Positions 1 through 64,000 of a DNA stretch of 64,000 nucleotides are shown in pieces (within the stretch, counting starts at the first letter, position 1; every line of letters starts with the position of its first letter). The position numbers and the translations under genes are program-made. This DNA is from Ignavibacteria bacterium (GTDB lineage: Bacteria > Bacteroidota > Ignavibacteria > Kapaibacteriales > Kapaibacteriaceae): the NCBI GenBank assembly GCA_016191145.1, contig JACPPD010000005.1, positions 1-64,000 of the forward strand. Reading direction: 5' to 3'. Below the pieces are notes generated by a model. That model was not told the DNA's origin, searched no databases, and saw only the letters and a list, made by a program, of their open reading frames with translations.

Positions 1-1
1 A

Positions 2-3000
2 ATATGCGGCAGGGCAAGGATCAACGTCCCTTCCGGAGAGACTCCGATTGAAGGGGGCATTGCAGACCCCAACCCCGGAAAGGGATGGTATGGCGGAACC
101 GACGATGACGATTCCAGCGGAGTACTTCGGTATGTCCGAATAGAATTCGCGGGTATCGCTGTACTACCGAATAATGAATTAAATGGATTGACGCTGGGAG
201 GCGTTGGCCGCAGAACTGTTCTCGACTACATCCAGGTCAGCTATGCTAACGATGATGCATTTGAATGGTTTGGTGGTACAGTAAATGCAAAGCACCTGAT
301 TGCATTTGGAACATTGGACGATGATTTTGACTGTGACTTTGGATTTAGCGGCAAGGTTCAGTTTGGCCTTGTAAAGAGATTTCGTCAGATCGCCGACGTG
401 TCTACATCACAAGCATTCGAATGTGATAACGATGGCAGTTCTTCGTTCAACAAGCCATTGACGTCTGCAACATTTTCAAACATTACTGCAATAGGTCCAA
501 TTCGAGATACTTCGTGGACAACGGGTACTGGTAACAATCAATACAGTTCAAGATTTGGAGCGGGTGCTCAGATACGGCGTAATGCTCGAGTCTCAATCTT
601 TAACTCCATCTTCATGGGATGGCCACGTGGTATAGAAATAGCGCAAACAGCCACGATGTTTGCTGCGCTTACAGACTCACTGGCTGTCCGCGCATCTAAC
701 TGGTTCGGCGTTAAGGGAACCTGGCTGAATCTGGCTGGTGGTACTGCGCCTCCGGGAATGGATGCCACCTGGATAGAAACCCCAACCTTTAGCAATGGAC
801 TCGATGCGTCGAATCCAAATAATGCGCAGCTAACAAATCCGTGGCCTGAAAATGGTGCATTCGATCCCATACCGTATCCAACAGCCCCCTACCTTAATAC
901 CGCTCTATACAACAACGGAGGCCCCTTGTATCCAATCAGCGATGCATTCTTTACAAAAGTTGAATATCGTGGTGCTTTCAGTGCAGATGGGCAGGTTCGC
1001 TGGGATGCGGGCTGGGCAAACTACGATCCCGTAAATACCGAGTACAAAGCATCGGTGAACGTAATTATCCGCTCACCGGGTGCAGGCACAGGCGAAAAAT
1101 ATGTGCGCGGGACAAAGGTAAACGTTACGTGGGACACGACGGGAACTCGAAACGAGACCTTCAAAATTGAGTACGGAACAACGATCACAGGTCCATGGAC
1201 AACAGTTGCTGCTTCGGTTACCGATGCGGGTGCAAACAGAGGTATATACGAATGGACTTTGCCGAACATAGTAATGTCATCTGTTTATGTGCGATTGTCG
1301 GCGGTTTCTGATCAAACATCATTTGACGTCTCCGATTTTCCGTTTGCAATAACTGATGTTCCCCAACCTGTTGTACGCGTTATTGCTCCGGGAGCCGCTG
1401 CTGGCGAGTCGTATCGTGTTGGACAAACAATTGCAGTTCGCTGGGATACTACAAACACGCTGAGCCAAAGATGGAAAATTGAATTCGGCAAGAGTGCGAC
1501 AGGTCCATGGAGGATGATACTTGCAAATGTTAAGGATTCAGCTTCCGCGCGCGGTAGCGCATTAGTTGTATTCCGCCGCGAAGACGAAACGACAACTGGA
1601 TATGTGAGACTTATTCTTCTTAGCGATACATCGCGCACCGATGTGAACGACAATCCATTTACAGTGAGTGCTCCAGCACCAGTTCAATGCGATTCAGTAT
1701 TGAAAGGTGAGATCACTGGAAGAGTACATCTCTCTGGCACAAAGGTGTATTGTCTGGATGGTTATGTTTTTGTCAACGATGGCGGTGTGCTCGAAATCGA
1801 ACCCGGGACCATTGTCCTTGGCGACACTGTTGGGCAAAACTCCGTGCTTGCCATTAACCGAGGTGGAAAGATTCTCGCTCGTGGAACTCCGCAGAAGCCA
1901 ATCATCTTTTCATCCAGCGCACGTCCAGGCGAACGTTCCCGAGGCGACTGGGGTGGCGTTGTAATATGCGGCAGGGCAAGGATCAACGTCCCTTCCGGAG
2001 AGACTCCGATTGAAGGGGGCATTGCAGACCCCAACCCCGGAAAGGGATGGTATGGCGGAACCGACGATGACGATTCCAGCGGATTTCGCGGCAAGTCTCA
2101 GTTTGGTCTTGGAAAGAGATTCCGTTCTGTTGCCGATGTATCGACGTCGCAAACCTTCGAGCAAGACAATGATGGTTCCGGTTCCGCAAACGAGCCATTC
2201 ACTGCACCTGTGTTTTCCAACATCACGTCCATCGGTCCAATTCAGGATACATCGTGGACGACTGGCAACGGCAACAACCAGTACAACTCACGCTATGGTG
2301 CTGCCGCACAGATCCGCAGAAATGCACGAACGTCCATTCACAACTCCGTTTTCATTGGCTGGCCTCGGGGAATTGAAATCGCTCAATCTGTTACCATGGA
2401 AGCCGCATACACCAACGAATTTGAAGTTCGCAACGACTCATGGTATGGCATCAAAGGTTCGTGGATGAATCTGGCATCGGGTACGCCGCCCGCGGGAATG
2501 GATGAAAACTGGATTGCTCAAACCTCGTTTAATAACATTATTGATAAATCATCGCCCAATGTTGCGATGCTTGAAAATTCATTTGCTACAGATGCCGACT
2601 TTAATCCGGTTCCGAAGGCAGGCTCGCCCCTTTTAGCAGCAAGCACAGAATTCACTGGTACAGCTTCGGACCCATTCTTCGAAAACGTATCCTACCGAGG
2701 AGCATTCGGCATGCAGCGATGGGATTTACCCTGGGCTAATTACGATCCTGTAAACGCTGAATACAAACCTCAGGACACAACAACAAGCGTAGACGATGCC
2801 GTGCCTGGTGCAGGCCATGTCGTTTCAGGATCAGCCCAACCGAACCCGGCACAGGACGTAGCTTTAATACGCTATGAACTCAGCAGTACCGACAACATTA
2901 CCATCAGGGTATTTGACGTTACGGGTTCGATTGCTTCAACCTTCATTGCCAACGTGGAACAAGGCGTCGGCGTTTATGAGTTCAAGCTCATAACATCCAG

Positions 3001-3079
3001 CCTTGGCAATGGAATTTATTATGTGGCGATTACCGGCCGTAAAGGCTCCTTCACCATTCCGGTGACCGTAACCCGTTAG
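2..3079 (+). CDS. Large repeat-containing T9SS cargo protein, 5' end outside window
   Basis: The frame is open from base 2, so the true start lies upstream; a TTG at 188 is only an internal codon. Visible order: a beta-helix-like unit A (to about 1040) with WGG/GKGWYGGTDDDDSSG and WPRGIEIAQ motifs; two Ig-like modules (about 1050-1360 and 1365-1670), each with a 'RSPGAG/APGAAAGE...V.WDTT' pattern and 'TGPW'; a second unit B (about 1687-2770) homologous to A; and a T9SS C-terminal sorting domain (about 2820-3079; 'AQPNPAQDVALIRYEL' ... 'GNGIYYVAI'). Units A and B align over their whole visible length. One stretch is identical at DNA level (1-121 and 1963-2083), and B lacks 74 codons present in A. 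Function is unknown. By family it should be an exported cell-surface or released protein. A strong terminator follows. Confidence 0.85.
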   Translation: MCGRARINVPSGETPIEGGIADPNPGKGWYGGTDDDDSSGVLRYVRIEFAGIAVLPNNELNGLTLGGVGRRTVLDYIQVSYANDDAFEWFGGTVNAKHLIAFGTLDDDFDCDFGFSGKVQFGLVKRFRQIADVSTSQAFECDNDGSSSFNKPLTSATFSNITAIGPIRDTSWTTGTGNNQYSSRFGAGAQIRRNARVSIFNSIFMGWPRGIEIAQTATMFAALTDSLAVRASNWFGVKGTWLNLAGGTAPPGMDATWIETPTFSNGLDASNPNNAQLTNPWPENGAFDPIPYPTAPYLNTALYNNGGPLYPISDAFFTKVEYRGAFSADGQVRWDAGWANYDPVNTEYKASVNVIIRSPGAGTGEKYVRGTKVNVTWDTTGTRNETFKIEYGTTITGPWTTVAASVTDAGANRGIYEWTLPNIVMSSVYVRLSAVSDQTSFDVSDFPFAITDVPQPVVRVIAPGAAAGESYRVGQTIAVRWDTTNTLSQRWKIEFGKSATGPWRMILANVKDSASARGSALVVFRREDETTTGYVRLILLSDTSRTDVNDNPFTVSAPAPVQCDSVLKGEITGRVHLSGTKVYCLDGYVFVNDGGVLEIEPGTIVLGDTVGQNSVLAINRGGKILARGTPQKPIIFSSSARPGERSRGDWGGVVICGRARINVPSGETPIEGGIADPNPGKGWYGGTDDDDSSGFRGKSQFGLGKRFRSVADVSTSQTFEQDNDGSGSANEPFTAPVFSNITSIGPIQDTSWTTGNGNNQYNSRYGAAAQIRRNARTSIHNSVFIGWPRGIEIAQSVTMEAAYTNEFEVRNDSWYGIKGSWMNLASGTPPAGMDENWIAQTSFNNIIDKSSPNVAMLENSFATDADFNPVPKAGSPLLAASTEFTGTASDPFFENVSYRGAFGMQRWDLPWANYDPVNAEYKPQDTTTSVDDAVPGAGHVVSGSAQPNPAQDVALIRYELSSTDNITIRVFDVTGSIASTFIANVEQGVGVYEFKLITSSLGNGIYYVAITGRKGSFTIPVTVTR

Positions 3080-3108
3080 GTCTTTATTATCGCAAACAGA
3101 ACGCCGCT

Positions 3109-3144
3109 GGGTGGTGCTGTATGGCACCGCCCCGCTGGTTTTTT
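3109..3144 (+). terminator. Rho-independent terminator after the large T9SS cargo gene
   Basis: Stem GGGTGGTGC (3109-3117) pairs with GCACCGCCC (3124-3132) with one G-T wobble across a 6-nt loop. It is followed by CGCTGG and a run of six T (3139-3144). It lies 30 nt after the stop codon. Confidence 0.75.
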
Positions 3145-3168
3145 GAGTAAACTCTTAACGAAAAAAAG

Positions 3169-3191
3169 CCTGGCACCTGGCACCTGGCACC
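3169..3191 (+). repeat. Short tandem repeat, CCTGGCA x3
   Basis: Three perfect head-to-tail copies of the heptamer CCTGGCA plus CC, in the intergenic region between the terminator and the G11 tract. No function is evident; such microsatellite-like tracts can vary in length by slippage. Confidence 0.8.
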
Positions 3192-3224
3192 ATGAACAAC
3201 CCAGTATAATTAATTGTTTATGAA

Positions 3225-3257
3225 TTTGGAAATGTCACGGGGGGGGGGGTAAGTTAT
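3225..3257 (+). promoter_or_regulatory. Candidate promoter with G11 homopolymer spacer
   Basis: TTTG (3225-3228) is followed by 21 nt, the last 11 being G (3239-3249), then TAAGTTAT (3250-3257), which resembles the Bacteroidota -7 box TAnnTTTG at four of six fixed positions. The arrangement TTTGGA - N - poly(G) - TAAGTTA recurs at 32995-33021 with only 8 G. It lies about 75 nt upstream of the exported-protein operon starting at 3333. Promoter identity is inference; the motif and the tract are seen directly. Confidence 0.4.
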
Positions 3258-3332
3258 TTAAGAACAGACTTGGAGTTGATATTGGTTTTGTCGGTTAGTT
3301 AGTCTATAAGACACCATACTTTGGAGGCCACC

Positions 3333-5081
3333 ATGAGAATAATGCTACTTGCAATTGCCAGTATCATCTTGTTTAACCAACATCATGTCTCCGCTCAGCT
3401 GTGCGATCCTGGACCGACACCAGGCAATTCTCTTGGCAATCGGACGCGCATTGTAGACCTTAATAACCCGTGTGATTGTGATGATATTTACAATCTCAAC
3501 TGGACGCTGCACCTTGTTGACAGCGACCAGCCTGGCCTACGGCTTTCCAATAATTCATTATATGGGTTGTGTCCTGGTGATATTCATGGAGATTTATTTA
3601 TTGCATGGCACACAGCCGCAGTACCGGGCGGTTTTCCTCAACTTGTGCATTCAAATATTCAACAGTTAAGCGACCTATGTCTTGTTGCTGATGAAACCGC
3701 AAATAATCTTATTCTTTCAACTCGAAAACCAGGCAGCCGGATCATCTTTGCGACTACGCTGGCCGCATCCGATGTTGAACAGGCTACAATTACTGCGCTT
3801 GGTCACCTCGGAGTAGGCACGTCGAATCCCAAAGAGATCCTTCAGCTTTGGAATAAGACGACCATTCACGTAGGCACGTTCGATGACTTTCTTGGATATA
3901 ACGCGTATGTTCAGGGACCTTTGGACCAGAATCCCAATCAGTGGAGCAGGATTGTCGGTGACTATGCGTCGATGTTGAGGTTTTCCAAAGACGGCTCAGT
4001 TCGCCTTGGTCTTGGCGGGATCGGAAGTGCTAACGGTGCACTCGATTTCGAGGAAGTCGCTTCATCGGGCAGGTATCGCGGTCTGTCGATGAATTACGAA
4101 TCCAATGGGAATGGCATCTTCTCTTTTGGTAGGTATTGGCCGATGCCGGATACGCGTTTTGCAATTCGATCGTTCGGAAATACATCTTCGACGAATGCAT
4201 TTCTTGTCCAAAACAAGGATGAAACACAGATGCTAAAGGTTTCGGACCAAGGGTATACCATGATTGGAAGTGGCAACCCATTAGAGAGACTTCAGGTTGG
4301 GAACCTCATCACGTTTCATGATGGAGGCTCGAAGTTCATAGGCATGAATGCATATTACGACCCCACTGTTTCAAAAATTAAGAATATTGAGGGTGGCAGA
4401 ATTTCAGTTCTAATGGGTATTTCAGATGGAGCAACTAGTCCCGATGTTTACTTTATAAAAGTTGATGAAAATGCCAGTCAAGGCGAGGTGCTGACAAGTT
4501 TCAAGGGTCTTTCGATTCTCTCCACTGGTAATGCAGGTATTGGCACAATGACGCCGAGTGCGAGACTTCATGTAAAAGGGGCAGGTAGTTCAAGCGCCAC
4601 GGCCTCATTTGCAATCTCTAATTCGAACAATTCAACCCTGGTACAGGTCAATGATAATGGATTCATGGGTATTGGAACCAATTCCCCAGCCACGGAATTG
4701 CACGTATTGGGTGATGTGACAATTGGAGAACTGAAGAACTCGGCGTCAGCTCCAGGGTTCAATAACAGACTCAGCGTTGATGGAATCATCTTTGCAAGAG
4801 AGCTAAAAATCACGGCTCTCAATTGGCCCGATTACGTATTTGAGCCTGAACACAATCTGATGTCGATTGAAGATTTGCGGCAATTCATTAAGGACCATTC
4901 CAGACTACCAGACGTACCTTCAGAAGCAGAAGTTAAAAAGAGCGGCATTGCTGTTGGCGAAATGCAGGAGATCATGATGCGCAAGATTGAAGAACTGACG
5001 TTGTACGTGATCGAACTCTCGAAACGCAATCAAGATTTGAAAAGTGAGTTAGACGAAATGAAACAAGGGCTGGAAAAGTGA
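3333..5081 (+). CDS. Exported tail-fibre/S74-like repeat protein
   Basis: The start is ATG 3333 because GGAGG (3323-3327) lies 5 nt upstream and the protein then begins with a signal peptide (MRIMLLAIASIILFNQ...SAQ). An in-frame TTG at 3321 overlaps that RBS and is unlikely. The body carries at least three copies of a 'G.GIGT..P...LHV.G' motif (for example GIGTNSPATELHVLGDV), as in phage tail-fibre-type beta-structured repeats. The C-terminus has the 'RLPDVPSEAEVKKSGIAVGEM' block followed by a coiled coil ('IEELTLYVIELSKRNQDLKSELDEM'), a combination common in exported Bacteroidota proteins related to the region preceding peptidase S74 chaperone domains. It is probably a trimeric surface fibre or adhesin; the role is unknown. 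First gene of a three-gene operon (GTGA and ATGA overlaps follow). Confidence 0.8.
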   Translation: MRIMLLAIASIILFNQHHVSAQLCDPGPTPGNSLGNRTRIVDLNNPCDCDDIYNLNWTLHLVDSDQPGLRLSNNSLYGLCPGDIHGDLFIAWHTAAVPGGFPQLVHSNIQQLSDLCLVADETANNLILSTRKPGSRIIFATTLAASDVEQATITALGHLGVGTSNPKEILQLWNKTTIHVGTFDDFLGYNAYVQGPLDQNPNQWSRIVGDYASMLRFSKDGSVRLGLGGIGSANGALDFEEVASSGRYRGLSMNYESNGNGIFSFGRYWPMPDTRFAIRSFGNTSSTNAFLVQNKDETQMLKVSDQGYTMIGSGNPLERLQVGNLITFHDGGSKFIGMNAYYDPTVSKIKNIEGGRISVLMGISDGATSPDVYFIKVDENASQGEVLTSFKGLSILSTGNAGIGTMTPSARLHVKGAGSSSATASFAISNSNNSTLVQVNDNGFMGIGTNSPATELHVLGDVTIGELKNSASAPGFNNRLSVDGIIFARELKITALNWPDYVFEPEHNLMSIEDLRQFIKDHSRLPDVPSEAEVKKSGIAVGEMQEIMMRKIEELTLYVIELSKRNQDLKSELDEMKQGLEK

Positions 5082-5875
5082 GACCTCATAATCTGGTATG
5101 GTCTCTGATCGCCACCATTCTGCTGGCTATGTCGGGATGCTACAACAACTCCATAGCTCCGGAACCCTGCGCAGGATACCGTTACGAGCCCCTTTCCATT
5201 ATCGCTCATGAACGGATTGTCTCTGTTGAGACGGAAATCCAGGATACGATTTTCCGTCAAAAAATAATGAGATTTAGAAGTACAAAGAAGAGTACACGGT
5301 ACGAGTGGACAACATCCTTTGACACAACGCGCCTCTGGACAGACTCTGTGCTTACCCTCACGTTTATGAATTATGACGGTCCGGTAAAAATTCGTCTGAT
5401 CACGTTTACAGAGCAGGACTCAAGTTGTGGTGGCAGGAATGGATATGATACAATTTATCGAACCTTTTATGTGGTACGGCAGGACTCTATTGATTCGCGC
5501 ATTTTTGGAAAATACTTTGGTTATACGACGGAACGCCCGAGCGAACCCCTACTGGTTGAGATTGCCCACATAGGATCTGGTCCTAACCCGTACCAGGTCA
5601 AGATTACTCTTCCGATAGGCTGCAATTATCCGTCGAACCCAAAAAGATATGGTACTGTTTATTTTGATTACGGTTGGAGAACTATTGTCTACAATTACAG
5701 CCCACCGTATGATTTTTGGGAGGACAACTGCAGGAATATGTCGGCAACAGGCATTTTGTCGGCAGATGGAGATACAATGAATATTCAGTACTCTTTCATC
5801 CCGCCAACTGCCGACGATCAGTTTCCGGATGAATCGTACCGAAAGTACTTCAGCTTTGTGGGGGTGCGCCAATGA
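5078..5875 (+). CDS. Putative lipoprotein of unknown function
   Basis: GTG start overlapping the upstream stop (GTGA), so translational coupling is likely. The N-terminus is a lipoprotein signal: hydrophobic 'LVWSLIATILLAMSGC' with the lipobox cysteine, then the spacer 'YNNSIAPEP'. The rest (about 240 residues) is rich in Tyr, Asp and Thr with no domain I recognise; 'GCNYPSNPKRYGTVYFDYGW' suggests beta structure. Located between a fibre-like protein and a T9SS cargo in one operon, it may anchor or assist them at the outer membrane (inference). Confidence 0.7.
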   Translation: MRPHNLVWSLIATILLAMSGCYNNSIAPEPCAGYRYEPLSIIAHERIVSVETEIQDTIFRQKIMRFRSTKKSTRYEWTTSFDTTRLWTDSVLTLTFMNYDGPVKIRLITFTEQDSSCGGRNGYDTIYRTFYVVRQDSIDSRIFGKYFGYTTERPSEPLLVEIAHIGSGPNPYQVKITLPIGCNYPSNPKRYGTVYFDYGWRTIVYNYSPPYDFWEDNCRNMSATGILSADGDTMNIQYSFIPPTADDQFPDESYRKYFSFVGVRQ

Positions 5876-8289
5876 CGAAAATGCGGATGCCAGCGATCAT
5901 TATTATAGCGTTGCTTACAATATACTTCGAGTTAAATGCTCAAGCGCCTTGTGAAATAGATTACACATTAACGACTGATGTTAATGCTCCGAGCAACAAG
6001 AAATTCTCACATCGTCCGAACTTTTTTCAGTGGATTGGGCAGGAAGTATTCGATGTGAACTCACCGAATTTTCCCACAGGAACAGTTCAATCTCCATTTT
6101 TTCAACATGCAACTATTACGGATGACCTGTATGAGTTCAGGGACTATCTGGTGGAGGATGGCTGGGAATTGATAATTGAACGGTTCGGGTTTGATTACGA
6201 TGCTGACGGTAATAGAACAGAATCAACAGTTGAGGTACCCAATCCCTATTTCATTCTTTACAACAAGTATAGATCAATCCTTCGTGTTTTGGTACTTATC
6301 GGAGAAGATGACGGCGGATACTCGTTTGTAAAATTAAAATTTCTTTCAACACCGACTTTGGATGGAATCCAAACCAACAGCATACACCAGGCTAATTACC
6401 AAAAGCCATTGATCCCAATAGAGGCCTTTAACTACAATTCAGTTCATGATTTAGTGGCTGTCTCAAGATATGGCAATACTACCGGGGATTGGTTTTGGGC
6501 TGACTTTCCGGTAATGTACGACCCCTGTGCATGTCTATACAAGAGCGAATTGAGCATTGAAGTTAGTTTGATTGCTGAAGCACAAGTCAGTCTCACGACT
6601 ACGGGTACGTTAATCGAAATTCAGGCGGGTCAACAAGGTAATATAGCTGACAATGCGAATCACATTTCGATTTCATCGCTCCTTGAGGCTGGTTCTAAAG
6701 CATACAGTACCTACGAGTCTATCAATTCGTTTACGAGCAAAGAGTTGGCGGCAGTGGATAATGCGATTAGCGAAGGGAAAGTAAGCGCGGAAAGAGGTGC
6801 TGAAGCGACTAATTCGCTGTCACTCCTCCAAAAAACCATCAAAAAAAGCTCGTTTCTTCAGGACGGATTCAAAGCTGCACCATATATTGGGGCGGCCATC
6901 ACACTCATTGATTTCTTATTTGGTGGTGGCCAAACAGCGTCGGTTACTCCGCCAATCATGTTCAGAGAAGAGGTGACAACAACGGGATCAATAACTACGC
7001 AGAACGACATTGAGTCAATTTTCTTTGGCAACCCCGGTGGTACTCTTACCGGCTTTGATATTGCAGACCAACCTTACTACAACAATCCGCTCGGTGGGTT
7101 CGCAGTTGTTAAGACTCCAACGTACGATTATTGGACTGATGAAAGTGGTTACATTTTCGTGAACAGTGAAAATTGTCTTCTCGGAGATTCCTGGGATCAC
7201 TATTACTTCAGGCTGAACACTCCGATTGATTTTGCCGTTAATCCAGGAAGCGGATTCGAATGGGAAGATGCAGGCGACGTTGAAATCGTTGCTTCCTTGG
7301 TTGCTGAATTCGACGACGTGCAAGGCTACCCATTTGTATCCAAGGAAGTTGAGGATCTGGGTAACACGGATTTCATTATTGAGGAGCAGAAGCGTCGGGT
7401 ATCAACTCGGTATGTTCCGCTATCGTGCGCAAGCGACATGACCCTTGAGTGCTGGGTGAAAAGGGACAACACGCATAATAGACCCACGTGTAATTATCAA
7501 AATATTTGGTTCCCCCTGCCGGTTCAGCCAGCTGTATTGCAGCCTCGAGTTTATGTAAAGCTGCTGGTGAACCTGAAACGAAAGGATGGAGGTCCAAACG
7601 TACTGTTTGTTGGAATGTATCCCCTGAGTCCGGGCGATGAGGTTACCGGTTCCGGCAACTGGACCCTCGGTGAGTGGAATACTGCAGTGGCACATATTGA
7701 CCTGAAAGAGGAAATCACTACAAACTCGGAATATGCTGCATGGGAAACAGTCGACATCAAGCCCGATTTTGTATTAAGCAATAATGCAAGTTTGCTGGTA
7801 ACTGCCGGCGAAACAATTACTGTTTCGGGCGAAGTGACGATACCAAATGAAGCAACGCTGAGAATTTCAACACCGGTCTTCTGTGAAGGGACATTGAATA
7901 GCATGGATGTTCAAGATCTTGAAGATTTTTGTACATCGAACCTTGACGGCAATTACAAGCCTGAATCGCGCTCAATGTCTAAGTCTGGACCTGCTCTCTT
8001 CGGTTCAGTCATGCCAGTCGCAGGCGTAACAGGAATTATTGTAAGCAAGGCATTTCCAAATCCGGCATCTAATTCTGTGTCTTTATATGTGGAAGCCAAA
8101 GAACCGACTATCATCAACATCAAGATATTTAATGAAATAGGCATGATGGTCGGTTCAGAGTCAAGCTATGAACTTACAACCGGCATCAACAAAATCAGAG
8201 TTGATGGGTTATATGGAGTAGGGTTCCACTCAATCATAATTGAAGCTGGAGGACAAACGGTAATGCGACGCTTCGTTGTAATGAAGTAG
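5872..8289 (+). CDS. T9SS-sorted secreted protein of unknown function
   Basis: Starts at the ATGA overlapping the previous stop. It has a signal peptide (MRMPAIIIIALLTIYFELNAQ) and about 690 residues without a family I recognise. These include an Ala/Ser-rich helical-looking stretch (about residues 250-340, 'SLLEAGSKAYSTYESINSF...GAEATNSLSLLQKTIKK'), then a glycine-rich hydrophobic patch ('APYIGAAITLIDFLFGGGQT') resembling a membrane-inserting segment, then beta-rich sequence. The C-terminus is a T9SS sorting domain ('KAFPNPASNSVSLYVE' ... 'MRRFVVMK'). The hydrophobic patch within an exported protein is unusual and might mean membrane interaction. Last gene of the operon beginning at 3333. 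Confidence 0.75.
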   Translation: MTKMRMPAIIIIALLTIYFELNAQAPCEIDYTLTTDVNAPSNKKFSHRPNFFQWIGQEVFDVNSPNFPTGTVQSPFFQHATITDDLYEFRDYLVEDGWELIIERFGFDYDADGNRTESTVEVPNPYFILYNKYRSILRVLVLIGEDDGGYSFVKLKFLSTPTLDGIQTNSIHQANYQKPLIPIEAFNYNSVHDLVAVSRYGNTTGDWFWADFPVMYDPCACLYKSELSIEVSLIAEAQVSLTTTGTLIEIQAGQQGNIADNANHISISSLLEAGSKAYSTYESINSFTSKELAAVDNAISEGKVSAERGAEATNSLSLLQKTIKKSSFLQDGFKAAPYIGAAITLIDFLFGGGQTASVTPPIMFREEVTTTGSITTQNDIESIFFGNPGGTLTGFDIADQPYYNNPLGGFAVVKTPTYDYWTDESGYIFVNSENCLLGDSWDHYYFRLNTPIDFAVNPGSGFEWEDAGDVEIVASLVAEFDDVQGYPFVSKEVEDLGNTDFIIEEQKRRVSTRYVPLSCASDMTLECWVKRDNTHNRPTCNYQNIWFPLPVQPAVLQPRVYVKLLVNLKRKDGGPNVLFVGMYPLSPGDEVTGSGNWTLGEWNTAVAHIDLKEEITTNSEYAAWETVDIKPDFVLSNNASLLVTAGETITVSGEVTIPNEATLRISTPVFCEGTLNSMDVQDLEDFCTSNLDGNYKPESRSMSKSGPALFGSVMPVAGVTGIIVSKAFPNPASNSVSLYVEAKEPTIINIKIFNEIGMMVGSESSYELTTGINKIRVDGLYGVGFHSIIIEAGGQTVMRRFVVMK

Positions 8290-8341
8290 GCTGTTACGTG
8301 TGCATCACCTCCGTTGGTTTATGGAGTCCTCATCGACGCTA

Positions 8342-9514
8342 TCAGGGACCTGCAACTCCAAATATTTCAAGCACTGAAAAATCTGCCGGTATTAATAGAA
8401 AAGCCAGGATCATGATGCACATCTGTCCAACGAGGATCTTACGTGCCAGTTCAGGCTTGCTGTGTTTGATTGTGTGCCACCATTTGGTGATGAATAGAAG
8501 AGGAACTGTTAATGCCACCCACACAATTGCGATGCCCAGGTATCCTGTGGATGAAACACCGGTGATCGACCTGACTATGAGGGATGCACTGCCATAGACT
8601 ATCAACAGATGACTGATATACAGAAACAACGATTCGTTTCCGATGATTTGCATTTCGATTCCAAAACGCGAATTGCGCAAACGCTGTTCGAAAAGGTAAA
8701 GGACAGACATAACAAGAACAACGCCTGAAATTCTGAAGAGATGGAGTCCGGGCGATGTAGACCACCATGTGTGAGTCCATGGTGAATTAAAAGGTAATAT
8801 TTTCAATAAAAATATCAATCCCGTCCCTGCGATACTCAGCCATATCATTCGCTGTGCAAGAAGCGTCCTATTCTCGGAACGCATGAACACACCGGTGAAA
8901 AAGGCACCGGCAAACAGATAACACATCCATGGGAAGAGCGGGAACAGGGATGACGGTGCGGGCAGAATCATGATGGCAAGACTCTCGGGGAGCCATGTTG
9001 CAGGATTGGAATCCCAGATGAATACCGTAACCGACATTAAAAGAATTGAAAGAACTCCATACACAATCGTTGTTTTGCGGAGATCGCGTATGATTAGGAA
9101 GCACGTAAGCGCGATGAGAGATGCATAAACAATGGTTTGAAGTACGTCGGTTTGCAGCCATGGCATCAATTCCTGAGGTGTGGCAATCAGCGTTCGCTCC
9201 AATGAATAGAATGGAACATGAAGCATGTATGCCCAGAGAAGGATATATGCCAGCCTGCGTAAATACAGCCACAAATCAGCGCCTCTTCTCAGATAGGAAG
9301 CCCCCTTCCTGTCGAGTGCAATCCATAGCCCGGCGCCAGAGCAAAAAATAAAAGCAGGAGCAACAAAACCATTAGAAATATTCAGTAAATCAAATATTAA
9401 GGTCCCGCGAAATGATGAATCAATAAGAACGTTTGTTAAATGAACTTGTACCATCCATAACACAGCGAAGCCGCGCAATACATCGAGGAAGGCATAACGA
9501 TGGCTCTTAGGCAT
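8342..9514 (-). CDS. DUF1624 / HGSNAT-type membrane acyltransferase
   Basis: 390 residues with about ten hydrophobic segments. The N-terminus 'YAFLDVLRGFAVLWMVQVHL' followed by 'NGFVAPAFIFCSGAGLWIAL' is the pattern of the heparan-alpha-glucosaminide N-acetyltransferase catalytic family (DUF1624): an Arg after the first hydrophobic stretch and a conserved His in the first helix. Such proteins transfer acyl groups, possibly onto envelope sugars, using cytoplasmic acyl-CoA; the substrate here is unknown. Preceded by a small membrane ORF (9536-9646) on the same strand and divergent from ppx/gppA. Confidence 0.75.
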   Translation of the reverse strand: MPKSHRYAFLDVLRGFAVLWMVQVHLTNVLIDSSFRGTLIFDLLNISNGFVAPAFIFCSGAGLWIALDRKGASYLRRGADLWLYLRRLAYILLWAYMLHVPFYSLERTLIATPQELMPWLQTDVLQTIVYASLIALTCFLIIRDLRKTTIVYGVLSILLMSVTVFIWDSNPATWLPESLAIMILPAPSSLFPLFPWMCYLFAGAFFTGVFMRSENRTLLAQRMIWLSIAGTGLIFLLKILPFNSPWTHTWWSTSPGLHLFRISGVVLVMSVLYLFEQRLRNSRFGIEMQIIGNESLFLYISHLLIVYGSASLIVRSITGVSSTGYLGIAIVWVALTVPLLFITKWWHTIKHSKPELARKILVGQMCIMILAFLLIPADFSVLEIFGVAGP

Positions 9515-9535
9515 TGCTGTTGGGCTGCTGTGAGT

Positions 9536-9646
9536 TTAATGGTTTTTCCGACCGAAAAATCGACGAAACGCTCCAATCATAATGTTTGAAAGGAGGATTG
9601 CGCCAACGATTACAAGCATGATTACGATAAACGGTTTTTGAAGCAT
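9536..9646 (-). CDS. Possible 36-residue single-pass membrane protein
   Basis: A short open frame, ATG at 9646 and TAA at 9536-9538, encoding MLQKPFIVIMLVIVGAILLS followed by NIMIGAFRRFFGRKNH. That is one strong transmembrane segment with a basic C-terminal end, as expected for a real small membrane protein (positive-inside rule). It ends 21 nt before the acyltransferase start in the same direction. No clear Shine-Dalgarno is visible, which is common in this group. Sequence composition and context support it; homology was not checked. Confidence 0.4.
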   Translation of the reverse strand: MLQKPFIVIMLVIVGAILLSNIMIGAFRRFFGRKNH

Positions 9647-9681
9647 GCGGCAATCTATAACACGAAGTAATTTCGCAGTGC

Positions 9682-11244
9682 ATGGAACTTGCTACTGATA
9701 GTCCCGACGTCATCGCCGCCATCGATGTAGGCACCAATTCATTTCACATGGTTATTGCCTCCGTGAGCACTCGCGGCGCTCTTCGCATCATCTCGCGCAA
9801 CAAGGAGATGGTGAGACTGGGAACTGCTGCTGGCGACATGAAACGGCTAACAGGCGATGCAATGTCAAGGGGCATTGCCACGCTTAAACGCTTCACAGCA
9901 GAGGCACAACAAGCAAATGCACACATACGCGCCGTTGCCACAAGCGCCGTACGGGAGGCGATGAACAAAGCTGATTTTCTTGAGCAGGTGCTCGAGGCTA
10001 CCGGAATTGAAATAGAAGTTGTGAGTGGCATCGAAGAAGGACGACTTATTTACATCGGAGCCTTGCATGCATTGCCAATTCTTGCCAAGAGAACACTGGT
10101 GATTGATATCGGAGGAGGCAGCACAGAAACAGTAATCGGCTATCAGGGAGAAGCGGCCTACATTCATTCGGCAAAGCTTGGACACATTCGACTCACGAAA
10201 CGATTCTTTTCTAATGGCGACTCTGACCACTCTTCCATCGAACAATGCCGTCTGGCTATCAAAGGCGATTGGACTCCTGTCTTTCAATCGCTGATTGCCT
10301 ACGGCTTTGAAGAAGCTGTTGGATGCAGTGGGACAATTCTCTCCATCTCCGAGATGACGCTTGCACGGCAAGGAAAACGCGTACCCGATTCACTCAACGG
10401 GTACAGACTGAAGCGCGATGAGCTGATGGAGACAATTCAGTCGATTATCGATGCCGGATCGTCGGTAAAGAGAACAGATCTGCCCGGCATGGATCCAAAA
10501 CGAGCCGACGTTATTCTTGCCGGCGCTCTTATCCTTGAGCAAGCCGTAATTGGATTGAATATTCAGGAAATCTCTATCTCGAATTATGCGCTTCGCGAAG
10601 GAATTGTGTTCGATACCATTCAGAAACAGCGTGACATTGATGAGTATCATCACCTGTCCCACCTGCGGTATCAAAGCGTCGATCACCTGTGCGATCTGTA
10701 TCGTGTCCGCCGCAGACATGCGGAACACGTAAAAAATTTATCGTTGCGCCTGTTCGACGATATGGGCGTTCTGCATGGATACTCCGACAAAGAGCGCGAA
10801 CTGCTTGAAGCGGCAGCTCTGCTGCACGACGTAGGATACCACATCGGAGCCGATCAGCATCATAAACATAGTGAATATATCATTCGCAATAGTACAATGC
10901 CTGGGTTTACAAACGATGAAACTGAGCTCATCGCAAACGTAGCCCGGTACCACCGAAAGAGTCACCCCAAAAAAAAGCATGACAATTTTGCAAAACTGTC
11001 GGCTGATGAACAGCGGTTGGTAAGAGTGCTGGCCTCAATCGTCAGAATAGCCGAAGGTCTCGACAGGAGGCAGCAGCAGGTGGTTCATACCGTTCAAGTA
11101 GAGGATAATCCAACAACCATCGATATGTATCTGAGCGCTCCGACAGCGGTGCCCGACATTGAGCTGTGGGGTGCCGAGCGCCGAAAGGCTCTTTTAGAGG
11201 AAACGTTTGAAAAGCCAGTGAGGTTATTGGTGCACGCTCACTAA
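9682..11244 (+). CDS. Exopolyphosphatase / pppGpp phosphatase (Ppx/GppA) with HD domain
   Basis: 520 residues. The N-terminal half has the actin-like ATPase-fold signatures of Ppx/GppA: 'IAAIDVGTNSFHMVIA' (phosphate 1 loop) and 'TLVIDIGGGSTE' (phosphate 2 loop). The C-terminal half is an HD domain with 'LLHDVGYH' (H382, D383) and further histidines (DQHHKHSEYI). The length matches the long, Ppx-like form. By family it hydrolyses polyphosphate and/or pppGpp in the cytoplasm; the sequence alone does not decide between them. Starts at ATG 9682, divergent from the acyltransferase. Confidence 0.9.
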   Translation: MELATDSPDVIAAIDVGTNSFHMVIASVSTRGALRIISRNKEMVRLGTAAGDMKRLTGDAMSRGIATLKRFTAEAQQANAHIRAVATSAVREAMNKADFLEQVLEATGIEIEVVSGIEEGRLIYIGALHALPILAKRTLVIDIGGGSTETVIGYQGEAAYIHSAKLGHIRLTKRFFSNGDSDHSSIEQCRLAIKGDWTPVFQSLIAYGFEEAVGCSGTILSISEMTLARQGKRVPDSLNGYRLKRDELMETIQSIIDAGSSVKRTDLPGMDPKRADVILAGALILEQAVIGLNIQEISISNYALREGIVFDTIQKQRDIDEYHHLSHLRYQSVDHLCDLYRVRRRHAEHVKNLSLRLFDDMGVLHGYSDKERELLEAAALLHDVGYHIGADQHHKHSEYIIRNSTMPGFTNDETELIANVARYHRKSHPKKKHDNFAKLSADEQRLVRVLASIVRIAEGLDRRQQQVVHTVQVEDNPTTIDMYLSAPTAVPDIELWGAERRKALLEETFEKPVRLLVHAH

Positions 11245-11302
11245 TTGACAAATTTATACGTCGAATCAGCGCTGCTTCACAAACAAACCAGCAGATTTTC
11301 TC

Positions 11303-12865
11303 ATGATTCCATTACATAGATCTATGTCCCGCTCGTCAACTATTGCCGCTGTAGCCCTTATTGGCATCGGCATTGTGATTGGTGTGATTCTCATGACAAG
11401 TGTCGGCGAGAACGCACTACAAAAAGCCTTTGCTGCCGGTTCCATTGGATCCAGCAGCGCCCCCATGCAGGCGCCGGAATCCGTTCGTGCCCTCAATAAT
11501 CAGTTTGTGGCTGTGTCCGAGGCCACAACTAAATCGGTGGTATACATCAGCGCAAAGGTTTCCCGCGATGTGGCAAGCCCCTTCCCTGATGACTTTTTCC
11601 GTTTTTTTGGTCCCAACCCTAACGATGATGAACAGCCGCAACAGGAAGAAGGTGAGGCAGCGGGGTCGGGTGTAATTATCTCCTACGACGGATACATTGT
11701 AACCAACAACCACGTTGTAGAGCATGCCAAAGAGGGTAGTATCACCGTCACTACTCACGATGAAAAAGAGTTTAAAGCCAAGCTTATCGGACGCGACCCG
11801 CTTACGGATCTGGCAGTGCTGAAAATTGATGGTGAGTTTCAGCCCGCTCATCTGGCCGAGAAAAAGGACATTCGTGTTGGCGAGTGGGTTATCGCAGTCG
11901 GTAATCCGCTTGGCTTGAGATCGACGGTTACATCAGGTATAATTTCGGCGATGGGAAGGGGCATTGGAATCGTTGGCACAAATGAGCGAACATTTGAGCG
12001 CAACAGATATGCTGTAGAGAACTTTATACAAACCGATGCCGCAATCAATCCGGGTAATTCCGGAGGGGGCCTGTTTAACATGAACGGCTCTCTGGTTGGA
12101 ATCAACACTGCCATTGCCTCGAGAAGCGGAGTCAATGCAGGATATGGCTTTGCAATTCCAATCGACATGGTTAAAAGCGTTGCGGAAGACCTAATTGATG
12201 ACGGGAAAATTGAACGCGGATATATTGGCATCGAAATAACGAGTATTGACGAAACATCGGCCAAGGCTGCGGGCCTCAATAAGGTTTCGGGCGTTTTGGT
12301 AAACCGTGTTGTAAAAGGCGGCGCGGCGGCATCAGCAGGCATCGAAGTTGGCGACGTTGTTCTCAAGGTTGATAACGATCCCGTCCGCACATCGAACGAT
12401 CTGCAAAATCAAATTGTGCTGCGCCATGCTGGCGATAAAGTTAACCTCACGATATGGCGCGACGGCAAAGAGATAGTAAAAAGTGTTAAATTAAAGGCTC
12501 TGGACTCGGATAATAACATAGTTGACAATGCGCATTCCGGTGAAACAGTGGGAAAGTCCGATGCCTCTCCTTTAAAATTCCAGGAATATGGATTCACGGC
12601 AGCGCCGCTCACTAAACAGCAGCGCGATGAGTTCGACACAGATATTGGTGTTGTTGTAGCAAAAATTGACAACAGAGGTGCAGTTGCACGGAGAGGAATG
12701 AGGCCGAATACCGTAATTTTAAAGGCTGATGGCCAATCTGTGTCAACACCGGAGCAGCTCAAGAAAATTCTTGACAAGAAGAGGCCTGGCGACGGTGTGT
12801 TGTTTGTTGTAAAAGACAAGGATGGGTCGAAACAGGCAGTAACGGTCGAAGTACCAGAATCGTAA
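11303..12865 (+). CDS. HtrA/DegP family periplasmic serine protease
   Basis: An N-terminal signal anchor ('IAAVALIGIGIVIGVILMTS') is followed by a trypsin-like domain with catalytic triad H137 ('TNNHVVEH'), D169 ('PLTDLAVLK') and S253 ('NPGNSGGGLFN'), then two PDZ domains (about residues 300-400 and 430-515; 'YIGIEITSI', 'GVVVAKIDNRG'). A charged Q/E-rich loop (about residues 105-118) precedes the first strand of the protease domain. The total of 520 residues suits a two-PDZ DegP-type enzyme, which degrades or chaperones misfolded envelope proteins. The barrel protein gene follows 6 nt downstream, an apt client or partner. Confidence 0.95.
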   Translation: MIPLHRSMSRSSTIAAVALIGIGIVIGVILMTSVGENALQKAFAAGSIGSSSAPMQAPESVRALNNQFVAVSEATTKSVVYISAKVSRDVASPFPDDFFRFFGPNPNDDEQPQQEEGEAAGSGVIISYDGYIVTNNHVVEHAKEGSITVTTHDEKEFKAKLIGRDPLTDLAVLKIDGEFQPAHLAEKKDIRVGEWVIAVGNPLGLRSTVTSGIISAMGRGIGIVGTNERTFERNRYAVENFIQTDAAINPGNSGGGLFNMNGSLVGINTAIASRSGVNAGYGFAIPIDMVKSVAEDLIDDGKIERGYIGIEITSIDETSAKAAGLNKVSGVLVNRVVKGGAAASAGIEVGDVVLKVDNDPVRTSNDLQNQIVLRHAGDKVNLTIWRDGKEIVKSVKLKALDSDNNIVDNAHSGETVGKSDASPLKFQEYGFTAAPLTKQQRDEFDTDIGVVVAKIDNRGAVARRGMRPNTVILKADGQSVSTPEQLKKILDKKRPGDGVLFVVKDKDGSKQAVTVEVPES

Positions 12866-12871
12866 TATGAG

Positions 12872-13600
12872 GTGAATCTGAAAAGTATTGTTGTTCTTGC
12901 GTTTTTCGTCTGCCTTGTGGTCTCGGCGAGTGCGCAAGGATTGTTTATCGGTCCCGAGATTGGATACACTGTAACAACCTCGGTTCCCTCGGAAGTCAGC
13001 AGATCAGGAGCGCCGACCCGTATTAGGGTTGGCGCTTCGCTGCATTTAAGCGCAAAGTCGAAAGTTGATTTTAGATTTTCGTTGGGTTATCGAATCGAAA
13101 ACAGTGAATTAAAAACTATTTATGATAATACAATCGATTCAAATCTTAGTGCTCAAGGACGTCTGAATGTTCTTGTGCCTAACACTCAGAGTCCGAATGT
13201 GCAATCAGAGATCCTTTCAAACTCTATAGACCTTGCTGCCGAAGGGTTCATTCCATTAGGTGATTTGGATACTTCAGGGTCAAGAATCGGATTAACGCTT
13301 GGGTTCTTTGCCGACCGCGTATTGAGCGCTTCTCAAACAGACGATTACAGTGCCGTCACGGATTACCCTGGCCCTCAAATTGTTCAGGTGCAATACAAAC
13401 CCCAGTTTGGTTTTGGAGCTTCGATTGGCGTCTCTACAATTTTGCCGATGGGCGACAGCCGTATTGTTTTTGATATTAAATATATTATACGTCAGCCTTC
13501 TACATTAACTACAAACAATTCGCGGGCTGAGGACCAAAATGTAGGGTGGTTAATGGGTAATGGGCTGAGAATTTCGGCAGGTTATCTTTTGCCGATTTGA
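12872..13600 (+). CDS. Outer-membrane beta-barrel protein
   Basis: GTG start 6 nt after the htrA stop, with 'GAGG' just upstream. The signal peptide (LKSIVVLAFFVCLVVSASAQG) is followed by alternating hydrophobic/polar strands with glycine turns ('IGPEIGYTVTT', 'VDFRFSLGYRIEN', 'IGLTLGFFADRVL', 'FGFGASIGVSTIL'), ending in 'NGLRISAGYLLPI'. This is the pattern of small 8-10-strand barrels of the porin/OMP_b-brl type. Probably an outer-membrane protein of unknown specificity, co-transcribed with htrA. Confidence 0.75.
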   Translation: MNLKSIVVLAFFVCLVVSASAQGLFIGPEIGYTVTTSVPSEVSRSGAPTRIRVGASLHLSAKSKVDFRFSLGYRIENSELKTIYDNTIDSNLSAQGRLNVLVPNTQSPNVQSEILSNSIDLAAEGFIPLGDLDTSGSRIGLTLGFFADRVLSASQTDDYSAVTDYPGPQIVQVQYKPQFGFGASIGVSTILPMGDSRIVFDIKYIIRQPSTLTTNNSRAEDQNVGWLMGNGLRISAGYLLPI

Positions 13601-13617
13601 CAGGTATTTTTGCGACT

Positions 13618-15090
13618 ATGTTCTTGCGTCGCGTTTATTCCGTAGCGCTTACCGTTCTTCTGTGCCTGCAATACCTGCATGCACAGCCTGTTGTACTTCC
13701 GCTTGCAACTGTTTGGGAAATTTTCCTGCCGGGAGATACTCCAAATGGTGAAAACGAATCGTGGGGCATTGCAGCAGACGGTCTGGGTCTTTGGTGGGTA
13801 ACGAATCCGGATTACAACGAGCTGGGCGCTTTCAGAGACATTGTAGTTCACAGTGTGAACTTCGACGGTACGATACGCGATACTGCAATTACACATATCG
13901 GTGGCCCGTTTAATCAGCAGGCATATTTCATCGCAACAAGCGGGTCGCGTGTATACGTAGGCGGCCGCACATGCAGGTCTCTGGCTCTCGACCTTAAAGA
14001 TTGTGATATGCTCGTTGTCTGCATTAGCAGAAGCTCTGGCGACACGTTATGGACCACAACAATAGACGGCGGATTTGGTTATGACGAGGCAGATGGAATT
14101 GCTATTCAGCCTAATGGCGACATAATCATTACCGGATGGACAGACGCAGGATCAAAAAAATGGGACGCTGGTATTGCACGGCTTTCACCTTCGGGTGAGA
14201 TCCTATGGCAAAAGTCCTGGGGCTCCGACAAGAACGATCATCAGGATGGACATATCGTAACCGTCGAAGGAAAACTCTTTGGCGCAGGTTTGTATGGCGG
14301 CTCCGTAAACAACCTGATTACAGCGCGCGGCTTTGATGGACAATCTTCCATTATGAGGTTCGATCCGGAATCGGGCGATGTAATAGACTCGACATTTTTT
14401 GGCCGAGACGACCCGTGGCTAAACTTAGAAAATGCTCTTGGAATGGCAGCCGATACAACGCTGATGTGGGTTACGGGAATGACGACGACATCAGAAAATA
14501 ATAACGACATCTTTGCTGCGGCGTACGACCAGGCGCTGAACCGCCGATGGTATTACACCTGCTGCGGCAGCGGTACAGAGTCGGCACGGTCTATTGTTGC
14601 TGCTCCGTTTGGACAGATCATCGTTGTAGGTCAGACAACAAGTTTTGGTGCAGGTGGAGCCGACGTTGTGGTCTTGCAGTTGGACGACGACGGCACCGAA
14701 GCTAAGAGGATGGTATGGGGCGGACCAGGCGACGACGAAGCGCTAGACTGCATTCTGCGCAACAGCACGTTATACATCGCTGGCAGATCTTCGAGCAAAC
14801 GAGGCAATCGCAAAGATGCCTTTCTAATTGCGGCGCCTATTGGGCACACATACGCCGAAGAATCCAAGGCAGAGCTCGATATTAATGTATCGGTGAGGGG
14901 AAGTCTTGTACGAATCACTTCTGGCAACGGGCCATTAAATATAATTGTTTACAATGTAATTGGCAACCAGGTTCTGTATGCAAACAATGTAAGTCAGAAT
15001 ACGTTCGAGTTAACCGCCGGCGTCTACGTTGTATGGGCCACCGACAGCAACGGTGTAACATCGGCTAAAAAGGTTATTGTTCCCAACTAG
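13618..15090 (+). CDS. T9SS-sorted beta-propeller-like protein
   Basis: I choose ATG 13618, which gives a clean signal peptide (MFLRRVYSVALTVLLCLQYL...HAQ); an in-frame TTG at 13597 overlaps the previous stop. The body has repeated 'G.D.W.......GG.G.DEA..I...P.GDIIITGWT' blades (about five; 'GGFGYDEADGIAIQPNGDII', 'GGPGDDEALDCILRNSTLYI'), as in SBBP/PQQ-like propellers of the FCB group. A short T9SS sorting domain ends the protein ('LNIIVYNVIGNQVLY...AGVYVVWATDSNG'), though without the usual 'PNP' motif. Probably secreted; function unknown. Confidence 0.75.
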   Translation: MFLRRVYSVALTVLLCLQYLHAQPVVLPLATVWEIFLPGDTPNGENESWGIAADGLGLWWVTNPDYNELGAFRDIVVHSVNFDGTIRDTAITHIGGPFNQQAYFIATSGSRVYVGGRTCRSLALDLKDCDMLVVCISRSSGDTLWTTTIDGGFGYDEADGIAIQPNGDIIITGWTDAGSKKWDAGIARLSPSGEILWQKSWGSDKNDHQDGHIVTVEGKLFGAGLYGGSVNNLITARGFDGQSSIMRFDPESGDVIDSTFFGRDDPWLNLENALGMAADTTLMWVTGMTTTSENNNDIFAAAYDQALNRRWYYTCCGSGTESARSIVAAPFGQIIVVGQTTSFGAGGADVVVLQLDDDGTEAKRMVWGGPGDDEALDCILRNSTLYIAGRSSSKRGNRKDAFLIAAPIGHTYAEESKAELDINVSVRGSLVRITSGNGPLNIIVYNVIGNQVLYANNVSQNTFELTAGVYVVWATDSNGVTSAKKVIVPN

Positions 15091-15134
15091 TTTATAGCTT
15101 TTGCCTACTGCAGCGCGGCGCTCCGGCAACAAAT

Positions 15135-17030
15135 TTAGATCTCTACGCTGCTTCCCAGTTCCAGCACACGCTTAAATGGAACCCTAAAATATTTTATTGG
15201 TGTACGTGAGTTGCGATGAATGAAATTGAAGAGATGTTTGCGCCACGTTGCCATTCCGCCTGGTTTGGCAACAGAAATTGTTTCATGGCCAATGATAAAC
15301 GTCGCATCCGTAATATCAACCGGGATATCAAATTCCGGCAGATAGTGCAAATCTTCCATGATATTCAACTGATCCATGAATCCATAATGTAGGATCACCT
15401 GATAAAATTCTTTAGGAAGTGGGAGAATTGAGAATCTATCGTCGGGCGATACACGTGCCTGCGTGGAGACCTGAACGGTGAGCAGAATGATGGTTTCGTG
15501 CCTGACTCTGTTGTATTTAATATTAGAAACCAACGAAGGAGGAGCAACGCCTGCATATCCGCTCATGTACAAAGCCGTGCCGGGAACGGACTCGAACACG
15601 TCGATGTCTTCAATTAACTCATACAGGGGCTGAGTTCTCTTTTCAATTGCTATGCGTAATAGCTCGCGGCCTCTCTTCCATGTGAGAATAATTGTAAAGA
15701 CAATACTGGCAAGAACAATCGGGAACCAGCCCCCTTGCTCAACTTTAACAATGTTCGCAGCGAAGAACGAAAAATCGATGAACAGGAATGTACCAATAAG
15801 GGCAAGTGAGACAAGCACACTCATCGAACTGATATGGCGAACAGCATTCCATGCAAGCAGACTTGTTATCACCATTGTTGTGCAAACGGCGATACCATAC
15901 ATGGCTGCCAGGTTACTGGATGACCTGAATTCCAAAACGAGAAACACGGTAACGGCAAACAGTACCCAATTGATAAAAGGAATGTATATCTGTCCTCGCT
16001 CTTCGCTCGACGTATGCATTACTTTTAGTCTTGGCAGGTATCCCAATTGAAGTGCTTGCCATGTAAGAGAGAACGCGCCGCTGATAACAGCTTGCGAAGC
16101 AATGATGGTTGCCACAGTGGACACAATGACTAATGGGATTACGCCCCACGATGGAACCATGTGAAAAAATGGGCTGGCAACTGTAGAAAGAACATGCCCT
16201 TCTCTTATCAGCAAGGCGCCCTGACCGAAATAATTCAACAGAAGCGAAGGAAACACCATGTAGAACCATCCCAATCGGATTGGCCTCTTACCAAAGTGTC
16301 CCATGTCTGCATAGACTGTTTCACCACCCGTTACTACAAGGAACACCGAACCGAGGACTGCAGCCCCAACAAATCCATGATGCATAAAGTAATCGACAGC
16401 ATACATCGGATTAATTGCAGCAAGAACACTCGGCGTTTGCACGATGGAGATCACTCCAATCACAGCCATCAGCGCAAACCAAAATATCATGAATGGTCCG
16501 AAGATTCTGCCAACACCTGCTGTCCCGTTTCGCTGAATTGTAAACAAGACAACCAGGATAATCACTGTAATAGGAATCACAACATTGTGAAGCGCGGGAG
16601 CCGAAACCGTTAAACCTTCTACGGCAGACAAAACCGATATTGCCGGAGTTATAACACCATCGCCATACAAGAGTGCAGCGCCAAATAATCCAAGCGTTAA
16701 TAGTACCCATGTAGTTGACTGTTTTTTCAGAAACGGCGAAACCATTGTCATTAGGGCCAGGATGCCCCCTTCTCCCTTATTGTCGTACCGCATTATTACC
16801 ATCAAATACTTGATGGCAATAACAATAGTTAATGACCAAAAGATAAGAGACAGTATTCCGAACACTTCTGTCAAACCAGCTTGCAATCCGTAATGCGGGG
16901 AAAAGCATTCTTTGATTGCATATAGGGGGCTGGTTCCTATATCTCCATACACAACGCCAAGCGCTGCCACGGTGAGCGTTGCAATGCGTGCCGAGGGTTG
17001 AATGTGTCTGGTAGAATTGGGCAACGTCAT
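15135..17030 (-). CDS. kup: KUP-family low-affinity potassium uptake protein
   Basis: 631 residues, about twelve transmembrane helices. The N-terminal signature 'TLTVAALGVVYGDIGTSPLYAIKECF' is characteristic of KUP/HAK/KT transporters, as are 'GDGVITPAISVLSAVEGL' and 'GFVGAAVLGSVFLVVTGGE'. A hydrophilic C-terminal cytoplasmic domain follows (about 170 residues). It imports K+ (H+-coupled in studied members). The start codon lies 1 nt after the stop of gcdH, so the two are co-transcribed, an unexpected pairing. Confidence 0.95.
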   Translation of the reverse strand: MTLPNSTRHIQPSARIATLTVAALGVVYGDIGTSPLYAIKECFSPHYGLQAGLTEVFGILSLIFWSLTIVIAIKYLMVIMRYDNKGEGGILALMTMVSPFLKKQSTTWVLLTLGLFGAALLYGDGVITPAISVLSAVEGLTVSAPALHNVVIPITVIILVVLFTIQRNGTAGVGRIFGPFMIFWFALMAVIGVISIVQTPSVLAAINPMYAVDYFMHHGFVGAAVLGSVFLVVTGGETVYADMGHFGKRPIRLGWFYMVFPSLLLNYFGQGALLIREGHVLSTVASPFFHMVPSWGVIPLVIVSTVATIIASQAVISGAFSLTWQALQLGYLPRLKVMHTSSEERGQIYIPFINWVLFAVTVFLVLEFRSSSNLAAMYGIAVCTTMVITSLLAWNAVRHISSMSVLVSLALIGTFLFIDFSFFAANIVKVEQGGWFPIVLASIVFTIILTWKRGRELLRIAIEKRTQPLYELIEDIDVFESVPGTALYMSGYAGVAPPSLVSNIKYNRVRHETIILLTVQVSTQARVSPDDRFSILPLPKEFYQVILHYGFMDQLNIMEDLHYLPEFDIPVDITDATFIIGHETISVAKPGGMATWRKHLFNFIHRNSRTPIKYFRVPFKRVLELGSSVEI

Positions 17031-17031
17031 C

Positions 17032-18186
17032 TTAGGTAAACGCCTGAATCCCGGTGATGTCTTGTCCGAGAATCAACGTATGCATTTCATGCGTTCCTTC
17101 ATAGGTTTTAACGCTTTCAAGGTTTGCCGAATGGCGCATTATCGGATATTCATCAAGTATACCATTTGCTCCGTGAATCTCACGGCTCATTCGCGCAATG
17201 TTCAGCGCAATTTCGCAATTGTTGCGCTTAGCCAGCGAAACCTGCTGAGGCAGCATTGTGCCTTCATCTTTCAGATGAGCAAGCCTCCAGCACAAAAACT
17301 GCGCTTTAGTAATTTCTGTTAGCATGTACACAAGTTTTTCCTGAGTGAGCTGGAACCCGGCAATAGGCCTGTCGAATTGAATTCTGCTTTGTGCATAGTT
17401 CAGCGACGAATCATAGCACGCCATTGCCGATCCGATAACACCCCACGAAATACCGTAACGTGCCTGAGTAAGGCACGACAGCGGACCCTTTAAGCCTTCG
17501 ATGCCGGGCAGGACGTTTTCTTCGGGCAGTTCAACATCCTGAAATACCAATTCCGACGTCACCGATGCTCGCAGCGAGTGCTTACCCTTCATTTCGGGAG
17601 CCGAGAATCCTTTCATACCTTTTTCGACGAGGAAGCCCCTTACCACTCCATCAAGTTTTGCCCACACAACAGCTATATCTGCCAGCGTTCCGTTGGTGAT
17701 CCACATTTTGGCGCCATTGAGGAGGAAGCCACCGTCGGTTTTTTTTGCATTGGTAACCATGCCGCCGGGATTCGAGCCGTAATCCGGTTCAGTAAGTCCG
17801 AAGCATCCGATAGCGTCACCCGAAGCCAGGCGGGGCAGCCACTTACGCCTGTGGTCTTCCGACCCATACGTGTAAATGGGGTACATCACAAGCGAGGACT
17901 GAACAGATGCAAAGGAGCGGATACCGGAGTCTCCGCGTTCCAGCTCCTGCATTGCCAGACCATAGCAGACATTATTCAGACCGGCACAGCCATATTCCTG
18001 AGGGAGAGTAATGCCGAATAAGCCAAGATCGGCCATTGGTTTAACGAGGTGCAGCGGGAACGTGCCATCGCGGGCATGGTGTTCGATAATTGGTATAACT
18101 TCGCGGTCGACGAATTCTTTCACGGTCTGTTGGACCAATCGTTCTTCATCGGTGAGGAGGGCGTCGAGGTTGAAGTAATCGGGCAT
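17032..18186 (-). CDS. gcdH: Acyl-CoA dehydrogenase, glutaryl-CoA dehydrogenase type
   Basis: 384 residues with the full acyl-CoA dehydrogenase fold. FAD-binding region 'IGCFGLTEPDYGSNPGGM' and 'KMWITNGTLADIAVVWAK'. The catalytic base is probably E363 in 'KTYEGTHEMHTLILGQDITG', the arrangement seen in glutaryl-CoA dehydrogenases, whose consensus is YEGT.DIH.LILGR.ITG. This supports oxidation and decarboxylation of glutaryl-CoA to crotonyl-CoA (Lys/Trp degradation) rather than a fatty-acid enzyme. Confidence in the family is high; substrate specificity is moderate. Confidence 0.85.
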   Translation of the reverse strand: MPDYFNLDALLTDEERLVQQTVKEFVDREVIPIIEHHARDGTFPLHLVKPMADLGLFGITLPQEYGCAGLNNVCYGLAMQELERGDSGIRSFASVQSSLVMYPIYTYGSEDHRRKWLPRLASGDAIGCFGLTEPDYGSNPGGMVTNAKKTDGGFLLNGAKMWITNGTLADIAVVWAKLDGVVRGFLVEKGMKGFSAPEMKGKHSLRASVTSELVFQDVELPEENVLPGIEGLKGPLSCLTQARYGISWGVIGSAMACYDSSLNYAQSRIQFDRPIAGFQLTQEKLVYMLTEITKAQFLCWRLAHLKDEGTMLPQQVSLAKRNNCEIALNIARMSREIHGANGILDEYPIMRHSANLESVKTYEGTHEMHTLILGQDITGIQAFT

Positions 18187-18216
18187 TTTTCAAAACTACT
18201 CAAAGTTCCAGAAGTC

Positions 18217-18289
18217 ATGCCGGGTATCAAGAGATACCCGGCATCGCCCAAAAAAATCTCCATGCCGGGTATCTCTTGATACCCGGCAT
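18217..18289. repeat. Pair of REP-like palindromes (BIME-like)
   Basis: Two 28-bp hairpins, each ATGCCGGGTATC - 4 nt - GATACCCGGCAT with perfect 12-bp arms: 18217-18244 (loop AAGA) and 18262-18289 (loop TCTT), 17 nt apart. One is the reverse complement of the other. The same two hairpins occur in opposite order at 35581-35654. The pair lies between divergent gcdH and rimP. Repeated extragenic palindromes in inverted pairs fit REP/BIME elements mobilised by a RAYT transposase, but no such gene is in the window. Confidence 0.85.
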
Positions 18290-18395
18290 CGTTTTGGGGG
18301 AGACGTTTGGGGGCATCGTGTAGGCGGTTTTTCGTCCACCCAGCCCTGAAGTGGGTTCCGTTGTATTTTTCGTAGTTTTGTACCCGCAAAAGAGG

Positions 18396-18418
18396 ATGGG
18401 CTAGAAAGCCCATTTTTT
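18396..18418 (+). terminator. Intrinsic terminator / attenuator ahead of rimP operon
   Basis: ATGGGCT (18396-18402), loop AGAA, AGCCCAT (18407-18413), overlapping a run of six T (18413-18418). It points in the direction of, and lies about 28 nt before, the chosen rimP start. With no gene upstream on this strand, it can only stop leader transcripts, which suggests attenuation of the rimP-nusA-infB operon; NusA itself acts on such hairpins. The role is inference. Confidence 0.6.
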
Positions 18419-18446
18419 GTTGGAACCATTTGGAGTGTTGAATAAC

Positions 18447-18917
18447 GTGACCGATGGCGTTCCGTCCCATTTGCGGACGGTAATCGAAGAAGTCTGCTCG
18501 ATGGCCGGCGTCGCGTTAATTAATGCCCAAGTGCGTGGCAACGAACGGCAGATGAGATTGGAAGTAACGATCGATAACGTGTCGGGCGTAACCCATGAAC
18601 ACTGCCGGGCCGTCAGCCGGATGCTTGACGAACGGCTGGGAACCGACGATTTCTACGGCCGCCTTAGGGCGGTCGAAGTGTCTTCACCCGGGGCAGACGT
18701 TCCGGTTACGTATTTGTGGCAATTGAAAAAAAGCATTGGACGAACAATTGAGTGTAAACTGGTCGACGGAACATCCTTTGAAGGAAAATTGAACGCGATA
18801 ACGGAAACGGAACTGGTGATGACTCCCATTACAGCACGTAACAAGAGTGCGTTAGCACCGGTTTCAATTCCACTCGACAACATACAACAGGCGCGTGTTG
18901 TACTGTCCTTCAATTAA
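18447..18917 (+). CDS. rimP: Ribosome maturation factor RimP
   Basis: Conserved as first gene before nusA-infB. The sequence fits RimP: an N-terminal alpha/beta domain ('IEEVCSMAGVALINAQVRGN', 'LEVTIDNVSGVTHEHCRAVS', 'AVEVSSPGADVPV') and a C-terminal SH3-like domain ('RTIECKLVDGTSFEGKL'). The frame is open from TTG 18417, inside the terminator T-tract, so I prefer GTG 18447, with GGAG (18432-18435) 11 nt upstream; TTG 18438 is the alternative. Assists 30S assembly. About 156 residues, typical. Confidence 0.88.
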   Translation: MTDGVPSHLRTVIEEVCSMAGVALINAQVRGNERQMRLEVTIDNVSGVTHEHCRAVSRMLDERLGTDDFYGRLRAVEVSSPGADVPVTYLWQLKKSIGRTIECKLVDGTSFEGKLNAITETELVMTPITARNKSALAPVSIPLDNIQQARVVLSFN

Positions 18918-18987
18918 CTGTTTCCAATCTGATGTACCTGTCCTGTTTGCACACATACAAGTAATCTCACTAGCTCACTGAATCGCG

Positions 18988-20520
18988 ATGCCGAGACGAA
19001 AAACTAAACAAAAGGTCGATAACAAAAAGCTCATCATTGAAGCTTTCAGCGAGATGGCTCGCGAGAAGAGTATCGACCGCGATCTTCTTCAGGGAATCGT
19101 CGAAGAAACCCTTAAGATGATGGTGCGCAAGAAGTATGGCGAGAATGCCAACTTCGATTGTATTGTAAACATGGAAAAGGGCGACATCGAAATCTATCTC
19201 ATGAAAGAAGTTGTCGAAGAAGTCGAAGATCCCGAAACACAGATATCACAAAAGGAACTCGAAGACCTGTCGGGAGATAAGCTTGAGATAGGTGAAGACT
19301 ACCTCGAAGAAATCACTCTTGAAAACATTGCCGATTCGTTTGGCCGACGCCTCGTAGCGCAGGCAATTCAGAATCTGAATCAGCGTATTCGCGATGTTGA
19401 GAAAGACAACATTTACGAAGAGTACAGCAAGAGAGTCGGCGAAGTTATCATCGGAGAAATCTATCAGGTGCGGCCAAATAACATCCTTGTAATACACAAC
19501 AAGGTTGAAATGCGCCTTCCCCGCGAAGAACAAATCCCAACAGAGAGACTGAAGAAAAATCAGCAGGTAAAAGCGATATTAAAAGAAGTTAGAAGGTCAG
19601 GGGGCGCTACAGGCTTACCCGATTTGATCTTGTCGCGCTCAGATGATTCCTTCATGGCGCGGCTGTTTGAACAGGAAATACCGGAAATTTTCGATGGCAT
19701 CATCGAAATCCGTTCTATTGCCCGTGAGCCGGGAGAAAGAGCAAAGGTTGCCGTTACGTCGTTCGACGAGCGCGTAGACCCCGTTGGCGCATGCGTGGGA
19801 ATGAAGGGCATCCGCATTCATGCAATTGTTCGCGAATTGAACAATGAAAACATCGACATCATTGAATTCACCGATGACTCCAGATTGTTCATCGCCCGTG
19901 CTCTGTCGCCGGCGAAAGTGCGCGATGTTCAGATAGACACTGATGCTCGCCAGGCAACGGTTATCGTTCCCGACGATCAGGTCTCCCTGGCTATCGGCAG
20001 GAATGGCGTGAACGTTCGTCTTGCCTCGAAACTCACTGGATTCTCACTTTCCTTAGTAAAAGAAGGCGCGGAAGACATCGAGTTGATTGAATTCCGAGAT
20101 GAAATTGGACGTGAATTATACGACCAGCTGATTAACGCAGGGATTGATACCGCACGTGAATATCTGGAAGCCGATCCCAACGTTCTTCTTCGACTAGCTC
20201 CGAAGGAGAGAATTCTTGAGATACGCACAATCATGCACGAAGAGTTTGAAGAGCGCGAAGATCCACGATGGCTGAAGTCGATGGATGAAGCAGGGGAACA
20301 GGATGATGAGTCAACGGAAGGACAGGATGATGCAGAGCCTCAGGAAGGTATTGCCGATTTGAATGAGGCTTATCAGGAAGACACACCCGAGGTGATTGAA
20401 ACCGAAGAAATTAATGGCGAAGACGACGAAGCAGGCGAGAACGGCATGGGTGGCGAAGATGCTGTGAGTGGCAAAGATGTTGTGGAGGAAGGTGAAGAAG
20501 AAACGGAGAAGGAAAGCTAA
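18988..20520 (+). CDS. nusA: Transcription termination/antitermination factor NusA
   Basis: 510 residues. N-terminal RNA-polymerase-binding domain (about 1-135), S1 domain ('GEVIIGEIYQVRPNNILVIH'), KH1 and KH2 ('DPVGACVGMKGIRIHAIVREL', 'QVSLAIGRNGVNVRLASKLTG'). The last about 80 residues are a highly acidic low-complexity tail (E/D-rich) beyond the KH domains, replacing the C-terminal AR repeats of E. coli. Binds RNA polymerase and nascent RNA to control pausing and termination. Second gene of the rimP operon. Confidence 0.96.
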   Translation: MPRRKTKQKVDNKKLIIEAFSEMAREKSIDRDLLQGIVEETLKMMVRKKYGENANFDCIVNMEKGDIEIYLMKEVVEEVEDPETQISQKELEDLSGDKLEIGEDYLEEITLENIADSFGRRLVAQAIQNLNQRIRDVEKDNIYEEYSKRVGEVIIGEIYQVRPNNILVIHNKVEMRLPREEQIPTERLKKNQQVKAILKEVRRSGGATGLPDLILSRSDDSFMARLFEQEIPEIFDGIIEIRSIAREPGERAKVAVTSFDERVDPVGACVGMKGIRIHAIVRELNNENIDIIEFTDDSRLFIARALSPAKVRDVQIDTDARQATVIVPDDQVSLAIGRNGVNVRLASKLTGFSLSLVKEGAEDIELIEFRDEIGRELYDQLINAGIDTAREYLEADPNVLLRLAPKERILEIRTIMHEEFEEREDPRWLKSMDEAGEQDDESTEGQDDAEPQEGIADLNEAYQEDTPEVIETEEINGEDDEAGENGMGGEDAVSGKDVVEEGEEETEKES

Positions 20521-20540
20521 TCGGAGAAATAGGAAAGCTT

Positions 20541-23500
20541 ATGTCGGTTGCTGGCGGAAATAAACTATTTAAGGTCGCGAGTCAGATTAACATCGGACGC
20601 GATGCGATCGTGGAGTACCTTGTTTCGAAGGGATTTAAAATCGAAAACAAGGCCACGACCGTTTTGTCCGATGAAATGGTTGACATCGTGATCGACAAGT
20701 TCGCCAAGGAACTTAAGGTTGCCGAAAAGCAGCGCGAAAAAGTAAAGCGCCAGCAGGCTGTGCGAAAGAGTATCATGGAATCGGGCAACTCGGTTTCCAT
20801 CGACACCATCGCAGAACAGCATGCCAAAGAGTATGCTATCGAAGAGCGGCTGAACAAACACGAAGATGCCGCGCTTCCAGAGCCCCCTGAAATTCATAAA
20901 GAAATTGAACATCCTGTGGCTCGAACGGAGCCAACGGCTGTAGAGGCACGCCAGGAGGGACCGAAGGTTGGCGAAGTAATTAAAATTGAAGCAAAGGAAA
21001 AGCCGCAGGTTCGAGAAGAATTTGTAGCCGCTCAAATCGCACCGCCTCCAGATTTGCAGCCTGTTGCTGAGGAACGACAGCCTGAAACTAAAACACAGGA
21101 AACGGCTCCTGTTGCCGAGTTAGAACAGCCTTCGGCAACACCGGCCGAAGCTAAGCCAGAGCCGCCTTCTGCTGAACCTCGAGAAGTCGAGGCGGTAACA
21201 CCGCCCACTGAAGCAGCGCCTGAACCGAGCGCCGAGCCGAAAGAAGCTGGTGAAACGGATGAGAAAAAGAAGCGACGCAGAAAAGGTGTGATTGAAGTTG
21301 AACTTACCAAGGGGGCTATGCCAAAGCTTCGCGGGCTTACTGTGCTCGGGAAGATTGACATTGCTCCTAAACATAAACCACAAGACAAACAACGGCCTCG
21401 GACTGGTCGAGACGATAGAGGCGGCGCCAAACCAACCGTCAGAGATTCCGCTCGAACACAGCACCCGCAAAGACAGCAGCCTTCACAGTCGGGACCGCGT
21501 CCGCCTGGGTCGGCTCCTCAGCAGCGGTTCCAACGTCCAGGCGGTCCGCCTTCGTCCTCGCCATCTACTGGGCAGGGACCTGGTGGCGCTCCGAGGACGG
21601 GGACTCGTGAAGATGATAGAAAGAAGAAAAAGGTAACTCGAGGAAGCCGCGAACAGGTTTCCGATACCGACGTCAACCGCGCAATCCGCCAAACGCTTTC
21701 CGGTATGGAGGACAGCGGATCGAGTGGACGCGCCAAGATCCGTCAGCGCAAGCGGCTCGAACGCGAAGAACGCGAAGCTATACGCCAGCAACAGATAGAG
21801 CGAGAATCAACAACACTCAAACTCTCGGAGTTTGTAACCACTGCCGACCTTGCAAACCTGATGCGAGTTTCTGCTGCAGACATCATCATGAAGTGCATGA
21901 GCCTTGGATTGATGGTGTCTATTAATCAGCGGTTAGACAAAGACACAATTACACTCATTGCATCCGACTATGGCTTCGAAGTTCAATTTGTTGATGAACA
22001 AGCTGAGTTTGAAGTCGAGGAAATCATCGATGCGCCGGAAACGTTGGAGTCGAGGTCGCCTATCGTTACCATCATGGGCCACGTAGACCACGGCAAAACG
22101 TCTCTGCTGGATTATATCAGAAATGCAAACGTAGTGGCAGGCGAAGCCGGCGGAATTACACAGCACATTGGAGCCTATCGCGTCGCAGCTCCGGGTAATA
22201 GACACATTACGTTTCTCGATACACCTGGTCACGAAGCCTTTACAGCCATGCGCGCACGCGGCGCACAGGTTACGGACATTGTGGTGCTGGTAGTTGCTGC
22301 AGACGATTCTGTGATGCCTCAAACAAAGGAGGCAATTTCACACGCTCAGGCAGCGGGTGTTCCTATCGTTGTTGCTATTAATAAAATTGATAAACAAGAT
22401 GCTAATACAGACCGCATCATGCAGCAGTTGTCAGACAACGGCGTGTTAGTGGAAGAGTGGGGCGGCAAGAATCAGTGCGTTAAGCTGTCGGCAAAAACCG
22501 GTGAAAACGTTGGCGTTCTCCTGGAAAAGATTTTGCTGGAAGCCGACCTGCTTGAACTGAAAGCAAACCCAAATCGGGCTGCACGCGCTACTGTTATCGA
22601 GTCCCATGTTGATAAGGGGCGAGGTAACGTGGTTACGGTGATTGTACAGAAGGGAACGCTGGACGTAGGCGACATCTTTGTCTGCGGTCAGTTTGCAGGC
22701 CGCGTTCGTGCCATGACTGATGAGCGCGGAAACCGCGTAGACATGGCAACGCCTTCGATGCCGGTACAGGTTACGGGATTCGACGGTCTGCCCGATGCGG
22801 GCGACATCCTCCTTGAAATGGACTCCGATGCAGAAGCACGGGAAATTGCTAACCGACGTCACCAAATGCGCCGTGAGCAGCAGTTCCGCGGTATGCGCCA
22901 CATGACGCTTGACGACATCTCTGCCCAGATTCAGCAGGGCGGTCTTAAAGAGCTGCGTCTGATTGTGAAAGCCGATGTCGGAGGATCCCTCGAGGCGCTC
23001 ACGGACTCGCTGCAAAAACTCTCGACGCAGGAAGTGCAGATTCGAATCATCCATCGCTCTGTTGGAGCAGTTACAGAAAGCGACGTAATGCTTGCATCTG
23101 CTTCGGATGCAATCGTAGTCGGATTTCAGGTAAACATTCCAACAGCCATACGCAAGCTGGCAGAATCTGAATCGGTCGATGTCCGCCTCTACTCAATCAT
23201 TTACGACTGCATCAACGAAGTGCAGCTTGCTCTCGAAGGCATGCTGTCGCCAGACATCAAGGAAGAGATTGTTGCTTCGGTAGAGGTGCGGGCAACATTC
23301 AAAATCAGCAAGCTTGGGACGATTGCCGGATGTTATGTGCAATCGGGAAAAATCAATCGGAACGATAAAATACGGGTACTTCGCGATGGATTTGAGATCT
23401 TCAAGGGTACACTCGCTTCACTCAAGCGTGTAAGAGATGATGTCCGTGAAGTGGATTCAGGTTATGAGTGCGGTATCGGAATTCAGGGTTTTAATGATGT

Positions 23501-23561
23501 CGAAATTGGAGATATCATTGAAGCTTATAAAACTGTTGAAATTAAACGGAAGCTCACTTAG
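20541..23561 (+). CDS. infB: Translation initiation factor IF-2
   Basis: 1006 residues. IF2_N-type helical domain at the N-terminus ('INIGRDAIVEYLVSKGFKIE'), then about 350 residues of Pro/Ala/Glu-rich and then basic Gly/Pro/Arg/Gln-rich linker, a second IF2_N ('LSEFVTTADLANLMRVSAAD'), and the GTPase domain from about residue 513 (G1 'GHVDHGKTS', G3 'DTPGHEAF', G4 'NKID'). Domains II-IV follow to the fMet-tRNA-binding C-terminus ('YECGIGIQGFNDVEIGDIIE'). Brings initiator tRNA to the 30S subunit. Longer than E. coli IF-2 because of the disordered linker. Confidence 0.97.
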   Translation: MSVAGGNKLFKVASQINIGRDAIVEYLVSKGFKIENKATTVLSDEMVDIVIDKFAKELKVAEKQREKVKRQQAVRKSIMESGNSVSIDTIAEQHAKEYAIEERLNKHEDAALPEPPEIHKEIEHPVARTEPTAVEARQEGPKVGEVIKIEAKEKPQVREEFVAAQIAPPPDLQPVAEERQPETKTQETAPVAELEQPSATPAEAKPEPPSAEPREVEAVTPPTEAAPEPSAEPKEAGETDEKKKRRRKGVIEVELTKGAMPKLRGLTVLGKIDIAPKHKPQDKQRPRTGRDDRGGAKPTVRDSARTQHPQRQQPSQSGPRPPGSAPQQRFQRPGGPPSSSPSTGQGPGGAPRTGTREDDRKKKKVTRGSREQVSDTDVNRAIRQTLSGMEDSGSSGRAKIRQRKRLEREEREAIRQQQIERESTTLKLSEFVTTADLANLMRVSAADIIMKCMSLGLMVSINQRLDKDTITLIASDYGFEVQFVDEQAEFEVEEIIDAPETLESRSPIVTIMGHVDHGKTSLLDYIRNANVVAGEAGGITQHIGAYRVAAPGNRHITFLDTPGHEAFTAMRARGAQVTDIVVLVVAADDSVMPQTKEAISHAQAAGVPIVVAINKIDKQDANTDRIMQQLSDNGVLVEEWGGKNQCVKLSAKTGENVGVLLEKILLEADLLELKANPNRAARATVIESHVDKGRGNVVTVIVQKGTLDVGDIFVCGQFAGRVRAMTDERGNRVDMATPSMPVQVTGFDGLPDAGDILLEMDSDAEAREIANRRHQMRREQQFRGMRHMTLDDISAQIQQGGLKELRLIVKADVGGSLEALTDSLQKLSTQEVQIRIIHRSVGAVTESDVMLASASDAIVVGFQVNIPTAIRKLAESESVDVRLYSIIYDCINEVQLALEGMLSPDIKEEIVASVEVRATFKISKLGTIAGCYVQSGKINRNDKIRVLRDGFEIFKGTLASLKRVRDDVREVDSGYECGIGIQGFNDVEIGDIIEAYKTVEIKRKLT

Positions 23562-23587
23562 AGGAGCGAGTCCGTTGGATTAATATT

Positions 23588-23947
23588 GTGTCTATTCGAA
23601 CAGAACGCGTTGCCGGCGAGATTCAAAAAGCACTTGCCGGACCGCTACAACGGATTGCTGAAGAAATTTCGGCAGGGTTTATTACGGTAACCGAAGTACG
23701 CATGTCGGCCGATCTTCAGGTTGCTCGTGTCTATCTCAGCGTTTTCGGCGGCGAGCGCTCTTCCGGAGACGTACTCGAACACATTGAGAAAGAAGAGGCT
23801 GGTCGGTTGCGTCACCACATCGCCCGCAGCGTTCGCATGCGATACGTGCCGCAGCTTCGTTTTCATATCGATGACTCGCTGGATCGTGCACAGCGAATCA
23901 ATGCAATACTCGACAGCGTGAAGCCCAAGGATGATGGTAAAGCATGA
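23588..23947 (+). CDS. rbfA: 30S ribosome-binding factor RbfA
   Basis: 119 residues, GTG start. KH-fold protein with the usual 'RTERVAGEIQKALAGPLQRI' N-terminal helix, 'ITVTEVRMSADLQVARVYLS' and 'VPQLRFHIDDSLDRAQRINAIL' C-terminal block. Required for maturation of the 16S rRNA 5' end. Its last 17 nt overlap truB, indicating translational coupling. Confidence 0.95.
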   Translation: MSIRTERVAGEIQKALAGPLQRIAEEISAGFITVTEVRMSADLQVARVYLSVFGGERSSGDVLEHIEKEEAGRLRHHIARSVRMRYVPQLRFHIDDSLDRAQRINAILDSVKPKDDGKA

Positions 23948-24686
23948 ATGGAAGGTGCTTACGCGCGGCATGCTTGCCGATGCAGAAGCACAAAAGGATT
24001 GGTTGGAGTCTGCACGGGAATCAGGTGCAGTTGCGCTCATTGATAAACATGAAAACTGGACTTCGTTCGATTGCGTGGCAAAACTTCGAAACCTCACTCG
24101 CATAAAACGGGTTGGCCATGCCGGCACACTCGATCCGCTTGCCACGGGATTGCTGGTAGTATGCTTCGGGAAAGCAACAAAGGGTGTTGCATCGTTCCAG
24201 GATGCTAACAAAACTTACGATGTTGTTGTTAAACTTGGAGCCGGAACACAGAGCGATGATAGAGCTGGAGAAGAGACAACGCGAGGAGAGGGTGAAGAAG
24301 AAGTGAGAGACGGGGAACAGATTACCGAAGCATTGAAGAGTTTTTTGGGCACACAAATTCAGGTTCCTCCCAGGTTCAGCGCCATACGGCATGGGAGGCG
24401 CAGGCAGTACGATATGGCGAGAGCAGGTGTTGAGTTTGCAGACCGACCTCGGGTAGTAGATATCGAGTCCATTGATTCGATACATATTTCGTGGCCGTTT
24501 GTAAGTTTTACGCTAACGTGCTCAACGGGAACATACGTTAGGTCTGTTGCACGAGACCTGGGTGATAAACTTGGCTGCGGTGGTTATGTGTGGAGTTTGA
24601 GGCGTACGCGGTCCGGCGATTTTTATGTCGACGATGCCGTATGCGTCGAAGACGTTGTGCTGTTCGTCGAAAGGACTGCAGCATGA
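23931..24686 (+). CDS. truB: tRNA pseudouridine-55 synthase TruB
   Basis: Catalytic motif 'VGHAGTLDPLATGLLVV' with the nucleophile Asp at residue 68, then 'KTYDVVVKLGAGTQSDD', 'QVPPRFSAIRHGRRRQYDMARAG' and 'STGTYVRSVARDLGDKLG'. Relative to E. coli there are about 20 extra N-terminal residues; an internal ATG at 23970 would remove 13 of them. At 251 residues it lacks the C-terminal PUA domain, normal in this group. Makes pseudouridine 55 in the T-loop of tRNAs. Overlaps rbfA by 17 nt and ribF by ATGA. Confidence 0.93.
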   Translation: MMVKHEWKVLTRGMLADAEAQKDWLESARESGAVALIDKHENWTSFDCVAKLRNLTRIKRVGHAGTLDPLATGLLVVCFGKATKGVASFQDANKTYDVVVKLGAGTQSDDRAGEETTRGEGEEEVRDGEQITEALKSFLGTQIQVPPRFSAIRHGRRRQYDMARAGVEFADRPRVVDIESIDSIHISWPFVSFTLTCSTGTYVRSVARDLGDKLGCGGYVWSLRRTRSGDFYVDDAVCVEDVVLFVERTAA

Positions 24687-25636
24687 ACATCATACGCTAT
24701 GGCAATGATGCTGTTGAATTTGATGTGCACACCGCTCTTACGGTTGGAACATTTGATGGTGTTCATTGCGGACATCAAAGTATTGTTGAACGTATGAAGA
24801 CTGTTGCTAAACAATTTGATGAAAGAACTGTTGTTGTTACATTCGACCCACATCCGCAAATCGTCTTACAAAAGCCAGGGCGCAATCCCCTGCGGCTGCT
24901 CACTACTATCGACGAGCGCTGCCACGTACTTGAATCGTTTGGGGTCGACGCAACGGTGATTATTCCTTTTACAAAAGAATTCTCTACTACGCCAGCTGAG
25001 GTTTTCATCAGAGATGTTGTTGTGAACACCATCGGCGCCCGACATTTTTTCATCGGCCACGATCACATGTTTGGCAGGGATAGAAGCGGCGATGAAGAGC
25101 TGCTGCGGGAGCTGGGCCGCAAGTATGATTTCCTCGTAGAGCCGATTCCCCCGCTTCTTAGCGAAGGCATCGTTGTTAGCAGTACTAAGATTCGCACAGC
25201 GCTCAAGGATTCCGATGTAGAGGGAGCTGCCCGCATGCTGGGGCGTCCATACGAAGTCACCGGACATGTAGTGCGCGGTGATGGTCGGGGGCGGACATTG
25301 GGTATTCCAACAGCAAACATTCAGCCGAGTGATGGGTATAAGCTGATGCCCGGAAACGGCGTGTATATCGTTTCTTCGCCTATCAATGAAAGAGAAGAAA
25401 TCGGAATGGCTAACATCGGAGTGCGGCCAACATTTACTAATGATACCGAGCCTATTCTCGAAGTCAACTACCTCGATGTTAACGCCGATTTGTATGGTTC
25501 AGAAATTACTGTGCGCTTTCATCGTTTCATTCGCCCTGAACAACGATTTAACACTACAGATGAATTTCTTAGACAACTTCAGCACGACAAAATGCAATCA
25601 ATATCATTCAAACAAACTTTTCTAACACGGAGTTGA
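24683..25636 (+). CDS. ribF: Bifunctional riboflavin kinase / FAD synthetase
   Basis: ATG 24683 overlaps the truB stop (ATGA); the frame is open further upstream but only within truB. The N-terminal nucleotidyltransferase domain has 'LTVGTFDGVHCGHQSIVERM' (HxGH motif) and 'FFIGHDHMFGRDRSGD'; the C-terminal flavokinase domain has 'GDGRGRTLGIPTANIQ' and 'GVYIV...ANIGVRPTF'. Converts riboflavin to FMN and FAD. 317 residues, standard size. Its 3' end runs up to the rpsO ribosome-binding site. Confidence 0.95.
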   Translation: MNIIRYGNDAVEFDVHTALTVGTFDGVHCGHQSIVERMKTVAKQFDERTVVVTFDPHPQIVLQKPGRNPLRLLTTIDERCHVLESFGVDATVIIPFTKEFSTTPAEVFIRDVVVNTIGARHFFIGHDHMFGRDRSGDEELLRELGRKYDFLVEPIPPLLSEGIVVSSTKIRTALKDSDVEGAARMLGRPYEVTGHVVRGDGRGRTLGIPTANIQPSDGYKLMPGNGVYIVSSPINEREEIGMANIGVRPTFTNDTEPILEVNYLDVNADLYGSEITVRFHRFIRPEQRFNTTDEFLRQLQHDKMQSISFKQTFLTRS

Positions 25637-25638
25637 TC

Positions 25639-25905
25639 ATGGTCTCAAAAGAAAAGAAAGCGGAGATCACCCAACGTTTTGGTGGAAGCGCCGTGAATAC
25701 CGGAAATCCCGAAGTTCAAATTGCGCTCCTCACTGAACACATTGCACAACTTTCAGCACATTGCGAAGCAAATAAAAAGGATCATCACAGCCGTCGCGGC
25801 CTGATCATGCTTGTAAGCAAGCGTAAGAATCTGCTGAACTATTTGGCCAAGAACGATATTCAGCGCTATCGCAATATCGTTTCAACACTTGGTCTGCGTA
25901 AGTAA
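25639..25905 (+). CDS. rpsO: 30S ribosomal protein S15
   Basis: 88 residues, standard length. ATG 25639 is chosen over an in-frame TTG at 25633 because GGAG (25629-25632) sits 6 nt upstream of it. Signature 'NTGNPEVQIALLTEHIAQLSAH' and 'DHHSRRGLIMLVSKRKNLLNYL'. Binds the central domain of 16S rRNA. The usual partner pnp follows 17 nt downstream. Confidence 0.97.
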   Translation: MVSKEKKAEITQRFGGSAVNTGNPEVQIALLTEHIAQLSAHCEANKKDHHSRRGLIMLVSKRKNLLNYLAKNDIQRYRNIVSTLGLRK

Positions 25906-25922
25906 ACATTTATAGGTTTTAC

Positions 25923-28478
25923 ATGCATACGGTCAAACGGACCATCAACGGCAAAGAACTCTCTATTGAGACAGGCCGTTTTGCGAAACTCGCCGACGGA
26001 GCCGTAATGGTTCGGTACGGCGATTCAATGGTGCTTGTCACCGCAGTGGCTGCGCAGGATGCACGGCCAGACATCGATTTCATGCCCCTTACATGCGACT
26101 ACAGAGAAAAGCAGGCGTCGTCGGGCAAAATCCCCGGTGGTTTCTTCCGGCGTGAGGGCAGGCCTACAACAAAGGAAATTCTTTCGTCGAGGCTTATCGA
26201 CAGACCTCTGCGTCCGATGTTCTCCAAATACTGGAGGTTCGAAACGCAAATCATTGCGAGTGTTTATTCGTATGATTTACAAAACGAGACCGACGTATTG
26301 GCGGCAATTGGTGCTTCGGCTGCATTGTCGATTAGCAACATTCCATTCAACGGTCCAATTTCGGAAGTCAGGGTTGGGCGCATCGACGGCGAGTTGATTA
26401 TCAATCCAACGCACGATCAGATCAAGGATTCCGATCTCGAAATCCTTGTGGCAGGCTCCGACTCTTCGATTGTTATGGTAGAGGGGGCGAGTAAGGAAAT
26501 CAGCGAAAATGATTTCATTACTGCCATGGATTTTGCTCATACCTGGATTCGCGAGCTTAACGGTTTGCAGCGAGAGCTGGCTCAGATTGTTAATCCTGTA
26601 AAACGCGAACCTGTTTCTGCAGAACCCCCTGCCGATATTGTTCAGGCTATTGATTCAGCAATCGCGGAAAAATTCCGAACACAAATTCGCATTGCATCAT
26701 CAAAGGATCAACGCAGTACGCTGAGAAGTGAGATAAAGCAGCTTGCCGCAGATGCAGTTGCCGCAGTTGTTGCAGCGAATGCCGAGACATATTCCGATAT
26801 AAAACCGGAAAAGATTATCAGCGCAGTTGTTAAGAGCATCGAAGCACGCGAAATGCGCGAAATGATTCTCGCCGACGGGAAACGTCTCGACGGCCGATCG
26901 ACAACTGATATAAGACCAATTCAATGCGATGTAGGAGTGCTGCCAAGACCCCATGGTTCGGCCCTGTTTACCAGGGGAGAAACACAATCTCTAACTACGG
27001 TAACACTTGGCACAAAACGCGACCAGCAGCTCATCGACGGTCTGATGCCAACGTATGAAATCCGATACATGCTTCACTATAATTTCCCGCCGTTCTCTAC
27101 CGGTGAAGCCGGGCGTTTCGGTTTTACAAGCCGGCGCGAAACGGGTCACGGAGATCTGGCCGAACGCGCTCTTGAACCATTCATTCCTTCGGAAGAAGAA
27201 TTCCCGTATACCATTCGCGTCGTATCCGACATTCTTGAATCAAACGGCTCTTCGTCCATGGCTACTGTTTGTGCAGGATCTCTTGCCTTATACCATGCAG
27301 GCGTACCCATGAAAAAGCCTGTAGCAGGAATTGCAATGGGTTTAATCATGGAAGGCGACCGTGTTGCTATATTAAGTGATATTCTCGGTGATGAGGATTT
27401 CCTTGGCGACATGGATTTCAAGGTAACAGGAACCGAACAAGGCATCACAGCCTGCCAGATGGACATAAAGATCGAAGGACTGTCAGTAAGCGTTATGCAG
27501 CGTGCCCTTGAGCAGGCCCGCGTGGGGAGACTGCACATTCTCTCCATTATGAACCAGACCATGGCTAAGCCGAACTCCGAACTCTCTGCCTTCGCACCCA
27601 AGCTCACCACTATTCAGATCCCCGTGGAAATGATAGGTGCAGTTATTGGTCCCGGCGGTGAAATGATCCGAAGCATCGTTAAGGAAACGGGTGCTGAAGT
27701 GGATATTGATGACGATGGAACCGTAACGATTGCAGCAATAGATCAGGCCAGCGGCGATGCAGCGATTGCGAGAATTCGCGAAATCACGCGTCCATTGGAA
27801 CTTGGCGCTGTCTACTCCGGCAAGGTGAAGGAAATTCGCGAAGGTCTCGGCGCGTTTGTAGAAATCCTGCCAAAGAAGCAGGCTCTGCTTCACATCTCGC
27901 AGCTCGAGCATCGTAGGGTTGCCAACGTTAGCGAAATTCTAAAAGTTGGCGATGTGATCGATGTTAAACTTATTGAGATTCAGCCAGACGGTAAAGTCCG
28001 CGTAAGCCGCAAAGCCCTGATACCTCCGCCAGAAGGTGTTGAGTACGTAGAGGAAAGTGTGCACGGACCACGGGCGGGCAGACCACAACATGGAGACCGA
28101 GGACCAAGGGGCCACAGGGACTCAGAACAGAGAGGCCGCAGGGACTCAGAGCAAAGAGGCCCCAGAGATTCAGAATCACGCGGCCCCAGGGATTCAGAGT
28201 CAAGAGGCAACAGGGATTCAGAGCATAAAGGCCACAGGGACTCAGAGCACAGAGGCCACAGGGACTCAGAGACGGGTGGTAACAAGGACTCAGAGGCAAA
28301 GGAACATGGAGAGACACCAGCGCAGAGCCACAGAGACAGAGGGCCACAGGAACAACGAGACAGGAAGCCAACTGGACAAAGCGAAGGGAGTGAAACACAG
28401 GTCAGGGGAGATAACGGTGGCAATGCAGAATCTGGTGGAAAAGCGAATTCCAACGACGAGGATTACTATCTAGGTTGA
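25923..28478 (+). CDS. pnp: Polynucleotide phosphorylase with long repeat tail
   Basis: 851 residues against about 700 in most bacteria. Order: RNase PH domain 1 (about 10-145), helical linker, RNase PH domain 2 (about 325-545; 'GQ/RGETQSLTTVTLGT', 'GDMDFKVTGTEQGITACQMD'), KH (about 555-620, with GPGG at 576), S1 (about 628-697; 'GKVKEIREGLGAFVEILP'). About 150 extra residues follow, including eight octapeptide repeats of the form G-x-R-D-S-E-x-R/K (residues 730-793), then a Gly/Gln/Glu/Arg-rich end. The core is a phosphorolytic 3'-5' exonuclease and degradosome component. The tail is probably disordered and may bind RNA or partners (inference). Last gene of the operon. Confidence 0.96.
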   Translation: MHTVKRTINGKELSIETGRFAKLADGAVMVRYGDSMVLVTAVAAQDARPDIDFMPLTCDYREKQASSGKIPGGFFRREGRPTTKEILSSRLIDRPLRPMFSKYWRFETQIIASVYSYDLQNETDVLAAIGASAALSISNIPFNGPISEVRVGRIDGELIINPTHDQIKDSDLEILVAGSDSSIVMVEGASKEISENDFITAMDFAHTWIRELNGLQRELAQIVNPVKREPVSAEPPADIVQAIDSAIAEKFRTQIRIASSKDQRSTLRSEIKQLAADAVAAVVAANAETYSDIKPEKIISAVVKSIEAREMREMILADGKRLDGRSTTDIRPIQCDVGVLPRPHGSALFTRGETQSLTTVTLGTKRDQQLIDGLMPTYEIRYMLHYNFPPFSTGEAGRFGFTSRRETGHGDLAERALEPFIPSEEEFPYTIRVVSDILESNGSSSMATVCAGSLALYHAGVPMKKPVAGIAMGLIMEGDRVAILSDILGDEDFLGDMDFKVTGTEQGITACQMDIKIEGLSVSVMQRALEQARVGRLHILSIMNQTMAKPNSELSAFAPKLTTIQIPVEMIGAVIGPGGEMIRSIVKETGAEVDIDDDGTVTIAAIDQASGDAAIARIREITRPLELGAVYSGKVKEIREGLGAFVEILPKKQALLHISQLEHRRVANVSEILKVGDVIDVKLIEIQPDGKVRVSRKALIPPPEGVEYVEESVHGPRAGRPQHGDRGPRGHRDSEQRGRRDSEQRGPRDSESRGPRDSESRGNRDSEHKGHRDSEHRGHRDSETGGNKDSEAKEHGETPAQSHRDRGPQEQRDRKPTGQSEGSETQVRGDNGGNAESGGKANSNDEDYYLG
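28110..28301 (+). repeat. 24-bp tandem repeat x8 within pnp
   Basis: Eight consecutive in-frame 24-bp units, each encoding G-x-(R/K)-D-S-E-x-x, with variable positions H/R/P/N and Q/S/H/T/A and consistent core GACTCAGA. Units are imperfect at DNA level (for example GGCCACAGGGACTCAGAACA, GGCCCCAGAGATTCAGAATC), so the array is not brand new but is still recognisable as a repeat. Confidence 0.85.
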
Positions 28479-28489
28479 GGTTTGTTGCC

Positions 28490-30643
28490 ATGTTAGAATC
28501 CCTTACTCATCTATTTGAACATCCGATGATGAACGTGTTGTTAGTAGGTCTTCTCATCGTGGTGATATCTACTACTCACGCACAACCTCAGCACTATCCC
28601 GAAACAAGGCGCGTGGATGTTACCGATACACTGCATGGCATTGCCGTGAAGGATCCGTATCGATGGCTCGAAATTGATACGGCGAGTGAAGTCGAAGAAT
28701 GGGTTGGCAGACAGCAGAGTGTTACAGAAGCATACCTGTCTACAATACCATATCGCAGTGCGCTGAAGGATCGCATTCGGCAGGTAACAACGTTTAATAC
28801 CATGTCGAACCCGTGGCATAGAGCCGGTCTGACTTTTTTCTACTCAAGCGATGGTGTCCGAAACCATGCTGTGCTGTATGTAAAAAAAGATACAATGCTT
28901 CCCAAAGTGCTGATCGACCCGAATACATTTTCTGACGATGGCACTATCGCCCTGGCATTTGCTCAGGAGAGCCTCGATGGGAAATATCTCGCGTTTGGAA
29001 AATCACAGGCAGGATCGGATTGGCACGACATATACGTCTTGGAAATCGCTACGGGGAAAATTCTCACCGACACGCTCCGGTGGGTGAAAAACAGCGGTGT
29101 TAGCTGGCAGGCCGATGGATTTTATTATAGCCGATACGAGTCTGCAGACAATGGGAAGTCGTTGTCTGCTAAGAACACTGGTCAATTTGTTTGCTACCAT
29201 AAGGTTGGAACCAAGCAGAACGCAGACAAAGTTGTCTATCGCGATTTAAATCATCCTGAACGTTACGTTGGCATCTACATTCCCGAAAAGTCGCCACTGT
29301 TGGTGATGCATCAGGGCGATGGTTCATCGAAGGGCAACAAGATTTTTGTTCGCCCAATCAACGATACTGCAGCTCCCTGGAAATTGATCTTCTCAAATGA
29401 AGATGCTTCATTCTATCCTTCGGTTTGGCACGATTCCGGTTTTATCGGGACAACAACACTCGATGCACCCAATGAACGCGTTGTGAGGATAGCCGATCCA
29501 TTTGGCGATGCGACAATTACGACAATCATTCCAGAAGGCAAGGAGCCAATATCCTCGTTGTCGTGGGGCGGCGGCAAGCTGTTTATAAGCAGAATCGTCG
29601 ACGTTCACGATCGTATCGATGTTTACGATCCCAAAGGCAACCATATCGGCGAAGTCAAATTGCCGGGGAATGGGAACGCAGGCGGATTTAATGGCTACGT
29701 AAACGATACTATATTGTACTACAGTTACTCTTCGTTTACGTATCCGACAACGATATTTCAGTACAATGTGCATACTGGTGAAAGCAAGGCATGGTACAAG
29801 GTGCGAGCCCCTTTCAATCCAGATGAATTTGTAGAGCGGCAGGTATTCGTTACAAGCAAGGATGGCACGCGCATACCAATGTTCCTTCTGCACAAGAAGG
29901 ATATCGTGTTCAACGGTACAGCTCCAACCATGATGTTTGGATACGGCGGTTTTGGCATCACCTATGGACCTGGTTTCAATGCCGGATACATTCCATGGCT
30001 TGAGCAAGGTGGAGTAATTGCAATCCCAAATTTGAGGGGAGGGGGCGAATACGGAGAGAAATGGCATGATGCAGGGCGCAAGGAAAACAAACAGAATGTT
30101 TTTGACGATGCCATCGCATGTGCAGAATGGCTCGTCAGCGAAGGCATTACATCCAAAGGTCGTTTAGCCGTTAATGGCAGATCGAATGGAGGGCTTCTTG
30201 TTGGCGCACTCATCACGCAGCGGCCTGACTTGTTCAGAGTTGCTGTGCCAGAAGTTGGCGTAATGGATATGCTTCGTTATCACTTGTTTACTATTGGCCA
30301 CGGTTGGGTAAGCGATTACGGCAGCGTTGATGTTGAACGTGAATTCAATGCATTGTATGCTTATTCTCCGCTGCACAATGTTCGATCGGGAGTTGAATAT
30401 CCGTCGACAATGGTGATGACGTCTGACCATGACGACAGAGTTGTACCTGCACACAGCTTCAAGTTTGCTGCAGAGCTGCAGCATAGATATGCAGGCAACC
30501 GTCCCATGCTGCTTCGTGTTGAGACAAAATCGGGTCACGGAGCTGTAAACAGGGAGAAGAGCCGTGCAAACCTCACGGACAAGTATGCATTTATGTGGCA
30601 CGAAATGGGATTTACTCCGCATTTCGAAGAAGAAAAAAATTAG
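28490..30643 (+). CDS. Prolyl oligopeptidase, peptidase family S9A, exported
   Basis: Starts at ATG 28490, with GAGG (28477-28480) 9 nt upstream; an in-frame TTG at 28475 overlaps the pnp stop, and ATGs at 28526/28529 would give a shorter signal peptide. The signal sequence ends 'LLIVVISTTHAQ'. The N-terminal propeller begins with the S9A hallmark 'DTLHGIAVKDPYRWLE'; the C-terminal alpha/beta-hydrolase has S565 ('NGRSNGGLL'), D649 ('DHDDRVVP') and H683 ('KSGHGAV'). Cleaves after proline in short peptides; the signal peptide places it in the periplasm. About 717 residues, typical. Confidence 0.93.
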   Translation: MLESLTHLFEHPMMNVLLVGLLIVVISTTHAQPQHYPETRRVDVTDTLHGIAVKDPYRWLEIDTASEVEEWVGRQQSVTEAYLSTIPYRSALKDRIRQVTTFNTMSNPWHRAGLTFFYSSDGVRNHAVLYVKKDTMLPKVLIDPNTFSDDGTIALAFAQESLDGKYLAFGKSQAGSDWHDIYVLEIATGKILTDTLRWVKNSGVSWQADGFYYSRYESADNGKSLSAKNTGQFVCYHKVGTKQNADKVVYRDLNHPERYVGIYIPEKSPLLVMHQGDGSSKGNKIFVRPINDTAAPWKLIFSNEDASFYPSVWHDSGFIGTTTLDAPNERVVRIADPFGDATITTIIPEGKEPISSLSWGGGKLFISRIVDVHDRIDVYDPKGNHIGEVKLPGNGNAGGFNGYVNDTILYYSYSSFTYPTTIFQYNVHTGESKAWYKVRAPFNPDEFVERQVFVTSKDGTRIPMFLLHKKDIVFNGTAPTMMFGYGGFGITYGPGFNAGYIPWLEQGGVIAIPNLRGGGEYGEKWHDAGRKENKQNVFDDAIACAEWLVSEGITSKGRLAVNGRSNGGLLVGALITQRPDLFRVAVPEVGVMDMLRYHLFTIGHGWVSDYGSVDVEREFNALYAYSPLHNVRSGVEYPSTMVMTSDHDDRVVPAHSFKFAAELQHRYAGNRPMLLRVETKSGHGAVNREKSRANLTDKYAFMWHEMGFTPHFEEEKN

Positions 30644-30674
30644 ACGCCGATAGAGAGCAACATTTGACCGTCAC

Positions 30675-31994
30675 TTACGAGCCGTGCAATTCTTCGTCGC
30701 TTTTAGAAGGCCGCAACGTTATCCTCACGCGTTCTACTCTTCTTGACGTACTTTCAAGAACGTGAATATTATAATTATCGATACTAACTGTTTCACCCAC
30801 AGAAGCTACGCGTCCGGTTTTCGCGTTTATCAAGCCCCCTAACGTATCATAATTCTCACTTTCGGGAAGAGCCGTTGGCAGGGCATCGTTGGCATCGTGA
30901 ATATTAATACTTGCGTCGAACTCCCATGTATCAACAGATGGCGACTTGAAAAGGGGCTTCTCATCGTCGTATTCATCCTGAATAGTTCCAACGAGTTCTT
31001 CGATAATATCTTCCAGAGTAAGCAAGCCTGCCGTTCCGCCAAACTCATCGAGAACAATTGCGATGTGCTGTTTACGCTGCTGCATGTCGCGTAAAAGCTT
31101 CTTCAGCATTACATCTTCCTGCACGAAATATGCCGGATGCAGGATATCGTGAATAATGATAAGATTCTTGTGATGTACCAGCGTCAGCAAATCCTTTGCG
31201 TAAACAATGCCGACTATATTGTCGATGGAATTCTTATAGGCAGGCAGTCTCGAATACCCCTGATCCATTACGTAATCCAGCATCTTATCTACTGGCATTG
31301 ATATTTCGAGAGCAACAATCTGCTGTCGGGGCACCATCACCTGTGCAGCCGTTGTTTCAGTAAACTCAAAGACATTCTCAATAAGCTCTCTCTCGCTAAC
31401 TTCAAGGGCGCCCTTTTCACCGCTCTCGGCAATCAGATAGCGCAGTTCCTCGGGCGAGTGAACATCGTGTTCGCGAATATGTTCGATGCTAAAAATCTTT
31501 AGCACAAGGATGGACATCCAGTTGAGAGAAATTATAACCGGACGGAAGATGATGAAGAACAGCCGCATCGGCGCGGCTACGGCGAGTGCAACCATCTCTG
31601 ATCTTCTGATTGCAAGGGTTTTGGGAGCCATCTCACCGATGACTATATGAAGCACAGTGATAAGGGAAAAGGCGATGACTACGCTGATTGCATGAAGCGA
31701 TTCGAAATGCAGGGATAATCCAAAGAATGCGGCAATATCTAAGATCATCTTCCCAACTACAGGTTCACCAATCCAGCCAAGCCCCAGTGAAGCCAGCGTA
31801 ATGCCCAACTGCGAGGCGCTTAGGTAGGCATCGAGATGGCTAAGAATATGCTTCGCCATTCCGGCAAGAACATTACCCTCTCGAGCTCTAAGTTCAATTT
31901 GGGACGAACGCACCTTTACAATTGCGAACTCTGCGGCAACAAAAAAGCCGTTGAGAAACACAAAGAACATTGTTAGTGCGATGTTGCCTATCAT
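30675..31994 (-). CDS. CNNM/CorC-type membrane protein (DUF21-CBS-CorC_HlyC)
   Basis: 439 residues: a DUF21/CNNM transmembrane domain (about 1-190; 'FFVFLNGFFVAAEFAIVKVR', 'IGEMAPKTLAIRRSE'), a CBS pair (about 215-335; 'AAQVMVPRQQIVALE', 'VLDEFGGTAGLLTLEDIIEE') and a C-terminal CorC_HlyC domain ('LGGLINAKTGRVASVGETV'). Family members export or sense Mg2+/Co2+; 'hemolysin' names in this family are historical. Convergent with the prolyl oligopeptidase gene and upstream of nothing obviously related. Confidence 0.9.
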   Translation of the reverse strand: MIGNIALTMFFVFLNGFFVAAEFAIVKVRSSQIELRAREGNVLAGMAKHILSHLDAYLSASQLGITLASLGLGWIGEPVVGKMILDIAAFFGLSLHFESLHAISVVIAFSLITVLHIVIGEMAPKTLAIRRSEMVALAVAAPMRLFFIIFRPVIISLNWMSILVLKIFSIEHIREHDVHSPEELRYLIAESGEKGALEVSERELIENVFEFTETTAAQVMVPRQQIVALEISMPVDKMLDYVMDQGYSRLPAYKNSIDNIVGIVYAKDLLTLVHHKNLIIIHDILHPAYFVQEDVMLKKLLRDMQQRKQHIAIVLDEFGGTAGLLTLEDIIEELVGTIQDEYDDEKPLFKSPSVDTWEFDASINIHDANDALPTALPESENYDTLGGLINAKTGRVASVGETVSIDNYNIHVLESTSRRVERVRITLRPSKSDEELHGS

Positions 31995-32060
31995 GACGTT
32001 AAAATAGCTACAAGAGCAGGGCGGCTAATTACCAGCCCCCTAACAGCCGCCTTACGACTA

Positions 32061-32756
32061 TTACATCAACAGAAAATTTGCACTTCGCGAAGTTATATTC
32101 CGATCCAGGTGATACGAAAAATATGCTTGCAGGAAGCCTTCCAATTCGAGGATAACCGATGAATCGATAGTCGAAGGCTCATCATCACCCACGATGTCCC
32201 CTGAGCCGATCGCGGAATTTGGATGGGTGAGTGCAAGGTGAAGAGTGTTGAGCGCCATATCGGACAGATTAAGGTTTACGCCTTCGGGAAGTTCTCCGTC
32301 TGCAATTCCGAAGCCCATAATGTTGGCGAGGGCGAGCCGCATTGCGAGGCTTGTTCTATAGCAATCCGACTCCGGGCAGGCATCAATAAATTCAAGGGAG
32401 TTCCTGAGCAGTTCAAACACGTGCGGGTTAGCCTCTTCATCTCTTTGTGTTCTCATCACAAATTCACACATGGAGAGCCCCGTGCCGATATGCAGATAAG
32501 AGTTGAGCAGGAAATGCCGCGTGGATGCAATTTCCGCCGACGAAACCGTATGCAGATCACGATTTTTTTTATGGTAGATAGTAACATGTGAATGTGAAAG
32601 GGGCTCTAGAGCGCTAGCTAGTGCAGAGCGTTGAGTGCGCACACCCTTTGCAACAACAGACACCTTTCCAATGTCTCGTGCATACAGCACAACGATTCTC
32701 GAAGAATCGCCAAAGCGTCGGGAGTGCAGAACAATAGCTTCCGTTGTAAGGATCAC
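32061..32756 (-). CDS. recO: DNA repair protein RecO
   Basis: 231 residues. N-terminal OB fold 'TEAIVLHSRRFGDSSRIVVLYARDIGKV...AKGVR', then 'LEPLSHSHVTIYHKKNRDL', followed by the helical domain with 'RTSLAMRLALANIMGF' and a C-terminal 'FLQAYFSYHLDRNITSRSANFL', which matches the RecO family end. The paired CxxC zinc ligands of some RecO proteins are absent. Loads RecA onto SSB-coated DNA together with RecR; recF lies at the other end of this window. Confidence 0.88.
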   Translation of the reverse strand: MILTTEAIVLHSRRFGDSSRIVVLYARDIGKVSVVAKGVRTQRSALASALEPLSHSHVTIYHKKNRDLHTVSSAEIASTRHFLLNSYLHIGTGLSMCEFVMRTQRDEEANPHVFELLRNSLEFIDACPESDCYRTSLAMRLALANIMGFGIADGELPEGVNLNLSDMALNTLHLALTHPNSAIGSGDIVGDDEPSTIDSSVILELEGFLQAYFSYHLDRNITSRSANFLLM

Positions 32757-32777
32757 GATGCAATTTCGTCAATTCAT

Positions 32778-32785
32778 TATCTTTG
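32778..32785 (+). promoter_or_regulatory. Bacteroidota-type -7 box for tRNA-Asn
   Basis: TATCTTTG is a perfect match to the Bacteroidota -7 consensus TAnnTTTG and ends 9 nt before the tRNA 5' end, the expected spacing for a start just ahead of the tRNA. No convincing TTG -33 element is seen at the usual distance. Confidence 0.6.
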
Positions 32786-32794
32786 TGGTTCACT

Positions 32795-32868
32795 TCCGCA
32801 GTAGCTCAGCTGGTTAGAGCATCTGACTGTTAATCAGAGGGTCCGGGGTTCAAGTCCCTGCTGCGGAG
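32795..32868 (+). tRNA. tRNA-Asn (anticodon GTT)
   Basis: Complete cloverleaf: acceptor TCCGCAG/CTGCGGA, D-stem GCTC/GAGC, anticodon stem TCTGA/TCAGA with loop CTGTTAA (anticodon GTT at 32829-32831), T-arm CGGGG-TTCAAGT-CCCTG (one G-T pair) and discriminator G. CCA is not encoded. 74 nt. Confidence 0.97.
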
Positions 32869-32940
32869 CGAGTAGCAAGGCCAAAAAGCCAATGGATGAA
32901 AGGGGAAAACGGGGGCAAGCAGACAGAAGCCTGACACAAA

Positions 32941-32970
32941 GTTGGAGTGCAAGAGTGCTCCAACCTTTTT
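32941..32970 (+). terminator. Rho-independent terminator after tRNA-Asn
   Basis: GTTGGAGTGC pairs with GTGCTCCAAC (10 bp including two wobbles) over the tetraloop AAGA, followed by C and five T (32966-32970). About 70 nt after the tRNA, so the primary transcript is a tRNA precursor with a trailer. Confidence 0.8.
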
Positions 32971-32994
32971 CGTTAATAGGTAACAGAGATTTTA

Positions 32995-33021
32995 TTTGGA
33001 TTATTGGGGGGGGTAAGTTAC
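32995..33021 (+). promoter_or_regulatory. Candidate promoter with G8 homopolymer spacer
   Basis: TTTG (32995-32998), 15 nt ending in eight G (33006-33013), then TAAGTTAC (33014-33021). Same layout as 3225-3257, sharing TTTGGA and G-tract-TAAGTTA but with a spacer 6 nt shorter. It is 46 nt upstream of the T9SS cargo gene at 33068. As a promoter it would be expected to be weak or off with this spacing; this is inference. Confidence 0.4.
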
Positions 33022-33067
33022 AAGAGCAATGTAGAGGATGCGCATTTTATTTTTCACTTAATTAATT

Positions 33068-33811
33068 ATGAGGTTTTGTGTGAAATACTACTTCGTTGCT
33101 CTCGCATTTGCTGCATTTGCAGCTGTATCAGCCCACGCAATAGCACCTACAATGATTACTTTTTCCTGCGTAGAAGGTAAAGCACCCGGATGGATTGTTT
33201 ATGAAGATAGGAACGGCGATGGAAACATGGATTGGCAGACCGTTCGGGGTTGCAATAATGTGATTCTTTCAGGTCCTTTTCCACCACCGGTTAGTCCGCC
33301 TCCTCTTCCGCGTGAAATCATAGCATCAGAACCTCCAACATCTTTTGATTTTTCATCAAGCTCATGTGGTTCAAACATGTATTCATGGGAGGTTGTAGAG
33401 AAAAACGGCAGTGGTGATCCAACGGCAAATATCAACCAAGACTGTTACGAAAACGTAGTGATCTCCTATCCTGCAATAATCGATCGACCTCAAGGTTCAA
33501 ACCGTGGCGATGCGAATCCAAAGCTTGCACCGAGAAACTTAGAGATTGACATCAACATTTTCCCCAACCCAACAAGCAGTGTGGTTAACCTTTCCGGCGT
33601 AGTTGGGAAAGTGAACATTGAAGAAGAGTATACTGTGGTTGTTGTCGATCCAATGGGTCGGACAAGATATCTCGCTCGAGTGTTTGGCAGTCAGCTCCTC
33701 AAGGATTACACGATTGATACATCGCTACTCACAACTGGGGGTTACTCGATTGCAATTCACAATACACAAGGAGAGGTTATCGCACAAGCACCACTTTCGA
33801 TAATTAAATAG
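33068..33811 (+). CDS. Small T9SS-sorted secreted protein
   Basis: 247 residues: signal peptide (MRFCVKYYFVALAFAAFAAVSAHA), a cysteine-containing N-terminal region of about 140 residues with a proline-rich loop ('GPFPPPVSPPPLPRE') and two similar blocks each ending 'C.NVILS/C.ENVVIS' (suggesting an internal duplication), and a T9SS sorting domain ('EIDINIFPNPTSSVVNLSG' ... 'GGYSIAIHNTQGEV'). No catalytic domain recognised. Stands alone behind the G8 tract. Confidence 0.75.
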   Translation: MRFCVKYYFVALAFAAFAAVSAHAIAPTMITFSCVEGKAPGWIVYEDRNGDGNMDWQTVRGCNNVILSGPFPPPVSPPPLPREIIASEPPTSFDFSSSSCGSNMYSWEVVEKNGSGDPTANINQDCYENVVISYPAIIDRPQGSNRGDANPKLAPRNLEIDINIFPNPTSSVVNLSGVVGKVNIEEEYTVVVVDPMGRTRYLARVFGSQLLKDYTIDTSLLTTGGYSIAIHNTQGEVIAQAPLSIIK

Positions 33812-34050
33812 AAGTGTGTCATTGGGTTCAGGAAAATCAGATTCATGTGAAGCTTGATGATCCTCTTGTGAACCTTTAACAGAACTGCGAGCCAAATAGG
33901 GGGACAACATAACTAAGCCGTGAGGCGAAAGCATTATGGCTTTGGATGTTTTTAACTACTAATTATGCGACAATACCATTGGGATCATATTCGGGCTGTA
34001 AAGTGAGTCATCACTATCGTTACTATTAACATTCGAGTTGTGGTTATTGT

Positions 34051-34350
34051 TTATTGATGCAAGATCAGCAACCTATTACGGAGTTGGACTGAGATATTTC
34101 CAGATGTTGTGTATGATCCATTCTGTGGATGTGTAAGGTACACTGTGTATCTCATGATTCCATTGTCGTAAACGATACCATCAGGTACGTTAACAATGTA
34201 ATTGCACCAATCGAGTTACTCCAGGTTTTTTTACGGTTTGTAATTAAGGGCAAGCATCATCGCGAACGCTCCTTCGGGTGATATACGTGTGTTGGTTTGT
34301 CTGTTACGTCGGTGAATGGGCACGTCGTCTCCACCCAAGCAAGTACATCT
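34051..34350 (-). pseudogene. Relic of a coding sequence, family unknown
   Basis: Reading the minus strand gives protein-like fragments interrupted by stops and at least one frameshift: 'VETTCPFTDVTDKPT' in one frame, then 'TRISPEGAFAMMLALNY' followed by two stops (TAA at 34234-34236 approximately, and 34216-34218), then a 54-codon open stretch 34215-34054 containing 'DWCNYIVNVPDGIVYDNGIM' and 'YTVYLTHPQNGSYTTSGNIS', ending at TAA 34051-34053. The amino-acid composition looks like a real beta-rich exported protein. I do not recognise the family. Confidence 0.35.
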
Positions 34351-34424
34351 TTCATTCAACTAAATGATGAAATAGTTTCACGCCAAAACATACGGGTCGG
34401 GGTGGAGGAGAGGGGCTAAAATTT

Positions 34425-34613
34425 TGCAACTCACCCCCAATACCCTCTCCTTGCGGAGAGGGGGCAACGCACACTAAAATCCCGATCCCTGCAACTCACC
34501 CCCAACCTGCGCTCCTTGTGGAGAGAGGGCATCGCGCATCGCATTTCACCATATAAAACTCAATTCCTGCAACTCACCCCCAACCTCCTCTTTTTGCGGA
34601 GAGGGGGCATCGC
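34425..34613. repeat. Three diverged copies of a hairpin-bearing intergenic repeat
   Basis: Copies at 34425-34470, 34490-34535 and 34568-34613. Each begins TGCAACTCACCCCCAA, then a CTCTCC/GGAGAG-type hairpin with loop TTGC or similar, then GGGGGCA(A/T)CGC. Unrelated 20-32-nt spacers separate them. Spacing and identity are too irregular for CRISPR. An inverted partial copy (GGGGTGGAGGAGAGGGGC) sits just upstream at about 34399-34416. Confidence 0.8.
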
Positions 34614-35069
34614 AGAGACCAGGTGGGTTTTATCACACTTACATTAAATCACCAATGCTAAATAACTATACAATACGATTGGAATATCATCTGGATGGGC
34701 TGAAGTTGTGATTGACTAGTGTGGGCAAATTATGACGGAAATATTTGCCGTGTTCTACGTGATTATTCTGGCGATCGAATGAGTAGAGCTATAACTATTA
34801 TCTAGTTTATATCGTAAACCAAACAATAATAATTATTAGGAAACAGAATTGACATAATTACTCACCTAAAAAATCCTGGATAGCCCCCTACCATCTTCAA
34901 GTTGGTATTTCGGTTGAATATAAAATGCGTACACGCGTTCTGTGATTGTTTCGTCGCAAATAAATGAACGTTTCCGTGAAAAAAAGTACATCTAAGTTTC
35001 ACATAGGGACATCGATTTGAAAACCATGCTATAACGTTTACTTTTCATTCATTATTCCGGAGCTTGAGC

Positions 35070-35531
35070 ATGCAAGTTCAAGCATGGAGGCATGGCAGAC
35101 AAGGGAGGATGTCTGAAGAGAGTCGCAGAATATTTAGTGAGAGCGGCTCTGCGTTAGCCACAATAACATACTTTATTGGGAGAGTGTGTTTTGGCTTAGT
35201 ATTCGTGATGTTTGGCGCAACTCACTTTTCTGCAAGTACGGTGTTGTATGCAGCATCTCAAGGAGTGCCATATCCGCAGATTGCTGTTCCCGTATCGGGT
35301 ATCATCGCAATTGTTGGAGCGCTGTGTGTGATGTCGGGCGTTGGTGTTCGCTTTGGCGCTACGCTCGTAATTCTGTTTCTGGTACCAGTGACGCTTATCA
35401 TGCATGCGTTTTGGCGCATCGAAGACCCAAACATGGAAATGATTCAGAGAGTGATGTTTTTCAAGAATCTGTCGATGCTTGGCGCGGCAATCATCATTGC
35501 GTTGAATGGAGCAGGGAATAGATATCGCTGA
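35070..35531 (+). CDS. DoxX family membrane protein
   Basis: ATG 35070 is preceded by GGAG (35059-35062) at 7 nt; TTG 35064 and ATG 35109 are alternatives. Four transmembrane helices follow a polar N-terminus of about 30 residues; 'YFIGRVCFGLVFVMFGATHF' is the DoxX first-helix pattern and 'MHAFWRIEDPNMEMIQRVMF' the loop before the last helix. Such proteins are often linked to redox or thiosulfate metabolism, but function cannot be assigned here. Followed by the second REP-like pair. Confidence 0.8.
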   Translation: MQVQAWRHGRQGRMSEESRRIFSESGSALATITYFIGRVCFGLVFVMFGATHFSASTVLYAASQGVPYPQIAVPVSGIIAIVGALCVMSGVGVRFGATLVILFLVPVTLIMHAFWRIEDPNMEMIQRVMFFKNLSMLGAAIIIALNGAGNRYR

Positions 35532-35580
35532 CGTAACATAAAGCGGTCTGCTTAAAAATAAAGTTTTAGGATTTATCATG

Positions 35581-35654
35581 ATGCCGGGTATCTCTTGATA
35601 CCCGGCATGGTGATTTTGATACAACGATGCCGGGTATCAAGAGATACCCGGCAT
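35581..35654. repeat. Second pair of REP-like palindromes
   Basis: Hairpins 35581-35608 (loop TCTT) and 35627-35654 (loop AAGA) with the same 12-bp arms ATGCCGGGTATC/GATACCCGGCAT as at 18217-18289, here in the reverse order and 18 nt apart. Each copy is followed by GGTGATTT. The pair lies between the converging ends of the DoxX gene and the T9SS Ig protein gene, a usual place for REP elements, where they can also act as transcript-end hairpins. Confidence 0.85.
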
Positions 35655-35679
35655 GGTGATTTCGGCTGTTTTTTTTAGG

Positions 35680-36375
35680 CTACTTGATAATCATCAACGG
35701 CTTCGTGTCCGTATACCCCGGCGCCGTAAGAACGTAATAATACAACGAGCTCGACATCTGATGCTCAGATGTGTTAATCGTTACGTCGTGCTCGCCGATG
35801 GGCAGTACGTCGTTGACGAGTGTTGCAACAACGTTGCCGTTCAGGTCTACAAGCTTGAGGGTTAACTGCGCCTCGACACGCGTGACGAAATAGATCGTTG
35901 CCTTGTCTGTAACAGGGTTCGGCTGACAATCCTTAAGCTCAAACTGCGACGTGTGCAATTCCCCCGCGCCCGCAACACCTTCACCAGATGGCAGATGCGA
36001 GTTGATGAGAAACTCGCGCGGCTGCACAATAACTGTCATGGACTTGCTCATAACAGTTGCACATGGGCTCGACATCTGAACGGTGTACTCTCCGTTATCG
36101 GACTCTGTAGCCATGGGTCTGCGGAACTCCTGTGAGTCTTCTCCGGTAAGGGGCTGACCATCTTTGTACCATTGAATACGGTAACCCGATACGTTCTCAC
36201 CCTTGTTTACAGTAAGAACTAAGTCGTCGCCCTGTGGTACTCTTTTAATCAGCGCCTCAGAAACGTTGTCAAGCAAAACTGCCTTCGGACGCTGATATAT
36301 GCGAACAGCGCCCCCTCCAATTAATGGAGTAATAGCGACGCTGATTGCGGCAATGAATAATAGGTAGCGTTTCAT
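35680..36375 (-). CDS. T9SS-sorted protein with Ig-like domain
   Basis: The frame is open further upstream into lpxB, but ATG 36375 gives a signal peptide (MKRYLLFIAAISVAITPLIGGGA) and avoids overlap with lpxB. About residues 35-135 form an Ig-like fold ('GYRIQWYKDGQPLTGED...ESDNGEYTVQM', the classic W-and-DxGxY pattern). The T9SS sorting domain is at about 150-231 ('KDCQPNPVTDKATIYFV' ... 'SSSLYYYVLTAPGYTDTKPL'). Secreted or surface-attached; function unknown. Only 28 nt separate its start from that of lpxB, so the two divergent promoters must overlap the coding starts or each other. Confidence 0.8.
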   Translation of the reverse strand: MKRYLLFIAAISVAITPLIGGGAVRIYQRPKAVLLDNVSEALIKRVPQGDDLVLTVNKGENVSGYRIQWYKDGQPLTGEDSQEFRRPMATESDNGEYTVQMSSPCATVMSKSMTVIVQPREFLINSHLPSGEGVAGAGELHTSQFELKDCQPNPVTDKATIYFVTRVEAQLTLKLVDLNGNVVATLVNDVLPIGEHDVTINTSEHQMSSSLYYYVLTAPGYTDTKPLMIIK

Positions 36376-36403
36376 AAGTGACAATATACCCAAATTGCGT
36401 GCC

Positions 36404-37504
36404 ATGAATATTCTGATCACTGCCGGTGATCCTTCCGGAGACGCCCATGCGGCACGGTTGATGGAAGCCCTGCGGGCACGTGTACCCGACGTTGTGTTTG
36501 AAGGTTTCGGCGGACCTGCCATGGAAATGCAAGGCTTGCGGTCGGTTGCACATTTAAAGGATGTTGCCGTTTCGGGTTTTTGGGAAGTTGCAAAACGCTT
36601 TGGCTACTTCCGCTCCCTGCTTCACAAGTGTGAGCAAATGATTCAACACCGTAAACCAGATCTGTTTATTCCAGTCGATTACCCAGGCTTCAATCTCCGA
36701 TTGGCGGCTTCTGCAAAACAGGCGCTCGTTCCTGTTGCGTGGTATATAGCGCCGCAACTGTGGGCTTGGGGACGCAACCGCGCACGCGAACTTGCACGCG
36801 TGGTGAGCGCCCTTCTTGTTGTGTTTCCGTTTGAGAAAGAGTACTTCGACGCATTTGGTATCAACACCGTATATGTCGGGCATCCGTTGCTGGATATGCT
36901 TGCACAGGAAGAATTGGCCGATGAAGATCGGTCGCATCTAAACTCACATGAAAAGAATATTGTTCTGGTGCCGGGATCGCGCGAACATGAGCTTAGACAT
37001 CACTTACCTACGCTGGTCGACGTTGTTAAACATTTCCGCGGTTCGGAATTTTCATTTATTGTTCCTAAAGCCCCTTCGCTCCCTGATGAAGCTATGCAGC
37101 CATTCGTTAATGTTGGCGCTCACATCGCGCACGATTCGCACGCAGCAATGAGAAAGAGCTATGCTGGCCTGGTGAAAGCAGGTACGTCGACGCTTGAAGC
37201 TTCCCTGATTGGACTACCCTTTGGTTCGTTTTACAAAACCTCGCTGACGTCGTACATGCTTGCGAAACGTTTGGTAAATGTTAGTTCTGTAACGATGATG
37301 AATTTATTACTTAATAATAATGTTGTTCACGAATACCTTCAACAACAGGTAACAGTAAAAAACCTTGTTGCAGAACTTGAAGATCTAATATCAAATGATG
37401 CTCGTAGGCGCGAATTAACCGAAGCAATGGCACAAGTACGCAGGTTGTTGGGAACTTCAGGCGCGGCATCACGCGCTGCCGATGCAATTGTTAGGATGAT
37501 GTAG
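36404..37504 (+). CDS. lpxB: Lipid-A-disaccharide synthase
   Basis: ATG 36404; 366 residues. 'ILITAGDPSGDAHAARLMEAL' and 'FEGFGGPAMEMQGL' at the N-terminus, 'DLFIPVDYPGFNLRLA', 'WYIAPQLWAWGRNRA' and 'YVGHPLLD' are characteristic of LpxB (GT19). Condenses UDP-2,3-diacylglucosamine with lipid X to form the lipid A disaccharide at the inner membrane. Followed by a DUF374 acyltransferase and lpxK, making a lipid A cluster. Confidence 0.95.
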   Translation: MNILITAGDPSGDAHAARLMEALRARVPDVVFEGFGGPAMEMQGLRSVAHLKDVAVSGFWEVAKRFGYFRSLLHKCEQMIQHRKPDLFIPVDYPGFNLRLAASAKQALVPVAWYIAPQLWAWGRNRARELARVVSALLVVFPFEKEYFDAFGINTVYVGHPLLDMLAQEELADEDRSHLNSHEKNIVLVPGSREHELRHHLPTLVDVVKHFRGSEFSFIVPKAPSLPDEAMQPFVNVGAHIAHDSHAAMRKSYAGLVKAGTSTLEASLIGLPFGSFYKTSLTSYMLAKRLVNVSSVTMMNLLLNNNVVHEYLQQQVTVKNLVAELEDLISNDARRRELTEAMAQVRRLLGTSGAASRAADAIVRMM

Positions 37505-37508
37505 TATC

Positions 37509-38099
37509 ATGATGCAACTACTTGCTTCGATATTGCTCCGCATCCTGGCGTCTACATGGAGGATTCGGATCGAAGGGAATCTTCCTAAGAATCCGTGCCT
37601 TGTTGCGTTCTGGCATGGCGAAATGCTGCCCGTTTGGTATGCAATGCGCGGCAAAGGCCCAACAGCCTTGGTGAGCGAGAGCCGCGATGGTTCATATCTG
37701 GCGAGACTTCTTACGGATTGGGGTTTTCATGTTGTAAGGGGCTCATCATCGAAGGGAGGGAGTGAAGCGTTGCAGGAAGTGGTGGCGGAGCTGAGCCAAC
37801 ATATTGTTTTGATGACTCCCGACGGACCCAGAGGCCCCATTCACGAATGCAAGCCCGGAGTTGTTGTTGCTGCCCAGAGGGCACAGGTGCCCGTAGTTCT
37901 GGTGCGAGCATTTGCATCGAGAGCGGTGGTGTTCGACAAATCGTGGGATAGATTTATGGTTCCTGCACTGTTTGCCCACATTACAATTCATGTGTCTCAC
38001 GAAATTCGCGTTGATTCGGAACTTGACCGAGATCGGGTTAATAAAAAAATTGAAGACATCCAACATCAGTTGAATTCGTTGGGTAGCATAGTATGCTGA
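37509..38099 (+). CDS. DUF374 lysophospholipid acyltransferase-like protein
   Basis: 196 residues with an N-terminal hydrophobic helix and the 'AFWHGEMLPVWYAM' (HxxxxE-like) and 'LMTPDGPRGPIHECKPGVV' motifs of DUF374 proteins, which are related to the LpxL/PlsC acyltransferases. Being 4 nt after lpxB and just before lpxK, it probably adds a secondary acyl chain to the lipid A precursor (inference from position and family). In the PlsC superfamily the His and acidic residue of the first motif are catalytic. Confidence 0.85.
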   Translation: MMQLLASILLRILASTWRIRIEGNLPKNPCLVAFWHGEMLPVWYAMRGKGPTALVSESRDGSYLARLLTDWGFHVVRGSSSKGGSEALQEVVAELSQHIVLMTPDGPRGPIHECKPGVVVAAQRAQVPVVLVRAFASRAVVFDKSWDRFMVPALFAHITIHVSHEIRVDSELDRDRVNKKIEDIQHQLNSLGSIVC

Positions 38100-38123
38100 T
38101 GTGCTTTGTTTGAAAGATCTAAT

Positions 38124-39113
38124 ATGCTGGGTACTCTCTCGAAATTGTACGGAAGCATCATACGTAGGCGCAATGCGAAGTACGATGCACACAGGAAACC
38201 AATAGTCAGCGTAACTGTACCCGTTATCAGCGTTGGGAATCTTACGGTTGGCGGAACCGGCAAAACGGTTATTGTTCAGATGATTGTTAGGATGTTGCAA
38301 GCACACGGTTATAAACCCGCAATTGTGATGAGAGGCTATAAACGATCAGCGAGAGGCGTGGCGGTTGTTCACGATGGATCAAATACTACTGCGTCGGTAA
38401 GGGAATCTGGCGATGAAGCGGCGCTTCACGCACAGAAGCTCGGAGTACCCGTTGTCGTCGGCGAAAGCAAGGTAGATGCTGCCGTTCATGCAGCCGGTTT
38501 TCTACCGTGCGATGTGATTGTTGTCGACGATGGCTTTCAGCACCGGTCGTTGCACCGAGATGCCGATGTTGTCCTTGTCGATAACACAACGCTCTCCGAT
38601 ACGCGGCTCTTACCGGCAGGCAGGTTGCGAGAGCCCCTTACGGCCCTGCGCCGTGCAGATGTCATCGTCATTATGGATCGGGATGTCGAAGCCGCGTCGC
38701 TGCAGCAGTTCGTTTCGCCCGATTCACTCGTCTGCAGCGCACAGGTCCATGCGCATTGCCCCACAAGCATCGGTACGCCGGTTATAAGTATGTGTGCCAT
38801 TGCGCAGCCCCAGCGTTTCAAGCAGACGCTTGAAGACTGCGGACTAAACGTTGTCCGCAGTTTTGTGTTTAGAGACCACCATGTTTACACGAAGACCGAC
38901 ATCTCTAACGTCATCAGGGCTGCTGAAACGCACGGCGCTGCAATTGTAACAACGGAGAAGGACGACGTCAAGCTTTCACATGCGCACGCAATGTTCACAG
39001 CACACGGAATCACCTACAGAGTTATACCAATCGAAGCTAAAATTATTGACAATGACTCAATGTTTGATTATTACATCCTAAGTCGGATTGGTCATGAAAA
39101 TCGCAATCAGTAA
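38124..39113 (+). CDS. lpxK: Tetraacyldisaccharide 4'-kinase
   Basis: ATG 38124 preferred over in-frame TTG 38106. P-loop 'VGNLTVGGTGKTVIV' near residue 40, 'AIVMRGYKRSARG', 'VIVVDDGFQHRSLHRDADVV' and 'LLPAGRLREPLTALRRADV' are LpxK hallmarks. Phosphorylates the 4' position of the lipid A disaccharide at the inner membrane. 329 residues. Its 3' end overlaps the next gene by 20 nt. Confidence 0.95.
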   Translation: MLGTLSKLYGSIIRRRNAKYDAHRKPIVSVTVPVISVGNLTVGGTGKTVIVQMIVRMLQAHGYKPAIVMRGYKRSARGVAVVHDGSNTTASVRESGDEAALHAQKLGVPVVVGESKVDAAVHAAGFLPCDVIVVDDGFQHRSLHRDADVVLVDNTTLSDTRLLPAGRLREPLTALRRADVIVIMDRDVEAASLQQFVSPDSLVCSAQVHAHCPTSIGTPVISMCAIAQPQRFKQTLEDCGLNVVRSFVFRDHHVYTKTDISNVIRAAETHGAAIVTTEKDDVKLSHAHAMFTAHGITYRVIPIEAKIIDNDSMFDYYILSRIGHENRNQ

Positions 39114-39834
39114 GGCATCGGGAAGCGAGAAGTTTCAACAGTATGAGCGGTGGCTTCGGGCAGCCGCTACCGACGTTGAAATCGTTGATCTGATTTCGCT
39201 CAGCCCGCACGGTGCAGTGCAGAAACTCTCTGAATGCTCGGGCTTGGTGTTAACCGGCGGATCCGACATCAATCCGGATAGGTATGGCAAACCAGAGATG
39301 GCAGATGTTTGTCAGGACATCGACGACGTACGCGATGAATTGGAACTTGCCGTTGCTCGAGCAGCCATAGAGATGCGGATGCCCGTGCTCGGCGTCTGTC
39401 GCGGATTTCAAATCCTGAATGTTGCATTCGGAGGCTCGCTCATTGCAGACATCCCATCGATGTACAAGAGCGAAGTGGAGCATGGAAAGACGGGCGGACA
39501 CGATGCTCTTCACTACATTGAAATTGAGCCGGGATCAATCATCAGGCGAATTTCAAAAACTATGGATGGCACTGTCAACAGCGCACATCACCAGGCTATC
39601 GACAAATTAGCGGACGTCTTTACTCCGAGTGCCCGCGCCCACGACGGAATTATCGAGGCATTCGAATGGGGCGATGCTACGTTAGGGGGCAAACCATTCC
39701 TGCTTGCAGTGCAGTGGCATCCGGAGCGTCTGAAATCCGACTCTGCCTTTTCATTGCCTATCGCCCGCCACTTCCTTGAGGAGGCGCGTGCCTATTCGAT
39801 TTTGTTTGCAGGTGTGAATAATAACAATTCTTAA
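39094..39834 (+). CDS. Class I glutamine amidotransferase-like hydrolase (peptidase C26, PuuD-like)
   Basis: ATG 39094, inside the lpxK 3' end. Oxyanion region 'GLVLTGGSDINPDRYG', nucleophile C102 in 'VLGVCRGFQILNVAFGG', and H209/E211 in 'LAVQWHPERL'. This is the gamma-glutamyl-gamma-aminobutyrate hydrolase type: a stand-alone glutamine-amidotransferase fold without a synthase domain. The actual substrate may be another gamma-glutamyl amide. Its stop (TAA) overlaps that of the convergent gene in the sequence TTAA. Confidence 0.85.
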   Translation: MKIAISKASGSEKFQQYERWLRAAATDVEIVDLISLSPHGAVQKLSECSGLVLTGGSDINPDRYGKPEMADVCQDIDDVRDELELAVARAAIEMRMPVLGVCRGFQILNVAFGGSLIADIPSMYKSEVEHGKTGGHDALHYIEIEPGSIIRRISKTMDGTVNSAHHQAIDKLADVFTPSARAHDGIIEAFEWGDATLGGKPFLLAVQWHPERLKSDSAFSLPIARHFLEEARAYSILFAGVNNNNS

Positions 39835-41588
39835 TTACTCGGAAGTTTCGTATCTATCTGAATGGAGCCAGCGCTGTTGCGAAGTCCGTTTATTACAGTT
39901 TCAATGTACGCTGCACTGATAGTAACAAAGGGTAGCAACGAATAACTAACAGCCAGCAGGGAGTGATCACCATTGCCCGACCCAACAATGGTTCGCATCA
40001 TGCCCTCGGTTTCAACTTCTACGGCATAGGGGGCAACCTCTATCGAGGGAGATCGGTACGTTGTAAGCCGTGTGCGAAAGCTGATGTTTGCAAAGGGTTG
40101 CCAAACAAATTCTGTGAAGGCTAATAACCCTGTTTCGGATGCACGGCCAAGACCGAACTGCGCCGCTCTTCCATCCACTCTTAACCTCACACGAAGAGAG
40201 CGTGCCACGCTGAATGCGTAGTCGGCTTGAACAGTGCCTCGCCTGCGCACGTACATTTTTGTGATGTTGCTTTCGGGCAGTTTCCACCCATCATCATCTT
40301 GTTCATAGCGCAACCTCAGCGACAGGGCAGCCCCCTTACTGATTCCACGCGTAAGGTTGAACAGCAAGTCGTAACCCTTTGCAGGCTGGGGCTTGCCAAA
40401 AGACCTCGTAAGAGTTCGATGAACATCGAGCGATGCTTCGCATCGCCATTCGGGTTGGATTCGGAACTGAGCTCCCACTGTAATCCCCATTTCGTTTCCG
40501 ATATAGGATTGCGTGGAAACTGTGTTGCCATACGGACTGCGCAGATCTCTCTCGAACCACCTTACAACGCCGATAAGTTTTGCATGAGTGAGGAGCGATG
40601 ATGCAATGATGTTAGTACCGAAGCGCCCATCCTGATCGAGCGCTGTTTCCCAACTCAGAGTGAGGTTGGAGAAAGATTTATCAGCGTATACTGAGAATAG
40701 CGATTGCGTGAGACCGCTGAAAGTTGCCATTCCCGTAGAGACGGAAGTTTTGTTGTACTGCAGCCTCTGATATCCGATGCCGAAATTGAGCAGCGGCGAT
40801 TGATAGCTGGCAATGGTGCCTGTCAGGATTTCATTACGTCCATTGATCAGTTTGTTGGAATACATTGCCGAAAGCTGCATCGGCATGCCGCTGACAGAAT
40901 CACAGTATAATATTCCAATGCCGCGCAACGAACCGTCGAGCCAGGTCGAAGTCCATGGTTGAAGTTTAATATCGGCTGTTGACGATTCCGTATTTACAAC
41001 CGTCCTGCTGAACCTACTGCCTCCATATACTAAACCTGTTGATGATTTTACTTTGAAATTTCCCAGAACAAGGGAGACGTTTTTCGTTTGAACCTGAAGC
41101 CATGCGCCATAAAACAGTGTGTCGTTCTGACGTCGGGAAAAACCACCTATTCTGGCAACCGAGGCGTCTACGTCGAGTCGCGTAAGCATATCGGCGTAGT
41201 TACCGTTTTGCATCCTGAGGCGCGACCTCATTCTTGCCGATTGAATTGTTGGCGGACAGGTACAGTCGAACGTTGTGCATGTGTTAAGAATAATGAATTG
41301 ATCGGTGCTTAAGCACAACGTGTCTGCTATTGTTTCTAATGATCTGATACCCTTGTTTACCAATTTCATTATGCGCGATGCAGTATTGATTCCAATACCT
41401 GGCAGCACAGTCAGATCGTTAGGTTCCATACAGTTCAAACACAAGGGATCCTGTCTGTAGCGTTCAATTGCGTCCCATACAGGCAGCGCCCACGGTGAAT
41501 CGGCCACGTCGTCGATTTGGGCTAGCAACGGTTTAGCCAAGCTCAAGCACGATACCGAGACGATGACCAATATCCACAAGCAGGTCAT
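39831..41588 (-). CDS. Exported helix-hairpin-helix protein with C-terminal beta-barrel
   Basis: 585 residues: signal peptide (MTCLWILVIVSVSCLSLAKP), a short Cys-rich segment, then a helix-hairpin-helix motif 'PNDLTVLPGIGINTASRIMK' like ComEA. Next comes 'CTTFDCTCP', then about 450 residues of alternating strands with aromatic girdles ending in '...IQIDTKLPSN', resembling an outer-membrane barrel. HhH motifs bind DNA backbone non-specifically in known proteins, so a periplasm-facing DNA-binding plug on a barrel is conceivable (inference). The N-terminal coding region overlaps the preceding gene by 56 nt; a later start would lose the signal peptide. Confidence 0.75.
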   Translation of the reverse strand: MTCLWILVIVSVSCLSLAKPLLAQIDDVADSPWALPVWDAIERYRQDPLCLNCMEPNDLTVLPGIGINTASRIMKLVNKGIRSLETIADTLCLSTDQFIILNTCTTFDCTCPPTIQSARMRSRLRMQNGNYADMLTRLDVDASVARIGGFSRRQNDTLFYGAWLQVQTKNVSLVLGNFKVKSSTGLVYGGSRFSRTVVNTESSTADIKLQPWTSTWLDGSLRGIGILYCDSVSGMPMQLSAMYSNKLINGRNEILTGTIASYQSPLLNFGIGYQRLQYNKTSVSTGMATFSGLTQSLFSVYADKSFSNLTLSWETALDQDGRFGTNIIASSLLTHAKLIGVVRWFERDLRSPYGNTVSTQSYIGNEMGITVGAQFRIQPEWRCEASLDVHRTLTRSFGKPQPAKGYDLLFNLTRGISKGAALSLRLRYEQDDDGWKLPESNITKMYVRRRGTVQADYAFSVARSLRVRLRVDGRAAQFGLGRASETGLLAFTEFVWQPFANISFRTRLTTYRSPSIEVAPYAVEVETEGMMRTIVGSGNGDHSLLAVSYSLLPFVTISAAYIETVINGLRNSAGSIQIDTKLPSN

Positions 41589-42273
41589 ACATCACAGAGA
41601 TATAGAGGTCTGATGAAGATGCGAGTCGCACATCGGCGCCAAACGAAAGAGGATCGGAGACTATGCGCGTACGGACGCCTACGCTCTCGTGAGGGCGAAC
41701 AAGCGCCGATATTTCGATTGCTGCCCTGTTGGCAGATTGTGCAACTACATCGAATGCAATTGCATAACCATCTTGATACGCAACACCGAACCGCAATTGT
41801 CGCGGCAGATTTCTGCCTGTTATCGGTGTAGAAAGAGCATTGGAAATGCCGACGCCAACGGTCCAATGTGTGTCTACGATGATACGTGACTGAATACCCA
41901 ATGCAGCACGAATATTTGCTGAGAAGCCAGCAGCCCTGCTGGCGCCCACATCGGCAATTGTGCCAACATCGAATATGCTAGTGATGGGCCAGCGGCGCGA
42001 TGCCCTTAACGAAACATCGAACCAATTCTCCGACGCACCACCCTGAATTGCAAACACTGTTTGTAGCTGTTGAATAGAGCGTGCCACAGTTGCATTTGTG
42101 AGTGAGGGTTCGGCAAAGGGCGCAGGATAGACTGCAAATGTCCACGGCTGAATTTGTGCGCTGGTACACGGAGTTGATAGCCGATCTGCCGTGTTGAGCA
42201 CCGTTGCGCCTGTAATACTAAGCCCCTTAAGGGTATACACCATAAAAGGAAGCATGATCGTCACAAACAGCAT
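41533..42273 (-). CDS. Probable outer-membrane beta-barrel protein, unknown family
   Basis: The frame extends upstream, but ATG 42273 (or 42255) fits a short hydrophobic leader (MLFVTIMLPFMVYTLKGLSI) and clears the divergent porD gene. The mature part has many amphipathic strands with alternating residues ('IIVDTHWTVGVGISNALS', 'LRFGVAYQDGYAIAFDVVAQ', 'SVGVRTRIVSDPLSFGADVR') and ends in a barrel-like final strand 'RLGIVLELG'. About 247 residues. Overlaps the HhH-barrel gene, so the two are probably co-expressed and may act together. Confidence 0.65.
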   Translation of the reverse strand: MLFVTIMLPFMVYTLKGLSITGATVLNTADRLSTPCTSAQIQPWTFAVYPAPFAEPSLTNATVARSIQQLQTVFAIQGGASENWFDVSLRASRRWPITSIFDVGTIADVGASRAAGFSANIRAALGIQSRIIVDTHWTVGVGISNALSTPITGRNLPRQLRFGVAYQDGYAIAFDVVAQSANRAAIEISALVRPHESVGVRTRIVSDPLSFGADVRLASSSDLYISVMYDLLVDIGHRLGIVLELG

Positions 42274-42310
42274 GCGTATGTTCGTACAGGTTATAATCAA
42301 GGGCCTCATA

Positions 42311-43213
42311 ATGAGATCTGCAGCGGTATTGCTTTTTGCTTTCGTAACAGCCAATTGTTGTGTTGTGACAATGAGGGCGCAGGAGGTTGACGCTACCGTA
42401 AACGTCAACATGGAATTATTGCAGCTCGACCAGCGAACTGAGGTACAGGCGATGGCGAACGATGTGCGGAACTATCTGAATAACCAGCGTTTCACAAATG
42501 CAGACTGGGATGGTCCGCGGATTCCGATAACAGTCACTATTTATCTGAACACGCGCAACGGCGATTTGTATAGCGCGAAACTTGCTATAGTTAGTAAAAG
42601 GCTTGTGAACAACGATTCAACTATGGGAGCAGCGTTGCTGCGAGTTTTCGATCAGGACTGGCAATTCAGGTATTCATTTAGTCAGGCGTTAACTTTTCAG
42701 ATGAGCCGATACGAGCCGTTTTCGAGCCTGATTGACTTTTATATTCTTATTGCAATCGGTTTGGATATGGATACGTATGATGATCTCGGCGGATCCCGAA
42801 TGTACGATCAGGCCAAACTGATTGCAGGATTGGGCAATGCGGCAGGTATTGCGCAGTTTTCGTCGAACTTCCAGCCCGGCCAATACACTCGTATGGCGCT
42901 AGTATCGGAACTCACCGATTTACGATATGTCGGGCTTCGTAGACTTATTTACGATTATCATGTAGCTGTGGACGAGTACTCCGTCAACAAGGCAAAAGGC
43001 CTCGAGAGTTTAGCTTCCACAATAGCCGGCATCGCCGAATTCAAGAGGACTTCTATTGCGAATCGTTCGATTTTGCTGCAGGCATTTTTTGACGCAAAAA
43101 GTCAGGAAATCGCAGATATCTTTAAGGGACAGACAAATTCTTCTGTATGGGGAGACTTGCGATATCTCGATCCGGGTAACACCCAATTATATGAGACTGC
43201 TCGCGGTGGATAG
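42311..43213 (+). CDS. porD: PorD-like type IX secretion protein (DUF4835)
   Basis: ATG 42311 gives a signal peptide (MRSAAVLLFAFVTANCC...MRAQ); ATG 42272 is possible but would overlap the divergent gene. The mature N-terminus 'QEVDATVNVNMELLQLDQRT', followed by 'FTNADWDGPRIPITVTIYL', 'DQDWQFRYSFSQALTF', 'FSSLIDFYILIAIGLDMDTY' and 'RYVGLRRLIYDYHVAVDEYS', matches the DUF4835 family, which includes PorD, needed for T9SS function in Porphyromonas. It would serve the many T9SS cargos in this window. 300 residues. Confidence 0.8.
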   Translation: MRSAAVLLFAFVTANCCVVTMRAQEVDATVNVNMELLQLDQRTEVQAMANDVRNYLNNQRFTNADWDGPRIPITVTIYLNTRNGDLYSAKLAIVSKRLVNNDSTMGAALLRVFDQDWQFRYSFSQALTFQMSRYEPFSSLIDFYILIAIGLDMDTYDDLGGSRMYDQAKLIAGLGNAAGIAQFSSNFQPGQYTRMALVSELTDLRYVGLRRLIYDYHVAVDEYSVNKAKGLESLASTIAGIAEFKRTSIANRSILLQAFFDAKSQEIADIFKGQTNSSVWGDLRYLDPGNTQLYETARGG

Positions 43214-43236
43214 GCTGTTCACTTCACAGAAATGCG

Positions 43237-44427
43237 ATGTCTGACGTTCAGCGCAAGCATGAGCATTTCATGCGTATGGCAATCGAAGAAGCGCAGAGTG
43301 CCGCAGCCAGAGGCGATGTTCCTGTAGGATGCGTTATTGTAAGGGGTGGGGAAGTGGTTGCAGCATCTGCAAACGAAATCGAATTGTCTGGCGATCCCAT
43401 CAGACATGCCGAGATGATTGCAATCAGTCTGGCAACCGAAAAAGTTGGTGCTAAATTCCTTGATGATTGCACGATATACGTTACTCTGGAACCATGCGCA
43501 ATGTGTGCCGGAGCAATTGTTCTTGCGCGGATTCCTAACCTTGTTTATGGGGCATCCGACGAAAAGACAGGAGCAGTACGTTCAGTATTCGAGATAGCTG
43601 ACGATTCCAGACTCAACCATCGGTGTACAATCCGCACTGGAGTGCTTGCAAATGATTGCTCGGAGCTGCTTTCAGAATTTTTTGAAGCACAAAGAAATCA
43701 AGTTGGCCAGCCGGATGAATCAATCGGTCCAGATCTGCACGCGAGACTCACACTAGTCCCCACCCCCATTGGCAACCTCGAAGACATTACCATCCGATCG
43801 CTAAAAGTGCTGCAAAAGTCGGATATTATACTTTGTGAGGATACGAGGACTACCGGCCGACTTCTACGGCACTTGAAAATCCATTCCAAGAGATTACTTA
43901 GTAACAATGATTACAATGAACACGAACGGGCCTCTTCCGTTGTGCAGCACATCCAGCAGGGCCGCTCGGTGGCGCTCGTCTCAGATGCAGGGATGCCGGG
44001 AATCAGCGATCCAGGGTATCGTATTGTCGAGGCATGTATCAAAGCCGGGATCCGCGTCGAGGCACTGCCTGGTCCCTCTGCGCTCACAACTGCAATAGCA
44101 GCTTCCGGACTTCCAACAGACAGGCTTTGTTTTGTGGGATTCCCGCCTCACAAAAAGGGACGCAAGCGATTTCTGGCTGAAACCCTGAATATGAGCGCAA
44201 CAATTGTGATTTTTGAATCGCCATTTCGCATCGAGCAGTTACTGCAGGAAATTATCGAGTTGGGAAGCCCCCTTACATCAGTCGTAATCGCGCGAGAATT
44301 ATCGAAGGTTCACGAAGAATACATCAGGGGTCCGGTTGCTGATGTTCTCGAACAGATTGTAAAACGCGGCGGCATACGCGGCGAGTGTGTTGTGCTGGTT
44401 GATACTCGTAAGGAGAGAGTGGACTGA
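43237..44427 (+). CDS. TadA-RsmI fusion: tRNA A34 deaminase joined to 16S rRNA C1402 ribose methyltransferase
   Basis: One uninterrupted 396-residue frame. Residues 1-152 are a complete TadA: zinc ligands H57 (HAE, with catalytic E59) and C87/C90 (PCAMC). Residues about 153-170 are a polar linker. Residues 171-396 are a complete RsmI: 'LVPTPIGNLEDITIRSLKVL', 'CEDTRTTGRLLRHL', 'VALVSDAGMPGISDPGYRIV', 'EALPGPSALTTAIAASGLP', 'GFPPHKKGRK'. The linker has no in-frame ATG, GTG or TTG, so RsmI has no separate start apart from one CTG. The two activities would be wobble inosine formation (tRNA-Arg ACG) and 2'-O-methylation of C1402. The downstream tmk overlaps by one base. Confidence 0.93.
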   Translation: MSDVQRKHEHFMRMAIEEAQSAAARGDVPVGCVIVRGGEVVAASANEIELSGDPIRHAEMIAISLATEKVGAKFLDDCTIYVTLEPCAMCAGAIVLARIPNLVYGASDEKTGAVRSVFEIADDSRLNHRCTIRTGVLANDCSELLSEFFEAQRNQVGQPDESIGPDLHARLTLVPTPIGNLEDITIRSLKVLQKSDIILCEDTRTTGRLLRHLKIHSKRLLSNNDYNEHERASSVVQHIQQGRSVALVSDAGMPGISDPGYRIVEACIKAGIRVEALPGPSALTTAIAASGLPTDRLCFVGFPPHKKGRKRFLAETLNMSATIVIFESPFRIEQLLQEIIELGSPLTSVVIARELSKVHEEYIRGPVADVLEQIVKRGGIRGECVVLVDTRKERVD

Positions 44428-45041
44428 TGTTTATTTCGTTTGAAGGCATTGATGGAAGCGGGAAGTCCACGCAATTAGTGTTGCTTCGCGAATGGTTTGA
44501 AGAGAGGGGCCGCTCGATAGTAACCATTCGAGAGCCGGGCGCCACATACCTTTCAGAGGCTATAAGGGATATTCTTCTCAGCAACAAACAGTCAATAACG
44601 GCAACAGCCGAGCTGCTGCTGTTTTCAGCTGCGAGGACGCAACTGGTAGAGACTGTTATTCAGACAAGTTTAGACCGTGGCGATGTTGTTTTGTGCGACC
44701 GATATGTTGACTCCACGACTGCCTATCAGGGCTACGGACGCCAACTGACGCTTGAATCCGTTGAAATATGTAACAGCCTGGCTGCTCGGGGAGTCATGCC
44801 TGTGCTGACGTTTTTTATCGACGTACCGTACAACGAAGCCCAAACGAGAATGCAGTTTGAGACATCGCAAGCAAAGCCCGACCGCATAGAGAGCAGCGGT
44901 CCTGAATTTTTCGAAAGGGTTCGCAGCGGATATCTTGCTATCGCCGCTCAGGAACCGTCGCGGTTCATCGTGATAAACGGTGTTCAGGAGAGAGATGCCA
45001 TTCACAGAGAGATCGTTTCAATTGTTGAAAGACGATTGTAA
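44427..45041 (+). CDS. tmk: Thymidylate kinase
   Basis: 204 residues; its ATG shares one base with the preceding TGA (TGATG). P-loop 'FEGIDGSGKSTQ' at residues 5-16, 'IREPGATYLSEAIR' (usually REPGGT), the DRY-type motif 'VVLCDRYVDSTTAYQGYGR', and a LID region with 'KPDRIESSGPEFFERVRSGY'. Phosphorylates dTMP to dTDP. Confidence 0.95.
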   Translation: MFISFEGIDGSGKSTQLVLLREWFEERGRSIVTIREPGATYLSEAIRDILLSNKQSITATAELLLFSAARTQLVETVIQTSLDRGDVVLCDRYVDSTTAYQGYGRQLTLESVEICNSLAARGVMPVLTFFIDVPYNEAQTRMQFETSQAKPDRIESSGPEFFERVRSGYLAIAAQEPSRFIVINGVQERDAIHREIVSIVERRL

Positions 45042-45111
45042 TAATTGGAATAGCACTACAGGTATCGCCATTTTCCTTAATTTTCAAGTTCATTCAACCA
45101 ACGGATTTAGG

Positions 45112-47688
45112 ATGAAGTATATTCATTTTGTACTCTCACTGTTTTTCATCGCATGTGTAATTAGTGCTCAGGCAGGTAATTCAGCCAGCATAGATGCACG
45201 GCAGTTTCTGGTGCCAGTTATCAGCGCCTCCAAGGAGACTCCTGTTAATACTCTGGCATTTGAAAATATTTTTATGCTGCAGATAGATGCAGCAAACGAT
45301 GTTTTTCATAAAGCTCCCGCCCAGTTAACGATTTCCAATTTTGCGATTCCACTTCATGGCGAGTCGACGCTGAAGCTCCGCAAAACTGCAGATGTCTTTG
45401 ATGCCAACACTCAGTTTCTTATCAATACTGCAAATGGCAAACGCCGTTTTAAGGTGCGCCCGATTTACTCCTACCTTGGCGAAGTTGAAGGTGATGCCGG
45501 ATCGAGAGTAACGCTGCATTATTCTGATGGTGATCTGACTGGATTTATTCAGCATTCGGATGGTTCGCGCACCAACATCGGACGAGACATTAAAGCAAGG
45601 GAAATTGAAGGCGCTTCGCAGCATTTCGTCTCTAATGAAAATGCTATCTCTGCCGGAAATACATTCAAGGATTTTGTTTGCGGTAACGACCTTCTACCTG
45701 TGGATGATGAAGCCATGAAAAAATCAATGGCAATTACTGCATCGAAGATTTCAAAAGGTGAATCGATTCAGCAGATGCCATTGTTGGAAATGAATTTGGC
45801 GATTGTTCTTCGGGAAGACATCGACAGCATACTGAAACGTGTCGGATACACCGATGAGCAAGAGGCGCAGCAATTCGCGAAACTTATTGCAGCGGTTTCG
45901 CAGGCATACGAAGAGGATTTAAGAACACGTCTCTACATTGGATATTTACTGGTACACACCTTAGACGAGCCGTCGGGCTATGTTAACACCGGCTCAAATC
46001 CCCCGGCTCTGCTGAGCGAATTCTCAAGGGACTGGTCGATATCCTATTCGGGTGTCGATAGAACGATTGCTCATATCTACACCGTCTCTAGGCCTTCCGG
46101 CAATGGTCAGTTTATCGGCGGTGTTGGATACGGGGGCGATGGCAGCAATGAGAAATTGTGCAGCAAGGAATACAGGGGCGGATATTCTATCAGCACAATT
46201 AATCTTACACAGGCTAGTGCAATGCCCGGTTCTCCTTATGTAAGAAATGCTTTTGTGTGGGATATGTTTGTTTCTGCACACGAAATGGGACACAACGTTG
46301 GAGCGCCCCACTCCCATAATTGCTACTGGAGCCCGCCGTTAGACACCTGTCTCTTAATAAGCGATGGGACAGATGCATGTTACAACGATCCCAGTCTGCG
46401 CCGAGTGCGAACTGGCACAATCATGAGTTATTGTCATCTTGTCAATGGCAGTTCCACAGCTTTCACTTTTGGTCCACGTATTTCCGAAGCCATGCGGTCA
46501 TGGATCGAAGATGCTCCTTGCGTGATTGAGCCACCTGCGCCAAAGCTCTCGATTACATCGCCACGCGGATCGGAGAAGTGGACAGGCGGTCAGGCTGTTA
46601 CAATTAAATGGGTGAGTTCAAAAGTATCATTGATCAATCTTGAGTACAGCCCCGATGGAGGATCGCAATGGATCCAAATAATTGGCAATAAACCCGCAGC
46701 CGATAGTGAGTATGTGTGGTCGGTTCCGTCCATTTCTGCTAACGAATTATGGATCCGCATTTCCGATGCATCGAATCCTGCTGTCAATGCCGTTTCTATT
46801 GCGTCACACTCAATTTCGATTCCGTTAACTTTTGTTTCTCCTGCAGGGGGCGAGCGAATCGGGCAAAAAACTAATTACACCATTCGGTGGGCGAAGACAA
46901 TTTCTGAAAATGTTAACCTCGACTTTGCACCCGACGGGACAACCTTTACAAGCCTCGCTGCAAATATTTCCGGAAGCTCGTACGATTGGACGACGCCCGA
47001 AATCGTAACTGAGAGTGCACGTTTACGCCTGACATCTGTTCAGAATTCTGAAGTGACAACGCAAAGCAATACGTTTGCAATCGGAGTGCCTTGGTTTAGA
47101 CTGTTGATTCCAGGCGAAGGCGCAGTGATCTGTAGTGACGTTGCTACGCAGTATAAGTGGGAAGGCGATTTTATTGATAGGATTAAAATTCAGTATTCAA
47201 TTGATGATGGCACCACGTGGAAGAATGCGCTTACCCAGGTAAGCGTGCCATTAAACCAGTTCCAAATCTTCAGCAAGGGTAGCTCGTTGAATAGTGTTGC
47301 AAGGGGAACAAAGGCTATTCTCCGCGTTGTGGAAAGCGCTCCGGATACCGTTCTTGATACACGATCAAATTTAACAGTCGATACTTGCGGAGTGGTGACG
47401 TCAGTCGATGGCTTGGCTGAAGTTTCCAATATGCAAATTACCCGCGTAGTTCCTAATCCTGCGTCAACCAACATCGAGATTAGTGTTGCGCACGCTAATT
47501 CTGGTGAAGCAGATGTTGTGCTGGTAGATGTAGCAGGACGTGAACGCGTACTGTCAACTGTTTCGTTGACCGGCAACCCCACTTCAATCATAAGTGTAGC
47601 GCTAAACAGTATTGCTCCCGGTTATTATCGGCTTATTGTAAAGTCCGGTGCATCTGTTGCAGATACACCACTGACTATTGTTCATTAA
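45112..47688 (+). CDS. Reprolysin-like (M12B-type) metalloprotease with Ig modules and T9SS sorting domain
   Basis: ATG 45112 gives a signal peptide (MKYIHFVLSLFFIACVISAQ). A propeptide-like region (about 20-210) precedes the metzincin catalytic domain with HExxHxxGxxH: H390, E391, H394 and H400 in 'HEMGHNVGAPHSHNC'. 'GTIMSYCHL' supplies the downstream Met-turn. Three Ig-like 'V.SP.GGE......Y.I.W' modules follow (about 475-780), then a T9SS domain ('ITRVVPNPASTNIEISV'). 858 residues. Probably a secreted endopeptidase that attacks host, prey or environmental protein; the substrate is unknown. Confidence 0.85.
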   Translation: MKYIHFVLSLFFIACVISAQAGNSASIDARQFLVPVISASKETPVNTLAFENIFMLQIDAANDVFHKAPAQLTISNFAIPLHGESTLKLRKTADVFDANTQFLINTANGKRRFKVRPIYSYLGEVEGDAGSRVTLHYSDGDLTGFIQHSDGSRTNIGRDIKAREIEGASQHFVSNENAISAGNTFKDFVCGNDLLPVDDEAMKKSMAITASKISKGESIQQMPLLEMNLAIVLREDIDSILKRVGYTDEQEAQQFAKLIAAVSQAYEEDLRTRLYIGYLLVHTLDEPSGYVNTGSNPPALLSEFSRDWSISYSGVDRTIAHIYTVSRPSGNGQFIGGVGYGGDGSNEKLCSKEYRGGYSISTINLTQASAMPGSPYVRNAFVWDMFVSAHEMGHNVGAPHSHNCYWSPPLDTCLLISDGTDACYNDPSLRRVRTGTIMSYCHLVNGSSTAFTFGPRISEAMRSWIEDAPCVIEPPAPKLSITSPRGSEKWTGGQAVTIKWVSSKVSLINLEYSPDGGSQWIQIIGNKPAADSEYVWSVPSISANELWIRISDASNPAVNAVSIASHSISIPLTFVSPAGGERIGQKTNYTIRWAKTISENVNLDFAPDGTTFTSLAANISGSSYDWTTPEIVTESARLRLTSVQNSEVTTQSNTFAIGVPWFRLLIPGEGAVICSDVATQYKWEGDFIDRIKIQYSIDDGTTWKNALTQVSVPLNQFQIFSKGSSLNSVARGTKAILRVVESAPDTVLDTRSNLTVDTCGVVTSVDGLAEVSNMQITRVVPNPASTNIEISVAHANSGEADVVLVDVAGRERVLSTVSLTGNPTSIISVALNSIAPGYYRLIVKSGASVADTPLTIVH

Positions 47689-47715
47689 CAACTGCAAGTT
47701 ATTGACTCATTCAGA

Positions 47716-48618
47716 ATGAGCCTCTTCAACAAGTTAGTTGTTACTACTCTGCCGGTAATTCCCAAAGGTATTGTAAAACTGGTGGCTCGGCGATACATCG
47801 CAGGGCCACTGTTGGCCGATGCCATACAGGTATCTGAACAACTTATGTTGTTAGGTGCGAGTTCAACGATTGACGTGTTGGGTGAATTTGTTGAGTCAGC
47901 CAATCGGGCACAAGAAGAAACACAGATGTCGAAAATGGTTATCGATGCAATTCGATCACGTAACCTTAATTCCTACCTAAGCGTCAAGCCAACTTCACTC
48001 GGTCTCAATATCGATAGCGAAATTGCCTATCGCAACATCACGGAAGTTGTAGCCCACGCTCGGGCATCGGGTGTGTTTGTCCGAATGGATATGGAAAACA
48101 CTCCGTTTACTTCTGCAACTCTTGATTTCTACAAACGATTGCGTAGGGATGGCTTTGATAACGTTGGAGTAGTTATACAGGCATATCTGCGCAGATCGGA
48201 AGCAGATGTGCTAGACCTGCTCCAATTCAAGCCTAGCGTAAGATTATGTAAAGGAATTTATCAAGAAAGCGAAGAACTGGCGTTTCGTGATGCTGATGAA
48301 ATCAGAAGTAATTACAAAAAATTGTTGCGCGTACTCATCGATGGCGGAGCGAGAACACACATTGCAACGCACGACGAAGAATTGTTGGCCGACGCAGAAC
48401 AACAGATTGCCCGACAACACTTGAACCCCGCTGAATATGAGTTTCAAATGCTCATGGGTGTGAGGGAAGAACGCAGAGATAAGCTTATTAAGGATGGACA
48501 TTCCGTTCGCATCTATGTACCTTTCGGTCACGACTGGTATGGATATTCTACACGGCGGCTAAAAGAAAACCCGCAGGTAGCTGGTTACATTGCAAAGGCT
48601 ATCTTTACGCGAAGATGA
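47716..48618 (+). CDS. Proline dehydrogenase (monofunctional)
   Basis: 300 residues of a TIM-barrel FAD enzyme. 'LNSYLSVKPTSLGLNID' (FAD-contacting 'KPT.LGL'), 'VFVRMDMENTPFTSATLDFY', 'VGVVIQAYLRRSEADV', 'VRLCKGIYQES', 'THIATHDEELL', 'EFQMLMGVRE' and the C-terminal 'RIYVPFGHDWYGYSTRRLKENP' are the PRODH set. Oxidises proline to pyrroline-5-carboxylate at the membrane. The partner P5C dehydrogenase is not in the window. Confidence 0.93.
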   Translation: MSLFNKLVVTTLPVIPKGIVKLVARRYIAGPLLADAIQVSEQLMLLGASSTIDVLGEFVESANRAQEETQMSKMVIDAIRSRNLNSYLSVKPTSLGLNIDSEIAYRNITEVVAHARASGVFVRMDMENTPFTSATLDFYKRLRRDGFDNVGVVIQAYLRRSEADVLDLLQFKPSVRLCKGIYQESEELAFRDADEIRSNYKKLLRVLIDGGARTHIATHDEELLADAEQQIARQHLNPAEYEFQMLMGVREERRDKLIKDGHSVRIYVPFGHDWYGYSTRRLKENPQVAGYIAKAIFTRR

Positions 48619-48634
48619 TTTTTCACCAACAATC

Positions 48635-49525
48635 ATGAAAATGCGAATTCACTGGGCGATGCTTTGGGGTTTGTGCGCCATTGTTGTAATTCAGGGATGC
48701 TCGTCGTCCAAGGGGACAACTGATACTTCGGTTGTGATTGGAACGTTTAACATTGAATGGCTTGGCGATGGCCTTGGAGACAGGAAGACCCGAACAGACC
48801 ACGACTATCTGCTGATAGCCGATATCATTGTGAAGTCTGAAGCCGACGTTCTTGGTGTGCAGGAAATTGAAAATGAGAAGGCGCTGAAGAATGTTCTTCG
48901 ATACCTCGATGATTACGATGGATTCATTTCGCAGGGCGGAGGTCAGCAACGCGTAGGAGTCATTTACAAAAAATCTGTCGAAGTGCAGCGAATCGGCGAG
49001 TACGCCCCACTAACGTTAGGTAGACCCGAAAGGCTTAGACCAGGGCTTGTGGTTTCTTGCAGGAAGGGCAAGTTCGATTGGATACAAATGATTGTGCACC
49101 TTAAGAGCACGTCGAGATACGACAGCACTGCGGAAATGGTAGATGAATCAAGACAGATTCGAACAAAGCAAGCGGAAGTGATAAAGGCGTGGGTTGATTC
49201 AGTAACATCAGGACCGGAAAAAGATATCATTATTACCGGCGATATGAACGACTATCCGCAACGACAGTTGAATCCGACAATTTCAGCGCTTTCGAATGCG
49301 CCTAACCTGTTGTTCCTGACAAGAAATCTGAAAAGCTGTGCTAATAAAAGCTGGAACGTAATCGACCACATTGTTGCTTCGGTTACCGCAAGTCAGCGGT
49401 ACAGATCGGGAAGCGAATACGTGGAAAATATACACGACTACCTGTCCGAGGCAGATGCTGAAAAGATAAGCGATCACTGTCCTGTGCTGGCGAGATTCGA
49501 AATATTAACTGCAGATACAGATTAA
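48635..49525 (+). CDS. Endonuclease/exonuclease/phosphatase-fold lipoprotein
   Basis: ATG 48635 gives a lipoprotein signal (MKMRIHWAMLWGLCAIVVIQ, then GC, lipid-attached Cys). The mature part has the EEP hallmarks: 'GTFNIEWLGDG', 'ADVLGVQEIENEKA' (metal-binding Glu), 'IIITGDMNDYP' and 'SDHCPVLA'. These are Mg2+-dependent phosphodiesterases that include DNase I-like nucleases; an exported member could degrade extracellular DNA or hydrolyse phosphoesters. An earlier in-frame start would overlap proline dehydrogenase. Convergent with the GAF protein gene. Confidence 0.88.
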   Translation: MKMRIHWAMLWGLCAIVVIQGCSSSKGTTDTSVVIGTFNIEWLGDGLGDRKTRTDHDYLLIADIIVKSEADVLGVQEIENEKALKNVLRYLDDYDGFISQGGGQQRVGVIYKKSVEVQRIGEYAPLTLGRPERLRPGLVVSCRKGKFDWIQMIVHLKSTSRYDSTAEMVDESRQIRTKQAEVIKAWVDSVTSGPEKDIIITGDMNDYPQRQLNPTISALSNAPNLLFLTRNLKSCANKSWNVIDHIVASVTASQRYRSGSEYVENIHDYLSEADAEKISDHCPVLARFEILTADTD

Positions 49526-49550
49526 CGTTGTAGCAACGCGCTGAAAGTAA

Positions 49551-51887
49551 TTAACTAAATACAGTTACTTTATTCTGAAGCTGTGCGCTAATATCCAATG
49601 CAGACGCAGCGTTTTGTAACAGAGTATCCCACGAGTCGCGCGGGTTTGCCTGAGCGATTCCTGCAGAAATCGTTGTCGTAATCCGTTTGCCGTCTACATC
49701 AAGCGGAGTGCTGGCAATATCCCGACGCAGGCCTTCCGTCCAGAAGTGCGCTTCGTGAGATGTATACGCCACCAACCCAACAACGATTACGTCGTCGGAA
49801 TATCTGCCGATAACGTCGTACTCGCGAATCTGCCCCTGAATACGACTTAACACATGACTCAGGATGATACGTTGAATTTTTTCGGTTTCGAGTCCGCGTC
49901 CTGGACGCTGAGGATCAGTTTTAATGAGGCACACCGTAAGCGGGAGTTGATAATCTGTAGATCGGGCAAACTCTTCGCGTACGCGCGATTCAAAACCCGA
50001 CAAGTTTAGAATGCCTGTGTCGTAATCCAGCAAAGCCGAATCCTGCAGACGTTCGAGCCCCCTAATCTGTTCAATAAGCGTTCCTGCATGGTCTGCAAGC
50101 GTTTCGGCAATTGCTACGTCCTGTTGGGACAGCGATCCTTCGTTGTTCTCGAGAAACATTGCGCCATACGTGCTATGTGTAGACCTCATTGGCAATGCTA
50201 TAAACTGAGCGCCAACCACATTTGGTTCTTTGGGAGTGATGCGGGTTGATTGATTCGACGACGTTGAAGAAACGACACGTCCCGATGTAATGCATTGTCC
50301 CACAGCGGTTCGAGTTAAATCTACAGCCGAACCGATGAGAGAATGATAATCTTCGATAACAGATTGCACATCGCGAACAGTCCATTCATGCCGCGTATGG
50401 TCGTACACAACATATCCAATTGTACTAACCTCCATGAGCCTGATAACGGTATCCGTTAACGCAGAAAGAACTCTCTCGACGGACGATGGCGAGTCCTGCG
50501 AAACTGTCTTAAAAGTCTGCAGTGCATCAAGTACCCGCGATTTCTGCTGCAAATCGAACTTGGTAGTGTAGGATGATACTAAACCGGATATGAGTTTTGT
50601 GAAATGACCGAAAAACCCAACGGTAACATCGGAATAGGCATCTTCAATCTTTGAATCCGCGCACAGTACGCCAACAACATTGCCGCGGTAGTAGACGGGA
50701 ACACCAACAAAAGACAATGTGCCAGCGCGGTATCGATAGTATGAAAGCAAGTCCAGTTCAGCGGCTGGACTAATCTCGGTAAGTATTTCCGGTCGTCCAT
50801 CTAATGCTATCTGGCTTACTACATCGCGCCCAAGTGGGATTTTACGTTCTTTTATAAATTCTTCTGTAGCATCGGAAATACTCGCTTCGAGGACGAGTTC
50901 ATTTTTCTCTTTATTGAACCAAAAGAAAGCAGCCGTTCGGGCATTGGTTGCGGATCGGATAACCATGAGGACGCGGTTTAGAAGATAGTCGAATTCCTTA
51001 CGAGGCTCCTCCGACGATTCCATCTCGTCGTCGTTGTCGGCCATGAATGCCGACACTGCAATCTCCGATTTACGTTTTCGTACCGGAACCTCTTGCGATA
51101 CCTCCTCTTGCGAGACATCTTGCACAGATATCCCGTGCTCCATTTCTTCTGCAACAGGAACGTCGGGTACATCAGCTACCCGCGTTGTCTGCACGGCAGT
51201 CTCGGTGGTCTTCTCTGTCTGTTTATCCTGAGACTTCGGCCGAACGATAACATCGTCAGAAAGTTTAATTTCTTCCGTTATAGGTCCGGTAACTGCTGGA
51301 AACACTGGTGCAAACGAAGGCTGGGCGCGCTGTTCAGATTTTCCTGCTACGCGGGAGTTAATGGCAAGTGCCGGCTCTTTCGCATCGGCTGATGCCGAGC
51401 GTTTGCCGAGAATGCGCACCGAAGAGACGGCATCGCCCAGTTCTGTTTCGAGAGGAACAGCGGGCGTCCGTACCGTTTCCAATTGCTTCTCTGGCAACAT
51501 TTCATTCTTTGGTGTCTCATCGTCCCAAAGAGCTATCTGCTTTTCGTCGACAACAGATTCATGATCGCTTTCATCAACGCCGAACGTGTCTTTGTACTCC
51601 TTGCTGTCGAACACCCGACTTGTTTTAAGCGGATCGCGTTTTACCTGTGATTCAATAGACGGACTATCGGATGGGCGCGGAGCACGGTTGCCAGACATAT
51701 CGGCAAGACGCGGCGACACCATCATAAACAAAGCAACGCCGCCGAGTATGGTGATACATACGCCAATGAGTCTAACAGCCATTTCATCAAGGAACAACGC
51801 AATGAAGAGGCCAAGAGCGATCACTACGAAGGCGATACTATCGCTTGGGAGAAAAACTTTGCGAAGATCGACTTTGCGTCTGAGCAT
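49551..51887 (-). CDS. Membrane protein with two GAF domains and a degenerate GGDEF domain
   Basis: 778 residues: two N-terminal transmembrane helices (about 15-60), about 230 residues of disordered Glu/Val/Thr-rich linker, two GAF domains (about 300-445 and 455-605; 'FVGVPVYYRGNVVGVLCADS', 'FIALPMRSTHSTYGAMFLEN'), and a diguanylate-cyclase-type C-terminal domain. The active-site region reads 'VIGRYSDDVIVVGL' (G694-L705) where active enzymes have R.GGDEF, so it should not make c-di-GMP. Likely a sensor or scaffold protein at the inner membrane. Last gene of a three-gene minus-strand group, 2 nt after an exported lipoprotein gene. Confidence 0.85.
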   Translation of the reverse strand: MLRRKVDLRKVFLPSDSIAFVVIALGLFIALFLDEMAVRLIGVCITILGGVALFMMVSPRLADMSGNRAPRPSDSPSIESQVKRDPLKTSRVFDSKEYKDTFGVDESDHESVVDEKQIALWDDETPKNEMLPEKQLETVRTPAVPLETELGDAVSSVRILGKRSASADAKEPALAINSRVAGKSEQRAQPSFAPVFPAVTGPITEEIKLSDDVIVRPKSQDKQTEKTTETAVQTTRVADVPDVPVAEEMEHGISVQDVSQEEVSQEVPVRKRKSEIAVSAFMADNDDEMESSEEPRKEFDYLLNRVLMVIRSATNARTAAFFWFNKEKNELVLEASISDATEEFIKERKIPLGRDVVSQIALDGRPEILTEISPAAELDLLSYYRYRAGTLSFVGVPVYYRGNVVGVLCADSKIEDAYSDVTVGFFGHFTKLISGLVSSYTTKFDLQQKSRVLDALQTFKTVSQDSPSSVERVLSALTDTVIRLMEVSTIGYVVYDHTRHEWTVRDVQSVIEDYHSLIGSAVDLTRTAVGQCITSGRVVSSTSSNQSTRITPKEPNVVGAQFIALPMRSTHSTYGAMFLENNEGSLSQQDVAIAETLADHAGTLIEQIRGLERLQDSALLDYDTGILNLSGFESRVREEFARSTDYQLPLTVCLIKTDPQRPGRGLETEKIQRIILSHVLSRIQGQIREYDVIGRYSDDVIVVGLVAYTSHEAHFWTEGLRRDIASTPLDVDGKRITTTISAGIAQANPRDSWDTLLQNAASALDISAQLQNKVTVFS

Positions 51888-51889
51888 GT

Positions 51890-52945
51890 TCAGTTCGGGA
51901 GTAGCTCGATCTCGTAGCGTGTTTCGTTTGACTGTGTGAGGGTACGCTTCTGGCGCGATGTGGGATCCATCACACTCGCCTTAACGCTGAAAGATATGCT
52001 GTTCTTCTTTGCAATAGTAGCGCCATTCTCCAAATCAATAACGGCGTGCGATTTTCCGCGAACAGAAGACTTTTGAAGTTCAGCCATTACTCCCATCTGC
52101 GGCGAGGGCGGATTAAGCCTTATCGCCCCTGTAAGATCTGCCTCGATGGTTGCAATACGTCGTCCCTTAACAACCTTAACGCTTACAAGCCTGTATGTTG
52201 TTGTGGTTTCTGCAGAGAAGAGTGGTCCAAGATTTGCCAATTGTGAATTTGTCCAGCTACGGGTTGAATCAAGATTGGTTTTGGGAAACATCAGATATTC
52301 CATTCCAACGAACTTGCCATACAATGCGCTTTCTAAAAAACGAATGGCCTCCATTCGTGCCTGATCGCTTGCGGGCGCGTTCGGGAGTTTCTTAGCGATT
52401 TTGTTAAATACAAGTGAGACGCCGCCGATTTCTTGAATCTTTCCATCACTACCAATGGTTACGGTTACTGTTTCACCAACAGGACCCATCTGAATAACTC
52501 TTGTTGGATCGGATGGATTCGCAGAATCGCGTGAGGAAAAATGAGTCTCATTGAGAATTCTTTTATCAGAATTGTGCGTTGCCTTCATGTCGATGGCTAC
52601 TGTATCAATCCTCATGGTGAACTGCAGGGCGCCGTCGCTGCGCGGAGCCAGGCCATTCTTCGTGTACACGTGACTTGCGAACGTTGAAATTATCATCGAA
52701 TCCTGAACGTCGTCCGACCACTCCTTAATACGATACCGGAATTTCATTCCATTCTCAATTTTCAAAGAAATCCTGATATCATTCAGCGATTCACCTTCCA
52801 AAACCTTGCCCGATGCTGTATCTGCCACAGAAATTTGGGTAGTACTATCGGCCGATGAGATCTCCTGAACTAATTTTTCCCCTTGACAGGCGCCCAAAAG
52901 AACAGCAGCAGCAAGCAGTGCAATGAGTCTGCAACGATTTACCAT
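51890..52945 (-). CDS. Putative lipoprotein, unknown function
   Basis: ATG 52945, overlapping the end of the upstream gene (ATGGTAA). Lipoprotein signal 'CRLIALLAAAVLLGACQGEK' with a good LGAC lipobox. The mature part (about 330 residues) is beta-rich, with 'GMKFRYRIKEWSDDVQD...' and 'GETVTVTIGSDGKIQEIGG', which may relate to the DUF6263 type; I am not certain. The neighbouring exported protein (52939-53898) shares some pattern ('YSDTVTSKLAKYTGGYYEI', 'YEITETTS...'), so the two may be distant relatives. Confidence 0.7.
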   Translation of the reverse strand: MVNRCRLIALLAAAVLLGACQGEKLVQEISSADSTTQISVADTASGKVLEGESLNDIRISLKIENGMKFRYRIKEWSDDVQDSMIISTFASHVYTKNGLAPRSDGALQFTMRIDTVAIDMKATHNSDKRILNETHFSSRDSANPSDPTRVIQMGPVGETVTVTIGSDGKIQEIGGVSLVFNKIAKKLPNAPASDQARMEAIRFLESALYGKFVGMEYLMFPKTNLDSTRSWTNSQLANLGPLFSAETTTTYRLVSVKVVKGRRIATIEADLTGAIRLNPPSPQMGVMAELQKSSVRGKSHAVIDLENGATIAKKNSISFSVKASVMDPTSRQKRTLTQSNETRYEIELLPN

Positions 52946-53898
52946 TGGTATTGTCCGGTTAGCTTCCACTTCATTGTGGACGTTGTGTTTTGTGTGTACG
53001 TCTCAATACCGGCAGACGCGCGGAACCAGGCATTGATTACTGATACAACTTCATCCACGGTACCTGATGTTGTTAACGACAGCACGTTGTTAATCCCCGC
53101 ATAGCCATCAGTGAGTTGGCTTATTTCCGGAACTCCATACACATGGATCCGCTGCGGCAAAGCACGAATTGTATCGTTTGTTATTATCTCATAGTAACCG
53201 CCGGTATACTTTGCGAGCTTTGAAGTAACAGTATCGCTGTACACCACTCCATCGATACGCATACTCAACACTGATTTCCATGTAGAATCAATGGCATAGC
53301 TTCGGCCAGGTAATATGCGTTTCTGCAAGTCTCCGTAATGAAGAAGGTTTTCACGATCCAGAGACTGCATCCAAATCAGATACAGAACAGAATCAAGTCC
53401 ATCTTTATTCTCAATGAAATAGTCTCTCCAAAATTCGATCTGTTCGCCTTCGACTTTCGAAACTTCTCCGTAAGAATTTACCGTGATGTTGAATGGTCGG
53501 TTCAGCGGACCAAAGTAGTTGTTGAGATCGGCAAAATTCTTAGGCGTGAGGTCCTTCTGCGAATCGTATGCCAGATCTACTCCTTGCGAGTTGAATTTGT
53601 AAAGCAATGAATCGAGATTGACGACAATTGTGCTGATGCCATCATGCGACTCAATGCAACGAAACGTTGCAAAATATTTTACTTCGCGCCCGTAAGATTT
53701 TTTGGAACTGTCGCTATGCGTCCTAATAACCGACGTTGTTTCTGTTATTTCGTACGCCTGGGCAACTCCTGGATGGAATTGTGCCTGCAGTCGATACGCA
53801 ATGCCTGTTGACGAAGACGCTTGAGTGCGTTGGCCGAATGCGCTATATGCACCCGACGCAAAAAGGAAGGAGATGATGAGAGTTGAGAATATATTCAT
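52939..53898 (-). CDS. Exported protein of unknown function
   Basis: 319 residues, signal peptide (MNIFSTLIISFLFASGAYSA...FGQ), otherwise unrecognised. Beta-rich, with 'YEITETTSVIRTHSDSSKKS', 'FATFRCIESHDGISTIVVNL' and 'SYGEVSKVEGEQIEFWRDYF'. The last reads like a 'how X depends on prior conditions' domain, as in DUF6263-like proteins where 'G.V..VEG' is frequent, but this is only an impression. First gene of the group with the lipoprotein and the GAF protein, overlapping the former by 7 nt. Confidence 0.7.
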   Translation of the reverse strand: MNIFSTLIISFLFASGAYSAFGQRTQASSSTGIAYRLQAQFHPGVAQAYEITETTSVIRTHSDSSKKSYGREVKYFATFRCIESHDGISTIVVNLDSLLYKFNSQGVDLAYDSQKDLTPKNFADLNNYFGPLNRPFNITVNSYGEVSKVEGEQIEFWRDYFIENKDGLDSVLYLIWMQSLDRENLLHYGDLQKRILPGRSYAIDSTWKSVLSMRIDGVVYSDTVTSKLAKYTGGYYEIITNDTIRALPQRIHVYGVPEISQLTDGYAGINNVLSLTTSGTVDEVVSVINAWFRASAGIETYTQNTTSTMKWKLTGQYQW

Positions 53899-53943
53899 GG
53901 TTATAGCGACAGCAGACGGCGTCTGACGTTTCCTCGTGCGGCG

Positions 53944-54360
53944 TCAGCCAATCAGTTCCAGTTCAGAAAAAAAGAAAGCCACCTCAATGCGGCCGTTCTC
54001 TATAGAATCCGACCCATGTACAGCGTTTTCACCCTTATTGGCAGCATACAATTTCCTTATTGTGCCTTCCTCAGCTTCGGCCGGATCTGTTGCACCTATG
54101 AGAGTTCTCCAGTCTGCAACGGCATTATTTTTCTGAAGTGCAATGGGTACAATTGAACCGCCAGACATAAAGTTCACCAGCTCTGCATAGAAGGGTCGTT
54201 CCCGATGCACAGCATAAAACTCACCGGCAACCTTGGGTGATATTGTTATTTGTTTCAATCCGAGTATGGTAAAGCCGGCGCTCTGAATCATCGAAATAAT
54301 GTTTCCAACATTATTTCTTCGAACAGCATCCGGCTTTATAATACATAGTGTGCGCTCCAT
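53944..54360 (-). CDS. ndk: Nucleoside diphosphate kinase
   Basis: 138 residues: '[18 protein letters not shown]' at the N-terminus and active-site H115 in '[20 protein letters not shown]'. Transfers the gamma phosphate between nucleoside triphosphates and diphosphates via phospho-His. Starts 11 nt after sucD, so probably co-transcribed with it. Confidence 0.96.
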
Positions 54361-54371
54361 AATTTTCTCTG

Positions 54372-55391
54372 CTATTCCTTGTTTTTCTTTGCGGTTCCTT
54401 GTTTTTCCTTTAGTCCCGTAGTCGCTTTATTTCCAGTTCCCTTCTTTGCTGTTGTCCCCTTACTTCTCTGGCTCTTTTTCACACCGCTTCCATTCCCATC
54501 CATTACATTCTTCATGGTAAGCCCGATTTCAGCGGGCGATTCCACCACCGTAATGCCGCACTTCTTCATTGTAGCAATTTTATCTGCAGCGGTTCCCTTG
54601 CCCCCTGATATGATAGCGCCTGCATGGCCCATACGTCGGCCTGGAGGAGCTGTAATCCCTGCAATAAAACCGACAACAGGCTTCTTAACGTTCTTCTTAA
54701 TGTATTCCGCAGCTTCCTCTTCAGCGTTGCCGCCGATTTCTCCAATCATCACAATAGCCTTTGTCTCCGGGTCTGCATTGAAGAGCTCGATAGCATCAAT
54801 GAATTTTGTGCCAACAATTGGATCTCCGCCAATACCAATGCACGTGCTCTGTCCAAGACCAACATCGGTAAGCTGTTTTACTGCCTCGTAGGTAAGTGTT
54901 CCGGAGCGCGAAACCAAGCCAACCGGTCCACGCAAGAAAATGTATCCCGGCATGATGCCAATTTTGGCTTCGTCTGGTGTGATAATTCCCGGGCAATTAG
55001 GTCCAATCAAACGGCTTTTAGAATTCTTCAGAGCAGCGTTGACGGTAATCATGTCCTTTACAGGAATTCCCTCCGTAATGCACACAATTACACCAATGCC
55101 ACCTTCTATTGATTCGAGTATTGCATCTGCTGCCATTGGCGCAGGAACGAAGATGATGGATACATCGGCGGCAGTATCTGCCACTGCTTCGCGAACTGAA
55201 TTAAACACTGGTAGGGGGCGTGTAAACGTGTCTTCGCCTTTGCCAGAATACGTTGTCCCTCCCTTGCCTGGAGTAATGCCGCCGACAACATTAGTGCCAT
55301 ACTGCAGCATCTGCGACGTATGGAAGGTTCCTTCACTACCTGTAATCCCCTGAACTACAACCTTGGAATTCTTGTTAACGAGTACACTCAT
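54372..55391 (-). CDS. sucD: Succinyl-CoA synthetase alpha subunit with Lys-rich tail
   Basis: CoA-binding Rossmann domain ('[20 protein letters not shown]', '[12 protein letters not shown]'), '[20 protein letters not shown]', and phospho-His H256 in '[19 protein letters not shown]'. The catalytic core ends near residue 300. About 40 extra residues follow, mostly Lys, Thr, Gly and Gln ('[18 protein letters not shown]'), not usual for SucD. Converts succinyl-CoA and ADP or GDP to succinate in the TCA cycle, with the beta subunit (SucC), which is not in this window. Confidence 0.95.
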
Positions 55392-55496
55392 GGTTCGTTT
55401 TTGTATGCTTCGTAATTAAAATGAGTCGCAAAACTACGAGAAATTGAAGCTTTGTACTATGTTGTGGCCTTACTAGGCAATCAACACTTCAAATGC

Positions 55497-55922
55497 ATGA
55501 CGACAATTACGTTTACCTATGATGGTGGTCCGAGATGTCTGGCGCACCATACCGAATCCGGAGATACTATCAATACCGATGCGCCGGTAGATAACGGCGG
55601 CACAGGCTCATCGTTTTCTCCCACGGATCTTGTTGCTGCTGGTCTTGGCACATGTATGGCCGTCTACCTGGGGAAGGCGGCCGAAAAACACGATTGGAAT
55701 ATGCGGGGAACACGACTCGAAGTCAGGAAAGAGATGGTGGCAGACCCATTGCGCCGTATCGGACGGTTAATTGTTGATATCTACCTCAACCGTTCATTCG
55801 ACGACAAGGAAATGAAGATTTTAACGAATGCTGTTACTACGTGTCCGGTTAAGCTCAGTATTTCAGACAGCATTCAGGTCCCGGTTACTTTTCATCTGCC
55901 TAAGAATTCTGAATTGCATTAA
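55497..55922 (+). CDS. OsmC/Ohr family peroxidase-like protein
   Basis: ATG 55497; upstream TTG 55452 would add unlike sequence. 141 residues: 'SFSPTDLVAAGLGTCMAVYL' and 'AVTTCPVKLSISDSIQVPV' carry the two Cys of the OsmC fold (C-x-loop positions), one of which is the peroxidatic Cys in active family members. By family it reduces organic hydroperoxides. Divergent from sucD and convergent with the GH5 gene. Confidence 0.88.
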   Translation: MTTITFTYDGGPRCLAHHTESGDTINTDAPVDNGGTGSSFSPTDLVAAGLGTCMAVYLGKAAEKHDWNMRGTRLEVRKEMVADPLRRIGRLIVDIYLNRSFDDKEMKILTNAVTTCPVKLSISDSIQVPVTFHLPKNSELH

Positions 55923-55929
55923 AATTCAG

Positions 55930-57255
55930 CTACTGAATAACGACGAAAGACGCAGATGTGATGTTTGTAGCACTCGAAAGTCGACAGAAATACATTCCGG
56001 GCATCAAGGTTTGTATGATAACTTTATTTAACGAACCATCAAGCCAAATTCCCCTTTTAGTTTGCACCGAATTGCCGATATAATCAATAATCTCCATCGA
56101 ATAATAGTCGGGTTTGCCAATAAGAATTGAGATTGCATCTCCCATTTGTACAGGATTTGGGTTGATTGAGATCTGCGATGAAATGGTAGCGTCTTCGTTC
56201 ACCGACGTCAGATCGCAAACGCCACCGCGCGAGATATACGTTGGAGTTACCGACGTATTGAAGATGCTGAATTGGCTGGTTGCCGACACATCGGTTGCCC
56301 AGCCTTCCTTTAGTGTAGCGTAGTAGGAGTTCTCCGTCATGTTCATCACATCACATGTGGGATCGGCATACTCATTACCCGGTCCCCACTCCCAGGCAAG
56401 GTAACCGATTTTCTTCTTAGTGCATTCTTCGATTATTGCCAAATAATCAGCCTCATAAATGCATCCGTTGCCGCGATCAAACACCTTGGTGAATTCACCA
56501 ATAATCAATGGCAGGTTTGCATCGACTGCCGATTGAAGCTGATCGGTGATGAATGCGCGATCGGCACCTTCCGAAATTGCCCAATATGTGTGTACGCTGA
56601 ACATCAGATTTCTATCCGGATCACTATTAATCAGCGATGGACCAGTCGCAATCAACTGTCCAAGATTCTTCCCCCATTCACTGGCGTCGATGATAAGAGG
56701 CGTGTGTATACCGGCAGTACGCAATTGCTCGATGGCAGACCTGTATCCGTCTTCGAATTGTTGATTCGTAACGGTTTCATCACCGGATTCATTAGCAATG
56801 TTTACTAATAGATACTTCTGATGTTTCTGAAGTACTGTAACAACATCAGGTCGTTTCCAATAATCAACCATCGCCTGTAGTTTAGACCAATCACCTGTTG
56901 CGTCGTGTAGCTCAACCATTGGAATCATATCGTTATCAATGCAATCCTGTATCGTGCGATCCAAGCCATCCGGACCTGCATCCTGTTCGAACTGTCCGGG
57001 TTGTGCAAGCCATACAATCCGAACACAATTCGCCCCAGTCTTCTTTATCTCGGCGTAACTATCCTTGCGCACCTTAAGGTCGTTTGTCCAGATAATCATC
57101 TTATTCACACCCCTTAATAACACCGTGTCGTTACATGGTGTTGTTAAAAACCTGTCTCGAACTTTAAGGTAAGGGGCTTGTATCTGGGCAGATAACATCT
57201 GAACACATGCATACATCAGCAGGATGGAAACGGTAAGGTGACGGTGATCAATCAT
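55930..57255 (-). CDS. Secreted glycoside hydrolase family 5-like enzyme with T9SS sorting domain
   Basis: ATG 57255 is used because it gives a signal peptide (MIDHRHLTVSILLMYACVQML...SAQ) and lies 19 nt after the gatA stop; the frame is open upstream. GH5-type TIM-barrel pattern: 'LLRGVNKMIIWTND', 'GANCVRIVWLAQPG', general acid E156 in 'VNIANESGD', 'SVHTYW', and nucleophile E254 in 'LIIGEFTKVF', with 'GYLAWEWGPGN' beyond. The C-terminus has a T9SS domain ('SINPNPVQMGDAISILIG'). Likely a beta-mannanase or endoglucanase; linkage specificity is uncertain. Confidence 0.88.
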   Translation of the reverse strand: MIDHRHLTVSILLMYACVQMLSAQIQAPYLKVRDRFLTTPCNDTVLLRGVNKMIIWTNDLKVRKDSYAEIKKTGANCVRIVWLAQPGQFEQDAGPDGLDRTIQDCIDNDMIPMVELHDATGDWSKLQAMVDYWKRPDVVTVLQKHQKYLLVNIANESGDETVTNQQFEDGYRSAIEQLRTAGIHTPLIIDASEWGKNLGQLIATGPSLINSDPDRNLMFSVHTYWAISEGADRAFITDQLQSAVDANLPLIIGEFTKVFDRGNGCIYEADYLAIIEECTKKKIGYLAWEWGPGNEYADPTCDVMNMTENSYYATLKEGWATDVSATSQFSIFNTSVTPTYISRGGVCDLTSVNEDATISSQISINPNPVQMGDAISILIGKPDYYSMEIIDYIGNSVQTKRGIWLDGSLNKVIIQTLMPGMYFCRLSSATNITSASFVVIQ

Positions 57256-57274
57256 TTCGCACTCCGAATGATTA

Positions 57275-58684
57275 TTATGCAGAAATGAGTTTGCCAGAAA
57301 ATTGCAGGAGGTCTTCATCGGAAAACATAGCGCCCTGCAATTGCATTCCAATCGGTAAGCCGCTTGAATCTGTCCCGAACGGCAGGCTAATGGCGGGAAT
57401 GCCTGCGATGTTTGCGCTAACAGTATACAAGTCCGATAGCCACATCTGAACAGGATCTGTTATTTCTCCTCGTTGAAACGCTGTAGTTGGCGCCGTTGGC
57501 ATGGCAATAAAATCAACTTTGTTAAAAACTTCGGCATACGCCTCTGCAATTAGTCTGCGTGTTTGTTGTGCTTTTTTATAATATGCGTCATAATAACCGC
57601 TCGAAAGCACATACGTTCCCAGCATGATACGTCGCTGCACCTCTTTTCCAAACCCCGCAGTTCTTGTTGCTGTAATCATGTCGGAAGAAGTGTCGTCGGC
57701 ACGGACGCCATATCGCACGCCGTCGTACCGGGCAAGATTGCTCGATGCTTCTGCCGTTGCAAGAATGAAGTAGGTTGGAATCCATGTTTGTTTATTGGGC
57801 AGTGACACGTCGGATACTTCTGCTCCGCGTGAAATCAAGTGTTCCCTGAACAAGGCATAAGCGCTTCTAACCGACTCATCACATCCATCGATGAACTCAT
57901 CGGATAGAAAGCCTACGCGGTAGCCCTTACGTTGGGTAGTACTTTGCCTGGTGTCAGTTGCAACACTTGTGGAGTCCATGGGGTCATGACCCTTTATCAC
58001 ATCAAAAACGAGTGCTGCATCATCTACGGATCGAGCAAAGATTCCAATCTGATCAAGCGACGAAGCAAAGGCAACGAGACCGTAGCGACTAATTCTCCCA
58101 TACGATGGTTTGAAGCCTACAACTCCGCAGAATGCAGCCGGCTGCCGAACAGAACCGCCGGTATCAGAGCCAAGAGCTACATGACACATCCTGGCGGCAA
58201 CTGCAACAGCAGAACCTCCGGAAGAGCCGCCTGGCACTCGCTGCGGGTCTAATGGGTTTTTTACCGGACCGAAATATGAATGCTCGCTGGAAGATCCCAT
58301 GGCAAACTCATCCATATTCGTTTTGCCAATGATGAGCGCTCCTGAATTCAATAACCGTTCGACAACCGTTGCATTAAAAACAGGCTCAAAGGTTTCGAGG
58401 ATACGCGATGCACATGTGAGCCGTAAACCCTTAAAGGAGATGTTGTCTTTCAGGGCAATTGCGAGTCCTTCCAGCGGACGCTGCAAGCCGCTTGTATAAC
58501 GTTCGTCGGAATCACTTGCTAAACTGCCGAAGGCGTGTTCGCTAACAGAAATAAAGGCGTTCAGATCGGAATACTGATCAATTCGCTGCAGAAATTCCGC
58601 AGCCCGATCGGCAACACGAGCACTTCCGGAAGCAAACAATTCTCTGTCTGCAGTAAATGTCAATTTAGAATCAGGCAACGTCAT
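57275..58684 (-). CDS. gatA: Glutamyl/aspartyl-tRNA amidotransferase subunit A
   Basis: ATG 58684 gives 'MTLPDSKLTFTADRELFASG'; it overlaps the end of the upstream Tat gene by 14 nt, and the frame is open further upstream. The amidase signature is complete: catalytic Lys in 'IALKDNISFKG', Ser pair in 'VPGGSSGGSAVAVAARM' and 'SDTGGSVRQPAAFCG'. Ends '...GIPAISLPFG...LPIGMQLQGAMFSDEDLL'. With GatB/GatC (not here) it amidates Glu-tRNA-Gln or Asp-tRNA-Asn. The nearby tRNA-Asn gene is consistent but not proof of the Asn route. Confidence 0.95.
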   Translation of the reverse strand: MTLPDSKLTFTADRELFASGSARVADRAAEFLQRIDQYSDLNAFISVSEHAFGSLASDSDERYTSGLQRPLEGLAIALKDNISFKGLRLTCASRILETFEPVFNATVVERLLNSGALIIGKTNMDEFAMGSSSEHSYFGPVKNPLDPQRVPGGSSGGSAVAVAARMCHVALGSDTGGSVRQPAAFCGVVGFKPSYGRISRYGLVAFASSLDQIGIFARSVDDAALVFDVIKGHDPMDSTSVATDTRQSTTQRKGYRVGFLSDEFIDGCDESVRSAYALFREHLISRGAEVSDVSLPNKQTWIPTYFILATAEASSNLARYDGVRYGVRADDTSSDMITATRTAGFGKEVQRRIMLGTYVLSSGYYDAYYKKAQQTRRLIAEAYAEVFNKVDFIAMPTAPTTAFQRGEITDPVQMWLSDLYTVSANIAGIPAISLPFGTDSSGLPIGMQLQGAMFSDEDLLQFSGKLISA

Positions 58685-58970
58685 CTTTTTGTTCAGGGGG
58701 CTTATCAGGCTGTTTATGCTGGCGCGGCGTGGCGTCCGGGTCAATTCGTATTGTAAGATTTTCTTTGAGGTCTGTACTCACGCTCTTTAACGGTTCTGCA
58801 ACATCGGCGGAGATATCGCGGATTTGCTGCGTCAGGTCTTCCTGTGCTTTTCGTACATGACGCATACCCTTTCCCACGGCACGCGCGAGTTCGGGCAGTT
58901 TCTTAGGTCCGAATAGAAGAAGGACGACGAGCAATATCAACAGCAGCTCACCGCCACCAACGTCAAACAT
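58671..58970 (-). CDS. TatA/TatB-like Sec-independent translocase protein
   Basis: 99 residues: 'VGGGELLLILLVVLLLFGPK' followed by 'KLPELARAVGKGMRHVRKAQ' is the TatA/TatB transmembrane helix, FG hinge and amphipathic helix. The Glu near the start of the helix region and the longer polar tail fit TatB better than TatA, but this group often has only TatA types, so I leave the symbol open. The second of two adjacent Tat genes. Confidence 0.85.
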   Translation of the reverse strand: MFDVGGGELLLILLVVLLLFGPKKLPELARAVGKGMRHVRKAQEDLTQQIRDISADVAEPLKSVSTDLKENLTIRIDPDATPRQHKQPDKPPEQKDDVA

Positions 58971-58985
58971 GGAAATTCTCCGCGA

Positions 58986-59168
58986 TCAGTCTTCTTTGGA
59001 CGAGGATTTTTTTGCATCATCCTCCGTGCCATCGACGGAAGCAGCTTTCTTGAACTCTCTGATTCCGGATCCGAGACCGCGCATTAGCTCAGGAATTTTC
59101 CTGGCTCCAAACAAGAGAACAACAATCAAAAGTATTACGAGAATTTCGGGCATTCCGATGGTAGGCAT
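58986..59168 (-). CDS. tatA: Sec-independent protein translocase TatA/E
   Basis: 60 residues: '[20 protein letters not shown]' then '[20 protein letters not shown]', the TatA transmembrane helix, hinge and amphipathic helix, ending in a short charged tail. Pore-forming subunit of the twin-arginine translocase. tatC is not in the window. Confidence 0.92.
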
Positions 59169-59189
59169 TGCGTTTCCTTTTATTTGTGA

Positions 59190-59894
59190 TCAGGTTGTGG
59201 ATTCGATAGCCCGTTGAACATGCATTGTAAGACTTTCAAAGACTACCATACCATCAGACGAACCAAGAACAGGCTCGATGGCACGCTCCGGGTGCGGCAT
59301 CATTCCAATAACATTACCAGCTTCGTTAATAATTCCAGCAATGTTGTTAATACTTCCGTTAGGATTCGAATCCTTAGTTGCTTCACCAAGTTCATTAACA
59401 TATCTGAAAACAACCTGATGTTGTGCTTCGAGGCGCTCAAGCACTTCCGGCGGCGCTATGTAGCGCCCCTCTCCATGGGCGATGGGAATACGCATCAGGC
59501 CATGGCAAGCGCTTGTAAAGGGAGTATTGGTGTTTTCGACGCGCAACAATACATCCCTGCACACAAACTGCAGATTCTCGTTACGAATTAGGGCTCCAGG
59601 CAATAAACCGGATTCGCATAGAATCTGAAATCCATTACAAATACCGATTACCAAGCCCCCTTCACTGGCAAAGCGCTTCACATCTTTCATGATCGGCGAG
59701 AACCGCGCAATTGCGCCGGTGCGAAGATAATCTCCGTATGAAAATCCGCCCGGCAGAATTATTACTTCGGCATCGGATGGAATTGCCTCATCCTTATGCC
59801 ACACCTGAACGGCCTGATGGCCAGATACAGTTGCTGCATAGCGGGCATCGGCATCGCAGTTAGAACCGGGGAATGTGATAACGCCGATTTTCAT
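59190..59894 (-). CDS. purQ: Phosphoribosylformylglycinamidine synthase, glutaminase subunit
   Basis: 234 residues: '[20 protein letters not shown]', nucleophile Cys in '[20 protein letters not shown]', and the His/Glu pair in '[12 protein letters not shown]'. Supplies ammonia for the FGAR amidotransferase reaction of purine synthesis with PurL and PurS. Start overlaps the purS stop by 1 nt. Confidence 0.95.
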
Positions 59895-60169
59895 TATTTC
59901 ATCTGCCCATTCTTGCGCGGTTCAAGGATGTCTACACTGTAATCCTCCATCACAAGATTAGCTAACAATTTTCTGCATGCATCTTCAACCAAATCCTGTG
60001 CAGTCTCTTTGTCGGGTGCATGTACGTCGAGTTCGATGTGCTTTCCAATGCGCACATTGGATAACGCCGGCATGTGGAGACTATGCAGGGCATTCTCAAC
60101 CGTTTTTCCCTGAACATCGAGAATAGCTTTGCGAAGCGTAATCGTTATGTGAGCCAGGTAATACTTCAT
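59894..60169 (-). CDS. purS: Phosphoribosylformylglycinamidine synthase, PurS subunit
   Basis: 91 residues: '[20 protein letters not shown]' and '[13 protein letters not shown]', then '[20 protein letters not shown]', as in PurS. The small subunit bridges PurQ and PurL. Standard purS-purQ pairing; purL is not adjacent. Confidence 0.93.
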
Positions 60170-60174
60170 GAATG

Positions 60175-60945
60175 TTACAAAGAGAAAGGATCGGGGTCAG
60201 GTTCTTCTAGAGTATCGTCTTCTTCTTCCTCCCCGCGCGCACGGAAGGCATGAACAACATGTCGTATTGCTCCACCTAACATATACATCATCATGACGGG
60301 GAAGATAGCCTTGCCACCTGTGACCAACGAGATCACTAAGCCAATTAAAAATACGAGAAAAAACACTGGACGTTGCTTAAATGATGCTGCAGTAGGCCGT
60401 GGAATGTTGTCGTACTTAAAAGTGCTGACCATTGCAAGCGAAGTGATAATGGTAACCGATGTAATGAGTATCGGCAGCCAATCGGCAGGAATAACATCTG
60501 ACCTGTGGGTAAACATCAAATAACTTACAATCGTAAAAGCTCCGGCAGGGATAGGCATGCCACGGAAGTAGGCTTTGTCTTCGAGACCCGATAACTGCAC
60601 GTTAAAGCGGGCAAGACGCAGAACACCAGCCAATGAAGGCAGCGAAGCCAGCAACAATCCCCAATTCAACCACTGATGAAAGAACATCAGGTAGAGCATG
60701 ATGGAGGGGGCGATACCAAACGAAACCATGTCGCAGAGCGAATCGAGCTCGACGCCAAATTCGCTTGTACTGCGCACCAGACGGGCTACTACGCCGTCGA
60801 GCATATCGAATATTCCACTCATTAAAATGAAGAGCGCTGCACGTTCGAACTGACCTTCCGTCGACGCAACGATAGAAGCAATACCGCAAAACAAGTTTGC
60901 CAGTGTAAACAAGTTGGGTATTATCGAGCGTGTTACTCTAATCAT
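60175..60945 (-). CDS. pssA: CDP-diacylglycerol-serine O-phosphatidyltransferase
   Basis: 256 residues, about eight transmembrane helices. CDP-alcohol phosphotransferase motif DG(x)2AR(x)8G(x)3D(x)3D is complete: 'MLDGVVARLVRSTSEFGVEL' then 'DSLCDMVSFGIAP'. Makes phosphatidylserine, which the adjacent psd product (0 nt gap) decarboxylates to phosphatidylethanolamine. Ends in an acidic tail. Confidence 0.93.
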   Translation of the reverse strand: MIRVTRSIIPNLFTLANLFCGIASIVASTEGQFERAALFILMSGIFDMLDGVVARLVRSTSEFGVELDSLCDMVSFGIAPSIMLYLMFFHQWLNWGLLLASLPSLAGVLRLARFNVQLSGLEDKAYFRGMPIPAGAFTIVSYLMFTHRSDVIPADWLPILITSVTIITSLAMVSTFKYDNIPRPTAASFKQRPVFFLVFLIGLVISLVTGGKAIFPVMMMYMLGGAIRHVVHAFRARGEEEEDDTLEEPDPDPFSL

Positions 60946-61623
60946 CTATGTTGAAGGTTCGCTTCGTTTAAGACGGGCAATAATTGTTGAAGCACTTATC
61001 ACTGTATTTCCAGGTCTGACTAAAATTTCGGAACCGACTGGTACAACTACATCCATGCGCGAACCAAACTTCATCATGCCAAACCGTTCGCCAGCCCTTA
61101 CGCTATCGCCCGTCTTAGTTACAAACACAATTCTGCGCGCAAGGAAACCGGTTATCTGACGAAAGAGGATGGAACCTGCAGACGTCGAGACGACGAATAC
61201 AGACTGCTCGTTTTCTTCGCTTGCCTTTGGGTTGAAAGCCATTAAATATTTCCCCGGCTTATACATTGCCTCCAGAATAACACCCGTTGCAGGATAGCGG
61301 TTGACGTGAAGGTTGAGCGGGGACAAGAATATTGAAATTTGGACGCCCCTGCCCCCTACAAAAGGAATTTCGTTTATCTCGACAACTTCGGTAACCGTCC
61401 CATCGGCAGGCGCTGTAATCCAGGAATCGTCGGTTCGAGCCTTGTCATCCAGATATCGCTCTGGATCTCGAAAAAACCAGAGCGTGAATGCAACGGAGGC
61501 AATTCCCATGGTAATCAAGGCAATTGATCCAATAGTACCAATGGGGGTAAGAGCAAGAAGTATTAGGCACCCACCTATTCCGAGCATCAGGGAGGCGTTG
61601 TCGCGTCCGTACGGGGTAATCAT
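60946..61623 (-). CDS. psd: Phosphatidylserine decarboxylase, short type
   Basis: 225 residues with two N-terminal hydrophobic segments and the short-form PSD pattern: 'TAPADGTVTEVVEINE' region, 'ISIFLSPLNLHVNRYPATG', and a self-cleavage site Gly-Ser in 'GMMKFGSRMDVVVP' (pyruvoyl precursor). Converts phosphatidylserine to phosphatidylethanolamine in the inner membrane. First gene of the long minus-strand run. Confidence 0.93.
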   Translation of the reverse strand: MITPYGRDNASLMLGIGGCLILLALTPIGTIGSIALITMGIASVAFTLWFFRDPERYLDDKARTDDSWITAPADGTVTEVVEINEIPFVGGRGVQISIFLSPLNLHVNRYPATGVILEAMYKPGKYLMAFNPKASEENEQSVFVVSTSAGSILFRQITGFLARRIVFVTKTGDSVRAGERFGMMKFGSRMDVVVPVGSEILVRPGNTVISASTIIARLKRSEPST

Positions 61624-61730
61624 TCTCTCCCCGCTTCGCGTTGTTCCATCATGAGGGGTTTCGTAGATTCGCCTTTCAAATTAGCGATTTCGCAGCCATC
61701 CGTCTGTACGACGAATTTTTCCTCTGAATG

Positions 61731-62849
61731 ATGAAGTTTTCCGTTACGCTCCCTGACTTGCAGAAAGCGTTGCATAAGGTCCTTCCTGCTATACCGAATA
61801 AATCACCAGTGCCAGTATTGGAGCATATTCATGCTGTACTGGATGGCACCGACCTAACGCTTACTGCCACCGATCAAGAAATAACCATCTCGCTTACAAT
61901 TCCTGTTGCAGGCGAAGCCGATGGTTCTGTGCTCATTCCCGGTAAACAATTCAATGAATTGATAAAGGAGCTTGGTTCCGCAGGAACTGTATCGGTTAGC
62001 GCGTCGGAAAATTCCGTCATCATTGTCCGCACGCCCACAGGGACGTACGAAATGAAGGGATTCTCATCGCAGGAATTTCCTCCGATACCGCTCTTCCCTG
62101 AAGCGCAAAAGGCGCAGCTTAACAGAGAAGATATGATGCGCATGGCTAACAAAACCGTGTTCGCGGTATCGACGGAAGAATATCGGCCAAGCATGACGGG
62201 TGTGTTTTTTCAGTTTGATTCGAACATGGCAACGGCAGTTGCTACAGACGGCTTCCGTCTTTCGCGTGTCAACGTTGATTCGCACGGCGATGGGCATTTC
62301 CCGGCAAACCTCGAAGCCATTATTCCTGCGCGAGCGGTTGACCTGCTGAAGAAAATCGACGACGATGTATTGATGGAAGTCTCTCGTACACATGCTCGCT
62401 TTAGTATTGGCACAATGACGATTACGACGCGTGTGATTGACGAAAAATATCCGCCGTATCAGAATGTGATTCCTAACGATAATGATAAATCACTTATCGT
62501 AAATCAGCGCGAAATTCTTGGAGCCATTAAAAGAGTAGCGCTGTTTGCCAATACAAACACGCGGCACGTGCGTTTTAAAATTGACTCGAAGAGCCTTTCA
62601 GTTCATTCCGAAGATGAAGAGGCAGGGGGCAGGGGTACTGAAAATATTCCTTGCGAATTTTCACACGATAGTTTCGAGGTTGGGTTTAATTATCGATTTC
62701 TTGAGGAAGCAATCAAGAATATCACGTCGGATGATGATCCGGATCTGAATGTAAAGATGACATTTTCTTCGCCCATACGAGCAGTCTTAATTACTCCTGG
62801 TTCACGTTCGGAAACACTCCTGATGCTTGTTATGCCCGTAAAGATTTGA
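61731..62849 (+). CDS. dnaN: DNA polymerase III beta subunit (sliding clamp)
   Basis: ATG 61731 (MKFSV..., the usual dnaN start) or the adjacent ATG 61728. Three clamp domains: 'MKFSVTLPDLQKALHKVLPA', 'FRLSRVNVDSH', 'NVIPNDNDKSLIVNQREILG', ending 'SETLLMLVMPVKI' (usually 'LMPMRL/I'). Ring-shaped processivity factor. Its divergent neighbour is psd, not dnaA, so this is not the classic dnaA-dnaN order. recF follows 17 nt downstream. Confidence 0.97.
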   Translation: MKFSVTLPDLQKALHKVLPAIPNKSPVPVLEHIHAVLDGTDLTLTATDQEITISLTIPVAGEADGSVLIPGKQFNELIKELGSAGTVSVSASENSVIIVRTPTGTYEMKGFSSQEFPPIPLFPEAQKAQLNREDMMRMANKTVFAVSTEEYRPSMTGVFFQFDSNMATAVATDGFRLSRVNVDSHGDGHFPANLEAIIPARAVDLLKKIDDDVLMEVSRTHARFSIGTMTITTRVIDEKYPPYQNVIPNDNDKSLIVNQREILGAIKRVALFANTNTRHVRFKIDSKSLSVHSEDEEAGGRGTENIPCEFSHDSFEVGFNYRFLEEAIKNITSDDDPDLNVKMTFSSPIRAVLITPGSRSETLLMLVMPVKI

Positions 62850-62866
62850 GACCCAGGGCTTGTTGA

Positions 62867-64000
62867 ATGGTTATACAATCGGTGTCGGTAGCGCATCTGC
62901 GCTGTCATGAGCATTCCCGAATAGACTGTGCTGCAGATATTACTGTTCTTGCCGGTCCCAACGGATCGGGCAAAACCAGCATGCTGGAGGCTATCAGCAT
63001 TTGTGCCATCGGCACAACATTCGTACCTGTTCAGGACAGCTCGCTCATTATGTCGGGCGCGTCTGCCTGTACCGCTTCTGTCGAAGCCACATCGGACGTT
63101 GAAATACCATACCGCGTTGGTGTTGAGATCCGTGAAGGTGTTCGGAAAAAAATTTCTTCCACACATGGCTCTAACATTTCTGCAAAAGATTTAATAGGTG
63201 AACTGCCAATTGTTGCACTATCTCCCGATCACAAATCAATAACGTTTGGAGGTCCGTCCGATAGACGGTCGTATCTCGATCGGGTTATGGCGCAGTGCAG
63301 CCGTCGGTATAGAGATTTACTGTATGAGCATCGCAGAGTGCTAAAGCATAGAAACGCGCTTCTTGGCAGACATCAGTGGAACGAGCTGGATGTGTGGTCG
63401 GATAAGTTCATCGAGCTGGGCGCTGAAATTATTGAGCGTCGGAATCAATTTCTGAACGAGTTGATACCTGCTGTCCGCGATGAGTACAGTATTGTTTCTG
63501 AGGAAAAAGAATTGATTGACATGACCTACCAGCCCGATGGAGTTCCAAGCGAGAGGATAGGAGCCGACAGGACTGTGTTAATGGACATCTTGCGGGAACA
63601 GTGGCATCGTGTTGCAGACAGGGAGAGGGTGAGAGAAACAACGTTGTTTGGACCGCAGAAGGACGAAGTTGAGATTGTTATCAATGGACGACCGGTTCGC
63701 GATACAGCATCGCAGGGTCAGCACAAATCGCTGCTCATTGCTCTAAAACTTGCAGAATGCCGCAAACTTCTCGAGCAGAGGAATGAGAGGCCTGTGGTGC
63801 TTTTCGACGATGTTTTTTCGGAATTGGACTTCGACCGCAGCGCGCAGGTTCTTAACAGAATCCTTCATTTGAGAATGCAAAGCTTCATCACAACAACAGA
63901 TGGAAGCAGGCTCTTGGAGCGCATCGACAAACACCCCAATACGTCGGTATCCGTCTATGCCGTCGATAGGGGACAGGTAGAACTGAACACAGCACTCGGA
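62867..64000 (+). CDS. recF: DNA replication/repair protein RecF, 3' end outside window
   Basis: 378 codons from ATG 62867, open to the last base of the window; no stop, so the C-terminus is missing by an unknown but probably small amount. Walker A 'LAGPNGSGKTSMLEAI', ABC-type signature region 'ASQGQHKSLLIALKLAE', and Walker B 'PVVLFDDVFSELD' are as in RecF. Also 'LPIVALSPDHKSITFGGPSD'. It binds gapped DNA and helps RecOR load RecA; recO is also in this window. dnaN-recF is a common pairing. Confidence 0.93.
   Translation, partial: MVIQSVSVAHLRCHEHSRIDCAADITVLAGPNGSGKTSMLEAISICAIGTTFVPVQDSSLIMSGASACTASVEATSDVEIPYRVGVEIREGVRKKISSTHGSNISAKDLIGELPIVALSPDHKSITFGGPSDRRSYLDRVMAQCSRRYRDLLYEHRRVLKHRNALLGRHQWNELDVWSDKFIELGAEIIERRNQFLNELIPAVRDEYSIVSEEKELIDMTYQPDGVPSERIGADRTVLMDILREQWHRVADRERVRETTLFGPQKDEVEIVINGRPVRDTASQGQHKSLLIALKLAECRKLLEQRNERPVVLFDDVFSELDFDRSAQVLNRILHLRMQSFITTTDGSRLLERIDKHPNTSVSVYAVDRGQVELNTALG

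Follow-up and report, generated by a model that had tools for sequence, protein, structure and literature searches.

A family-wide gene fusion combines the tRNA adenosine deaminase TadA with the rRNA methyltransferase RsmI

We analyzed a 64,000-nucleotide stretch of DNA (the window) in which a single open reading frame on the + strand (43237..44427, stop codon included) encodes a protein of 396 residues. The frame starts with ATG, inspection of both the DNA and its translation revealed no internal stop codon, and the computed mass of the product is 43.2 kDa. Both halves of the protein scored above curated NCBIfam cutoffs, the N-terminal half as tRNA adenosine(34) deaminase (NF008113, residues 4 to 156, 151.5 bits against a cutoff of 150) and the C-terminal half as RsmI (TIGR00096, residues 171 to 392, 233.8 bits against a cutoff of 167.9, profile positions 2 to 223 of 275). 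Pfam likewise identified a deaminase and a TP_methylase domain. The single-frame TadA-RsmI fusion that a first-pass annotation had proposed was thus borne out.

The TadA half (residues 1 to 156, 43237..43704, + strand) was delimited by the NCBIfam match, the family alignment, and solved chains; the linker (residues 154 to 169, 43696..43743, + strand) was delimited by the structure model and dN/dS; and the RsmI half (residues 170 to 396, 43744..44424, + strand), which comprises the catalytic domain without the RsmI_C helix-turn-helix (HTH), was delimited by NCBIfam and Pfam. The fused protein carries HAE (residues 57 to 59), PC..C (residues 86 to 90), PTPIGN, EDTR, and SDAGMPGISDPG. His57, Cys87, and Cys90, which we take to be the TadA zinc site, and Glu59, presumably the catalytic residue, are invariant in an 18-row alignment of the family (alignment A1). 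The HAE and PCxxC motifs are invariant in all 18 aligned rows, and each of the 23 genomes in the window's family has both patterns. Seven motif patterns were present together in 22 of the 23 family rows, the exception (G022) being without the ARE[LIV][ST]K pattern only.

When two family genomes (G000 and G001, a single pair) were compared, dN/dS was 0.071 for the TadA half and 0.072 for the RsmI half, relative to 0.605 for the linker (16 codons, 12 changes). These ratios indicate that strong purifying selection acts on both halves, in agreement with the proposal that both are intact. An AlphaFold2 model contained two confident parts, the first of which ends in a long helix (residues 138 to 155), separated by a linker with pLDDT values below 50 (residues 157 to 167); confidence was also low at residues 252 to 257 and at the end of the protein. 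The pTM of 0.55 leaves the arrangement of the two parts open. None of 53 distinct solved sequences matched at an E value of 1e-10 spanned both halves.

The linker comprises 14 residues by the NCBIfam boundaries and 22 residues from the "FF" of TadA to the LVPTPIGN block, so the earlier estimate of about 18 was a fair one. By the latter definition, the linkers of the family range from 22 to 57 residues and are unconserved in sequence, with Ala, Pro, Arg, and Glu as the commonest residues. The start codon aligns with position 43237 in 21 of the 23 family genomes. The first-pass annotation had argued that the RsmI half could not easily be made alone, given the absence of start codons from the linker. 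This holds in the window, where the linker contains no in-frame ATG, GTG, or TTG and the nearest upstream candidate is a GTG lying 39 codons before PTPIGN, within TadA. The argument is not general, however, since 19 of the 23 family linkers contain at least one such codon, preceded in 2 of the 23 by a loose Shine-Dalgarno-like match.

No match to the RsmI_C HTH domain (PF23016) was detected by Pfam in the fused protein. This domain is not universal and hence not defining: it was likewise absent from seven of nine stand-alone RsmI-type proteins scanned, while two proteins (L105 and L062) carry it. We considered loss of the HTH as a reason for the fusion and rejected it, because three unfused relatives from the same order that were scanned (L025, L028, and L030) also have no HTH domain.

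The neighboring genes are those that had been named at the outset. Upstream lies porD (DUF4835; 42191..43213, + strand), which scored 168.8 bits with NCBIfam, just under the PorD cutoff of 170, and whose true start is probably inside this open reading frame. Downstream lies tmk, encoding dTMP kinase (44427..45041, + strand), the ATG of which overlaps the rsmI stop codon by one base. A porD gene precedes the fusion in 22 of the 23 family genomes, none being found in G011, and tmk follows rsmI at all 23 fused loci and at all 7 unfused order loci of the same set. Elsewhere in the window, a protein with a T9SS type A sorting domain and a metalloprotease-like HEMGHNVGAPH motif, spotted by eye, is encoded at 44980-47688 (+), and a proline dehydrogenase-like protein (261 bits, under the model cutoff of 500) is encoded at 47716-48618 (+). 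The T9SS domain and the nearby porD would fit a Bacteroidota-like lineage. Two open reading frames on the - strand (41533-42411 and 39831-41588) gave no NCBIfam match, and the former gave no Pfam match either.

A search of the window's own genome (2.47 Mb, with a listed completeness of 99.96%) returned one full-length copy of the fusion and one weak deaminase match on another contig (C15). Since the latter is RibD (285.5 bits, cutoff 156.35), the fusion is the only TadA found in this genome; no second RsmI was found either. The TadA substrate tRNA-Arg(ACG) is present (ARAGORN, L146), as are tRNA-Arg species with the anticodons CCG, TCG, TCT, and CCT, in a survey covering the loci of 30 of 42 tRNA places. 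RsmH, the partner methylase at C1402, occurred in all 22 genomes searched, including the window's, and exceeded its cutoff in 21; in the remaining genome (G001), it is split across two contigs. The 16S rRNA gene, and hence C1402, was not found in the window's own assembly (G000), despite its completeness value of 99.96%. Separately, we observed a second RsmI-like paralogue in all 17 unfused order genomes searched (G023 to G039), versus 3 of the 23 fused-family genomes (G008, G009, and G013). Three such paralogues that were scanned (L168 to L170) exceeded the TIGR00096 cutoff; the aligned one (L169) has EEER in place of the EDTR block and matched the solved chain 5hw4 at 150.8 bits, compared with 187.9 bits for the fused half.

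We searched for the fusion across related genomes, as the first-pass annotation had suggested. All 60 genomes searched, among them the window's own, gave matches, and each of the 23 family members (G000 to G022), one of which (G004) is a single contig, carried the fusion in one frame without a stop. In G005, the match fell into two BLAST pieces that belong to one frame of 431 residues. Identity to the window protein ranged from 48 to 91% among the 17 other fusions in alignment A1, which comprises 18 rows, 5 of the 23 fusions being left out. A profile built from 18 of the 23 fusions was then run against 123 genomes of the order. It matched all 23 family fusions over their full length without a stop, and among the matches listed, no full-length stop-free fusion occurred in the other 100 order genomes, two of which (G091 and G118) gave weak best scores only, such that an unusual fusion there could escape. 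Frames able to hide a fusion were inspected directly in eight genomes (G029, G042, G053, G112, G047, G113, G144, and G210), and no RsmI fusion was present in them, the frame of G113 being judged outside a masked run.

Beyond the order, we sampled 294 genomes of the class, 40 of which had no match at 1e-60; among the matches listed, the fusions were confined to the 15 members of the window's family in this sample. A phylum sample of 395 genomes, searched at a threshold of 1e-110, yielded 10 fusions, all in this family. In the order and class scans, same-frame gene pairs reached 1e-147 to 1e-154 when aligned across their stop codon; the 1e-110 threshold should therefore admit fusions of similar divergence but could miss more diverged ones. 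Among the best 80 named loci, a set that may omit the window's own relatives and fusions from other phyla, tadA and rsmI did not emerge as neighbors in bacteria generally; no fused proteins occurred there, and only one locus (L036) had a flanking TadA match, on the opposite strand and ~2.5 kb away. Taken together, these results confirm that the fusion of these two known enzymes is genuine and family-wide. We found no description of it in the open-access literature searched, including the available portions of PMC4014445, PMC7694415, PMC10117853, and PMC7408541.

In 31 of 37 unfused genomes of the order, tadA immediately precedes rsmI on the same strand, at most 250 nt separating the match ends; in 2 of 37, the two lie within 1300 nt, and in 4 of 37, they are on different contigs. 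In G088, G100, G101, and G102, the rsmI ATG comes directly after the tadA stop and shares its frame, and same-frame pairs with one stop between them were also found in G054, from the order, and G153, from the class. The frames of the two genes agree in G029 as well, but two stops and ~180 nt intervene, and they differ in G036, G042, G045, G046, and G053. Separate genes with a stop and start at the junction in relatives had been named in advance as a finding that would speak against the fusion. They do exist outside the family, where they show the origin of the fusion rather than an error. Relatives in the order mostly carry separate neighboring genes, and in a few of these pairs a single stop is all that interrupts a shared frame. 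The fusion thus most likely originated when a tadA-rsmI pair of this kind lost its stop codon, which is the simplest account of the sequences.

The RsmI halves of the window's family formed one clade (support 98/91) in a 48-row tree. In the TadA tree from the same analysis, the family needs two changes, with 14% of bootstrap trees having one, and in a second TadA tree, where two TadA rows were replaced by longer stretches from the same genomes, G011 stood apart from the other 22 family members, which were joined at 95/92. The cut TadA sequences of G052 and G113 were left out of the TadA trees. The RsmI tree thus supports one origin of the fusion, and the TadA trees do not settle the count.

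We interpret the protein as a tethered bifunctional enzyme derived from two neighboring housekeeping genes and having two independent activities, a reading to which the sequence evidence leads us to assign a probability of about 0.8. According to this model, tadA would have lain directly upstream of rsmI in the ancestor of the family, with tmk behind, and loss of the tadA stop would have produced one reading frame and converted the old junction into a flexible tether. The TadA half is predicted to convert A34 of tRNA-Arg(ACG) to inosine, and the RsmI half is predicted to carry out 2'-O-methylation of C1402 in 16S rRNA on the 30S subunit. Each half would work like its stand-alone relatives, presumably with no special cross-talk, and both would probably dimerize. 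TadA is a dimer. RsmI crystallized as a homodimer and has 30S subunits as its substrate, according to the available text of PMC5053481. Use of one start would ensure equal production of both enzymes, although a balanced dose does not by itself account for the lack of any re-split gene among the 23 genomes. In the portions available, one source describes TadA as essential in Escherichia coli and Bacillus subtilis (PMC4014445), another describes it as dispensable in B. subtilis (PMC10454642), and a third reports no obvious growth defect upon loss of rsmI alone (PMC10117853).

The retention of the fusion in all 23 genomes of a diverged family could also reflect functional coupling, in which the RsmI half would anchor TadA at the assembling 30S subunit, or RNA binding by TadA would aid RsmI, such that editing and maturation of the decoding center are set together. 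Two further points could favor such coupling of wobble editing to decoding-center methylation: both modifications act in decoding, according to the available text of PMC5053481 and PMC10454642, and the RsmI half, which has no HTH, unlike L105 and L062, would have room for a substitute RNA-binding part. Yet the three unfused order relatives scanned have no HTH either, the linker is conserved in neither length nor sequence, and the substrates are different molecules (tRNA versus the 30S subunit), so we regard coupling as unlikely. Simple tethering appears to suit the data at least as well, because the tether is variable (22 to 57 residues, unconserved), the halves align with stand-alone enzymes, and the origin from a gene pair fits. 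A more specific version, in which docking of RsmI on late 30S subunits would bring TadA to the ribosome so that I34 on tRNA-Arg(ACG) and Cm1402 are set together by a decoding-quality enzyme, strikes us as a somewhat longer shot.

The start codons found in most family linkers raise the alternative that the gene is fused and the proteins are separate, such that internal initiation in the low-confidence linker, or its cleavage by proteases, would give RsmI (and TadA) as free proteins. However, four linkers, the window's included, contain no such codon, no conserved codon position or cut site was seen in the linkers by eye, and Shine-Dalgarno-like matches are confined to the two noted above, a count that would be uninformative in lineages making little use of such motifs. 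We therefore consider separate proteins improbable. Some fused proteins retain an inactive partner, and one half could in principle be a catalytically dead scaffold. Nothing in the sequence favors this beyond that general precedent, and the equal, strong purifying selection on both halves, their intact motifs, and the absence of a second TadA or RsmI from the matches in the window's genome make it very improbable. Finally, we found no supporting point for the view that a stop codon was lost through an error in sequencing or assembly; the frame is open in all 23 family genomes, in drafts and in the single contig alike, and the linkers have diverged. We rejected this explanation, whose probability is close to nil.

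TadA also shares an open frame with another enzyme domain elsewhere in the order. In genera g9 (family f3) and g11 (family f5), it lies behind an N-terminal Nudix (MutT-like) domain. Among the matches listed (L174 to L185, from G047, G024, G040, G057, G061, G026, G042, G048, G035, G058, G053, and G060, respectively), Pfam detected NUDIX upstream of TadA in 11 of the 12 genomes, the twelfth (G060) being cut by a contig end. These Nudix-TadA fusions are described here as open frames whose start codons are not fixed. Like TadA-RsmI, they combine TadA and a second enzyme domain within a single frame, but their partner is an N-terminal Nudix domain and rsmI is separate and downstream. In the second TadA tree, the two genera did not form one clade, their sequences falling into two supported groups of six, and the frames may have had one or two origins. 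No description of a Nudix-TadA fusion was present among the 8 of 45 open-access literature matches listed. Beta-Casp and RMMBL domains also matched farther upstream within the frame of G026 (L179, 349-2103, +), where they may represent another in-frame neighbor or a longer fusion. Under the improbable docking version of coupling described above, the repeated wiring of TadA in this order, to RsmI in the window's family and to Nudix in g9 and g11, would suggest that wobble editing is regulated.

Two widespread enzymes of translation, each with its own RNA substrate, are retained as a single chain throughout a family, which makes the fusion a natural test case for cooperation between tRNA wobble editing and decoding-site methylation. 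Its relatives, with separate neighbors, same-frame pairs with one stop, and the fusion itself, lay out a route to such a protein. Because adenine base editors derive from TadA, natural TadA fusions may also be useful in practice as scaffolds.

Compared with stand-alone TadA (NF008113; solved chains 2nx8, 1wwr, 2b3j, and 1z3a), the fused protein aligns over residues 8 to 155, zinc motif included, and differs in bearing a second enzyme at the C terminus of its TadA half. The RsmI half resembles RsmI (TIGR00096; solved chains 5hw4, 9pzg, and 3kwp), aligning over residues 2 to 225 with 5hw4, which we take to be E. coli RsmI, at 187.9 bits with the EDTR block included; it differs in being fused to TadA and in having no RsmI_C HTH, a feature shared with the three unfused order relatives scanned. 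RlmKL and MnmC are fused RNA modification enzymes with two enzymes per chain. Like TadA-RsmI, they unite in one chain two modification enzymes that are encoded by separate genes elsewhere, but RlmKL and MnmC both act twice on one class of RNA, whereas the halves of TadA-RsmI target tRNA and the 30S subunit.
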